Shown here: positions 1 through 42,488 of the stretch, piece after piece | How positions within the stretch are numbered: the stretch's first letter is position 1 | How the letters are laid out: the number at the start of each line of letters is the position of its first letter | NCBI GenBank assembly: GCA_024398075.1 | Contig: JAKSJM010000022.1 | Location: 1 to 42,488 of the forward strand | From: Bacteroidales bacterium | GTDB lineage: Bacteria; Bacteroidota; Bacteroidia; Bacteroidales; UBA932 | Length of the DNA: 42,488 bases | Reading direction: 5' to 3' | Program-made: the position numbers and the translations under genes | The notes under the pieces: model-generated | The model's database searches: none | What the model was told of the DNA's origin: nothing | What the model saw: only the letters and a program-made list of their open reading frames with translations

Positions 1-13
1 ATTTTGCCTGTTT

Positions 14-139
14 TGTGTCCGTCGATGCAGTCTGACGTGGTTCTGGCCATGATTTGGTCAATTCTGTGCCCGTCGATGTCGTCCGAAGTGATTTCGGCCA
101 TGATTTGGTCAATTCTGTGCCCAAAGACGCAGTCTGAAG
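14..139. repeat. 51-bp tandem repeat, about 2.5 copies
   Basis: The segment TGTGYCC...GGTCAATTC recurs with a 51-bp period: copies begin at 14, 65 and 116. The third copy is partial and decays after about 139. Because 51 is a multiple of three, every copy keeps the same frame. On the minus strand this frame is that of the O-methyltransferase gene just upstream, after its TAG stop, and it stays open to the window edge (52 codons). It would encode a 17-residue unit, seen as GHRIDQIMAEITSDDID and GHRIDQIMARTTSDCID. Each full unit holds an in-frame ATG. The plus strand is also open. It may be a minisatellite, the end of a small repeat-protein gene, or a read-through tail. The array may continue beyond base 1. 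Confidence 0.75.
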
Positions 140-155
140 GGGAGAGCGGCGCGGC

Positions 156-788
156 CTATTTTTTTCTGATGAGGGTGAGGCCGTCGCGGATGGGGAGGAT
201 GACGGTCTCGACACGAGGGTCTGATGCCACCATGTCGTTGAATGCGGTGATGCCGACGGTCTGTTTGTCCTGAGGGACAGGATCAGCGTAAACCTTGCCG
301 TCCCAGAGCACATCGTCCACCAGTATGAGGCCACCTGGCACCACTTTGTCGAAGAGGAGCTCGAAGTACTCGCAGTACTCTCTTTTGTTTGCGTCTATGT
401 AGATGAAATCGAATGGACCGTCGAGCTCTTTCAGGGTCGCTCTGGCATCGCCAATATGAAGCTCGATCTTCTCCGATACACCAGCTCTTTCCCACCCTTC
501 GCGGATGAGATCTTCAAGCTCATCGTTTATCTCAAGGGCGTCAATGTGGCCATCCTGCGGCAAGCCGTAGGCCATGCAGGTGGCCGAGTAGCCCGTAAAT
601 GTGCCTATCTCGAGGATGCGGCTAGCGTGGGTCATCTCCACCAGCATAGTGAGGAAACGCCCCTGCACTGCGCCAGAGAGCATACGGGGATAGTTCGTGC
701 GTATGTTTGTCTGCTTCTCTATCCATTCAAGTGCCTCGCTCTGAGGGGTGGAATGTGTGCGTATGTATCTGTCGAGTGGTGTCTCCAT
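156..788 (-). CDS. SAM-dependent O-methyltransferase (class I, CCoAOMT-like family)
   Basis: This 210-residue protein has the size and layout of small cation-dependent O-methyltransferases, which move a methyl group from S-adenosylmethionine to a hydroxyl. The glycine-rich SAM loop ILEIGTFTGYSATCMA lies near residues 58-73. The acidic residue of beta-2 follows in ALEIND, and FDFIYIDANKREY with GGLILVDDVLWDG supplies the metal- and substrate-side aspartates and asparagine typical of the family. It is cytosolic, with no signal peptide. It starts 3 nt after the stop of the M16 peptidase gene, so it should be the last gene of a three-gene minus-strand operon. The substrate cannot be read from sequence. 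Beyond its TAG stop the same frame stays open through the 51-bp repeats. Confidence 0.88.
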   Translation of the reverse strand: METPLDRYIRTHSTPQSEALEWIEKQTNIRTNYPRMLSGAVQGRFLTMLVEMTHASRILEIGTFTGYSATCMAYGLPQDGHIDALEINDELEDLIREGWERAGVSEKIELHIGDARATLKELDGPFDFIYIDANKREYCEYFELLFDKVVPGGLILVDDVLWDGKVYADPVPQDKQTVGITAFNDMVASDPRVETVILPIRDGLTLIRKK

Positions 789-791
789 AAA

Positions 792-2021
792 CTAAACGTA
801 TATTAGTGTAGAAAGGTTCTGCTCCGCGAAGATGGTGCAGGCAGCGTGCTGAAGATCCTCCGCGCTGATGCTTTCTATGGCATTTCTATTTTCTGTATCT
901 GATGCAATGTGTCCGAACGCCAGAAGGCTCTTGCCCATGGAAAGACACTGAGTCTCTCCGTTGTCTGAGCTGATGGCAAGCTGGCCGAGAAGCTGCTTTT
1001 TGGCAGCCTTTAGGCGGGCAGCTGTAAATGGCGTCTGCTGCAGCTTCTGGATGGCCTTGCGCACGTGCCTAAGGCATTTCTCGAGGTTCTCCTTGTCGCA
1101 TCCAAGCGATATGGCCATGATGCCGCTGTCGGTATACTGGGTGTAGGAGCATTCTACGCCATATACCCATCCGTGCTTTTCGCGCAGGTCGGCGTTTAGA
1201 ATGGAGTTTGATGCCGGGCCGCCTAGAATATTGGCCAAAAGCACAGCCGTGAGCCTTTCTTTTTCCTGATATAGGGTAGGGGCGTATCCGCCAATGATAG
1301 CGTTCACCTCATGGTTTTCCTTGTCCTCGCTACGCTCGAAGTGGTTTTCTATCCCCACTGGAGTGGTGCGGAAGTCAGCGGGTTCATTGACCTTGCCTTC
1401 CCAGAACTTGCCTGCGAGAGTTAGCACTTTCTTCTCCAGCACGGCCTCGTCCAAGTCGGCAACGATGGTGAATGCCATACGCTCTGGAATGAAGAATTTG
1501 GCCGCGAAGCGCTGTAGGTCGGCTGATGTGATGGATTTCACGGACTCTTCGGTGCCCAGGATGATTCCGCCAAGCGGATGGCCTTCGAAAAGAGTCTCTT
1601 CGAAGCGGTCGTAGATGTCGTCGGCAGGGGAGTCCTTGTAGGAGTTTATCTCGTCGATGACGACGCCCTTCTCTACCTCTATCTCATGCTCGGGGAAGAT
1701 GGATGACGTGGCTATCTCCAGGAGCAATGACATTGCCTTCGGGAGATCCTCCTTCAGCACTGTCGAATGGATGACGATCTCCTCCTTGGTGGTGTATGCG
1801 TTTAGCTCGCCGCCGAGCCTGTCCAGGTATCCGTTGATCACAGATGCGCTCTTCTGCTCGGTGCCCTTGAATATGGTATGTTCTGTGAAATGTGCGATGC
1901 CGCTTGGGAATCCAGCCTCATCGCGTGTGCCACAATGTATGCTGAGCGCGCAGTATCCTACTGCTGAACCACTTCTCTTCACTGCATAGCGCAGTCCACA
2001 TCTTGCCTTTCCGCTTATCAT
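792..2021 (-). CDS. M16 family zinc metallopeptidase
   Basis: This 409-residue protein is a single-unit M16 (insulinase/mitochondrial processing peptidase-like) protease. The inverted zinc motif HFTEH is at residues 44-48, giving zinc ligands H44 and H48 and catalytic E47. The third ligand is E124 in VIDEI, with supporting E117, and the 76-residue spacing fits the family. GGELNAYTTKEE after the motif is the usual substrate-side segment. No signal peptide is visible, so it is probably cytoplasmic. M16 enzymes work as two-part clamshells. With one unit encoded and no catalytically dead partner next door, a homodimer or a distant partner is likely. Its ATG overlaps the stop of the upstream gene (ATGA, 4 nt), indicating translational coupling. 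Confidence 0.9.
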   Translation of the reverse strand: MISGKARCGLRYAVKRSGSAVGYCALSIHCGTRDEAGFPSGIAHFTEHTIFKGTEQKSASVINGYLDRLGGELNAYTTKEEIVIHSTVLKEDLPKAMSLLLEIATSSIFPEHEIEVEKGVVIDEINSYKDSPADDIYDRFEETLFEGHPLGGIILGTEESVKSITSADLQRFAAKFFIPERMAFTIVADLDEAVLEKKVLTLAGKFWEGKVNEPADFRTTPVGIENHFERSEDKENHEVNAIIGGYAPTLYQEKERLTAVLLANILGGPASNSILNADLREKHGWVYGVECSYTQYTDSGIMAISLGCDKENLEKCLRHVRKAIQKLQQTPFTAARLKAAKKQLLGQLAISSDNGETQCLSMGKSLLAFGHIASDTENRNAIESISAEDLQHAACTIFAEQNLSTLIYV

Positions 2022-2881
2022 TTCCTGCTGTTTGCGATCTTTTTCAGCTCTGCCGCCGTGAAACCGATGCCGTCCTCATCCTTGATGGCGCTTCGCTCGA
2101 AATACACAAGGTCGTGAGTTTGCGCATCGATGAGCATCTTGTAGCAGTATGAGCCCTTTTCTGGCGAGGATGGCGCTACTACGTAGCTGACCACTGCTTC
2201 CTTCTCATTGCTGAATGCTTCGTCCGCAGTCTCTTCGTCCGCCTGCACCATCTTGTCCTTGGCAAATACCTTTACCTTCTGTGCATCGCTGACAGATGCT
2301 GCGATGTCCACATCGCAGATGTATGCTGTCTTATGACTTACTTTTCCTAATCCAATGCTCACGGCTCCTATGCCGGACATACTTACCTTCTCCGACTCCA
2401 TGGCCTGCTCGATGTAGGTCTGTATGATGTCTATCATCGCGGGAATGAAGGTGAACTCTCTCCCCGAAGGACTGTCGCATGCGGCAAGTGGGATGCTTAC
2501 CACATCCATCGATTCCTTAGTAGGATCTGAGACTCCCTCTTTACCTCCCTTTACTACACTAAGCATTACGAGGCTAGGCTCACTCTCTTTCTTCAGTCGT
2601 CCTTTCGAGCAGATAAGGAAGTAATACTGAGGAGATTCCTTCAGTTTCTCATACTGCTCGACGGTGCAGAACTCGTATGGCGACAAGCGCCATCTGCTCT
2701 TCACCTCCTCGCGTATGGCATCGTCTATCATCGGCACACCTCCGAGGACCACCTTCGTGGTCTTCGTGGTGAAGTCGCTCAGACGATACTTCTTCGTATG
2801 TATCTGACCCTGTCCTGAGAGCTTGGCTGGTGCCAGAGCAAACAGGATGAGAATCGAGAGTATCTGAATTATTCGTTTCAT
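2018..2881 (-). CDS. secreted hypothetical protein, 287 aa
   Basis: I do not recognise the family. The protein opens with a clear Sec signal peptide: MKR, a hydrophobic stretch to about residue 18, then a likely cleavage near SGQ-GQ at about 23-24. There is no lipobox cysteine. The mature part mixes charged and beta-prone segments and has no obvious catalytic motif. A region near residues 165-210 (SGIGAVSIGLG through AYICDVDIAASV) looks like an antiparallel beta module. It is first in a minus-strand operon, overlapping the M16 peptidase gene by 4 nt, so it may be a periplasmic partner of unknown role. A TATCTTTG -7 box at 2898-2905 lies about 16 nt before the start codon, giving it its own promoter. 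Confidence 0.75.
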   Translation of the reverse strand: MKRIIQILSILILFALAPAKLSGQGQIHTKKYRLSDFTTKTTKVVLGGVPMIDDAIREEVKSRWRLSPYEFCTVEQYEKLKESPQYYFLICSKGRLKKESEPSLVMLSVVKGGKEGVSDPTKESMDVVSIPLAACDSPSGREFTFIPAMIDIIQTYIEQAMESEKVSMSGIGAVSIGLGKVSHKTAYICDVDIAASVSDAQKVKVFAKDKMVQADEETADEAFSNEKEAVVSYVVAPSSPEKGSYCYKMLIDAQTHDLVYFERSAIKDEDGIGFTAAELKKIANSRK

Positions 2882-2897
2882 AGTATGAATCAGGTTA

Positions 2898-2905
2898 CAA
2901 AGATA
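2898..2905 (-). promoter_or_regulatory. -7 promoter box TATCTTTG for the secreted hypothetical gene
   Basis: On the minus strand this octamer matches the Bacteroidota -7 consensus TAnnTTTG. It sits in the 33-nt gap after the mannosidase stop and 16 nt upstream of the start codon at 2881. No TTTG is seen about 20 nt upstream, so the -33 element is weak. A short leader of about 12 nt is implied. Confidence 0.55.
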
Positions 2906-2914
2906 ATGCTTTTA

Positions 2915-5900
2915 CTAGAAAATGGAGAACTCATAGATGCGCGCGACGTGCGAATCACGCTGGTCGCCCTTGGTGATGAGCAGTCTTACATACCTGGCTT
3001 TCACAGGGACAATGTCTCTTTCTGTCATAGGCTCTGAGTTGCCTTTCACCGAATCCACGCATCTCCAAGGCTCGTCCATTGAGTCCTTCACCTCCAGTGC
3101 GAAGTCCTTGGTGGTATAGCTTGAAGACTCGTGTGTGGCATGGAGTACGCTCCATCCGTGGATCTCCCTCGAGGTGCCGAGATCAAATGCGACGTACTTC
3201 TCTGCGGCCTTTGAGTTGTCACACCACTTGGTGTCAGGGTCTTCGTCGAGGAGCTTCTCAGCGGCTTCATTGGCATTCACCTGACCACTCTTCTCGATGA
3301 TGTTCTTCTCTGTGAGTGCGATGGCGTGGGTGAGCTCCAACGCCGGTTCCTCTGCGACTGGAATGCCGGTGCGCATGAGGTCATGCGCTGCAGAGACAGT
3401 GTTTATCTGGTCGTCTGCAGCCACGGCGCTGAATACGAGCACCTGCTTGTTTTCTGGCAGCTTGATGCTCCTTACCCCTGCAGGTACATTCAGGCGGACG
3501 CAGTACATGTAGCCGAACTCGTATGCTCTGTCTTCCTTGGTATCGTGGGTGTGAGTGCCGACGTAGGCCACATCTACATTCTTCACATAACCCTCAGTAT
3601 GACCTGTATGGCCCCACTGGCCAATGAATCCGGTATAGCGTGGCACGGTCACTTCCTGCTTCTGTCCGCCCACTTCAAATGCCACGCGCTGGTCCTTCTT
3701 CGTAGAAGCCCCAAGCATGTAGACACTGTTCCAGTTGCCCTCAGGGAGGGCGATTTCCTCTCCACAGCAGCGCAATGCATTTGCGCCAAGTGGATCCTGA
3801 AGGACGAAGTGGATGCCGTCGTGCTCGATGGAAGAAGGGAGCAGCTCGGCTGCGTATGAACCGCCTGAGAGGTCAATGTTTGCGTCGCTTCTGTATGCAT
3901 TGAAGGTCGCGGCGCTGGTAGTGAAGTCGAGAGGAATGGTAGCCTGCCTGATGCTTGAGAGGTCGTGGCGGTAGAACTTCACGAGGAAGGTCTTGATGCC
4001 GAATGCTTCCATCTCTATGTTTAGAGCAGCGCCTTTCGCTGAAGCGTGACCGATAAATTCTTCGTTGCCATTAAGCTCTTGTGCTTCAGCTATTTCGCTG
4101 CTGAACGTGAGCTTTCCCGAGTGCGCCTTTCCAGTGTTCTCATAAACTCTGACTACATATCCGTCGCCGTTCTCGGATTTTTTAACAGCCTTCAAAGTGA
4201 GGCCTTCGCTTATGGTGGCGAAACTGTATTTCCTGCCGAGTGAGCCTTTGTGCTTAGGCGCGAAGAAAGCCTTTATAGGCTGGTTGAGCGCCTCTGCCTT
4301 GTCGACTGTCTGACCTTTGGTCCAGTCGCCGTCATGAGCGACGATGGAGTAAGTGAAGATGTGATGTCCGAGGTCCTGGTGATCCTGGTATCTGTATCCT
4401 CTCGAAGTCTTCGGGGTGTGGAGGAGGGTGAGGCGAAGAAGACTGTCAGATGGCTTGTCCCAGCCATATTTGCAGTCGTTCATGATCGCTACTCCGTAGC
4501 TGCCGTCTTCTTCTGCCATCTCAGCCCACTGCTGGGCGTAGACCTCATACATGTTTGGAACATTGTTTCCTCTTTCGATGGAGCCGAGTCCGATGTCATA
4601 TCTAGCCTTTGGGTTCTTTACGCTAAGAGGGAACTCTGCTTTGAGAAGGCTGTGCATGCTTGCCCAGTCCACTTCGTTTCTGATGTCTATACGGTCGGCC
4701 AATGCTCCTTCGTGAAGGGTGATGTACTGGGTAAATGTGGAACCGCTGTGGCTCCTGGTCACCTTTATTACCTTCTGGAGTGGGCCGTTTTCCACAAGCT
4801 CTATCTTGGCACCAGTGATGGCTTCTGGTTCTTGATCCAATGTGCTCTTAAGTATCTCCCAGGCAGGCCAGCTGGCAGAGCTGTTCTCCGTGAATATGGC
4901 GAGGCGGATGGCCTTGCCTTCCTCAACAAGCTGTCTGCCGCAGCGCTTGTCGATGAGTGAGCAGATGTCTCCGTTCTCGTCAAGAGTTAGGGCGTAGATG
5001 GAGTTTGACAGCGCGCGTGCTGCCGTTGCTGCTGGTTTTGAGGCCTTTATGGCCTTCGCGTTATACACTGCATATCCAAGCGCAGGGACACGGGCGAGGA
5101 AGCTTGTAGAGCTTCCGTCGCACTGGCTGGTCACGAGTCTATCCTTGTCATCGCTGATGCGGTAGCATCCATCGATGGTCACGATATCTGTTCTGTCAAA
5201 TGCCGAAGGGTTGAAAAGGACGAGGGCATTGTCCTTGACCTTGGTGTCGAGAGAGGAACTCACCGCTCCCACGGAACTCTGCAGGATGTGGGTGAACTGC
5301 CCGAGCGAGAGGAGTTCGTCGTTCCACGAGAACTCGTAGGCGCGAGGGATGCTGGTGCCGGTGAGGTCGTCATGGAACTGATGCCAGATCACACGAAGCC
5401 AAGCCTCCTTGAGGGCGTCTGCTGGATATGCTATGGCGCCAATGTGCTCGGCGATGACAGAACTTCTCTCTGCGGCGTCAGCCATTAGCTCGTTTCGTCG
5501 GTTCAGCAGCTTCATGGCTGCCTGTGATGTGTAGCATCCGGTGCCGTGCACATCCATGGTGAGTTCGCCTTCAAATGAAGGGAGGTCGAGAAGCCCCTCT
5601 GAATTGTCTCCATTCTTCCTCGCCTCCAGTATGTCGAGAAACAGCTGGTCGGATGTGGCGCTTTTCACTTTCAATGGTCCATTGCCTTTCACACCACGCT
5701 CGACCGCAGCCACAGACTTGATGGTAGGGCCGCCGCCGATGTCGCCCACGCCGTAGTAGTGCATGGAGATATTCTGTGGCGACTTGGCGGCGTGCTCGAG
5801 GAGATCCTTGCTCTGCGAGAGATCCTCGCCGGCGTATTTCGAACTGTATTTTCCGCATTCCACTGCAGCCAGCAGGCTGTTTCCGTCGACGCCATACCAC

Positions 5901-6469
5901 TCTCCGAACTGGAATGGGACCTTGCTGTCACCATAGAACGGCAGGTTACGCCACTGGAGCTTCTGGGTAGAGAAACCGATGAGGCCGCAATGGTGCGCGA
6001 TGGAAGGAAGCTGGTATCCGAAGCCGAAGCAGTCGGGGAGGAAGATGTCGGTGCTCTTCACGCCAAACTCGCTCTCATAGAAATGCTGACCGTACAGGAT
6101 GTTTCGGGTCAATGATTCCGTAGATGGGATATTTGCGTCCGATGCCTCCCAGCAGCTTCCGGAGATGTGCCAGCGGCCTGCTGCTATATACTGCTTCACC
6201 TTCTCGTAGCCTTCAGGGTAGTACTCCTTCATCCAGCTATACTTGATGCCGCTTTCGCAGTTGAAAATGTACTCCGGGTACTTTTCCAGTAGCAGGAGAT
6301 TTCTCTGGATGGTGCTGGGGATGTACTCGCGTATGGTGGTCTGCACGTCCCAGTTCCACTGGGAGTCAAGGTGTGCATTTGACACCATGTATGCGGTCTG
6401 GGCGTGTACGGGCTCCGAGAGGAGGGGGAAGGCGATGGCCAATGCCAAGGCGATGAATGGTTTCTTCAT
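2915..6469 (-). CDS. exported GH38-type alpha-mannosidase with C-terminal F5/8 (discoidin) domain
   Basis: This 1184-residue protein should hydrolyse alpha-mannosides, acting in the periplasm or at the surface. The signal peptide is MKKPFIALALAIAFPLLSEP followed by VHAQ. The catalytic domain starts at once: NAHLDSQWNW carries zinc ligands H33 and D35, LPDCFGFG carries the nucleophile D146, and IWHQFHDDLTGTS holds a further conserved active-site histidine. A long beta-rich region typical of GH38 follows, and the last 140 or so residues look like an F5/8 type C sugar-binding domain (AAEKLLDEDPDTKWCDNS, then VAFDLG, ending ARYVRLLITKG). I start it at 6469, not the in-frame ATG at 6502, because the signal peptide begins there and a -7 box at 6490-6497 lies between the two. 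There is no SusC/D, regulator or second glycosidase nearby, so this is not a typical polysaccharide utilisation locus. Confidence 0.9.
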   Translation of the reverse strand: MKKPFIALALAIAFPLLSEPVHAQTAYMVSNAHLDSQWNWDVQTTIREYIPSTIQRNLLLLEKYPEYIFNCESGIKYSWMKEYYPEGYEKVKQYIAAGRWHISGSCWEASDANIPSTESLTRNILYGQHFYESEFGVKSTDIFLPDCFGFGYQLPSIAHHCGLIGFSTQKLQWRNLPFYGDSKVPFQFGEWYGVDGNSLLAAVECGKYSSKYAGEDLSQSKDLLEHAAKSPQNISMHYYGVGDIGGGPTIKSVAAVERGVKGNGPLKVKSATSDQLFLDILEARKNGDNSEGLLDLPSFEGELTMDVHGTGCYTSQAAMKLLNRRNELMADAAERSSVIAEHIGAIAYPADALKEAWLRVIWHQFHDDLTGTSIPRAYEFSWNDELLSLGQFTHILQSSVGAVSSSLDTKVKDNALVLFNPSAFDRTDIVTIDGCYRISDDKDRLVTSQCDGSSTSFLARVPALGYAVYNAKAIKASKPAATAARALSNSIYALTLDENGDICSLIDKRCGRQLVEEGKAIRLAIFTENSSASWPAWEILKSTLDQEPEAITGAKIELVENGPLQKVIKVTRSHSGSTFTQYITLHEGALADRIDIRNEVDWASMHSLLKAEFPLSVKNPKARYDIGLGSIERGNNVPNMYEVYAQQWAEMAEEDGSYGVAIMNDCKYGWDKPSDSLLRLTLLHTPKTSRGYRYQDHQDLGHHIFTYSIVAHDGDWTKGQTVDKAEALNQPIKAFFAPKHKGSLGRKYSFATISEGLTLKAVKKSENGDGYVVRVYENTGKAHSGKLTFSSEIAEAQELNGNEEFIGHASAKGAALNIEMEAFGIKTFLVKFYRHDLSSIRQATIPLDFTTSAATFNAYRSDANIDLSGGSYAAELLPSSIEHDGIHFVLQDPLGANALRCCGEEIALPEGNWNSVYMLGASTKKDQRVAFEVGGQKQEVTVPRYTGFIGQWGHTGHTEGYVKNVDVAYVGTHTHDTKEDRAYEFGYMYCVRLNVPAGVRSIKLPENKQVLVFSAVAADDQINTVSAAHDLMRTGIPVAEEPALELTHAIALTEKNIIEKSGQVNANEAAEKLLDEDPDTKWCDNSKAAEKYVAFDLGTSREIHGWSVLHATHESSSYTTKDFALEVKDSMDEPWRCVDSVKGNSEPMTERDIVPVKARYVRLLITKGDQRDSHVARIYEFSIF

Positions 6470-6489
6470 GACAGTCAGATGTATTTTTT

Positions 6490-6497
6490 CAAATTTA
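6490..6497 (-). promoter_or_regulatory. -7 promoter box TAAATTTG for the mannosidase gene
   Basis: On the minus strand the octamer matches TAnnTTTG. It lies 20 nt before the preferred ATG at 6469 and downstream of the alternative ATG at 6502, so it decides the start. It is back to back with the dnaX -7 box at 6512-6519, with only 14 nt between them, so initiation in the two directions probably competes. I see no clear TTTG -33 element. Confidence 0.5.
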
Positions 6498-6511
6498 CGC
6501 ATAATTTTTCT

Positions 6512-6519
6512 TACATTTG
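6512..6519 (+). promoter_or_regulatory. -7 promoter box TACATTTG for dnaX
   Basis: An exact TAnnTTTG match ends 6 nt before the dnaX ATG at 6526. With initiation about 4-7 nt after this box, the mRNA would begin at or within a few bases of the start codon. A TTTC at 6487-6490, 21 nt upstream, is the best -33 candidate. Confidence 0.6.
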
Positions 6520-6525
6520 TATGTT

Positions 6526-8358
6526 ATGTCAAATTACGTTGTTTTTGCTAGAAAGTACAGACCAGACTCTTTCGAGACGCTGGTCGGTCAGGATAACATC
6601 GCGCAGACCCTGAAGAATTCCATCGTGAGGGGTAAGCTCGCGCACGCATACCTCTTCTGCGGCCCTCGTGGCGTGGGAAAGACCAGTACGGCCCGCATCT
6701 TCGCGAAGGCCATAAACTGTGAGCATCCGTCTGCAGAGATGGAGCCTTGCGGCGAGTGCGAGTCGTGTCGCTCCTTCCAGGAGGGACGCTCATACTGCAT
6801 CCATGAGCTTGATGCCGCGTCAAACAATGGAGTGGAGGACATCAAGGCCCTCATGGACCAGGTGCAGATACCACCTCAGGTCGGCAAGTACAGCGTATAC
6901 ATCATCGATGAGGTCCACATGCTCTCGCAGGCGGCGTTCAACGCCTTCCTCAAGACGCTTGAGGAACCACCTGCACATGCCATCTTCATCCTTGCTACCA
7001 CCGAGAAGCATAAGATTATCCCTACCATCCTCTCGCGCTGTCAGACTTACGATTTCAACAGAATCTCTGTGTCCGGCATCGTGCACAATCTTAGGGATAT
7101 TGCCCAGAAAGAAGGTATCACGGTGGATGATGAGTCACTCCATATCATTGCCCAGAAGGCAGATGGCGCCATGCGTGATGCGCTCAGCATCTTCGACCAG
7201 ACTGTGGCATTCTGTGGCACTGACATCCACTATGCCGATGTGATGCGAAATCTCAATGTACTCGACTACGAGTACAGCTTCAAGCTGGTGGACTCGTTCA
7301 TCTCGGGCGACTACGCTTCAGCGATGCTCATTTTCGACGAAGTGCTTGCGAAAGGATTCAATGCTCAGCATTTCATCTCGGCGCTCAGCTCGCATGTGCG
7401 TGATCTCATCGTGAGCCGCACAGCTGGTCTCGACGTGCTTCTAGACACTCCGGATTCGCTTAAGATCAGATACAAGACCCAGGCTGAGAGCTGCTCGCTG
7501 GGATTCCTATATGACGTGCTCAGCATCGCAACGCAGTGCGAAGCGGGCTACAAGGCTGCCGTGAACCAGCGCCTTCACATAGAGTTTGCCCTCATGAAGA
7601 TGGCTTTCCTTCTGAAGGCACCAGCTGGTCAGGCTGCCGCCAAGGCTCCAGCCGTCGCCGCTCCTGTAGTAGCACCTGCTCAGGCTCCAGCTGCCAGCGC
7701 AGCTCCTAAGGCACCTGTGGCTGTACCTGCGGCTCCTGCTGCCCCAGCAGCTAGCGTCGCTCCGGTAGCTGCCCCTGCAGCGCCTGCAGCCGCTCCGGCT
7801 CCGTCGGCTCCAGTGCAGGAGGCTGCGCCTCAGGCTCCAGCCGCTCCTGCAGCTGATGCTGCTCCCGCTCCGTCCGAGAGGCCTAAGCGCCGCGGCAGAG
7901 CTGGCGCTTCGCTTTCGCTCGGCGCTCTCATGAGCGATGAGCCTAAGGAGACTGTGGCTCAGCGCGAAGCCGAGGTGGGCGCTGTGGCTAGCGTCTCTGA
8001 TGAGGACATTCGCGCATCTTGGCCACGCCTTGCGGCGCTCTATTCCGAGAAGCCTCGCTTGGCAAATGCTATCGCTACAGCTAAGCTAGAGATTGAAGAA
8101 ACTCCTGAATATAAGGAAGTTACTTTCGTGGTGATGAACGAAGCACAGAAGGTGTGGATAGAGCAGAACCTTCTTCGTTCCATCGAGGAGCAGTTCAGAA
8201 AGATGATGAATTCGTCAAGTCTCCGCCTTGCCGTGAAAGCGGCACAATATGTGGAGCAGAAAGTAGTATACACTCAGGCCGAGAAGGCGAGGGAGATGAT
8301 GGAAAACCATCCAGAGATGAAGGATTTCGTGAAGGACCTCGGGCTTGACCTCAAATAG
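6526..8358 (+). CDS. dnaX: DNA polymerase III subunit gamma/tau
   Basis: This 610-residue clamp-loader ATPase loads the beta clamp and joins polymerase cores at the fork. It shows the conserved opening ARKYRPDSFETLVGQ, Walker A GPRGVGKTS at 46-54, the zinc-binding cysteines C65, C75, C78 and C81, Walker B IIDEVHML, and the sensor-1 region ILATTEKHK before SRCQTYDF. Residues about 364-455 are an almost pure Ala/Pro/Val linker, longer and lower in complexity than usual. A charged C-terminal domain follows. I start it at ATG 6526 (MSNYVVFARKYRP) since the -7 box lies just upstream; the earlier TTG at 6517 falls inside that box. I see no A-AAA-AAG slippery site, so a separate frameshift gamma form is not supported. 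lptB follows after 9 nt. Confidence 0.96.
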   Translation: MSNYVVFARKYRPDSFETLVGQDNIAQTLKNSIVRGKLAHAYLFCGPRGVGKTSTARIFAKAINCEHPSAEMEPCGECESCRSFQEGRSYCIHELDAASNNGVEDIKALMDQVQIPPQVGKYSVYIIDEVHMLSQAAFNAFLKTLEEPPAHAIFILATTEKHKIIPTILSRCQTYDFNRISVSGIVHNLRDIAQKEGITVDDESLHIIAQKADGAMRDALSIFDQTVAFCGTDIHYADVMRNLNVLDYEYSFKLVDSFISGDYASAMLIFDEVLAKGFNAQHFISALSSHVRDLIVSRTAGLDVLLDTPDSLKIRYKTQAESCSLGFLYDVLSIATQCEAGYKAAVNQRLHIEFALMKMAFLLKAPAGQAAAKAPAVAAPVVAPAQAPAASAAPKAPVAVPAAPAAPAASVAPVAAPAAPAAAPAPSAPVQEAAPQAPAAPAADAAPAPSERPKRRGRAGASLSLGALMSDEPKETVAQREAEVGAVASVSDEDIRASWPRLAALYSEKPRLANAIATAKLEIEETPEYKEVTFVVMNEAQKVWIEQNLLRSIEEQFRKMMNSSSLRLAVKAAQYVEQKVVYTQAEKAREMMENHPEMKDFVKDLGLDLK

Positions 8359-8367
8359 CAGAAAGAT

Positions 8368-9255
8368 ATGAAACTTCGTTGTGAAAACCTAGTCAAGAAA
8401 TATGGACTCCGTACCGTCGTAAAAGGCGTGGATATGGAGGTAAATCAGGGTGAGATCGTGGGATTCCTTGGACCTAATGGAGCCGGTAAGACCACCAGTT
8501 TCTACATGATCACAGGACAGATCGTTCCAAATGACGGTCGCATCTTCCTCGATGACGAGGAGATAACGAAGCTCCCTATGTACAAGAGGGCTCAGTTGGG
8601 TGTAGGATACCTTCCACAGGATGCATCTGTATTCAGGAAGATGTCTGTTGAGGATAACATCATGTCCGTCATGGAGATGCATGGCATTAAAAAGGAAGAG
8701 CGTCTGAAAAGGCTTGAGAGTCTTATCGATGAGTTCAACCTCTCAAAGGTAAGAAAGAGCCTCGGCATCCAGCTCTCCGGAGGTGAGCGTCGCCGCTGCG
8801 AGATCGCTCGCGCTCTTGCCATTGACCCTAAGTTCATCCTTCTCGATGAGCCTTTCGCTGGAGTCGACCCTATCGCCGTCGAAGATATCCAGTTCATCAT
8901 CGCGAAGCTCAAGTACAGAAACATTGGCGTGATCATCACAGACCACAACGTGGGTGAGACACTCGCCATTACTGACCGCGCATACCTTCTCTATGAAGGA
9001 GTCATCCTCCAGCAGGGCACACCTCAGGAACTGGCATCTGATGATGATGTGCGCACCAAGTACCTCGGTTCAGGCTTTGTTCTCAGAAAGTCAGTCGCTG
9101 CAGAGCGCGCCCGCCTCGAGCATGAGGCCCGCCTCGCCGCTGCTGAAGCCGCCGCCAGCACTCCAGAGCCAGTAGAAGAAACCGCTCCGGTAGCAGAAGA
9201 AACTGTTCCGGTAGTAGAAGAAACCGCTCCTGCGGAAGAAACAGCTACAGAGTAG
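8368..9255 (+). CDS. lptB: LPS export ABC transporter ATP-binding protein with repetitive acidic C-terminal tail
   Basis: This 295-residue ATPase would power the LptB2FG complex, which lifts lipopolysaccharide out of the inner membrane. Visible motifs are Walker [10 protein letters not shown] at 35-43, the signature [15 protein letters not shown] near 136-150, Walker [14 protein letters not shown] and the switch histidine in [10 protein letters not shown]. The core ends at about residue 245, the usual LptB length. It is followed by an unusual tail of about 50 residues: a charged helix ([19 protein letters not shown]), then about four PV(x)EETx repeats of roughly 7 residues, encoded by a 21-bp-type DNA repeat at about 9168-9247. 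The last 11 nt overlap the convergent NtrC-type gene. It is probably co-transcribed with dnaX. Confidence 0.93.
9168..9247 (+). repeat. short in-frame repeat coding the LptB acidic tail
   Basis: Imperfect units of about 18-21 nt built on GTAGAAGAAACCGCTCC encode [20 protein letters not shown] and PAEETA in series. Unit length varies by whole codons, as expected of slipped-strand expansion in a tolerated disordered tail. Confidence 0.7.
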
Positions 9256-10402
9256 CGTCGACGTAGTCGCGGACGTTCTGTGGGGTGATGGTCTGGTCGC
9301 CGAGAATCAGGAGGCGCTCCACCACGTTTGAGAGCTCACGGATGTTTCCTGTCCAGGATTTTTTCACCAGAAGGTCGATGGCTTCCTTGGAGAATGCCTT
9401 CTTCGTCATTCCACCTTCGCTGCAGTACTTCTCCACGAAGAATTCCACGAGGGCAGGGATGTCGTCCTTTCTCTTGTCGAGTGAAGGAACGCTGATCACG
9501 ATGACGCTCAGGCGGTGATAGAGGTCCTCACGGAAGTTGCCCGCTGCGATCTCGCTACGAAGGTCTTTGTTTGTCGCAGCGATGACGCGAACGTCTACAT
9601 CTATATCCTTGTCACTACCGACCCTGGAGAGCTTTTTCTCCTGAAGCACGCGCAGTACCTTGGCCTGAGCGGCGAGTGACATGTCGCCGATCTCGTCGAG
9701 GAATAGGGTGCCACCCTCGGCCTGCTCAAACTTGCCCTTGTGCTGCTTGATGGCGGAGGTAAATGAGCCCTTTTCGTGACCAAATAGTTCACTTTCGATG
9801 AGCTCGGATGGAATGGCGGCACAGTTCACCTCCACAAATGGCATCGCTGAGCGATTTGACTGCTGATAGATGCTTCTCGCCACGAGCTCCTTTCCGGAAC
9901 CATTGGGACCAGTGATGAGCACTCTCGCGTCCGTGGCCGCTACCTTCGAGATCATGTCCTTGATGTGCAGCATCTCCTGAGAGTCGCCGACCATAGGCTG
10001 GCCGTATACTTTCTTCTTCAGGATGCGTGTCTCCTTCACCAGAGACACCTTCTCGGTGGCGTTCTTTATGGTGATGAGGATTCTGTTCACATCGAGCGGC
10101 TTCTGGATGAAGTCAAATGCTCCCTTCTTTATGCAGTCGACAGCGGTCTCGATGTCGCCGTGGCCTGAAATCATCACCACAGCTGCGTCAATGCCCATGT
10201 CCACCATCTTCTCGAGCACCTCGATGCCGTCCATGCCTGGCATCTTGATGTCGCAGAAGATGACGTTATACTTCTCCTTGTCCACCATTTGGAGGGCTGT
10301 GATGCCGCTATCGGCTACCTCCACATCGTACCCTTCATCACAGAGTATCTCCTTCAACGAATTTCTGATGGCACGCTCGTCATCGACTATTAGAATCTTC
10401 AT
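9245..10402 (-). CDS. NtrC-family sigma-54 response regulator lacking a DNA-binding domain
   Basis: This 385-residue protein has only two of the three NtrC domains. The receiver (1-120) has acidic pocket D7/D8, phospho-acceptor D51 in [11 protein letters not shown], and K101. The AAA+ domain (about 133-380) has Walker A GPNGSGKE at 165-172, the sigma-54 contact loop as GSFTSA at 212-217 (consensus GAFTGA), Walker B GGTLFLDE at 230-237, and [12 protein letters not shown] at 353-364. The chain ends at residue 385, just after the AAA+ lid, so the usual Fis-type helix-turn-helix is absent. The convergent lptB end leaves no room for a lost segment. I start at ATG 10402 (MKILIVDDE); the longer reading from 10420 adds six residues before the receiver. 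A GATATTTG at 10432-10439 on the minus strand is a weak promoter candidate. Confidence 0.92.
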
Positions 10403-10427
10403 GTCTATGCAATTTCTCAAATTACGA

Positions 10428-10459
10428 TTGACAAATATCGTGTTTATTTTCTAACTTTG
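10428..10459 (+). promoter_or_regulatory. promoter for the M48 protease-cmk-ispH operon
   Basis: A TTG (10428-10430) and a TAACTTTG box (10452-10459) are 21 nt apart. The box ends 7 nt before ATG 10467 and 28 nt before the in-frame ATG at 10488. The first start would be near-leaderless; the second would give a leader of about 24 nt. Confidence 0.6.
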
Positions 10460-10466
10460 TACGTCT

Positions 10467-11258
10467 ATGACCAAACAAAGTGTACAAATGAAACCGAAAT
10501 ATCTACTGCTGGCATTAGTCTGCACATTCTCCCTCAGCGGATGTGCCCTGCTTTCGAACATCAGCTTGGATCCAGCGCACCTCACAAATGCTGCAGGATA
10601 TGCCATGACAGCGGCGTCGCTATCCGATGCCGACATCATTGCCCTCAGCCAGAAGACTGTGCATCAGCTTGACTCGACAAATGTCGTGGATGCTGGCACT
10701 TACCAGAAGCGTCTGGCGAATCTGATGAAGGGCGTGACCGTAGAAGGTCTGAAGCTTAATTTCAAGGTTTACAAGCTTCAGGAGATCAATGCTTTCGCGT
10801 GTGGAGATGGCTCCATCAGAGTCTATAGCGGTCTTATGGATATCATGACTGATGACGAGCTCATGGCCATTATCGGACATGAGATCGGCCATGTGGTGCA
10901 CCAGGATACGAAGAATGCCATGAAGAAGGCATATATGGCTGCAGCGGCTCGCGAGGCCATCGGTTCAGTGAGTGGTACGGTAGGTGCGCTTTCGCAGTCG
11001 CTTGTGGGAGACCTGGCTCAGGCATACGTCGGCTCGCAGTTCAGCCAGAAGCAGGAGTATGCCGCTGATGACTATGGTTTCCAGTTTGCGGTCAGCACTG
11101 GTCATAGTCCTTACAGCATGTACAATGCTCTCACGAAGCTCGTAAAGCTGTCGCAGGGCTCGCAGGCTTCGCTTGTCCAGAAGATGTTCTCTTCTCATCC
11201 GGACAGCGAGTCTCGCGCAGAGAAAATGCTTGTGAAGGCACAGACCTATAAGAAGTAA
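10467..11258 (+). CDS. M48 family metalloprotease, lipoprotein
   Basis: This 263-residue lipoprotein belongs to the M48 peptidases (LoiP/YcaL-like), which degrade damaged envelope proteins. The lipobox LSGC places the lipidated cysteine at residue 26. The zinc motif HEIGH is at 138-142 (ligands H138 and H142, catalytic E139), and the third ligand is expected in the downstream QKQEYAADDYGFQFA segment (EYAAD). The C-terminal SSHPDSESRAEKM is the usual family ending. Two starts are possible: ATG 10467 right after the promoter box, or ATG 10488 (MKPKYLLLALVCTF), which gives a more standard signal peptide. I keep the longer form but consider the shorter one at least as likely. It is first of a tight operon with cmk (3 nt) and ispH. 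Confidence 0.9.
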   Translation: MTKQSVQMKPKYLLLALVCTFSLSGCALLSNISLDPAHLTNAAGYAMTAASLSDADIIALSQKTVHQLDSTNVVDAGTYQKRLANLMKGVTVEGLKLNFKVYKLQEINAFACGDGSIRVYSGLMDIMTDDELMAIIGHEIGHVVHQDTKNAMKKAYMAAAAREAIGSVSGTVGALSQSLVGDLAQAYVGSQFSQKQEYAADDYGFQFAVSTGHSPYSMYNALTKLVKLSQGSQASLVQKMFSSHPDSESRAEKMLVKAQTYKK

Positions 11259-11261
11259 TTT

Positions 11262-11960
11262 ATGCAGATTCCAAATATCATCATTGCCGTAGATGGTTTT
11301 TCCTCTACAGGAAAGAGTTCTTTCGCTAAGCTTATCGCGAAGGAGTTCGGCATGCTTTATCTTGATTCTGGTGCACTCTACAGGGGTGTTACCTTGTTCG
11401 CTCAGGAGAATGGCATGATCAGCGCAGACGGTGTCATCGATCTCGATACGCTCCACGAGGCTCTTGAGGAGCTTGACCTGCGTTTCCATTACACTGAGCA
11501 AGGAAGCCAGACTTTCATCGGTACTCGTAACATCGAGAAGGAGATCCGTTCGATGGAGGTGTCGAACCAGGTGAGCCCTATTTCGGCGGTGGCTTTTGTG
11601 AGAAACTTCGTGGATGACAAACTCCACGAGATGAGTGCTGCGAAGAATGTCGTGATGGATGGCCGAGATATAGGCACCACGGTATTCCCAAATGCTGAGC
11701 TCAAGATTTTCATGACAGCTTCTGACCAGGTGCGTGCACAGCGTAGATACGACGAGATGGTGGCGAAGGGCGACTCTCCTGTGTTTGAGGATGTGTTGAA
11801 GAACATCAGGGAGAGGGATTATCTAGATTCACATCGAGAGACATCGCCGCTCACTCAGTCTCCAGACGCATTTGTACTCGATAATTCAGAGATGACCATG
11901 CAGGAGGAAATGGCGTGGATAAAGGGTCTGATACAGGGAGTTTTTGGTATTAAGGGCTAG
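11262..11960 (+). CDS. cmk: cytidylate kinase
   Basis: This 232-residue kinase phosphorylates CMP and dCMP with ATP in pyrimidine nucleotide supply. The P-loop reads VDGFSSTGKSSFAKLIA (the more common form is GPAGSGKST). It is followed by the CMP-site segment YLDSGALYRGVTLFA and the nucleotide-site motif VMDGRDIGTTVFPNAELKIF. The basic lid segment SDQVRAQRRYDEM and the RDYLDSHRETSPL motif complete the family pattern, and the length is normal. It starts 3 nt after the M48 protease gene and ends 6 nt before ispH, so the three genes are surely co-transcribed. Cytosolic. Confidence 0.95.
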   Translation: MQIPNIIIAVDGFSSTGKSSFAKLIAKEFGMLYLDSGALYRGVTLFAQENGMISADGVIDLDTLHEALEELDLRFHYTEQGSQTFIGTRNIEKEIRSMEVSNQVSPISAVAFVRNFVDDKLHEMSAAKNVVMDGRDIGTTVFPNAELKIFMTASDQVRAQRRYDEMVAKGDSPVFEDVLKNIRERDYLDSHRETSPLTQSPDAFVLDNSEMTMQEEMAWIKGLIQGVFGIKG

Positions 11961-11966
11961 TTTTTT

Positions 11967-12902
11967 ATGTCCATCACCGTAGATATTGACAAGCGCTCAG
12001 GTTTTTGTGCGGGTGTCATTGCTGCCATCACCACGGCAGAGAAATATCTTGAAACCAGCAAGGAGAAGTGCCTGTTCTCCTTGGGTTCCATTGTTCATAA
12101 CGAAGAAGAGCTTGCTAGGCTCGAGTCAAAGGGACTCATCACCATCGACAACGAAGACCTCGATGAGATGGTGTCTGCTGAAGGAAAGACTCTTCTCATA
12201 AGGGCTCATGGAGAGCCTCCGAAGACGTATAGCCGTGCGGAAAAGCTTGGATTCCAGGTGATTGACTGCACTTGTCCTGTAGTGCTCCAGCTGCAGAAGA
12301 GCATACGCGAAGCCTATGTACGACTCCATGACAATGGAGCTGAAGGCCAGATTCTCATCTACGGCAAGGAAGGTCATGCCGAGGTGCTCGGCCTTCTGGG
12401 CCAGGTGGAGGGTGATGCGTTGGTGTATGAAAATGAAGAGCAGCTGAACAGACTCATTGCCGAAGGAAAGATACGTCTCTCTGGTCCTATAGAGGTGTTC
12501 TCGCAGACCACCAAGAGCCCGAGTGAGTACACGAGGACGACCGAGGTGCTCGCCAGGGCGATGGCCACTGCGGCTGGCGATACTGTCGCGCACATGCTCA
12601 CGCTCGGCGTTCTGCATGTCCACGACACCATCTGCGCGCAGGTGGCTACCCGCTTCAAGAACCTCTCTGACTTCGCCTTGGCTCACGATGTCATCATCTT
12701 CGTGTCAGGAAAGACCAGTTCTAATGGAAGGGTCCTCTGCGAGCTCTGCAAGTCGGTGAACATCCGCACCTATCATATAGGTTCCATTGAAGAACTAAAG
12801 CGCGAGTGGTTCGGTAAAGACGACAAAGTAGGTGTATGTGGAGCTACCAGTACGCCGAAGTGGCTCCTTGAGCAGGTGGCGCAGAAAATTGCCAACCTTT
12901 AG
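11967..12902 (+). CDS. ispH: 4-hydroxy-3-methylbut-2-enyl diphosphate reductase
   Basis: This 311-residue iron-sulfur enzyme makes IPP and DMAPP in the last step of the MEP isoprenoid pathway. The three cluster cysteines are C14 (SGFCAGV), C103 (DCTCPVV) and C223 (HDTICAQVA). Other family signatures are LLIRAHGEPP, the catalytic-histidine segment IYGKEGHAEVLGLLGQ, FSQTTKSP, VSGKTSSNGRVL and VGVCGATSTPKWLLE; the last two read as in Bacteroidota IspH. GFCAGV replaces the usual GFCFGV. It is third in the operon with the M48 protease and cmk. The next gene, efp, has its own promoter beginning right after the ispH stop. Confidence 0.95.
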   Translation: MSITVDIDKRSGFCAGVIAAITTAEKYLETSKEKCLFSLGSIVHNEEELARLESKGLITIDNEDLDEMVSAEGKTLLIRAHGEPPKTYSRAEKLGFQVIDCTCPVVLQLQKSIREAYVRLHDNGAEGQILIYGKEGHAEVLGLLGQVEGDALVYENEEQLNRLIAEGKIRLSGPIEVFSQTTKSPSEYTRTTEVLARAMATAAGDTVAHMLTLGVLHVHDTICAQVATRFKNLSDFALAHDVIIFVSGKTSSNGRVLCELCKSVNIRTYHIGSIEELKREWFGKDDKVGVCGATSTPKWLLEQVAQKIANL

Positions 12903-12906
12903 AAAA

Positions 12907-12938
12907 TTTGGCAGTTAGCCTTACTTTTCATAAATTTG
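12907..12938 (+). promoter_or_regulatory. efp promoter, full Bacteroidota consensus
   Basis: TTTG at 12907-12910 and TAAATTTG at 12931-12938 are 20 nt apart, matching both consensus elements. The predicted start of transcription near 12943 leaves an AT-rich leader of about 40 nt before the efp ATG. Confidence 0.8.
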
Positions 12939-12982
12939 CAGACTGTTTAGGAAAAATTTTAATAATAGATACATTTAGATTT

Positions 12983-13549
12983 ATGGCAACAACAGCTGAT
13001 TTCAAGAATGGTCTTTACCTTAAGTTCAACGACAAGCCTTGCATGATCGTGTATTTCCAGCACGTTAAGCCAGGCAAGGGTCCAGCTTTCGTAAAGACTA
13101 AGCTTCGTAACCTTGAGAACGGTCGTATTCTTGAGAATACCTTCACCGCTGGTGCGAAGATCGAGACTATCGAAGTAGAGAGAAGACCTTACCAGTTCCT
13201 TTATGCTGAGGATGATGGATTCAACTTCATGCACGAGGAGACCTACGAGCAGATCAAGCTCCCTAAGGAGGTTGTAGAGAACTCAGACCTCATGAAGGAA
13301 GGCCAGCACGTAGAGATGATGTTCGTTACAGGTGCAGAGGAGAGATGCCTCACCTGCGAGCTCCCTACCTATGTTACTCTCCAGGTTACATATTCTGAGC
13401 CTGCAGTAAAGGGAAATACCGCTTCTACCTCAGCTCTCAAGGAGGTTACCCTCGAGACTGGTGCAAAGATCATGGTTCCTCTCTTCATCAACACTGATGA
13501 CGTTATCACAGTAAACACCACCGACCGTTCATACGGCCAGAGAGTATAA
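12983..13549 (+). CDS. efp: translation elongation factor P
   Basis: This 188-residue factor binds ribosomes stalled at polyproline stretches and restores peptide-bond formation. The N-terminal KOW-like domain holds the loop HVKPGKGPAFVKTK, where K32 is the tip lysine that is post-translationally modified in many bacteria. EERCLTCELPTYVTLQV opens the first OB domain and the chain ends STSALKEVTLETGAKIMVPLFI through TTDRSYGQRV, a full-length EF-P. I start at ATG 12983 (MATTADFKNG): the open frame extends upstream to 12908, but that region contains the promoter. Codon choice is narrow, consistent with high expression. It is a single-gene unit closed by the hairpin at 13568-13603. Confidence 0.97.
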   Translation: MATTADFKNGLYLKFNDKPCMIVYFQHVKPGKGPAFVKTKLRNLENGRILENTFTAGAKIETIEVERRPYQFLYAEDDGFNFMHEETYEQIKLPKEVVENSDLMKEGQHVEMMFVTGAEERCLTCELPTYVTLQVTYSEPAVKGNTASTSALKEVTLETGAKIMVPLFINTDDVITVNTTDRSYGQRV

Positions 13550-13567
13550 TCACTGTCTGAACATAAT

Positions 13568-13603
13568 AAAAAAAGGTCTCGCTTCACAGCGGGACCTTTT
13601 CTT
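13568..13603 (+). terminator. intrinsic terminator after efp
   Basis: A 9-bp stem (13575-13583 with 13588-13596, one G-U pair) closes a TCAC loop and is followed by TTTTC. A run of seven A residues precedes the stem, so the same hairpin could also work on the minus strand against transcription coming from the DUF4783 gene. Confidence 0.85.
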
Positions 13604-13653
13604 ACTTATTAACCAAAACTAACCTTTGAATCTATCTATCATTCTTAGAAAAT

Positions 13654-13668
13654 CAGAATGCGATTCTG
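13654..13668 (-). terminator. possible weak terminator of the DUF4783 gene
   Basis: CAGAAT and ATTCTG form a 6-bp dyad around a 3-base loop, 29 nt beyond the DUF4783 stop. On the minus strand it is followed by ATTTTCT. The stem is short and AT-rich, so the call is tentative. Confidence 0.35.
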
Positions 13669-13696
13669 AACTGTATATTTCAACTACTGTGCCAAA

Positions 13697-14101
13697 CTAC
13701 TGGATCCTCTCCACTATCAACTGCTGAATCTTGTACGACTGATCGCGGTAGCTGACGAATACTGTCGCCCTGAAGGTCTCGCCTCCAGCGTTGAGGTTTC
13801 CTATAGCGTACTTCATGTTCGCTCTTCCAGCCTTGTGGGTGATGGTGAACGAGCGAGGAGTGTAGTTCTCAAAAAAGGTCTTGAGGATCTGCTTCGCCTG
13901 GTTCTTCGAGGCTATGCTCGCCTTTGAGAGAATGGAAATCTCCAGATTATCTGCAAACCATGCAGACAGGCTTTCTGAGTCGCCATTTGATATGTATTTG
14001 CTGATGGGAACGAACATGTCGTATCCCTTCTCCTGGGCGCCGGCAGATAAACCTGCAATCATGAGAGCAGCGCATATGGTGATTTTCTGGATGAGTCGCA
14101 T
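13697..14101 (-). CDS. DUF4783 family secreted protein
   Basis: This 134-residue protein matches DUF4783, a small NTF2-like family found in Bacteroidota, by overall pattern: an exported N-terminus (hydrophobic 6-18, likely cleavage after GLSAGAQ), then ISKYISNGDSESLSAWFADN, KNQAKQILKTFFENYTPRSF and KIQQLIVERIQ. No catalytic residues are known or visible. It should fold as a cone-shaped NTF2-like domain in the periplasm. The gene stands alone on the minus strand, divergent from rlmH and convergent with efp. An AATATTTG on the minus strand (14119-14126) is a near match to the -7 consensus and would overlap the -33 region of the rlmH promoter. Function unknown. Confidence 0.85.
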   Translation of the reverse strand: MRLIQKITICAALMIAGLSAGAQEKGYDMFVPISKYISNGDSESLSAWFADNLEISILSKASIASKNQAKQILKTFFENYTPRSFTITHKAGRANMKYAIGNLNAGGETFRATVFVSYRDQSYKIQQLIVERIQ

Positions 14102-14115
14102 AACGAGGCGTTTAC

Positions 14116-14146
14116 TTGCAAATATTGAGCCATCTGACTATATTTG
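14116..14146 (+). promoter_or_regulatory. rlmH-kinase operon promoter
   Basis: TTG at 14116-14118 and TATATTTG at 14139-14146 are 20 nt apart. The -7 box ends 7 nt before the rlmH ATG at 14154, implying a leader of 0-4 nt. Confidence 0.7.
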
Positions 14147-14153
14147 TGATGAT

Positions 14154-14627
14154 ATGAAGATTACTTTATTAACTGTGGGAAAGACAGATGTCAAGTGGGT
14201 GCGTGAGGGCTTGGACCTCTACGCATCACGCCTGTCGCACTATATCCCATTCTCGGTGGTGGAGATTCCTGAGTTGAAGAATGTCTCTGCGCTCAGCGAA
14301 GCGCAGATCAAGGAAAAGGAGGGGGAACTTATCCTCAAGCAGTTAAAGCCTGCAGACGAAGTCGTCCTGCTTGACGAGCACGGCCGAGAGTTTCGCTCCA
14401 TCGAGTTTGCGAAGCATATCGAGGAGCGAATGTCGAGGGCCGGGCGTGACTTGGTCTTCATCATTGGCGGAGCCTATGGATTTTCTGATGCGGTGTATGC
14501 AAAAGCCGCGTGGAAGATGTCACTTTCAAAAATGACCTTCTCGCACCAGATGGTGAGAACGATTTTTGCAGAGCAGCTCTATCGCGCCTTCACGATCATG
14601 AAGGGCGAACCTTATCATCACGAATAG
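14154..14627 (+). CDS. rlmH: 23S rRNA pseudouridine-1915 N3-methyltransferase
   Basis: This 157-residue SPOUT-class enzyme methylates pseudouridine 1915 in helix 69 of 23S rRNA, acting on assembled 70S ribosomes. Typical features are the opening MKITLLTVGKTDVKWV, LLDEHGREFRSIEFA, the SAM-knot segment FIIGGAYGFS, and the C-terminal SLSKMTFSHQMVRTIFAEQL followed by YRAFTIMKGEPYHH. The frame is open upstream to 13881, but only the ATG at 14154 gives the conserved N-terminus and follows the promoter. The histidine kinase gene begins 3 nt after its stop, so an rRNA modification gene and a signalling gene share a transcript. Confidence 0.96.
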   Translation: MKITLLTVGKTDVKWVREGLDLYASRLSHYIPFSVVEIPELKNVSALSEAQIKEKEGELILKQLKPADEVVLLDEHGREFRSIEFAKHIEERMSRAGRDLVFIIGGAYGFSDAVYAKAAWKMSLSKMTFSHQMVRTIFAEQLYRAFTIMKGEPYHHE

Positions 14628-14630
14628 ACC

Positions 14631-17600
14631 ATGAGCAAGAAGAGGCATACAGTCAAGGAATGGATAGCGGGTGCATTGGGCGTACTCGGCGTCCTGATCG
14701 TTCTGTATACATCCTTCTTCGCGAACATGTCTGGTGACACAGAGACGGCTGCGAAGCGAGTGGAGAGGCGTCTGAACGCAAGGATGGAGCTTCTCGATGG
14801 ATTCGCCGAGCAGGCATTGGAGCAAGATGACTCCAAGTGGATGACCCTCAAGGGATTGCCTTCGGACATGGTCGTCTACCGCTACGTGAGGGATACCCTG
14901 CAGTCGTGGGCGAACAGATTTACATTGGCCAATGATGACATCACATCCAGGATGATGTTTGATGTGATCGGAAATCCACGGTCGCGGCTGTCTTCTCCTC
15001 TTGCGGAGATCACCGCTGAGCCTTCCTACATTAACCTTGGACAGCAGTGGTACCTTACTAAGCTGTACACGCGCGAGGACATGCAGGTGGTGGCCGGCCT
15101 CATGGTCATTGACCTGCAGGATGAGAGGCATCTGAATGGTGTGAACCCTATACTTCGACTTGACGACAAGTACTCCATCAGACCGATCGCATTCAGTGGT
15201 GGCACTCCGGTGGAGGTAGATGGAATCCCTCAGTTCAAGGTGCTTACCGATGTGCTTGAGTCATCCGTCGGTTCACATACCGAACTGGTATGGCTGGCGC
15301 TATTCCTCCTTATCGCATCGATGTACCTGGTGCTCCTCGACAAAAGATGTTTCTCTCGCTTCTTCGTATGCACGGGAGTGATGCTTCTAGCGATAGTGGC
15401 CATGTATGTCCGTGGAATGTTCACGCATGGGCGTGCCATTCTATTCTCTCCAGTGCTGTATGCCGACGGTCCATTCTTCTATTCGCTGGGAGCTGTGCTG
15501 CTTGTGAACTTGGCGCTGCAGGTGGTGATCGCTGGCTTGTTCGCGATACGTCACGATGTGTATAGACGCATACTGAATTCTACTCACAAGAAACTTGTTT
15601 CGGTTGTTTACTCTATGGCGTTGATCGCCACGGTAGTCGCGGTAGTCTTGTATACACATGATCTGTTTGAGAGCATAATCGAGAACTCAAATATCTGCTT
15701 GGAGGTCTACAAATTCAAGGACTTGAATTTGTTCACAGCCGTGGTATATGTGTCATTCACGGTGCTTCTCACGATGCTGACGCTTCTTATCCAGATGCTT
15801 AAGCCAGCGGTGAAAGTGCTCTTCGGTAAGTCCATCAACGCTTTCTCCATCACAGGCAGACTCATAGTCGCAGCCGCTCTGGGTGTGTATTTCACTGTTA
15901 CTCCAGCGGTGCACGGCATGATCAAGGAGGACCTCACGGCGAGTATGTGGGCAGACCGCCTCTCCATCGACAGGGATATCTCACTGGAGCTTCAGCTTCG
16001 TAGAGCGGAAGCTCCTATAGCAGAGGATGTTATCATCGCCTCTCTCGCTTTCCTGAATAACTCGAACATCACTATCGTAAACCGCATCGCCGACAACTAT
16101 TTGTCGAGAATGGTGCAGAGCTACGACATGTCTGTGTACCTTTTTGATGGCAATGACAATGATCCTGCGACATTGGCATTTCTGGAAGACCGTGCACACT
16201 CTGGAGTTCAGATAGACGATGGCTCTAGATTCCATTTCGTCTCCACAGGTACTGGATACACTAGATATTCTGGAGTATTCACATATTTCGATGCCAGGTA
16301 TGGCGTAAGCTACATGGTTCTCACCATTGAACCAAGGGCAAATAAGGAGTCCAAAGGTTATTCAAGCATACTGAACCTCACTGCGCCAGGCCAGGTGGTT
16401 CTGCCTACGCGATACTCTTATGCGAAATACAATGATTCCAAGCTTGTTACCTATAGGGGAGAGTATGCTTATCCTACCGTGCTGAGTGAGGAGCTTCTGG
16501 GACAAACTGAAGACGCCAAGTCACATCGCCTGGTAAAGGATGGATATCTTCACAGGATAAACTGCATCTCTGATAGCGAGGTGGTAATCATATCGCACAA
16601 GACAGAGCTGTGGGTAAACTACATCGTATCTGCGTTCTTCATCGGTGTGGTGGTATTCCTTATCCTCACCATCAGCGTGCTCCCTCGTCGCCGTGCGAGT
16701 GCATTGGGAAGAAATTACTATAGGTCAAGAATCTCGTACGTACTTGTCGTTTCGCTTGTGGTTACGCTTGTCACCATGGCGTCGCTTTCCGTATACTTCG
16801 TATATCAGCGAAACAATGCGAATAGAGCGATGCAGATGTCTGAGCGTATAAATGCCATCCAGGCCATGCTGGAGCCAGAGTGCCGTCTAGCACACGACTT
16901 CCGAGACCTTGGCACACAGGAGTTCGCCGGCTTCATGGAAGGCGTGAGCGCCATGTCGAAGGCAGATATTACTCTTTATACGCCTGATGGCAAGGCGTTC
17001 AGCTCTACATTCCCAGAGGTGTTTGAAAGACTCCTTTTGAGTGACCGCATCGATCAGGACGCGTTCAAGGGCATTGTCTATGACCACGAAAGGTATCACA
17101 TAAACCACGAGGAGAGCAGTGGAAGGAAGTACTACTCGCTGTATGCTCCTCTGTTCAATGCTGATGGAAACATGGTAGCGATCATCTGCTCGCCATTCAC
17201 GGACGAGACCTACGATTTCGAGATGGATGCGTTCTCGCATACTGCCGCCATCATCACCATCTTCCTGATTCTTCTGCTCATGGCTAGATTTGCCGTTACT
17301 AAGATTGTGGACAGGCTCTTCAAGCCGCTGGGTGAGATGGGTAGAAAGATGAACACCACTGATGTGGAGGGACTTGAGTACATCTCCTACGATAGGGATG
17401 ATGAGATCACCACCATCGTGAATGCGTATAACCGCATGGTTCACGATCTGTCCGAAAGTACTCGTCAGCTGGCCCAGGCGGAGCGCGACAAGGCGTGGAG
17501 CCTCATGGCGCGCCAGGTGGCACATGACATCAAGAACCCTCTGACGCCGATGATGCTCCAGATTCAGCGCGTGCAGCGCCTCAAGGCGCGCGGTGTGGCC

Positions 17601-18188
17601 GGCTGGGAAGACAAGTTCGACGAAATGGTGAAGCTTCTGCTTGACCACATCGAGATCCTTAGCGACACTGCGAACCAGTTCTCTACCTTGGCGAAGCTCA
17701 ACGACGAGCCGATGACTCCTGTTGACCTCGACAGCATGCTCCAGGAGGAGATCTCCATGTTTGATGCGAAGGACAATGTGGCCTTTGAGTATCTAGGTCT
17801 TAGCGGCGCGAATGTCCTGGCTCCTCGTCCTCAGCTCACACGAGTCTTTGTAAATCTGCTTGTGAACGCAGTTCAGGCCATCGAGAACCAGCAGGCGGAT
17901 TTTGAAGCAGAAGGCAAGGAGATTGTCCGTGGAAAGGTAAATGTAAGTCTGAGAAATTCTTCAGATTCAAGATATTACGATATTGTCTTCGAGGATAATG
18001 GCCCTGGCGTGAAGGAGGAGAATATCGGAAATCTCTTCACTCCGAACTTCACTACGAAGAGCAATGGTTCTGGACTTGGCCTTGCCATCTGCCGCAGTAT
18101 TTTGGAAAAATGTGGTGGTGAGATAAGCTACTCGAAATCTTTTGGCCTGGGAGGCGCTTGCTTTACTATCAAATATCCAAAATCTTAA
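14631..18188 (+). CDS. large multi-domain sensor histidine kinase, NtrY-like
   Basis: This 1185-residue membrane kinase senses an unknown signal and autophosphorylates. A first membrane helix lies near 11-30, then an extracytoplasmic region of about 185 residues, a block of hydrophobic helices between about 217 and 430, a second extracytoplasmic region (about 430-675), a helix near 680-700, another at about 717-737 and one near 875-895. A HAMP-like segment (VDRLFKPLGEMGRKM through IVNAYNRMVHDL) leads to the dimerisation helix. The phospho-acceptor is H965 in RQVAHDIKNPLTPM, an NtrY-type H-box. NLLVNAVQAI, EDNGPGV and NGSGLGLAICRSI are the N, G1 and G2 boxes. No receiver is encoded next to it. 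The NtrC-type regulator at 9245-10402 is the nearest candidate partner. Confidence 0.9.
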   Translation: MSKKRHTVKEWIAGALGVLGVLIVLYTSFFANMSGDTETAAKRVERRLNARMELLDGFAEQALEQDDSKWMTLKGLPSDMVVYRYVRDTLQSWANRFTLANDDITSRMMFDVIGNPRSRLSSPLAEITAEPSYINLGQQWYLTKLYTREDMQVVAGLMVIDLQDERHLNGVNPILRLDDKYSIRPIAFSGGTPVEVDGIPQFKVLTDVLESSVGSHTELVWLALFLLIASMYLVLLDKRCFSRFFVCTGVMLLAIVAMYVRGMFTHGRAILFSPVLYADGPFFYSLGAVLLVNLALQVVIAGLFAIRHDVYRRILNSTHKKLVSVVYSMALIATVVAVVLYTHDLFESIIENSNICLEVYKFKDLNLFTAVVYVSFTVLLTMLTLLIQMLKPAVKVLFGKSINAFSITGRLIVAAALGVYFTVTPAVHGMIKEDLTASMWADRLSIDRDISLELQLRRAEAPIAEDVIIASLAFLNNSNITIVNRIADNYLSRMVQSYDMSVYLFDGNDNDPATLAFLEDRAHSGVQIDDGSRFHFVSTGTGYTRYSGVFTYFDARYGVSYMVLTIEPRANKESKGYSSILNLTAPGQVVLPTRYSYAKYNDSKLVTYRGEYAYPTVLSEELLGQTEDAKSHRLVKDGYLHRINCISDSEVVIISHKTELWVNYIVSAFFIGVVVFLILTISVLPRRRASALGRNYYRSRISYVLVVSLVVTLVTMASLSVYFVYQRNNANRAMQMSERINAIQAMLEPECRLAHDFRDLGTQEFAGFMEGVSAMSKADITLYTPDGKAFSSTFPEVFERLLLSDRIDQDAFKGIVYDHERYHINHEESSGRKYYSLYAPLFNADGNMVAIICSPFTDETYDFEMDAFSHTAAIITIFLILLLMARFAVTKIVDRLFKPLGEMGRKMNTTDVEGLEYISYDRDDEITTIVNAYNRMVHDLSESTRQLAQAERDKAWSLMARQVAHDIKNPLTPMMLQIQRVQRLKARGVAGWEDKFDEMVKLLLDHIEILSDTANQFSTLAKLNDEPMTPVDLDSMLQEEISMFDAKDNVAFEYLGLSGANVLAPRPQLTRVFVNLLVNAVQAIENQQADFEAEGKEIVRGKVNVSLRNSSDSRYYDIVFEDNGPGVKEENIGNLFTPNFTTKSNGSGLGLAICRSILEKCGGEISYSKSFGLGGACFTIKYPKS

Positions 18189-18197
18189 AAAAATGAT

Positions 18198-18205
18198 TAT
18201 CTTTG
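18198..18205 (+). promoter_or_regulatory. -7 promoter box TATCTTTG for the engB-prs-der run
   Basis: An exact TAnnTTTG match lies in the 38-nt gap after the kinase stop, 21 nt before the engB ATG. No TTTG is found about 20 nt upstream, where the kinase gene is still coding. Confidence 0.5.
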
Positions 18206-18226
18206 CGGCTGGTTTAAAGTAGAGAT

Positions 18227-18826
18227 ATGAAGATTTCAGAAGCCCGCTTTGTCAGCAGCAGCACACGAGTATCCCAGAAACCGGCTCAGAAGCTTCCTGA
18301 GTTCGCTTTCATCGGCCGCTCGAATGTGGGCAAGTCTTCTCTTATAAACATGCTCTGCGGTAACAGGAAGCTGGCCATGACGTCAGCCACTCCGGGAAAG
18401 ACCAAGCTTGTCAATCATTTCATAATAAACAATCAGTGGTATCTCGTGGATCTGCCAGGATATGGCTACGCGAAGATGTCACAGAAAGGTCGTGATGAGC
18501 TCGCCGCCATCATCAGGGATTATGTGTTCAACTCTGAGGAGATGGTGATGCTCTTCGTGCTGGTGGACTGCCGTCATGACATAGGAAAGATTGATCTGGA
18601 CTTCATCTCAGACCTCGGTGCGAATGGTGTGCCTTTCGGCATCATCTTCACGAAGGGAGACAAGGTGGGTCCAAATGTTCTTGCAGCCCAGATACAGAAG
18701 GATTGCGAGATACTGAGCGAGCAGTGGGAGGAACTACCTCCGATGTTTGCCACATCATCCCAGACAGGAAAGGGCCGTGATGAGGTCCTTGACTATATAG
18801 AAAACATTTTATCATCAATCAAATAA
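18227..18826 (+). CDS. engB: ribosome biogenesis GTP-binding protein EngB (YsxC/YihA)
   Basis: This 199-residue essential GTPase assists assembly of the 50S ribosomal subunit. The G motifs are clear: G1 GRSNVGKSS, G2 around SATPGKT, G3 DLPGYGYAKMS, G4 read here as FTKGDK (usually TKxD), and G5 near TSSQTGKGRDEVLDYI. Length is normal. It has its own -7 box upstream and is followed by prs after 15 nt, so it leads a run of engB, prs, a small membrane protein and der. Two of the four genes are ribosome-assembly GTPases, suggesting coordinated supply of growth-related functions. Confidence 0.95.
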   Translation: MKISEARFVSSSTRVSQKPAQKLPEFAFIGRSNVGKSSLINMLCGNRKLAMTSATPGKTKLVNHFIINNQWYLVDLPGYGYAKMSQKGRDELAAIIRDYVFNSEEMVMLFVLVDCRHDIGKIDLDFISDLGANGVPFGIIFTKGDKVGPNVLAAQIQKDCEILSEQWEELPPMFATSSQTGKGRDEVLDYIENILSSIK

Positions 18827-18841
18827 TTCATCTTTTTAGGT

Positions 18842-19819
18842 ATGAATAACGTACATGAAATGGCGATCTTCGCTTGTGGAGCATCTAGGGACTTTGCTTC
18901 CAAGGTTATCGACGAGATCAATGCCATTAAAGCCCCTGGCGCAGGAGAAGAGCGCCTTGGTGCACTTGAAGTTACAAAGTTCAGCGATGGCGAATTCCAG
19001 CCTGCTTTCATCGAGAGTGTGAGAGGAGATACCGTGTTCATCATCCAGTCTACCTTCCCTCCAGTAGACAACCTTATGGAGCTCCTGCTTGCCATTGACG
19101 CTGCAAAGAGAGCATCTGCAGACAAGGTGGTAGCCGTGATCCCTTATTTCGGATGGGCTCGTCAGGACAGAAAGGATCGTCCACGTGTCGCTATCGGAGC
19201 TAAGCTCGTAGCGAACCTTCTCAAGGCTGCTGGTGCAGATCGAGTTATGACCTGCGACCTCCATGCTGATCAGATCCAGGGTTTCTTCGATTTCCCAGTG
19301 GATCATATCTACGCTTCAAACGTCTTCATTCCTTACATCAAGTCACTGAATCTTGAGAACCTCACCATCGCAGCTCCTGATATGGGTGGTGCGAAGAGAG
19401 CAAATTCATACGCAAAGGCCCTCCAGTGCCCAGTGGTTATCTGCCACAAGTCACGTGCAAGAGCAAATGTCGTGGCTTCCATCACCGCCATTGGTACTGT
19501 TGAGGATCGCGACATCGTCATCATCGACGACATGATCGATACTGCAGGTACACTCTGCAAGGCGGCAGACGTGCTCATGGAGATGGGTGCGCGCAGCGTA
19601 AGAGCCTGTGCTACTCACGGAGTGCTTTCAGGTGCAGCTTATGAGAGAATCGCAGCATCTGCACTCAAGGAGGTTTACATCACAGATACCATCCCTGTAA
19701 GGGCTGCTGAAGGTGTCGATACTTCGAAGATCAAGGTTGTCAGCATGGCATCCCTCTTCGCAAGCGTCATCAACAAGGTTTACAACTACGAGCCTATCAG
19801 CCCTGATTTCATCTACTAG
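18842..19819 (+). CDS. prs: ribose-phosphate diphosphokinase (PRPP synthetase)
   Basis: This 325-residue enzyme makes PRPP from ribose 5-phosphate and ATP, feeding purine, pyrimidine, histidine and NAD synthesis. It shows the N-terminal motif KFSDGEFQPAFIESVRG, the flexible-loop segment YFGWARQDRKDRPRVAIGAK, the divalent-ion segment DLHADQIQGFFD and the PRPP-binding loop DIVIIDDMIDTAGTL. A shorter start at MAIFACG (about 18860) is possible, but ATG 18842 follows engB at a normal distance. Cytosolic, probably hexameric. Codon choice is narrow, as expected for a highly expressed gene. Confidence 0.95.
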   Translation: MNNVHEMAIFACGASRDFASKVIDEINAIKAPGAGEERLGALEVTKFSDGEFQPAFIESVRGDTVFIIQSTFPPVDNLMELLLAIDAAKRASADKVVAVIPYFGWARQDRKDRPRVAIGAKLVANLLKAAGADRVMTCDLHADQIQGFFDFPVDHIYASNVFIPYIKSLNLENLTIAAPDMGGAKRANSYAKALQCPVVICHKSRARANVVASITAIGTVEDRDIVIIDDMIDTAGTLCKAADVLMEMGARSVRACATHGVLSGAAYERIAASALKEVYITDTIPVRAAEGVDTSKIKVVSMASLFASVINKVYNYEPISPDFIY

Positions 19820-19822
19820 TCT

Positions 19823-20080
19823 ATGACAGTATTTCTCTCAGCAGCCGTAGTCCTCATCATTGCCGTTTTCGGAATGTGTTTCAACATCATCTTCCGAAAG
19901 GATGGCAAGTTCCCCGAGTACGAGGTGAGCTCGAACAAGGAGATGCGCAAGCTGGGCATACGCTGCATGAGGGAGCAGGATGACGCCATTTTTGGCAGTG
20001 ACCGTGATCGCAAGCACGATATCTGCACCGGGGACTTCGACGAGTCCTGCAAAGGGTGCAGCCTATATAAACAGAGTTAA
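19823..20080 (+). CDS. small single-pass membrane protein with cysteine cluster
   Basis: This 85-residue protein has one N-terminal membrane helix (about 3-23) followed by a short charged domain. The segment FRKDGKFPEYEVSSNKEMRKLGI recalls a small Bacteroidota membrane protein of unknown function. Cysteines lie at 19, 48, 68, 76 and 79; the last three (CTGDFDESCKGC) could bind a metal or form a disulfide. It sits between prs and der with 3-nt and 6-nt gaps, so it is certainly a translated member of the operon. I assign no function. Confidence 0.75.
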   Translation: MTVFLSAAVVLIIAVFGMCFNIIFRKDGKFPEYEVSSNKEMRKLGIRCMREQDDAIFGSDRDRKHDICTGDFDESCKGCSLYKQS

Positions 20081-20086
20081 TTTTTT

Positions 20087-21397
20087 ATGAGTTTAGTAGC
20101 AATAGTTGGACGCCCAAACGTGGGCAAATCCACTCTTTTCAACCGTCTGGTCGGAATGAGAAAAGCCATAGTAGATGATACTGCGGGCGTGACCAGAGAC
20201 AGACATTACGGCAAGTGCGAGTGGTGCGGCGCAGAGTTTTCTGTCGTCGACACCGGCGGTTATACTTCCAATTCTGACGATGTCTTTGAGGCAGCCATCC
20301 GCCGTCAGGTGGAGATCGCCATCGAGGAGGCTGATGTAGTTCTCTTCATGGTGGAGGCTGGCACAGGTATTACAGACTATGATTCTGAGATCGCTGATGT
20401 GCTTCGCAGAAGCAAGAAACCAGTGGTCGTATGCGTAAATAAGGTGGACTCTGGAGAGAAGATGTTCGATGCCTACCAGTTCTATTCATTGGGACTGGGA
20501 GAAATCTACAGCATCTCTGCAGCAAATGGCGGTGGCACAGGTGACCTTCTCGACGAGGTGGTACGCGTGCTCCCAAAGGAGGAGGCGCCAGTCGATGAGA
20601 CCCATGCCGACCTTCCTCACGTAGCCATTGTCGGAAAGCCAAATGTGGGCAAGTCTTCACTCACAAACGCCCTCCTGGGCGAGGAGAGAAACATCGTGAC
20701 CCCAGTGGCTGGTACGACCAGAGACTCCATCGCGACCTATTACAATAAGTTCGGACACGAGCTCATGCTTGTGGACACCGCAGGTATCAGAAGGAAGACC
20801 AAGGTCCACGAGGATCTTGAGTTTTACTCTGTGATGCGCTCCATGAGGGCCATCGAGCACTCGGATGTCTGTGTGCTCATGATCGATGCCACCACAGGTA
20901 TGGAGGCTCAGGACATGAACATCTTCAACCTCATCCAGAAAAATAGGAAAGGCTGCGTGATCGTGGTGAACAAGTGGGACCTCTTCATCAAGGACCAGAA
21001 TACCATGAAGGAGTACACCGAAGCGCTTCGAGCACGTATAGCTCCGTTTGACGACGTGCCTATCATCTTCACTTCAGTAGTCAAGAAGCAGCGAGTGCTG
21101 GACGTGCTCGAGGCTGTAGCGCAGGTGAGCGCAAACTACTCTCAGAAGATATCCACGGCTCGCCTGAACGAAGCGCTGCTGCCTATCATCGAGGATTGTC
21201 CGCCTCCTGCATGGAAAGGAAAGTACATCAAGGTCAAGTACATTACGCAGCTTCCGACCAAGTTCCCAGCCTTCGCGTTCTTCTGTAATTTACCTCAGTA
21301 CATCAAGGAACCGTATAGGCGATTCCTGGAGAATAAGCTCCGCGAAAACTTCGATCTGTGCGGTTGTCCTGTAACGATTTACTGTAGACAGAAATAA
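20087..21397 (+). CDS. der: ribosome biogenesis GTPase Der (EngA)
   Basis: This 436-residue protein has two GTPase domains in tandem and a C-terminal KH-like domain, the unique Der layout, and is needed for 50S subunit maturation. Domain 1 has [13 protein letters not shown] and NKVD. Domain 2 begins near residue 176 with GKPNVGKSS, followed by DTAGIRRK and NKWD. The KH-like part includes the conserved [18 protein letters not shown] segment, and the chain ends [12 protein letters not shown]. It is last in the engB run, and a near-perfect intrinsic terminator starts a few bases past the stop. Confidence 0.97.
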
Positions 21398-21404
21398 TTA
21401 TTAT

Positions 21405-21432
21405 ATCCCATCAGATAATGATGGGATTTTTC
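21405..21432 (+). terminator. intrinsic terminator after der
   Basis: A perfect 9-bp stem (21405-21413 with 21419-21427) closes a GATAA loop and runs into a T tract (21427-21431). The hairpin lies just upstream of the xseA -7 box at 21435-21442, so the end of one operon and the core promoter of the next overlap. Confidence 0.85.
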
Positions 21433-21434
21433 GT

Positions 21435-21442
21435 TATATTTG
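21435..21442 (+). promoter_or_regulatory. -7 promoter box TATATTTG for the xseA-glycogen run
   Basis: An exact TAnnTTTG match ends 8 nt before the xseA ATG at 21451, implying a leader of only a few bases. The position of the -33 element is taken by the der terminator and carries no TTTG. This is the only clear promoter I see for the run of genes reaching to 34317. Confidence 0.6.
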
Positions 21443-21450
21443 TAAGTAAG

Positions 21451-22560
21451 ATGGACAAGGAGTTTATAGATCTTTACGCTTTGCAGGCGTTGATGAAGGA
21501 GGGGATAGAGAGTCTCTTCCCTGGAAGGGTGTGGGTGAAGGCTGAGATCAGCTCTGTAAATGTGAAGACAAATGGCCACTGCTATCTGGAGCTCTCGCAG
21601 AATGACGAGAGCGGCACGATAGCGAAGGCGAAAGCGGTCATTTGGCGTTCCAAGTACTATCAGATAAACTCCTTCCTTGTGGCTGCTACAGGAAGTTCCC
21701 TCAAGGTCGGCATGTCGCTTCTGGCGCGCGTGCAGGTGACCTACAGCGAACTCTATGGCCTTACACTTACCATAGACGAGGTGGATCCTCAGCTGACCAT
21801 TGGCCAGCGCGAGCTGGAGAAGCGCCAGACCATAGAGAAGCTTACCAAGGAGGGGCTTATGACCCGTCAGCAGGGGCTTGAACTGCCACTTCTGCCTTAC
21901 GCCCTCGCAGTGATATCAGCGCGCGATGCGGCCGGACTTGGCGACTTCAAGCATCATCTTCTGGACAATGAGTACGGCTTCGCTTTCCGCCTGGACCTCT
22001 ACGAGGCCACGATGCAGGGCGCTGGTGCGCCGGCATCCATCGTGGCCGCCATCGAGTCCATACAGCAGTCGGAGGTGGCGTATGACGCTGTGCTTATCAT
22101 GCGTGGCGGCGGCTCGGAACTCGACCTCGCCTGCTTCGATGACTATGAGATGGCGAAGGCTATAGCATTGTGCCCAGTGCCTGTATTCACAGCCATTGGC
22201 CACGACAAGGACTACCACGTGGCAGATATGGTGGCACATGTGTATGTGAAGACGCCTACGGCTCTGGCAGACCTCTTCCTGGACTGCTTCATGTCGGAGG
22301 ACGAGAGGCTCGCTTCGTTCAGCCAGCGTCTTAAGCTGGCGTTTGTGAACAAGGTGAACGCCATGTCCTCAAAGGTGGATTTGCTGGCATCGCGCATCGC
22401 TGGCGCCGACCCTCGCTGCATCCTCTCCAGGGGCTACGCTCTGGTGGCAGATGGCGAAGGCCGGGTGCGCAAGAGCGCAAGCGCCTTCTCGGAGGGTGAC
22501 AAGCTCTCTGTGCTCTTTGCGGATGGTAGGCTTGACTGTATCATTGAGACGAAAAAATAG
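21451..22560 (+). CDS. xseA: exodeoxyribonuclease VII large subunit
   Basis: This 369-residue catalytic subunit of exonuclease VII degrades single-stranded DNA from both ends. The N-terminal OB-fold covers about 1-110 (VWVKAEISSVNVKTNGHCYLEL and on). The nuclease domain carries VISARDAAGLGDF, IMRGGGSELDLACFDD and TAIGHDKDYHVADMVA with the family's conserved residues. The chain is shorter than the E. coli protein (about 456), with a reduced central coiled-coil. I start it at ATG 21451 (MDKEFIDLYALQALM); the longer reading from 21418 begins inside the der terminator. xseB follows with a 2-nt gap. Confidence 0.93.
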   Translation: MDKEFIDLYALQALMKEGIESLFPGRVWVKAEISSVNVKTNGHCYLELSQNDESGTIAKAKAVIWRSKYYQINSFLVAATGSSLKVGMSLLARVQVTYSELYGLTLTIDEVDPQLTIGQRELEKRQTIEKLTKEGLMTRQQGLELPLLPYALAVISARDAAGLGDFKHHLLDNEYGFAFRLDLYEATMQGAGAPASIVAAIESIQQSEVAYDAVLIMRGGGSELDLACFDDYEMAKAIALCPVPVFTAIGHDKDYHVADMVAHVYVKTPTALADLFLDCFMSEDERLASFSQRLKLAFVNKVNAMSSKVDLLASRIAGADPRCILSRGYALVADGEGRVRKSASAFSEGDKLSVLFADGRLDCIIETKK

Positions 22561-22562
22561 AT

Positions 22563-22745
22563 ATGGAAGCATTTGATTATAAAGAAGCTGTGGCTAGGCT
22601 TGAAAAGATAGCGGAGAAGGTTGAGGACCCGGCTACAGGCATTGAGGACATCGACAAATATGTGAAGGAGTCGAATGACCTCATCGAAAAGTGCCGTGCG
22701 TACCTAAGGACCGTGCGTGAAAAGATAGATACATCCTTCAAATAG
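22563..22745 (+). CDS. xseB: exodeoxyribonuclease VII small subunit
   Basis: This 60-residue protein has the standard small-subunit pattern: FDYKEAVARLEKIAEKVEDP, then a short loop and a second helix ending YLRTVREKIDTSF. Several copies coat the coiled-coil of XseA in the holoenzyme. It starts 2 nt after xseA and ends 8 nt before the branching-enzyme gene, so the nuclease genes lead straight into the glycogen genes. Confidence 0.93.
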   Translation: MEAFDYKEAVARLEKIAEKVEDPATGIEDIDKYVKESNDLIEKCRAYLRTVREKIDTSFK

Positions 22746-22753
22746 TTCATAAT

Positions 22754-24754
22754 ATGGCAAGGAAGAAAATTTACCAGACGGACACATACCTCGCCCCATA
22801 CAAGGAGGCGATCGAGGCCCGTCACGCGAACATTGAGGCGGCTTTCAAGGAGATGTCTCACGAAGGCTCGCTCTCCAGGGGCATCAATAACCATCTGTAC
22901 TACGGCTTGCATCGTACGGCCGATGGTTGGGTTTTCCGTGAGTGGGCTCCTAATGCCACTAAAATCTACCTCATAGGCGACTTCAACATGTGGCGTCGTA
23001 CTGAAGGGTTCGCTCTTCATCCTATAGGTGGTGGAAACTGGGAGATCACCCTTCCTAAGATGTTCCTGTCTCATGGCGACCTCTACAAGCTGTTCATAGA
23101 GTGGCCGGGAGGCGGTGGCGAGAGGCTTCCGGCATACACGCAGCGTGCCGTTCAGGATGACGAGACGAAGCAGTTCTGTGCCCAGGTGTGGGATCCGAAA
23201 CCTTACGAGTGGAAGCATAGACGACCTGGAAAGCGCAAGAACCCTCTCATCTATGAGTGCCACATCGGTATGAGCAGCGAGGAGTATAAGGTGGCGTCGT
23301 TCAATGATTTCCGCCAGAATGTGCTGCCTCGTGTACATAAGCTTGGGTACAATGTGATCCAGATTATGGCACTCCAGGAGCATCCTTACTACGGCTCTTT
23401 CGGATATCAGGTGTCAAACTTTTTCGCCCTCTCCAGTCGCTTCGGTACTCCGGAGGAGTTCAAGCAGCTGGTGGACGAGGCGCACAAGTTCGGCATCGCT
23501 GTGGTGATGGACATTGTCCACTCACACAGCGTGGAGAACGAAGCCGAGGGACTCGGCCTCTTCGATGGACGCGAGGACGATATGTACTTCTACGACGGCT
23601 GGCAGGGACATCACCCGGCTTGGGGTTCACGCTGCTTCAACTATGGTAAGCCTGAGACTCGTGCGTTCCTTCTGTCTAACTGCAAGTTCTGGATGGAGGA
23701 GTACCATCTCGACGGCTTCCGCTTCGACGGTGTGACCAGCATGATCTACTGGGACCATGGCCTAGGCAAGGACTTCACTGGTTATGACTGCTACTTCGGA
23801 AATGGCGTGGACGAAAGCGCCATCACATACCTTGCTCTCGCAAATATCCTTGTGCATGAGCTGAATCCAAATGCCCTCACCATCGCTGAGGACGTGAGCG
23901 GCCTTGCAGGCCTTGCCGCGCCTATCGCGCTCGGTGGAGTGGGCTTCGATTTCCGTATGTCAATGGGTGTGGCAGACCATTGGATCAAGTGGACGAAGGA
24001 ACTTACCGACGACCAGTGGAGCATGGGGGAGATTTGGTACGAGCTCACAAACAAGAGGGAGGATGAGAAGACGATCTCGTATGTGGAGTGTCATGATCAG
24101 GCGCTCGTGGGCGACAAGACCCTCATCTTCCGCCTCGTCGACAGTGAGATGTACTTCTCCATGAACAAGGGCTCGCAGAGTCTTATTGTTGACAGGGGAA
24201 TTGCCCTTCACAAGATGATTCGTCTCGCTACTTTGGGCACTGCTGGCGATGGCTACCTGAATTTCATGGGCAATGAGTTCGGCCATCCGGAGTGGATCGA
24301 TTTCCCTCGTCAGGGCAATGACTGGTCGTACGCGCATGCTCGCAGGCAGTGGTCGCTCGCGGACAATGGTTTCCTCAGATATGGCTGTCTTCAGGATTTT
24401 GATGAGGCCATGATACAGTTCATCCGCAAGAATGGACTGCTCAGCGAGAAACCTTCGCTGCTTGTCGCTGATGAGATAAAGAAAGTGTTGATTTTCAGCA
24501 GAAAAAATGTTATTTTTGCGCTGAATTTCCACCCTACAGAATCATTCGTGGATTATGAGTTCGCCGCGCCTGCTGGACGCTATGTGGTGGCCCTCGATTC
24601 CGACGAGAAGCAGTTCGACGGATTCTCACGAGTGAAGGCGGGTGAAGAACATTTTACTGCGCATAAGAAATGCGGGAATGGGCCTGAGTATCTAGAAGAC
24701 ACTCTGTCCCTTTATTTGCCTTCCCGCTGTGCTGTAGTGCTTGAAATGAAATAA
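22754..24754 (+). CDS. glgB: 1,4-alpha-glucan branching enzyme, eukaryote-type (GH13 subfamily 8)
   Basis: This 666-residue enzyme creates alpha-1,6 branches in glycogen. An N-terminal CBM48-like domain (FREWAPNATKIYLIGDFNMW) precedes the (beta/alpha)8 barrel. Catalytic residues are nucleophile D325 (FRFDGVTSM), acid/base E379 (TIAEDVSG) and the H447-D448 pair (VECHDQALVGDKT). The segments HDQALVGDKT, ALHKMIRLATLG and YLNFMGNEFGHPEWIDFPRQ match the eukaryotic branching-enzyme pattern, placing it in GH13_8 and not the usual bacterial GH13_9. It opens the glycogen part of the run, 8 nt after xseB and 12 nt before the debranching gene. Cytosolic. Confidence 0.95.
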   Translation: MARKKIYQTDTYLAPYKEAIEARHANIEAAFKEMSHEGSLSRGINNHLYYGLHRTADGWVFREWAPNATKIYLIGDFNMWRRTEGFALHPIGGGNWEITLPKMFLSHGDLYKLFIEWPGGGGERLPAYTQRAVQDDETKQFCAQVWDPKPYEWKHRRPGKRKNPLIYECHIGMSSEEYKVASFNDFRQNVLPRVHKLGYNVIQIMALQEHPYYGSFGYQVSNFFALSSRFGTPEEFKQLVDEAHKFGIAVVMDIVHSHSVENEAEGLGLFDGREDDMYFYDGWQGHHPAWGSRCFNYGKPETRAFLLSNCKFWMEEYHLDGFRFDGVTSMIYWDHGLGKDFTGYDCYFGNGVDESAITYLALANILVHELNPNALTIAEDVSGLAGLAAPIALGGVGFDFRMSMGVADHWIKWTKELTDDQWSMGEIWYELTNKREDEKTISYVECHDQALVGDKTLIFRLVDSEMYFSMNKGSQSLIVDRGIALHKMIRLATLGTAGDGYLNFMGNEFGHPEWIDFPRQGNDWSYAHARRQWSLADNGFLRYGCLQDFDEAMIQFIRKNGLLSEKPSLLVADEIKKVLIFSRKNVIFALNFHPTESFVDYEFAAPAGRYVVALDSDEKQFDGFSRVKAGEEHFTAHKKCGNGPEYLEDTLSLYLPSRCAVVLEMK

Positions 24755-24766
24755 TTATTACAGAAT

Positions 24767-26701
24767 ATGGCATATTTGAAATTTAACAAGTCTGAGCTTG
24801 TGAACCTGTCTTATTCGCTCAAGAGAGAGATTCTCTGCGCGAACAAGATCGGTGCTTATGTAAACACAAGTATCGTGACCTGTAACACCAGACGTTATCA
24901 TGGCCTGCTGGCTGTGACACTCGATCGTTTCGGTGGTGACAAGTACCTGCTTTTGTCATCTCTCGATGAGAGCCTCATCGTGAATGGCAAGCAGTTCAAC
25001 CTTGGCATCCATAACTATGGTGGAGTGTATGAGCCACGTGGACACAAGTATGTGGTGGACTATCAGGCAGACCCTGTACACAAGATTACTTACAAGGTCG
25101 GCAGTATCGTCTTCACCAAGAGCATTATTCTTGTACCTGATGCTGACCAGGTCCTCATCAAGTACGATCTCGTAGAGGCTCCTGCAAAGGCTACCCTTCA
25201 GCTGAAGCCTTTCCTCGCATTCAGAAACATTCACGCTCTTACTCATCAGAATCCTGAAGCAAACACATCCGCTACAGACATACAGAACGGTGTGTCATTC
25301 AGAATGTACGAGCAGTTCCCTGATCTCGCGCTCCAGCTTAGCACCAAGTCATCCACTTTCAAGTCAAACCCTTACTGGTACAACGGCATCACTTACTCTG
25401 ACGAGTATCGCCGTGGCTTCGACTGTGTGGAGGACCTCTTCGTGCCAGGATACTTCGAGGTAGATATGAAGCCAGGCGAGAGCATCGTATTCTCTGCATC
25501 CAAGGGAGTGAAGAACGCTACCACCATCAAGCGCAAGTTCAATGACCTTGAGGCCAAGTCACCTGAAATCTCCAGTGACCTTGACCAGCTCATCCGCTGT
25601 GCAGACACTCTTGTGAGCGAGCATAATAACAGGATGAAGATCAATGCTGGCTTCTCATGGATGTTCACCGGTCTTCTCCGCGAGACACTCATCGCCCTTC
25701 CTGGACTTACCCTGTACGCAGGCAAGCCAGAGCAGTTCGAGGAGATACTTGACAACCTCATCGAGGACAACCAGGAGCGCTTCTACAAGAGAACCACTCA
25801 GGTGGAGTCTCCTATCTATATCGCGTCCATCCTTCAGAAGTACATTGATTTCGGCGCAGATCCAAAGCATGTTTGGAAGAAGTACGGCGAGGTCGTGAAG
25901 GGTGTGATAGAGAGCTATTCTCCTGGCGTCAGAAAGGAAGTGTCCATGCAGCCTAATGGTCTTCTCTGGGCTCAGATGTATCGCACCGCCACATCTTGGA
26001 TGAATGCATACATAAACGGCGAACCTGTCACGGAACGTGCTGGATACCAGGTGGAGACAAATGCTTTCTGGTATAACACCCTCTGCTTCGCCATCGAGAT
26101 GGAGTCTAAGTATGGAAAGAAGAACAGTCCATTCTGCGCTAAGTGGTCGCCTATCCGTGACCTCGTGAAGCAGAACTATCAGCCTACCTTCTGGAATGAG
26201 AGGATGAAGTGCCTCGCTGACTATGTGGATGGCAACGGCCAGCACGTAGACATCAGACCTAATCAGATGGTGGCTGTCAGCCAGAAATATTGCCCAGTAG
26301 ATGAGGATGTGATGGTAGCAGTGCTCGCTATCTGCGACCGTGACCTTGTGACTCGCCGTGGTATTCGTACACTCTCTCCAAGAGATGTTCGTTACAAGGG
26401 GCAGTATGCAGGTTCACAGCACGAGCGCGATCTCGCATATCATCAGGGTAGCACCAGACCATTCCTTCTGAGCAGCTATGCTGACCTCTGTTTCCGTGTG
26501 AAGGGCCCTTCTTTCCAGAACAAGGTGAAGTGGCTTACTGAGGGTTTCTTCGCAGACCTCGCAGACCACGGTGTGGGCGCATTCTCTGAGCTTTACGACG
26601 CAGATCCACCTCATGAGCCACATGGAGCCATCTCTTCAGCACTCAGCACTGCGGCTCTTCTCGAGGTATACTATCTTATGAACAAATACAAGGAGGACTA
26701 G
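24767..26701 (+). CDS. glycogen debranching enzyme, archaeal/bacterial type (amylo-alpha-1,6-glucosidase, GH133)
   Basis: This 644-residue protein fits the two-domain GDE family: an N-terminal beta-rich domain with the hallmark CNTRRYHGLLAVTLDRFGGD, and a C-terminal (alpha/alpha)6 domain from about residue 280. Conserved segments there include SMQPNGLLWAQM, DIRPNQMVAVS, YKGQYAGSQHERDLAYHQGS and SELYDADPPHEPHGA. The enzyme should hydrolyse the alpha-1,6-linked glucose left at branch points, giving free glucose. No signal peptide, so it acts on cytosolic glycogen. It lies between the branching enzyme and a GT4 gene (4-nt gap) in the same run. Confidence 0.92.
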   Translation: MAYLKFNKSELVNLSYSLKREILCANKIGAYVNTSIVTCNTRRYHGLLAVTLDRFGGDKYLLLSSLDESLIVNGKQFNLGIHNYGGVYEPRGHKYVVDYQADPVHKITYKVGSIVFTKSIILVPDADQVLIKYDLVEAPAKATLQLKPFLAFRNIHALTHQNPEANTSATDIQNGVSFRMYEQFPDLALQLSTKSSTFKSNPYWYNGITYSDEYRRGFDCVEDLFVPGYFEVDMKPGESIVFSASKGVKNATTIKRKFNDLEAKSPEISSDLDQLIRCADTLVSEHNNRMKINAGFSWMFTGLLRETLIALPGLTLYAGKPEQFEEILDNLIEDNQERFYKRTTQVESPIYIASILQKYIDFGADPKHVWKKYGEVVKGVIESYSPGVRKEVSMQPNGLLWAQMYRTATSWMNAYINGEPVTERAGYQVETNAFWYNTLCFAIEMESKYGKKNSPFCAKWSPIRDLVKQNYQPTFWNERMKCLADYVDGNGQHVDIRPNQMVAVSQKYCPVDEDVMVAVLAICDRDLVTRRGIRTLSPRDVRYKGQYAGSQHERDLAYHQGSTRPFLLSSYADLCFRVKGPSFQNKVKWLTEGFFADLADHGVGAFSELYDADPPHEPHGAISSALSTAALLEVYYLMNKYKED

Positions 26702-26705
26702 GGAT

Positions 26706-27995
26706 ATGAGAGTTTTGATGTTCGGATGGGAATTCCCTCCACATATCGCAGGTGGTCTTGGAACTGCTTGTGAGGGAATTGTAAAGGGATTGGCATATAA
26801 TGGAGTGGAGACACTCTTCGTCATGCCTTCGGCTTCTGGTGATGAGGATCAGTCTGCTACCACTATCATCAACGCAAGCGATGTGGCTGTAGACACCATC
26901 AGCGAGAGCACCGAGGATTACCTCGAGAAGGTCAAGTTCATTCACGTGGGATCAAATATGATCCCTTACGTAGGTGTAGATGATTTCCAGAACGTAGTGG
27001 AGGAGGAGCGTCGCCGTCAGGTGAAGGACTTCAGCATCCAGTACGGCCAGAAATATAAGTTCTCAGGCAAGTATGGCACGAACCTCATGGAAGAGGTGGC
27101 GCGCTACGCGCTTGTGGGCGGTACCATTGCCATGCAGCATAAGGATGAGTTTGACGTCATCCACGCACATGACTGGCTCACCTATCTTGCAGGTATCGCA
27201 GCCAAGCAGCTTACCGGCAAGCCATTGGTAGTACAGGTTCATGCTACATCATACGACCGTGGCGATGAAAAGCACATTGACACCCGTGTTCTCGATATCG
27301 AGACCAAGGGCATGCTCGCTGCGGATCGCGTGGTTACAGTGAGTGACCTTACCAGAAACATTGTCATAAACAAATATGGAATCGACCCTGCCAAGGTAGT
27401 TACAGTGCACAATGCTGTCGACTTCAGTGGCAAGCAGAATATCACGGTCGAGAGGGGAGTCCAGGACAAGGTGGTCACCTTCCTTGGCCGTATCACCTTC
27501 CAGAAGGGTCCGGAGTACTTCATCGAGGCAGCTGCGAAGGTCCTCAAGCGTACAAAGAATGTACGCTTCGTCATGGCCGGAAGTGGTGATATGATGAATC
27601 GCTGCATCCGCATGGTCGCTCGTATGGGCATCTCGGATAAGTTCCACTTTACAGGCTTCCTTCGTGGAATGGACGTGCAGAAGATGTTCGCCCTTTCAGA
27701 TGTATACGTGATGCCTTCAGTGTCAGAGCCATTCGGAATCTCGCCTCTCGAGGCGATGAGGACAAATGTACCTTCAGTCATCTCGAAGCAGTCGGGTGCC
27801 GCTGAGGTGCTCAAGTACGCATTCAAGGTGGACTTCTGGGATGTCGACGCCATGGCGGATGACATCTACGCACTCCTCCAGTACCCTGCACTTGCCAAGT
27901 TCTCGGCTTGCGAGGGACTTGATGAGGTGAATGCTCTCAAGTGGAACGGGGCGACAGCGAAGCTCAAGAAAGTTTATGAATCAGTAGTAAAATAA
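26706..27995 (+). CDS. GT4 family glycosyltransferase of the glycogen cluster
   Basis: This 429-residue GT-B enzyme begins VLMFGWEFPPHIAGGLGTAC, a glycogen-synthase-like opening with the GGLG donor loop, and continues with HAHDWLTYLAGIAAKQLTGK, VVQVHATSYDRGDE and the donor site SVSEPFGISPLEAMRTNVPS, whose E-x7-E pair marks retaining GT4/GT5 enzymes. It could be a second glucan synthase or a chain-initiating or maltooligosaccharide-forming transferase; sequence alone does not settle donor or acceptor. The trio of debranching enzyme, GT4 and GH57 amylase is, from memory, a conserved Bacteroidota arrangement. It is 4 nt after the debranching gene and 15 nt before the GH57 gene. Confidence 0.85.
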   Translation: MRVLMFGWEFPPHIAGGLGTACEGIVKGLAYNGVETLFVMPSASGDEDQSATTIINASDVAVDTISESTEDYLEKVKFIHVGSNMIPYVGVDDFQNVVEEERRRQVKDFSIQYGQKYKFSGKYGTNLMEEVARYALVGGTIAMQHKDEFDVIHAHDWLTYLAGIAAKQLTGKPLVVQVHATSYDRGDEKHIDTRVLDIETKGMLAADRVVTVSDLTRNIVINKYGIDPAKVVTVHNAVDFSGKQNITVERGVQDKVVTFLGRITFQKGPEYFIEAAAKVLKRTKNVRFVMAGSGDMMNRCIRMVARMGISDKFHFTGFLRGMDVQKMFALSDVYVMPSVSEPFGISPLEAMRTNVPSVISKQSGAAEVLKYAFKVDFWDVDAMADDIYALLQYPALAKFSACEGLDEVNALKWNGATAKLKKVYESVVK

Positions 27996-28010
27996 AAGAA
28001 ACAATATATT

Positions 28011-29189
28011 ATGAAGAAAAATATTTGTCTGTACTTCCATGTACATCAGCCAACAAGGCTTAGACTTTACAGATTCTTCGATATCGGCAAGGACTCTCAC
28101 TATTACGATGACTTTGCGAACAGGACTATCCTTCATCGTATTGCTCAGAAGTGCTATCTTCCTATGAATGAGCTCCTTCTCGATGCTATCAAGGCTACTA
28201 AGGGCGCTTTCAAGGTGTCATTCTCGATCACGGGTTCTGCCATTGAGCAGTTCGATCGTTATGCACCAGAAGTGCTTGATTCATTCAAGCAGCTCGCTGA
28301 CACAGGATGTGTGGAGTTTGTGTGTGAGACATACAATCACTCACTCGCTTCTCTCGCATCTCCTGCAGAGTTCCGTCATCAGGTACTCAAGCAGAAGGAG
28401 ACTCTCCAGAAGTATTTCGGAGTGGAGCCTAAGGCTTTCAGAAACACTGAGCTCATTTACTCTGATGCCATAGGAAAGGAGGTTTATGATCTCGGCTTCA
28501 AGACTATCCTTACAGAGGGCGCAAAGCACATCCTTGGATGGAAGAGTCCTGACTATGTATACTCAAATCCTCTTCAGCCTAAGCTCAAGCTTCTCCTTAG
28601 AAACTATGTGCTGAGTGATGATATCGCTTTCCGTTTTGCTGACCACGGCTTTGATGCAGATACATTTGTGGGCTGGCTCAAGCAGACTGAGGGAGATGTG
28701 ATCAACCTCTTCATGGATTATGAGACTTTCGGTGAGCATCAGAGCGTAAATACAGGTATCTTCGACTTCATGAAGGCACTTCCTGCAAAGGTTGTTGCTG
28801 ACAAGGAGCTTGCTTTTGCCACTCCTTCAGATGTGGCTCGCAAGTGCAAGTCAGTAGGCGAGCTCCCAGTTCCAGAGCCAATCTCATGGGCAGACGAGGA
28901 GCGTGATACCTCTGCATGGCTTGGAAATGAGCTTCAGCAGGATGCATTCAACAAGATCTATGCTCTCACCGAGCAGCTCTCTATCCTTGACCAGCCAAAC
29001 CTCTGGAATGACTTCGGTCACCTTCAGGAGAGTGATCACCTCTACTACATGTGCACAAAGTTCTTCTCTGACGGAGAGATCCACAAGAGATTCAATCCAT
29101 ATGATACTCCATACGAGGCGTTCATCAACTTCATGAATGTACTCAGTGACTTCGCTATCCGTGTGGAGAACGCATTGTCAGAGAAGTAA
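28011..29189 (+). CDS. GH57 family alpha-amylase/glucanotransferase
   Basis: This 392-residue protein is a compact GH57 enzyme. The conserved regions are HVHQP at 10-14, CETYNHSLASL near 105-115, AFRNTELIYSD with the presumed nucleophile E147, and LFMDYETFGEHQ with the presumed acid/base D236. The final region WNDFGHLQESDHLYYM lies in the C-terminal helical part. Family members cut or rearrange alpha-1,4 glucans, and some form branches; this length and motif set match the cytosolic Bacteroidota alpha-amylase type. No signal peptide. Its stop overlaps the next start (TAATG), coupling it to the fused synthase/phosphorylase. Confidence 0.9.
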   Translation: MKKNICLYFHVHQPTRLRLYRFFDIGKDSHYYDDFANRTILHRIAQKCYLPMNELLLDAIKATKGAFKVSFSITGSAIEQFDRYAPEVLDSFKQLADTGCVEFVCETYNHSLASLASPAEFRHQVLKQKETLQKYFGVEPKAFRNTELIYSDAIGKEVYDLGFKTILTEGAKHILGWKSPDYVYSNPLQPKLKLLLRNYVLSDDIAFRFADHGFDADTFVGWLKQTEGDVINLFMDYETFGEHQSVNTGIFDFMKALPAKVVADKELAFATPSDVARKCKSVGELPVPEPISWADEERDTSAWLGNELQQDAFNKIYALTEQLSILDQPNLWNDFGHLQESDHLYYMCTKFFSDGEIHKRFNPYDTPYEAFINFMNVLSDFAIRVENALSEK

Positions 29190-32100
29190 TGGGAGATATC
29201 AAGCCAGAACTTTTGCGCCCGGACTATCTCTTTGAGGTAAGCTGGGAGGTGTGCAACAAGATGGGTGGCATCTACACTGTAGTGGCTACCAAGGCACTTT
29301 TCCTCCAGTCTCAGCTCAGAAGACGCCACATCCTGATAGGACCGGACGTATGGATGCATACGGCGGCAAATCCAGATTTTATCGAGGATCCTACCCTTTA
29401 TAAGGCATGGAGGCAGAAGGCGGCCAGCGAGGGACTCAGAGTCCGTATAGGACGCTGGAATATTCCAGGTAAGCCCACAGCTATCCTCGTGGATTTCAAG
29501 CAGTTCATATCTGTGCAGGACGATATTCTTGCGCGGCTGTGGAACCGTTTCGGAGTGGATTCACTCACTGGAAACTGGGACTACAAGGAGTCTGCTCTCT
29601 TCGGATATGTCGCAGGAAAGGTAATTGAGAGTTTCAGGAACTTTAACCTTGAGCCTAACGAGAAGGTAGTGGCTCAGTTCCATGAGTGGCAGTGTGGAGC
29701 AGGTCTTCTCTATATAAAGGAGAAGGAACTGCCTATCGCTACCGTGTTCACTACACACGCGACCATGATGGGGCGCTGCATCTGTGGCCATGGCATGCCA
29801 CTGTATGATGCGCTCAAGAACTACGATGCGAATAGACTTGCTCAGGAATTTGGCGTGGTGGCTATCAATTCCCTTGAGACCAAGTCGGCACTGAATGCAG
29901 ATGTTCTCACCACCGTGAGTGACATCACGGCACGTGAGTGCGAGCAGTTCTATGGAAGGCCAGTGGATGTCGTTACCCCCAATGGTTTCGAGGACAGCTT
30001 TACACCATCAACTACTGCTGAATGGGAGGCGAAGAAGGGTACCGCGAGGAAGAAGCTTATGACAGTGGCGTCAGCCATGTCAGGCAAGCAGCTTCCGAAG
30101 GATGCATTCCTTCTCGGTATCGGTGGTCGTTACGAGTATCATAACAAGGGTATCGATGTGCTTATCGATGCTCTTGCTGAGCTGAAGAATTCAGGCTATG
30201 ACGGCCCGGAAGTTCATGCCTTCATCATGATCCCTGGTGGTCACAATGGCCCAGACAAGAATCTCCTTGCGCGCCTGTCAAATGCAGGCGCTGGAAATTA
30301 TACCACCCAGTGCTCGCATTATCTGATGAATCCAGAGTGGGATACCATCTCACGCAGGTTCGCGGAGGTGGGTCTCTACAATCAGCCTGATGACAAGGTC
30401 AAGATTTACTTTGTGCCTTCTTACCTGAATGGCAATGATGGCATTTTCAACATGTCGTACTACGACTTGCTGATAGGCCTTGACCTTACTGCTTTCCCTT
30501 CATACTATGAGCCTTGGGGCTATACTCCTCTTGAGAGCCTTGCGTTCTCGGTACCTACCCTTACCACATCTGTGGCCGGTTTCGGTCAGTGGGTCAAGGA
30601 CTACTACGAGGCAGAGCACCCTGGTATCACAGTAGTGGAAAGGGATGACAAGAATTATGACGAGGTAGTGTCAGCAGTGGCAGCTCGCGTGCGCGAGGTG
30701 GCCATGCTGGATGCCGAAGGCAGATCGGAATACACACGCTCGGCCAAGGACATTTCTACCATCGCTTTGTGGAAAAACCAGATTAAGTATTATAATGAGG
30801 CCTATTCGAAGGCCCTTGAAAAAGTAGTGTATCGCCTGGAGAATCTCCCGGCCCTTAAAGAACGAAAGACAATGTATAATCCTATTCAAGTAGACGCCCC
30901 TAGCTGGAAGAGCGTCATGGTGACTCGTCACCTCCCAGAGGCACTTTCTGGCCTCGAGACTCTTTGTAAGAACCTTTGGTGGTGCTGGAATGATTCAGCA
31001 AAGGCTCTTTTCAAGAGCATCGACCCTCAGATTTGGAGTTCATCAGGACACAATCCAATGGTGATTCTCGATACTGTAAGCATTAAGAAGTTCAAGGAAC
31101 TCGCCAAGGACAAGGATTTCCTTGCCCGCCTCGACGAGGTCATGAAGGAGTTCAACGCATATATGGCAGAGAAGGCCAATAGAACTGAGCCAAATGTCGC
31201 ATACTTCTGTATGGAGTATGGCCTTGACACCTCACTTAAGATCTATTCAGGCGGTCTCGGTATCCTCGCAGGTGATTATCTCAAGGAGACTTCAGACATG
31301 AACGTGAACCTCACCGCTATCGGTTTCCTCTACAGATATGGTTATTTCAATCAGCAGATTACAGCTTTTGGTGACCAGGTGGCTGACTACCAGCCAGTAG
31401 ATTTCCTCAAGACCCCAGCTCAGCCAGTAATGGAGGAGAATGGTGAGTGGGCTACCATCAGCGTGCCATTCCCTGGACGTACCGTGACTGCACGTATCTG
31501 GAAGGTGGCTGTTGGCCGTACAGACCTCTATCTGCTCGATACTGACTTCGAGGCTAATCTTCCTGAGGATCGCGTGATTACCCATCAGCTCTATGGTGGT
31601 GACTGGGAGAACAGACTCAAGCAGGAGATCCTTCTCGGTATCGGTGGTATCCGTGCCGTACGTAAGCTCGGTCTCACCCCTAAGATTTATCACTGCAACG
31701 AGGGACATGCCGCATTCACCGGTCTTGAGAGACTCCGTGAGTATGTAGAGCATGATAACCTTGACTTCAGCGAGGCTCTTGAGGTCGTAAGAGCTTCTTC
31801 ACTCTTCACTACCCATACTCCTGTACCTGCGGGTCACGATGCTTTCGATGAGGGTATGCTTCGCCAGTACATTGGCCATTATCCAGAGCGTCTCAAGGTG
31901 GATTGGGAGACCATGATGGCACTCGGTAAGGATCATCCTACCGACGTGAACGAGAAGTTCTCAATGAGTATTCTCGCCGCAAACTGCGCTCAGAATGTAA
32001 ATGGTGTGTCAATGCTTCACGGTCTCGTAAGCCAGGAGATCTTCGCTCACATGTATCCAGGTTACCTTCCAGAGGAGAACCATGTAAGCTATGTGACAAA

Positions 32101-33433
32101 TGGTGTTCACTATCCTACATGGTGCGCTAAGGAGTGGAAGGCTCTCCATGCCAAGGTATTCGGCCCAGAGTTCCAGACACATCACTACGACAAGAAGTGC
32201 TTCGAGGGTGTATACAATATCTCTGATGAGGAGGTATTCAATGTACGCAAGGTCCTCAAGGATGACCTTATCCTGAACATCAAGAAGAGAATTGCTGATA
32301 CTTCACTCGGAAACCACTATTCTCCACGCCAGATCGTGAAGATCAAGGAGGCTTTCCGTTCAGATGTGCTCACCATCGGTTTCGCTCGTCGTTTCGCTAC
32401 CTATAAGAGAGCTACACTTCTCTTCAGCGACCTTGACAGACTTGATGCTATCGTCAACAACCCTCAGCATCCAGTTCAGTTCGTATTCGCCGGTAAGGCT
32501 CACCCTGCAGACAAGGCAGGTCAGGACCTCATCAAGCAGATCATCGAGATCTCAAAGCAGGAGCGCTTCCTCGGAAAGATTGTCTTTGTTCCTGGATACG
32601 ACATCACCCTCGCGAAGAGACTCGTTCAGGGTGTGGATGTATGGCTTAACAACCCTACACGTCCTCAGGAGGCATCAGGTACCTCAGGAGAGAAGGCTTC
32701 AATGAATGGTGTAATGCATTTCTCAGTCCTCGATGGCTGGTGGGTTGAGGGTTATAAGGAAGGCGCAGGCTGGGCACTCCCACTCGAGCGCACTTATGAC
32801 GACCAGCACTACCAGAACGAGCTCGATGCAGCCACCATCTACGCGATCATCGAGAACGAGATCGCTCCAGCATTCTATGCGATCGACCCTGCTACAGGAC
32901 GTTCATCAAAGTGGATTGGCTACATCAAGAATACCATCGCTCAGGTAGCATGCAACTTCACTACAAACCGCATGCTCACCGACTACTGCGACCAGTACTA
33001 CGTACCTCAGAATGAGCGTACCGCTGCTATGGAGGCCAATGATTTCGCGCTCGCTCGTGAGATTTCTGCATGGAAGAAGAGAGTACGCCGCCAGTGGCAG
33101 AATGTAGAGGTGGTTTCATATACCCAGCCAGATTCTTCATACAGCCTCTCAGAGGAGAACAAGCTCAAGAGCGAGGTTGTCCTTAACATTGGCGAACTTC
33201 AGCCACAGGATCTCGGCGTGGAGATGCTCTTCACCGCTGCAGACAACAAGGGACAGTTCCACATCAAGGAGAAGGTGGAGTTTACACTCGCTGACTACTC
33301 AGACGGTGTGGCTCGCTTCACCGCAGATGTCCTCCCTGAGCGTACAGGTATGTATCAGGTGGCTACCCGTGTATATCCTAAGAACGAGAATCTTCCTCAT
33401 CGCCAGGACTTCGCTCTCGTTAAATGGCTGTAA
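29189..33433 (+). CDS. fused glycogen synthase (GT3) and alpha-glucan phosphorylase (GT35)
   Basis: This 1414-residue protein joins two opposing enzymes. Residues 1 to about 550 are a GT3 eukaryote-type glycogen synthase: FEVSWEVCNKMGGIYTVVAT, VAQFHEWQCGAGLLYIKEK, GRYEYHNKGIDVLI and the E-x7-E site PSYYEPWGYTPLES. From about 562 to the end is a short-type GT35 phosphorylase: NLWWCWNDSAKALF, YFCMEYGLDTSLKIYSGGLG, HCNEGHAAFTGLERL, TTHTPVPAGHDAF and the pyridoxal-phosphate lysine K1169 in GTSGEKASMNG. All expected catalytic motifs are visible in both halves. The frame runs through the join with no stop. An ATG at 30872 (codon 562) lies at the border. GT3 half: several CCG/CCC proline codons; GT35 half: I found no in-frame CCG by eye. 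The product presumably both extends glycogen from UDP-glucose and releases glucose 1-phosphate. The start overlaps the GH57 stop; ribF overlaps its end by 10 nt. Confidence 0.95.
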   Translation: MGDIKPELLRPDYLFEVSWEVCNKMGGIYTVVATKALFLQSQLRRRHILIGPDVWMHTAANPDFIEDPTLYKAWRQKAASEGLRVRIGRWNIPGKPTAILVDFKQFISVQDDILARLWNRFGVDSLTGNWDYKESALFGYVAGKVIESFRNFNLEPNEKVVAQFHEWQCGAGLLYIKEKELPIATVFTTHATMMGRCICGHGMPLYDALKNYDANRLAQEFGVVAINSLETKSALNADVLTTVSDITARECEQFYGRPVDVVTPNGFEDSFTPSTTAEWEAKKGTARKKLMTVASAMSGKQLPKDAFLLGIGGRYEYHNKGIDVLIDALAELKNSGYDGPEVHAFIMIPGGHNGPDKNLLARLSNAGAGNYTTQCSHYLMNPEWDTISRRFAEVGLYNQPDDKVKIYFVPSYLNGNDGIFNMSYYDLLIGLDLTAFPSYYEPWGYTPLESLAFSVPTLTTSVAGFGQWVKDYYEAEHPGITVVERDDKNYDEVVSAVAARVREVAMLDAEGRSEYTRSAKDISTIALWKNQIKYYNEAYSKALEKVVYRLENLPALKERKTMYNPIQVDAPSWKSVMVTRHLPEALSGLETLCKNLWWCWNDSAKALFKSIDPQIWSSSGHNPMVILDTVSIKKFKELAKDKDFLARLDEVMKEFNAYMAEKANRTEPNVAYFCMEYGLDTSLKIYSGGLGILAGDYLKETSDMNVNLTAIGFLYRYGYFNQQITAFGDQVADYQPVDFLKTPAQPVMEENGEWATISVPFPGRTVTARIWKVAVGRTDLYLLDTDFEANLPEDRVITHQLYGGDWENRLKQEILLGIGGIRAVRKLGLTPKIYHCNEGHAAFTGLERLREYVEHDNLDFSEALEVVRASSLFTTHTPVPAGHDAFDEGMLRQYIGHYPERLKVDWETMMALGKDHPTDVNEKFSMSILAANCAQNVNGVSMLHGLVSQEIFAHMYPGYLPEENHVSYVTNGVHYPTWCAKEWKALHAKVFGPEFQTHHYDKKCFEGVYNISDEEVFNVRKVLKDDLILNIKKRIADTSLGNHYSPRQIVKIKEAFRSDVLTIGFARRFATYKRATLLFSDLDRLDAIVNNPQHPVQFVFAGKAHPADKAGQDLIKQIIEISKQERFLGKIVFVPGYDITLAKRLVQGVDVWLNNPTRPQEASGTSGEKASMNGVMHFSVLDGWWVEGYKEGAGWALPLERTYDDQHYQNELDAATIYAIIENEIAPAFYAIDPATGRSSKWIGYIKNTIAQVACNFTTNRMLTDYCDQYYVPQNERTAAMEANDFALAREISAWKKRVRRQWQNVEVVSYTQPDSSYSLSEENKLKSEVVLNIGELQPQDLGVEMLFTAADNKGQFHIKEKVEFTLADYSDGVARFTADVLPERTGMYQVATRVYPKNENLPHRQDFALVKWL

Positions 33434-34317
33434 TAGCTACAGGCTTTTTCGACGGAGTTCATGCTGGACACCGTTTAGTGATCGATACTCTCATCTCCGA
33501 AGCCAAGAGGCTCGGAGAGGAGAGTATGGTCATTACATTCTGGCCCCATCCTCGCACAGTGTTGCAGAATGGTGCCCGTGAGTTGCGTCTGCTCACCTCA
33601 CTTGGAGAAAAGAAGGCGCTTCTTCACTCTATGGGAGTCGATAGGGTGGAGGTTCTTGATTTTACCAAGGAATTCAGCCATTTGACGGCTGAGCAGTACC
33701 TTCGCGACATAGTGAAGGCTAGACTCGGAGGCTCGACCATTGTCCTGGGCTATGACAATAGAATGGGCTCGGACGGCCTCACGCGAGACGCCATAATCCC
33801 CCTGGCGGAATCGCTGGGTCTGCGTGTCATCGGCACGCCGGCCATCCTCTCAAGCGACCAGTCGTTCACAGTCAGCTCCACCAAGGTTCGCGAGGCCCTG
33901 CAGGAGGGACGTGTGGATGATGCTGGCCGTATGCTGGGCTACCGCTATGTCCTCCATGGTGTGGTCGTGGCGGGAAACCAGTTGGGAAGGACACTTGGCT
34001 ATCCTACGGCCAATATGAAGCTTTATGAACCCCTGAAGCTCATTCCAAAGAATGGAGTGTATCTTGTGGAGGTGGAAACGATTGGAAATCACTACTATGG
34101 CATGTGCAACATAGGCGTGCGTCCGACTGTTTCCGCGTCATTGGAGAGGACTCTTGAGACTCATATATTTGATTTTGATGAGTTGATATATGGCCTTGAC
34201 ATCAGGATTTCCTTTGTGAAGAGAATCAGGGACGAGAAGCGTTTCTCTTCGCTTGACGAGCTAAAGGCTCAGCTGGCAGATGATGAACGCATTTCTAGGC
34301 AAAATTTGACGAGATAA
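33424..34317 (+). CDS. ribF: bifunctional riboflavin kinase / FAD synthetase
   Basis: This 297-residue enzyme makes FMN from riboflavin and then FAD. The N-terminal nucleotidyltransferase domain has the HxGH-type motif GFFDGVHAGH and, further on, SSTKVREAL. The kinase domain starts near residue 185 and contains GRTLGYPTANMKL and NGVYLVEVE, with GMCNIGVRPTV and LETHIFDFD. Its ATG lies inside the last codons of the phosphorylase (10-nt overlap, different frame), so it must be read from the same mRNA as the glycogen genes. The opening MAVIATGFFDGVH is slightly shorter than in many RibF proteins but complete in its motif. Confidence 0.94.
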   Translation: MAVIATGFFDGVHAGHRLVIDTLISEAKRLGEESMVITFWPHPRTVLQNGARELRLLTSLGEKKALLHSMGVDRVEVLDFTKEFSHLTAEQYLRDIVKARLGGSTIVLGYDNRMGSDGLTRDAIIPLAESLGLRVIGTPAILSSDQSFTVSSTKVREALQEGRVDDAGRMLGYRYVLHGVVVAGNQLGRTLGYPTANMKLYEPLKLIPKNGVYLVEVETIGNHYYGMCNIGVRPTVSASLERTLETHIFDFDELIYGLDIRISFVKRIRDEKRFSSLDELKAQLADDERISRQNLTR

Positions 34318-34341
34318 AGGATATCAATTCTGAAAATTTCG

Positions 34342-34349
34342 TATATTTG
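34342..34349 (+). promoter_or_regulatory. -7 promoter box TATATTTG for greA
   Basis: An exact TAnnTTTG match lies 25 nt after the ribF stop. Transcription would start near 34354, placing the hairpin at 34363-34386 inside an untranslated leader of about 77 nt. No clear -33 TTTG is seen at 20 nt. Confidence 0.55.
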
Positions 34350-34362
34350 CAATGACGTTTAA

Positions 34363-34397
34363 GGGTTCCACCTCCAGGTGGGGCTCATCGTTTTTTT
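34363..34397 (+). terminator. terminator-like hairpin in the greA leader
   Basis: Bases 34363-34372 and 34377-34386 can pair over 10 bp (three G-U pairs) around a TCCA tetraloop. The inner five pairs, CCACC with GGTGG, are perfect. Four bases later comes a run of seven T (34391-34397). The structure lies after the greA -7 box and before its ATG, so it can act either as an attenuator producing a short leader RNA of about 45 nt or as the end of the long xseA-ribF transcript. Confidence 0.7.
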
Positions 34398-34430
34398 ACT
34401 ATACCACATTGAATTCAAAAGTTTATTAAT

Positions 34431-34901
34431 ATGCCAGAGTATCATTACATGACCGCTGAAGGTCTAGAGAAGCTGAAGAAGGAACTTTCTGAAGCGCTCG
34501 CTCAGCGCCCTGTAATCGCGCAGGCCCTTGCTGAGGCGCGCGAGAAGGGTGACCTCTCAGAGAATGCGGAGTACGACGCTGCGCGCGACGCACAGGGCCT
34601 TCTTGAAGCAAGAATCGTAAATCTGAAGAATCTCGTTGCAAACGCTAAGGTGATCAACGAGAACGCTATCAATACAGACTCAGTCCAGATGCTTACCACT
34701 GTCAAGGTTGAGAATATCAGCCTCAAGAGAGAGATGGTTTTCACCATCGTTGGCGAGACTGAGGCTGATTTCGCACATGGAAAGCTCGCAGCCACCACTC
34801 CTATCGCAAAGGCTCTCATCGGCCACAAGGTAGGTGAAATCGTGGAGGCGCAGGTTCCTTCTGGTGTGATGAAGTTCAAGATCCTTGACATTTCCATCTA
34901 G
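34431..34901 (+). CDS. greA: transcription elongation factor GreA
   Basis: This 156-residue factor enters the RNA polymerase secondary channel and triggers cleavage of backtracked RNA. The N-terminal coiled coil holds the acidic tip segment EKGDLSENAEYDAARDAQG near 39-57. The C-terminal FKBP-like globule ends TTPIAKALIGHKVGEIVEAQ and GVMKFKILDI. Length and motifs are standard. It has its own promoter and a leader with a terminator-like hairpin. The HIT gene follows after 3 nt. Confidence 0.96.
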   Translation: MPEYHYMTAEGLEKLKKELSEALAQRPVIAQALAEAREKGDLSENAEYDAARDAQGLLEARIVNLKNLVANAKVINENAINTDSVQMLTTVKVENISLKREMVFTIVGETEADFAHGKLAATTPIAKALIGHKVGEIVEAQVPSGVMKFKILDISI

Positions 34902-34904
34902 TTT

Positions 34905-35309
34905 ATGGCTACTATTTTCACACGCATCGCCGCTGGTGAGATTCCTTCGTACAAATGTGCGGAGAGTGAGGATTTCTACGCATTTCTCGATATCAGCCCA
35001 CTTGCTCCTGGCCACACACTTGTGATTCCTAAGCACGTGGAGGACGACTATATCTTTAACCTTGATGAGAAGACCTACGAAGGCCTCTGGGCTTTCGCAA
35101 GAAAGGTCGCACAGGCTATAAAGGTGGCTGTGCCATGCAAGAGGGTCGGAGTGGCAGTTCTAGGAATGGAAGTGCCTCACACTCACATACATCTTGTGCC
35201 TCTTCAGACTGAAGGAGATATGGACTTCCGCAAGCAGAAGCCTGAGGTTTCAGACGAGCAGAAGGCGCAGATCGCCGCTGACATTTTAAGTGCATTCAAT
35301 AATCTTTAG
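34905..35309 (+). CDS. HIT family nucleotide-binding protein
   Basis: This 134-residue protein has the histidine-triad motif HTHIHLVPL near residues 91-99 and the family opening IFTRIAAGEIPSYKCAESED, followed by AFLDISPLAPGHTLVIPKHV. It is a Hint-type hydrolase of nucleotide phosphoramidates such as AMP-lysine; the biological substrate is unknown. Gaps are 3 nt to greA and 4 nt to the lipoprotein gene, so it is the middle gene of a three-gene operon. Cytosolic. Confidence 0.93.
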   Translation: MATIFTRIAAGEIPSYKCAESEDFYAFLDISPLAPGHTLVIPKHVEDDYIFNLDEKTYEGLWAFARKVAQAIKVAVPCKRVGVAVLGMEVPHTHIHLVPLQTEGDMDFRKQKPEVSDEQKAQIAADILSAFNNL

Positions 35310-35313
35310 TACG

Positions 35314-36432
35314 ATGAAATACATCAAAATGGCCACAGTGCTCGCAGGTACCCTTCTTGCGGCAGCCTGTGCAAACGACAATGCTCGCGTGTCTGGAAAC
35401 ATCAGCGCTCCAGAAGGTGCACAGATCGCCCTCGTGGCAAATGGAAGTGCGCTTGATACTCTCAAGCTCGGTGCTTCCGGAAGCTTCTCTGGCACCGTCA
35501 AGGTGGCTCAGGGTGATCCACAGTTTGTGGATGTCATGTATAATGGAAAGAAGATCGCAGCTCTTCTTCTTCAGGCTGGTGACAAGGTCAGCGTCAAGGC
35601 TGATACCCTCGGAAACTGGACTGTAGAAGGTTCTGAAGAGTGCGTCAAGCTTGCCAAGGTGGAGAAGGACTATGCTCAGTTCCTTAAGGACGTGGTAGCC
35701 ATCTCTTCACAGGCAGTGGATGAAGCATCACAGAAAAAGGCTTCTCAGGAGCTCTCTGCTAAGTATGTGCAGTACTATAGAAGCTGTGTGAAGTATGTTC
35801 TCGAAAACACACATTCACTCACTTCTGTTCCTGTGCTTTTCCAGCAGGTGTCTGAGGATTTTCCTGTGTTCAGCCAGCAGACAGATGCTATCCATTTCAG
35901 AAATCTCTGTGATAGCCTGAAGACTGTATATCCAGCTTCACGTTATGTGGCAGCTCTCGAGAAAGAGGCTGTAAAACGTGAGAATGTGCTCGGATGGCAG
36001 ACGAAGCTTCAGTCAGCTGAGGCTCTCGGTTTTCTTGATATCGTTCTTCCAGACGTGAACGGAAAGAAGGTCGCACTTTCATCAGTGGATTCAAAGGCTA
36101 TCCTTATCCATTTCTGGTCTGCGACAGACGCATCTCACAAGATGCTGAATGTAGAGGGCCTCAAGCCTCTCTATGAGAAGTATCATTCACGTGGACTTGA
36201 GATCTACTCGGTATGTGTAGACATCGACAAGGCTAACTGGGCGCTTGCAGTCAAGAACCAGAATCTTCCTTGGATCAATGTTTGCGATGGTCTAGGCGCT
36301 GATTCACCAGTGCTCCGCACCTATAACATCACAAACATCCCTACCACCCTGCTTATCGTGGATGGTGCGGTCTGCAGTGATCCTCTCTCTACTGAGGAGG
36401 CTCTGAGAAGGAAGCTTGACAGTGTCCTTTAG
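35314..36432 (+). CDS. DUF4369-like / thioredoxin-fold lipoprotein lacking the CxxC motif
   Basis: This 372-residue lipoprotein has a signal MKYIKMATVLAGTLLAAAC with the likely lipidated cysteine C19. Residues about 25-110 form a beta-rich domain resembling the N-terminal DUF4369 domain of Bacteroidota TlpA-like proteins. A helical linker follows to about 235. The C-terminal third is a TlpA-like thioredoxin fold (DIVLPDVNGKKVALSSVD, ILIHFWSATDASHK, IYSVCVDIDKANW, cis-proline loop NITNIPTTLLI). The redox motif, normally WCxxC, reads TDASH here (272-275 DASH), so it cannot do dithiol exchange. The start at 35314 gives the proper signal; the frame opens at 35290, inside the HIT gene. Its stop overlaps the end of convergent tsaB by 4 nt. 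Confidence 0.85.
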   Translation: MKYIKMATVLAGTLLAAACANDNARVSGNISAPEGAQIALVANGSALDTLKLGASGSFSGTVKVAQGDPQFVDVMYNGKKIAALLLQAGDKVSVKADTLGNWTVEGSEECVKLAKVEKDYAQFLKDVVAISSQAVDEASQKKASQELSAKYVQYYRSCVKYVLENTHSLTSVPVLFQQVSEDFPVFSQQTDAIHFRNLCDSLKTVYPASRYVAALEKEAVKRENVLGWQTKLQSAEALGFLDIVLPDVNGKKVALSSVDSKAILIHFWSATDASHKMLNVEGLKPLYEKYHSRGLEIYSVCVDIDKANWALAVKNQNLPWINVCDGLGADSPVLRTYNITNIPTTLLIVDGAVCSDPLSTEEALRRKLDSVL

Positions 36433-37121
36433 AATAGCTTTTTCGCGCTCACTGTAGCGACGAATTGCTTTAGATAGAACGGTTCGAAGTACGCGATGTC
36501 TTCGAATCGTTTTTCTTTGTATAGTCCAATGGTAGGGCGGAGCATTCCGGTGGCCTTTGGATAACACTGGACGAAATGAGCATTCGGATGCTTGATCACA
36601 CTCTCGCATTTTCCGGCTCCGTCGCCGATGAAAAGTACAGGCCCTTCTTCGAGTACTGATGCGAAACTTTCCTCTGTGATGATCTGCGGCTCAGTCTCTG
36701 TGACTTGAGCGCCATCAGGAGTGAATACAGCTGCATATACTTCCATGCGGCGAGCATCAATCATAGGGATGACGTGCTTGCAGCCCTCAGGAAGAAGGTT
36801 CTCGTCTGAGGCCTGAGCGACGAGGGTGTCGAGGGTGCCGACTGCGAGGAGCGGCTTGTGCGCGCCGAAGCAGAGGCCCTTGGCCGTCGACACTCCTACG
36901 CGAAGGCCGGTGTATGAGCCTGGACCCTTGCTGACGCATATCGCGTCGCAATCTGCTACTGTAAGTCCCTTCTCGTCAAGCATTTCCTTGACAAAAACAG
37001 CGGTAAGGGAAGCGTGTGCGCGAGCGGTGTCGCTCTCTCTATGCGAAACGATGACTCCATCCTCTATGAGCGCGGTGCTGCAGAGAGCTGTGGATGTCTC
37101 GATGAGTATGATTCTTTCCAT
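36429..37121 (-). CDS. tsaB: tRNA threonylcarbamoyladenosine biosynthesis protein TsaB
   Basis: This 230-residue ASKHA-fold protein pairs with TsaD in the complex that adds threonylcarbamoyl to A37 of ANN-decoding tRNAs. The opening ILIETSTALCSTALIEDGVI, followed by RAHASLTAVFVKEML, and the diagnostic VSKGPGSYTGLRVGVSTAKG with LLAVGTLDTLVAQ identify it. MIDARRMEVYAAVF is the next conserved block. It starts 3 nt after the cvpA stop, so the two form a minus-strand operon. Confidence 0.94.
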   Translation of the reverse strand: MERIILIETSTALCSTALIEDGVIVSHRESDTARAHASLTAVFVKEMLDEKGLTVADCDAICVSKGPGSYTGLRVGVSTAKGLCFGAHKPLLAVGTLDTLVAQASDENLLPEGCKHVIPMIDARRMEVYAAVFTPDGAQVTETEPQIITEESFASVLEEGPVLFIGDGAGKCESVIKHPNAHFVQCYPKATGMLRPTIGLYKEKRFEDIAYFEPFYLKQFVATVSAKKLF

Positions 37122-37124
37122 GTA

Positions 37125-37619
37125 CTATGCGTTGAAAATGGCTCTGAGGTATGGGAATACCACGTGCGACATGTCCCTTATGGCGCAGTAGAGCACTGAG
37201 TTCTCCAGTGTCTCCTTGCTGATGAGGAAGTGGTCGGCGTCGATGCCTTCGAGCAATATGATGACCAGGCCAATGAGCAATGCTGCCTTGAAGATGGAGA
37301 ATGCGAATCCAAGGACCTTGTCCACCCATCCGAGCATTGTGATCTTCAGGATCTTCAGTATGAGTTTTCCAAGGATATACAGCGCAAGTATCACCACGAT
37401 GAGGATGACGCCAAATGCTATCACATTTGCCTGCTTTTCAGTGAGCATTACGAAAACAGGCTGAAGCCAAGCGCTTACGAGCTGGCTGAAATGATAGGCC
37501 AGATAGGTGCCGAGAAAGATGGAGAGAAGTGCTACTCCTTGCTCCACGAATCCCTTTTTTAAACCTCTGAGAATCGCAGGGATAAAACATACAAGGAGAA
37601 TGATGTCCAGGGTGCTCAT
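37125..37619 (-). CDS. CvpA family inner-membrane protein
   Basis: This 164-residue protein has four hydrophobic helices (about 3-18, 26-44, 65-85 and 104-125) and the CvpA opening LDIILLVCFIPAILRGLKKG, where the glycine-rich RG-KG step after the first helix is typical. CvpA proteins affect envelope integrity, bile-salt tolerance and, in E. coli, colicin V production; their molecular role is unsettled. It leads a two-gene operon with tsaB and diverges from ileS. I see no convincing -7 box on the minus strand in the 85-nt intergenic gap. Confidence 0.85.
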   Translation of the reverse strand: MSTLDIILLVCFIPAILRGLKKGFVEQGVALLSIFLGTYLAYHFSQLVSAWLQPVFVMLTEKQANVIAFGVILIVVILALYILGKLILKILKITMLGWVDKVLGFAFSIFKAALLIGLVIILLEGIDADHFLISKETLENSVLYCAIRDMSHVVFPYLRAIFNA

Positions 37620-37623
37620 ATCT

Positions 37624-37655
37624 TTTGAAAAAATGCTGAAAATTGACTATATTTG
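37624..37655 (+). promoter_or_regulatory. ileS operon promoter, full consensus
   Basis: TTTG at 37624-37627 and TATATTTG at 37648-37655 are 20 nt apart. The leader to the ileS ATG is about 45 nt and holds one small stem, GAAAC with GTTTC. That is far too short for a T-box. Confidence 0.8.
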
Positions 37656-37704
37656 CGGATTCAGAAACGTAGTTTCTATAACCAGACAAAAATAGTTAAA
37701 AAAT

Positions 37705-40700
37705 ATGACATTCAAAGAGTACAAAGGTCTTGATTTGGTTTCCACAGGACGTGAAGTCCTCGACAGGTGGAAGAAACTCTCCGCTTTCGAGAAGTCTCTC
37801 GAGCTCCGCGAGGGTGCCCCAGAATTCATTTTCTTCGAGGGCCCACCTTCAGCGAACGGTATGCCTGGCATCCATCATGTGATGGCCCGTTCGATCAAGG
37901 ATTCCATCTGCCGTTACAAGACTCAGACAGGATATAAGGTTCGCCGTCGCGCTGGCTGGGATACCCATGGCCTTCCAGTGGAGCTTGGTGTAGAGAAGAA
38001 GCTTGGCATCACGAAGGAGGACATTGGCACAAAGATCAGTGTCGCTGAGTATAATGCGACCTGCCGCCAGGAGGTGATGAAGTACACCGCCGAGTGGAGA
38101 AACCTCACCGAGCGCATTGGTTACTGGGTGGACATGGATGACCCATACATCACCTACGATAACCGCTACATCGAGACTCTTTGGTATCTTCTTAAAGACA
38201 TTTACGGAAAGGGATATCTCTATAAGGGAAAATCCATCCAGCCATATTCACCTGCTGCTGGTACAGGTCTCAGCTCACACGAGCTGAACCAGCCTGGCTG
38301 CTACCGTGACGTCAAGGATACCACTTGCTGTGCCCAGTTCAAGGTTGTGGGTGAGGAGGACCTCTATTTCCTCGCTTGGACCACCACCCCATGGACATTG
38401 CCATCAAACACAGCGCTCTGCGTAGGACCAAACATTGACTATGTGAAGGTGCGCAGCACAAACCCATACACTGGTGAGCCTGCTACATACATTCTCGCAC
38501 AGGCGCTCGTGAACAGCTGGTTTGGTGCGAAGATCCCATTCGAGGTCCTTCCTGGCAGTGTCAAGGGTACAGAGCTCGCAGGCATGAAGTATGAGCAGCT
38601 CATTCCTTGGTTCCGTCCAGACGAGGGCGCCTTCAAGGTGATCCTCGGCGACTATGTCACCACGGAGGATGGTACAGGTATCGTACACATTGCACCTACT
38701 TTCGGTGCTGACGATGCTAAGGTAGCGAAGGCTGCCGGCGTGCCAGGAATGTATGTTACAGACAAGGATGGCGCTCCTCAGGCTCAGGTGGACCCTCAGG
38801 GCCGTTTCTACCGCATCGAGGACCTCGACCCAGCGTATGTCGCTGACAGGGTCGACACCGCGCTCTATGCTGAGTGGGCTGGCCGTTACGTCAAGAATGC
38901 ATACGACAGCACCCTCACCGCTGATGCTCCTACCCTCGACATCGACATCTGCATGATGCTGAAGCAGGCAAACAAGGCATTCAGAATCGAGAAGCACACA
39001 CATACTTACCCTCACTGCTGGCGTACAGACAAGCCAGTGCTCTATTACCCACTTAACTCGTGGTTCATCAAGGCCACTGCAGTGCGTGAGAAGATGATGG
39101 AGCTGAATGAGGGCATCACCTGGAAGCCAGAAGCTACAGGTACAGGCCGTTTCGGAAAGTGGCTTGAGAACATCCAGGACTGGAACCTTAGCCGTAGCCG
39201 CTACTGGGGCACTCCGCTCCCTATATGGCGCACCGAGGACGGCAAGGAGGAGATCTGCATAGGCAGCATCGCCGAGCTTTACGCTGAGATCGACAAGGCT
39301 GTGGCTGCAGGCTTCATGCAGGAGAATCCATTTAAGGCGAAGGGCTTTGACCCAGCCGACATGTCGCTTGAAAATTACGAGAAGATTGACCTTCACAGAC
39401 CATACGTAGACGAGATTTTCCTCGCGTCGCCTTCGGGAAAGAAGATGACTCGCGAGACCGACCTCATCGATGTGTGGTTTGACTCAGGTGCGATGCCATT
39501 TGCCCAGACCGGTCTTCGCGGCATCGACTCCCCAGATTTCGGCTGCACCGCCGACTTCATCGCGGAAGGTGTCGACCAGACTCGTGGCTGGTTCTACACT
39601 CTCCACGCCATCCACACCATGGTCAAGGGTACCCCTGCCTTCAAGAGGGTTATTTCCAATGGTCTCGTCCTCGACAAGAAGGGCGAAAAGATGTCGAAGC
39701 GTCTCGGAAACGCAGTCGATCCATTCAAGGCCATGGATACTTACGGAGCAGATTCGCTTCGCTGGTACATGCTCACGAACGCTCAGCCTTGGGACAACCT
39801 CAAGTTTGACGAAGCCGGCGTGGACGAGGTGCGCAGAAAGTTCTTCGGCACACTTTATAATACATATTCATTCTTTGCTCTTTATGCCAATGTAGACGGC
39901 TTCGATCCATCAGCTCCTGCAGTGCCATACGAGCAGCGCCCAGAGATCGACAGATGGGTTCTCTCCATGATGAACTCCCTCATCAAGCAGGTTCGTGCAG
40001 CATACGAGGACTACGATGTGACTACCGCAGGTCGTCTCATCCAGGATTTCGTATGCGACCATGTCTCAAACTGGTATGTGCGTCTTAACAGAAAGCGTTT
40101 CTGGGGTGGCGGACTTACCGAAGATAAGCTTGCTGCTTACCAGACCCTTTATGAAGTTCTGAAGAATGTGGCACTTCTTGCAGCGCCTATCGCACCATTC
40201 TATATGGAGCAGCTCTATCTTGACCTCGTGCCTTCAGCTGAGAGTGTTCATTTCGAGCTTATGCCTGATTACGCAGAGTCTCTCATCGATGCAGATCTCG
40301 AGCAGAGAATGGCGCTCGCGCAGACTGCCACTTCAATGGTGCTCGCGCTTCGCCGCAAGGTAAATATCAAGGTGCGTCAGCCTCTCTCGAAGCTTATCAT
40401 CCCGGTTCTTTCAGATACAGTAAAGGTACAGCTTGAGAAGGTGAAGGATCTTCTCCTTGGCGAGGTAAACGTGAAGGAGGCTGAGTTTATTTCTGATACT
40501 ACAGGCATCATCACAAAGAAGATCAAGCCAAACTTCAAGACTCTTGGAAAGGTATATGGAAAGCAGATGAAGGAGATCGCAGCGGCGTTCGGTACCTTCT
40601 CACAGCAGACCATTTCTGAGATTCAGGCAGCAGAGCTGGAGGGTCGCCCATACGAGATCGCCCTTCCTTCAGGAGTGGTTGCCCTCAAGGCTGGAGACTA

Positions 40701-41064
40701 TGAGATCTCTTCTGAGGATATGCCAGGATGGCTCGTGGCTTCAGAAGGATCCCTTACCATTGCCCTTGACATCGAGGTGTCTGATGCGCTTCGCTGCGAG
40801 GGAGTGGCTCGCGAGCTCATTAACCGCATCCAGAATATCAGAAAGGACAGCGGTTTCGATGTTACCGACAAGGTACATGTAGCCATCTATGCAGATGGCG
40901 ACGACCTCGCTCAGATCAAGGCATCCCTCGCTTCATTCGGCGAGTACCTTGCTGCGCAGACTCTTGCCCTCTCTGTGGATGTGGCTACTCTCGTAGAAGC
41001 CCCAGAGACGGCTGTAGAGGTCGAGTGGAATGATACACCTATTAAGATCAAAGTCATTAGATAA
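37705..41064 (+). CDS. ileS: isoleucyl-tRNA synthetase (eukaryote-like IleRS2 type)
   Basis: This 1119-residue class I synthetase charges tRNA-Ile. The HIGH motif reads GIHH at 55-58 within PPSANGMPGIHHVMAR. The KMSKS loop reads KMSKR at 662-666. The editing (CP1) domain with LAWTTTPWTLPSN and DYVTTEDGTGIVHIAPTFGADD is intact. DVWFDSGAMPFAQ and EGVDQTRGWFYTLHAI are further catalytic-domain signatures. The GIHH variant, the length and the C-terminal region (no Cys4 zinc finger seen) suit the IleRS2 class, which in other bacteria is linked to tolerance of mupirocin. It leads the ileS-dksA-lspA operon, an order common in Bacteroidota. Confidence 0.96.
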   Translation: MTFKEYKGLDLVSTGREVLDRWKKLSAFEKSLELREGAPEFIFFEGPPSANGMPGIHHVMARSIKDSICRYKTQTGYKVRRRAGWDTHGLPVELGVEKKLGITKEDIGTKISVAEYNATCRQEVMKYTAEWRNLTERIGYWVDMDDPYITYDNRYIETLWYLLKDIYGKGYLYKGKSIQPYSPAAGTGLSSHELNQPGCYRDVKDTTCCAQFKVVGEEDLYFLAWTTTPWTLPSNTALCVGPNIDYVKVRSTNPYTGEPATYILAQALVNSWFGAKIPFEVLPGSVKGTELAGMKYEQLIPWFRPDEGAFKVILGDYVTTEDGTGIVHIAPTFGADDAKVAKAAGVPGMYVTDKDGAPQAQVDPQGRFYRIEDLDPAYVADRVDTALYAEWAGRYVKNAYDSTLTADAPTLDIDICMMLKQANKAFRIEKHTHTYPHCWRTDKPVLYYPLNSWFIKATAVREKMMELNEGITWKPEATGTGRFGKWLENIQDWNLSRSRYWGTPLPIWRTEDGKEEICIGSIAELYAEIDKAVAAGFMQENPFKAKGFDPADMSLENYEKIDLHRPYVDEIFLASPSGKKMTRETDLIDVWFDSGAMPFAQTGLRGIDSPDFGCTADFIAEGVDQTRGWFYTLHAIHTMVKGTPAFKRVISNGLVLDKKGEKMSKRLGNAVDPFKAMDTYGADSLRWYMLTNAQPWDNLKFDEAGVDEVRRKFFGTLYNTYSFFALYANVDGFDPSAPAVPYEQRPEIDRWVLSMMNSLIKQVRAAYEDYDVTTAGRLIQDFVCDHVSNWYVRLNRKRFWGGGLTEDKLAAYQTLYEVLKNVALLAAPIAPFYMEQLYLDLVPSAESVHFELMPDYAESLIDADLEQRMALAQTATSMVLALRRKVNIKVRQPLSKLIIPVLSDTVKVQLEKVKDLLLGEVNVKEAEFISDTTGIITKKIKPNFKTLGKVYGKQMKEIAAAFGTFSQQTISEIQAAELEGRPYEIALPSGVVALKAGDYEISSEDMPGWLVASEGSLTIALDIEVSDALRCEGVARELINRIQNIRKDSGFDVTDKVHVAIYADGDDLAQIKASLASFGEYLAAQTLALSVDVATLVEAPETAVEVEWNDTPIKIKVIR

Positions 41065-41082
41065 GTACTAAACACCACAACT

Positions 41083-41493
41083 ATGTCAGAAGAAATCAAG
41101 CAGGAGCAGGTGAAGACCCGCTATTCGGATGAGGAACTCGAGGAGTTCAGAACCATCATCGTTGATATGCTTCAGAATGCGAAGGCAGAGTATAACACTC
41201 TTCGTGCAGCCATCACTCGCTCGTCTTCAAACGACATCGAGGATACCTCTCCATCTTTCAAGACTGTGGAGGACGATGGAGCGAATCAGCTTTCTAAGGA
41301 AGAAGCCAGTCAGCTTGCTAATCGTCAGTACAAGTTCATACAGAATCTTGAGGCAGCTCTCGTTCGTATCGAGAATAAGTCTTACGGTATCTGTAGAGTA
41401 ACAGGTAAGCTTATCCCTAAGGAAAGACTTCGCCTTGTGCCACATGCTACGCTTACAGTAGAGGCCAAGGAGATGATGTCCAAGGGTAAATAA
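41083..41493 (+). CDS. DksA/TraR-like protein with degenerate zinc finger
   Basis: This 136-residue protein has a helical N-terminal part (about 15-95) and a C-terminal DksA-type finger region: SYGICRVTGKLIPKERLRLV. DksA proteins enter the RNA polymerase secondary channel and mediate the stringent response. Of the four zinc cysteines expected, only C104 remains; the other positions are T107, T125 and A128. The fold may be held without metal, as in the zinc-independent DksA forms. It follows ileS after 18 nt and precedes lspA by 6 nt. A transcriptional regulatory role is inferred from family. Confidence 0.88.
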   Translation: MSEEIKQEQVKTRYSDEELEEFRTIIVDMLQNAKAEYNTLRAAITRSSSNDIEDTSPSFKTVEDDGANQLSKEEASQLANRQYKFIQNLEAALVRIENKSYGICRVTGKLIPKERLRLVPHATLTVEAKEMMSKGK

Positions 41494-41499
41494 AAAGGC

Positions 41500-42132
41500 A
41501 TGAAGAATCCTATTAAAGGTAAGTGGCTTGTCATTCTGGGAGTGGTCTTAGTGATCATTGACCAGGTCATAAAGGTGCTTGTGAAGACAAATATGTCTAT
41601 AGGTGAGCACTTCAGCGTGATAGGCGACTGGTTCCAGATACTCTTCGTGGAGAATGAAGGCATGGCGTTTGGCTGGGCCTTCGGTGGTGCTGTCGGCAAG
41701 CTTCTTCTCTCGACTTTCCGTATCGTTCTCTGTGTGGTTCTTGTATGGTGGATAGCTTCGCTGTGCAAGAAGAAGTCAGCGCCTACCGGTGTGCTGGTGG
41801 GACTTACTCTCATCACGGCTGGGGCTTTCGGCAATATTCTTGACTGCTTCTTCTATGGCCTGATGTTCGGAGAAAGCACATTTGAGACTGTGGCGTCTTT
41901 TGGCGGTCATTATGCTCCATTCATGTTCGGAAAGGTAGTGGATATGTTTTATTTCCCTATCATTAACACCACTTGGCCTTCATGGTTGCCATTGATAGGA
42001 GGCACCCCATTCACATTCTTTGACCCTGTTTTCAATTTCGCAGATAGTTGCGTAACCGTAGGAGCTTTTTATCTGGTTCTTTTCCAGTGGAGGTTTTTCT
42101 CATCGGAGCCAAAGAAAGAGACGGAAAAGTAG
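41500..42132 (+). CDS. lspA: lipoprotein signal peptidase (signal peptidase II)
   Basis: This 210-residue integral membrane aspartic protease cleaves signal peptides from prolipoproteins after lipidation. Four membrane helices are visible. Conserved segments are VIIDQVIKVLV, FVENEGMAFGW, AGAFGNILDCFF with the first catalytic Asp, and FNFADSCVTVGAF with the second. The region between the catalytic blocks is longer than in the E. coli enzyme (164 residues), as often in Bacteroidota. It ends the ileS operon, and a strong terminator lies 31 nt beyond the stop. Confidence 0.95.
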   Translation: MKNPIKGKWLVILGVVLVIIDQVIKVLVKTNMSIGEHFSVIGDWFQILFVENEGMAFGWAFGGAVGKLLLSTFRIVLCVVLVWWIASLCKKKSAPTGVLVGLTLITAGAFGNILDCFFYGLMFGESTFETVASFGGHYAPFMFGKVVDMFYFPIINTTWPSWLPLIGGTPFTFFDPVFNFADSCVTVGAFYLVLFQWRFFSSEPKKETEK

Positions 42133-42163
42133 GTTCATTCTTATACCTTATATATATAATTAG

Positions 42164-42195
42164 GAGGCTATCCCAGAGGATGGCCTCTTTTTTTT
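42164..42195 (+). terminator. intrinsic terminator after lspA
   Basis: A 10-bp stem (42164-42173 with 42178-42187, one G-U pair) closes a CAGA loop and is followed by eight T. This is the strongest terminator in the window. Confidence 0.9.
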
Positions 42196-42473
42196 ACTTT
42201 TTTTGAAAATTTTTGCAACGAATCTGTTTTTTCGTGCATCTATCGAGATGTAATCTCGAAAGTATAGCTAACTGTCAATAGGATATAAATCGAGGTTCAA
42301 CGAGAATACTAATATTGTTTTTTTATTGTTTAAGAAGTTTTTTCTGCATATCTTTGCGCATTGGGACGTATGCCCTCATTGTGGGGTGTTGTATCCTGAT
42401 GCCTGTTTTAGGCTAGAAATTGGATTAAATTAATAACTATTATAGTTTAACTTTTTTATCAAAATCATTCATT
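42196..42473 (+). promoter_or_regulatory. intergenic regulatory region with dyad, promoter and long leader
   Basis: The 341-nt gap between lspA and the last start codon holds no gene that I can see. After the lspA terminator there is a perfect 7-bp dyad (TCGAGAT, 3-nt spacer, ATCTCGA) at 42243-42259. A full promoter follows: TTG at 42326-42328, 20 nt, TATCTTTG at 42349-42356. The leader is about 115 nt, with GC-rich patches around 42361-42389 that can pair in more than one way and a short GCCT/AGGC hairpin at about 42401-42413, then a T/A-rich stretch to the ATG. It matches no riboswitch that I recognise. Confidence 0.6.
42243..42259. promoter_or_regulatory. perfect inverted repeat, possible operator
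   Basis: TCGAGAT-GTA-ATCTCGA is a 17-bp dyad about 66 nt upstream of the predicted -33 element. It could be an activator site. It has no T tract after it, so it is not a terminator. Confidence 0.4.
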
Positions 42474-42488
42474 ATGAAGAAAATTTTC
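42474..42488 (+). CDS. start of a gene cut by the window end
   Basis: ATG at 42474 begins MKKIF, which resembles the start of a signal peptide. Only five codons are present, so no product can be named. A full promoter and a long leader precede it, suggesting an abundant exported or outer-membrane protein. Confidence 0.5.

Follow-up and report, generated by a model that had tools for sequence, protein, structure and literature searches.

A glycogen synthase–phosphorylase fusion gene of the Bacteroidales with a predicted internal translation start at its joint

The Fused Gene and Its Operon

The window (the whole stretch of 42,488 nucleotides that was analyzed, from a Bacteroidales metagenome-assembled genome, or MAG) carries a glycogen operon in which genes for branching, debranching, GT4, and GH57 enzymes are followed by a single long frame for a fused protein (Table 1). 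The preliminary description had read this 1414-residue frame as a glycogen synthase joined to a glycogen phosphorylase, with an E-x7-E donor site and the pyridoxal-phosphate (PLP) lysine K1169; translation, Pfam, and NCBIfam bear out the first of these claims, and both sites were confirmed. The catalytic residues are intact in the fused frame.

Table 1. Positions in the window of the operon genes and of the parts of the fused gene
Feature	Position	Strand	Evidence or remark
GlgB-like branching enzyme (alpha-amylase domain, CBM48)	22754..24754	+	Under NCBIfam GlgB cut-offs
Glycogen debranching enzyme (GDE_N, GDE_C)	24767..26701	+	Pfam
GT4-type glycosyltransferase	26706..27995	+	Retained in synthase-less species too
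GH57 enzyme	28011..29189	+	Stop overlaps start of fusion by one base
Fused GT3-DUF3417-GT35 ORF	29189..33433	+	1414 aa, no internal stop
GT3 glycogen synthase half and linker, codons 1–561	29189..30871	+	PF05693, phmmer
E-x7-E (E441, E449), EPWGYTPLE	30509..30535	+	Invariant in 124/124 fused genes
Linker codons before Met562, proposed leader of internal start	30851..30871	+	10 A/21 in window gene
Met562 ATG, candidate site of internal initiation	30872..30874	+	Start codon conserved in fused congeners
Phosphorylase module, 853 aa if begun at Met562	30872..33433	+	Match to stand-alone solved phosphorylase
DUF3417 domain	30932..31237	+	Pfam
PLP-binding lysine K1169	32693..32695	+	Invariant in 124/124 fused genes
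RibF (FAD synthetase/riboflavin kinase)	33424..34317	+	Start overlaps end of fusion

The Pfam model Glycogen_syn (PF05693; E = 1.1e-92) matches residues 16–350 and a second stretch of the fused protein, and phmmer aligns this half with human and yeast glycogen synthases at E values of 1e-74 to 2e-71. Together with E-x7-E and the rest of the core motif residues compared, which are invariant in 124/124 fused genes, these matches place it in family GT3. DUF3417 follows at residues 582–683 (E = 8.2e-35) and Phosphorylase (PF00343) at residues 834–1187 (E = 2.6e-30). The protein scores 808 bits against NCBIfam TIGR02094 (cut-off 191.7) and has the PLP lysine and the phosphate-site R/K of ARRFATYKR, a motif unchanged across all 124 fused genes, as in GT35 alpha-glucan phosphorylases of the TIGR02094 type. 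Against the Thermococcales maltodextrin phosphorylase model (NF041129) it scores 725.6 bits, under that model's 1500-bit cut-off.

A frameshift or a chimeric assembly might be suspected of creating the fusion, as the window comes from a MAG of 82% completeness. We rejected an assembly artefact, and its probability is negligible, because the same frame recurs in many independent assemblies. Among 61 genomes compared, 17 other congeners (L003–L019) have a complete match, in frames of 1398–1422 codons counted stop to stop, and a MAG from horse faeces (L199), among the matches listed, bears the fusion at 95% identity.

Because of its GT3 membership, the synthase half would be expected to use UDP-glucose. 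Neither glgC nor galU was found over cut-off in the window's 82% complete genome, and the former result fits UDP-glucose use without showing it. UDPGP (PF01704) had no match anywhere, controls included, which makes that model uninformative here.

Sequences Compared

The fused gene set belongs to a genus that is probably Candidatus Cryptobacteroides. A phosphorylase match was present in 117 of its genomes (the window's included); 10 incomplete ones were left out of the trees, and the remaining 107 gave 108 rows, two loci coming from G102. A second tree used 50 of 115 rows, chosen by hand. Further loci were the best 80 of 593 matches, and 21 of these 80 showed no difference, across the region compared, from rows that the set contained. 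Three loci taken as a sister group (L230, L231, and L235, at about 61% identity) are excluded from the 124 fused genes; two of the three have a linker ATG. L232 was kept despite one stop in its extracted stretch. L220 is counted in the 124, is unscored in the start model and in the Trp-distance count (n = 123), and lies outside the 48 representatives.

A Conserved Start Codon at the Joint

Codon 562 of the window gene is an ATG that sits where free-standing phosphorylases begin, and a product started there would have the N-terminal sequence MYNPIQVDAPSWK. An in-frame start codon is found in the linker of 123 of the 124 fused genes (121 ATG, 2 GTG), L220 being the sole gene with none. Six genes have isoleucine at the usual Met column, and all six have an ATG three codons on. 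The linker start lies 12 residues ahead of a conserved Trp in 110/123 fused genes and 11 residues ahead of it in the window gene; the free genes of the synthase-less G010, G098, and G144 have their Met at the same 12 residues from the Trp. Met falls exactly 12 residues before the Trp in only 12 of 40 free phosphorylases.

The linker also conserves Tyr at +2 (63/68) and Lys at +4 (57/68), and some of the conservation of Met might therefore reflect a peptide motif. This bears on a plain fusion, in which the 1414-residue chain would be the sole product, bifunctional at 1:1, and Met562 with the A-rich linker would be a conserved flexible peptide. That reading has in its favor the single open frame, the conservation of M-x-Y-x-K in most of the 68 rows, and the prevalence of the fusion in other families, whose fused genes have no synonymous start signal. 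We consider it unlikely all the same, since a peptide motif does not predict the signal seen at synonymous sites and in folding when the protein sequence is held fixed, as set out below.

Putative Initiation Signals in Synonymous Codon Choice and RNA Folding

An A-rich, unstructured stretch is the known setting of translation starts in the Bacteroidota, a phylum in which, to our knowledge, Shine-Dalgarno sequences are not used. PMC6847099 gives A at −3, −6, −12, and −13 as positive determinants in a member of the phylum. At the joint, adenine reaches 0.88 at −6, 0.85 at −8, 0.83 at −5 and −11, and 0.62 at −3 in the 48 representatives, compared with a gene background of 0.10–0.34 by codon position.

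Both the choice among synonymous codons and the folding of the RNA depart from randomness at the joint. In the K/E/Q codons from −8 to −1, the synonymous choice of A is 0.693 versus 0.245 expected. The three top A-excess columns of 264 are all at the joint, and three of the ten top columns (residues 89, 1187, and 1191) lie away from it. Folding at the joint is −1.23 kcal/mol versus −3.24 kcal/mol for synonymous recodings, ranking 1st of 57 positions, in a test whose standard errors are too small because the species are related. Of 269 control windows in three neighboring genes (up to 50 congeners per gene), none reaches either joint value.

When a start model was trained on four other genes, the joint came out on top among about 30 in-frame ATGs in 105/123 fused genes; the window's own joint scores 0.968, under the group mean of 0.989. 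Applied to starts left out of training, the model gives 0.909 for GH57 and 0.562, near chance, for RibF. Fusions from other families have no synonymous folding signal (the joint ranks 42 of 57) and a linker ATG in 5/17, and in plain folding energy their joint is fairly unstructured (rank 10 of 57). Taken together, the fixed-amino-acid tests, the start model, the control windows, and the other-family fusions favor a translation start at the joint, where a conserved start codon and an initiation context both lie within the frame.

A promoter within the GT3 half could instead give a separate transcript and, from it, a free phosphorylase begun at Met562. Such a transcript would be expected to use the same initiation signal, and this alternative overlaps the translational reading, differing only in the step that is controlled. 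In a weak test against it, the promoter consensus TAnnTTTG has no match within the 400 bases that precede the joint among the 48 representatives, and four elsewhere in these genes; we hold an internal promoter to be improbable.

Presence and Probable Loss of the Synthase Half

The synthase half is missing from many species of the genus, in which the operon is otherwise collinear. Supported tree branches force at least four changes of its state, which would be losses in the direction that we infer. Synthase-less species are among those on the deep branches of the genus, and among 24 genomes from other families of the order the fused form occurs in 17 and adjacent but separate GT3 and GT35 frames in five. 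The preliminary description's premise that the two enzymes are usually separate thus finds no support, in this order at least.

The separate frames and the deep synthase-less branches would suit a fossil start, in which the common ancestor of the genus joined two genes that had been separate and the former start of the phosphorylase has so far escaped decay. We judge this very improbable, for the start codon is kept in 123/124 genes despite a median amino-acid identity of 71% among the 48 fused representatives and third bases that are near, though not wholly at, saturation (0.707 shared versus 0.638 expected); in addition, the six isoleucine genes have an ATG nearby.

The reading that we prefer is that one gene has two products. 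Ribosomes starting at 29189 would make the 1414-residue bifunctional chain, and those starting at the internal ATG at 30872 a free 853-residue phosphorylase, which would then outnumber the synthase, with the internal start determining by how much. If the synthase half were deleted, a working phosphorylase gene would remain, as seems to have happened several times. We infer that ribosomes do use the internal start, that phosphorylase is in excess, and what the physiological role of the gene would be. The conserved start signature at the joint suggests that free phosphorylase is probably also made, and so the ratio of the two enzymes is probably not fixed at 1:1; the earlier suggestion that fusion fixes it finds no support. 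The preliminary description also supposed that the two halves would share a glycogen particle and that metabolites or allostery would decide the direction of flux.

From its sequence, the gene is likely a functional glycogen synthase–phosphorylase fusion of a kind common in the order that, in this genus, gives both the fusion and a predicted free phosphorylase. With marginally less confidence, we extend this to a two-product gene of Cryptobacteroides that yields phosphorylase in excess and whose internal start would repeatedly have become the gene start as lineages dropped the synthase half. The fusion of two opposing enzymes is commonly taken to lock them into a set ratio; this gene seems to retain a means of making one partner by itself, which would allow the ratio to be adjusted during translation. 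Related species with the fusion and species without only the synthase half offer a natural comparison, and the predicted second product would escape any annotation that assigns a single start to each frame.

Comparison with Known Systems

Searches of the open-licence literature on GT3-GT35 fusions, on glycogen in Cryptobacteroides, and on bacterial internal starts generally brought no gain; those on alpha-glucan family phosphorylases in a Bacteroid context and on internal initiation for glycogen phosphorylase found no paper. We take the members of KEGG K16153 to be GT3-GT35 chains, and the window protein, with both domains in one chain, is of this type by domain content. A table of PMC8307300 names K16153 "glycogen phosphorylase/synthase" (EC 2.4.1.1, 2.4.1.11), placing the two activities in a single class of protein, with no internal start described there; such chains are therefore annotated elsewhere, as had been supposed. 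Novelty of the fusion in itself was rejected, the form being common in the order and listed as K16153. The fusion is not new in kind, and the new part is the joint with its internal start signature.

The window's GT3 domain aligns in two stretches with the glycogen synthases of human muscle and yeast (Gsy2) and has in common with them E-x7-E, FHEW, THAT, and RYE..NKG. Eukaryotic GT3 enzymes sense glucose 6-phosphate through a regulatory arginine cluster that is dispensable for family membership. The window protein keeps about one in six of these arginines by alignment column count, RRxRxxxRNRxxR aligning with AExRxxxTRSxxD, the cluster thus being mostly absent. Residues 568–1414 match solved alpha-glucan family phosphorylases (9l6i, 9ma8, 20yr, and others; 964 and 963 bits), over nearly the whole length for 9l6i and 20yr; unlike the fused window protein, the solved chains 9l6i, 9ma8, and 20yr stand alone.

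A close parallel for the proposed expression is Cas11b, which in the account given in PMC11899642 is translated in frame from within cas8b. Those are unrelated archaeal proteins for which that account reports experimental proof, whereas the second product here is predicted. In both cases one frame would serve two products, the C-terminal part being made separately as well from an internal Met.

Architecture and Operon Setting

Translation of the fused gene gives a single frame of 1414 codons. In comparison with solved structures, human and yeast glycogen synthases align to its first half in two stretches, and a stand-alone phosphorylase aligns over almost its full length to residues 568–1414. 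The E-x7-E pair (E441, E449), the PLP lysine K1169, and the neighbouring motif cores are the same in all 124 fused relatives from the genus (probably Candidatus Cryptobacteroides), so both halves look catalytically intact. The uninterrupted frame and the catalytic residues of the preliminary description are thus borne out. In eukaryotic GT3 enzymes a cluster of arginines serves glucose-6-phosphate control; by alignment to the human and yeast enzymes, this cluster is mostly absent from the GT3 half. GT3 membership suggests UDP-glucose as the donor. Neither glgC (ADP-glucose pyrophosphorylase) nor galU has a match over the curated cut-off in the window's genome, a MAG of 2.49 Mb with a completeness of 82%.

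Features of the glycogen gene run, in order (window positions)
Feature	Position	Description
Branching enzyme		GlgB-like
Debranching enzyme		
GT4	26706-27995	Glycosyltransferase
GH57		
Fusion	29189-33433	GT3 glycogen synthase (first half); DUF3417 and GT35 alpha-glucan phosphorylase (second half), by family profiles
Met562 ATG	30872-30874	Proposed internal start in the joint, the linker between the halves
RibF		Follows the fusion

The GH57 stop and the fusion start overlap by one base, and the RibF start falls within the last codons of the fusion. The GT4 gene, which shares the operon (homologues in loci L022–L036 and L062–L156 of relatives), is 72%–89% identical across full-length matches in the genus and is retained in species that lack the synthase half. 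Its product may serve as another glucan synthase or as an alternative one.

Absence of the Synthase Half within the Genus

The phosphorylase is found in 117 of 121 genus genomes and the GT3 domain in 72, the window's genome included in both counts; when completeness is 90% or more and contamination 5% or less, the figures are 52/53 and 41/53. GT3 matches over the cut-off sit in frames of 1398–1446 codons, the exceptions being the five genomes G003, G020, G093, G139, and G142, whose frames are broken, so no stand-alone GT3 gene is seen among such matches in the 121 genomes. In the GT3-less loci examined, the phosphorylase frame (850–872 codons when complete) directly follows GH57 in an otherwise collinear operon.

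A tree built on GT4, GH57, and GT35 (108 rows from the genus, of which 68 are fused and 40 have the phosphorylase alone, plus seven outgroup rows) requires at least six changes in the synthase-half trait, at least four of them forced by well-supported branches; a 50-row tree made by a better method gives seven, again with at least four forced. Because the outgroup rows are fused, we read the changes as losses, though the counts themselves carry no direction and the deepest branching in the genus is not resolved. Two synthase-less genomes, G144 and G126, are nested in fused groups (support of 96 and 100 in the larger tree, 98 and 99 in the smaller), and the placement of G010 and G098 is not resolved.

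The gap between GH57 and the phosphorylase is longer in three synthase-less loci: L026 (G023; 232 bases), L138 (G144; 96 bases), and L115 (G126; 63 bases). These gaps are possibly deletion scars; tblastn, at the thresholds used, detected no GT3 remnant in them. Elsewhere, one TAA lies within the phosphorylase match of a synthase-less congener (G070:C162:3031-5562), and another genome holds a second, distant phosphorylase relative in a 766-residue frame (27% identity; G008:C18:1180-2181).

A Candidate Start Codon at the Joint

When fused and free forms are compared, the free phosphorylases start where Met562 lies or close to it. Across the 68 fused genus rows the joint column reads ATG in 65, GTG in two, and ATT in one, in a linker where many positions vary and Tyr +2 (63/68) and Lys +4 (57/68) are kept. 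Named assemblies contribute another 59 distinct loci; with these added and three sister-group loci removed, the set comprises 124 fused genes, of which 123 have an ATG or GTG in the linker; the sole exception, L220, has ACG at the joint column. Two of the three sister-group loci share the linker start codon. In one group (L112, L184, L196, L200, L225, and L234) isoleucine (ATT, ATC, or ATA) replaces the methionine, and each of the six genes has an ATG three codons further downstream, as though the start had shifted.

The distance from this start to a conserved tryptophan is 12 residues in 110 of the 123 fused genes and 11 in the window's gene. Twelve of the 40 free phosphorylases have a methionine at exactly 12 and most others at 9 to 11; three have it at 7, and one has none in the stretch compared. 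Outside the large synthase-less clade the value is 12 in G010, G098, and G144, 13 in G126, and 7 in G133, G035, and G111, which form one three-species group. This spacing fits a deletion that would have halted before a start already in use.

Codon Choice, Folding, and a Start-Site Model

Shine-Dalgarno sequences are missing from members of the Bacteroidetes, and strong initiation in Flavobacterium johnsoniae goes with little structure between -20 and +20 and with adenine at -3, -6, -12, and -13 (PMC6847099). Among 48 representatives (fused genes below 85% identity), the adenine fraction upstream of the joint start codon is 0.62 at -3, 0.88 at -6, 0.83 at -11, 0.52 at -12, and 0.48 at -13; the background in the gene is 0.26, 0.34, and 0.10 at codon positions 1, 2, and 3. 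Third-base choice at lysine, glutamate, and glutamine codons removes the protein constraint; at codons -8 to -1 it gives 0.693 adenine versus 0.245 expected (n = 205), second of 904 offsets gene-wide, the first being one codon away. The largest synonymous excesses are at offsets -8, -6, and -5, the top three of 264 columns with enough codons. Of the ten highest-ranking columns, the joint accounts for four and the vicinity of the fusion's own start codon for two (residues 7 and 20); one more is at the gene end where RibF starts (residue 1412). The other three (residues 89, 1187, and 1191) are unexplained and away from any known start.

Centred on the joint, a 42-base segment has a folding energy of -1.23 kcal/mol versus -3.24 in synonymous recodings, ranking first of 57 positions by both measures, and none of 269 such segments of GT4, GH57, and GH133 in congeners reaches either value. 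The joint falls within the gene's least structured 5% in 42 of the 48 representatives, including the window's own gene. Kinship among species inflates the counts given here. Part of the methionine's conservation can be put down to a conserved peptide motif, which does not account for the synonymous signal.

We also trained a start-site model on GT4, GH133, GH57, and RibF starts, so that the fused gene itself lay outside the training set, and expressed scores as percentiles relative to the internal ATGs that other genes contain. The joint averages 0.989 (0.968 in the window's own gene), compared with 0.974 for the fusion's own start (n = 122), 0.912 for free phosphorylase starts (n = 39 of 40), and 0.542 for other in-frame ATGs of fused genes; left-out starts show the model's limits (GT4 and GH133, 0.999 each; GH57, 0.909; RibF, 0.562). 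Among the roughly 30 in-frame ATGs that each fused gene carries, the joint scores highest in 105 of 123 genes. Conservation and codon choice point, indirectly, to the joint as a putative translation start. Free phosphorylase would then be in excess.

Comparison with Other Families and Known Enzymes

By our own stop-to-stop counts, the two domains share one frame in 17 of 24 genomes from other families of the order; five have adjacent separate frames (G038, G054, G056, G058, and G060), one has a phosphorylase without a synthase (G040), and one has no match (G046). The 17 fusions have a linker ATG in five cases, at scattered places, and their joints rank 10th of 57 by plain folding energy but show no synonymous bias toward low structure (-0.60, rank 42/57). 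The synonymous signal is therefore a property of the genus and not of this fusion or of linkers in general.

A review, in its discussion of Bacteroidetes GT3 enzymes and their possible transfer from DPANN archaea, makes no mention of a GT3–GT35 fusion in the portion seen (PMC11046441). KEGG K16153 is named "glycogen phosphorylase/synthase" in a table of PMC8307300, and PMC11093988 includes it among the synthesis enzymes used. The fusion that headed the preliminary description is thus a real frame, but one already known in kind, given K16153 and how common such fusions are in the order.
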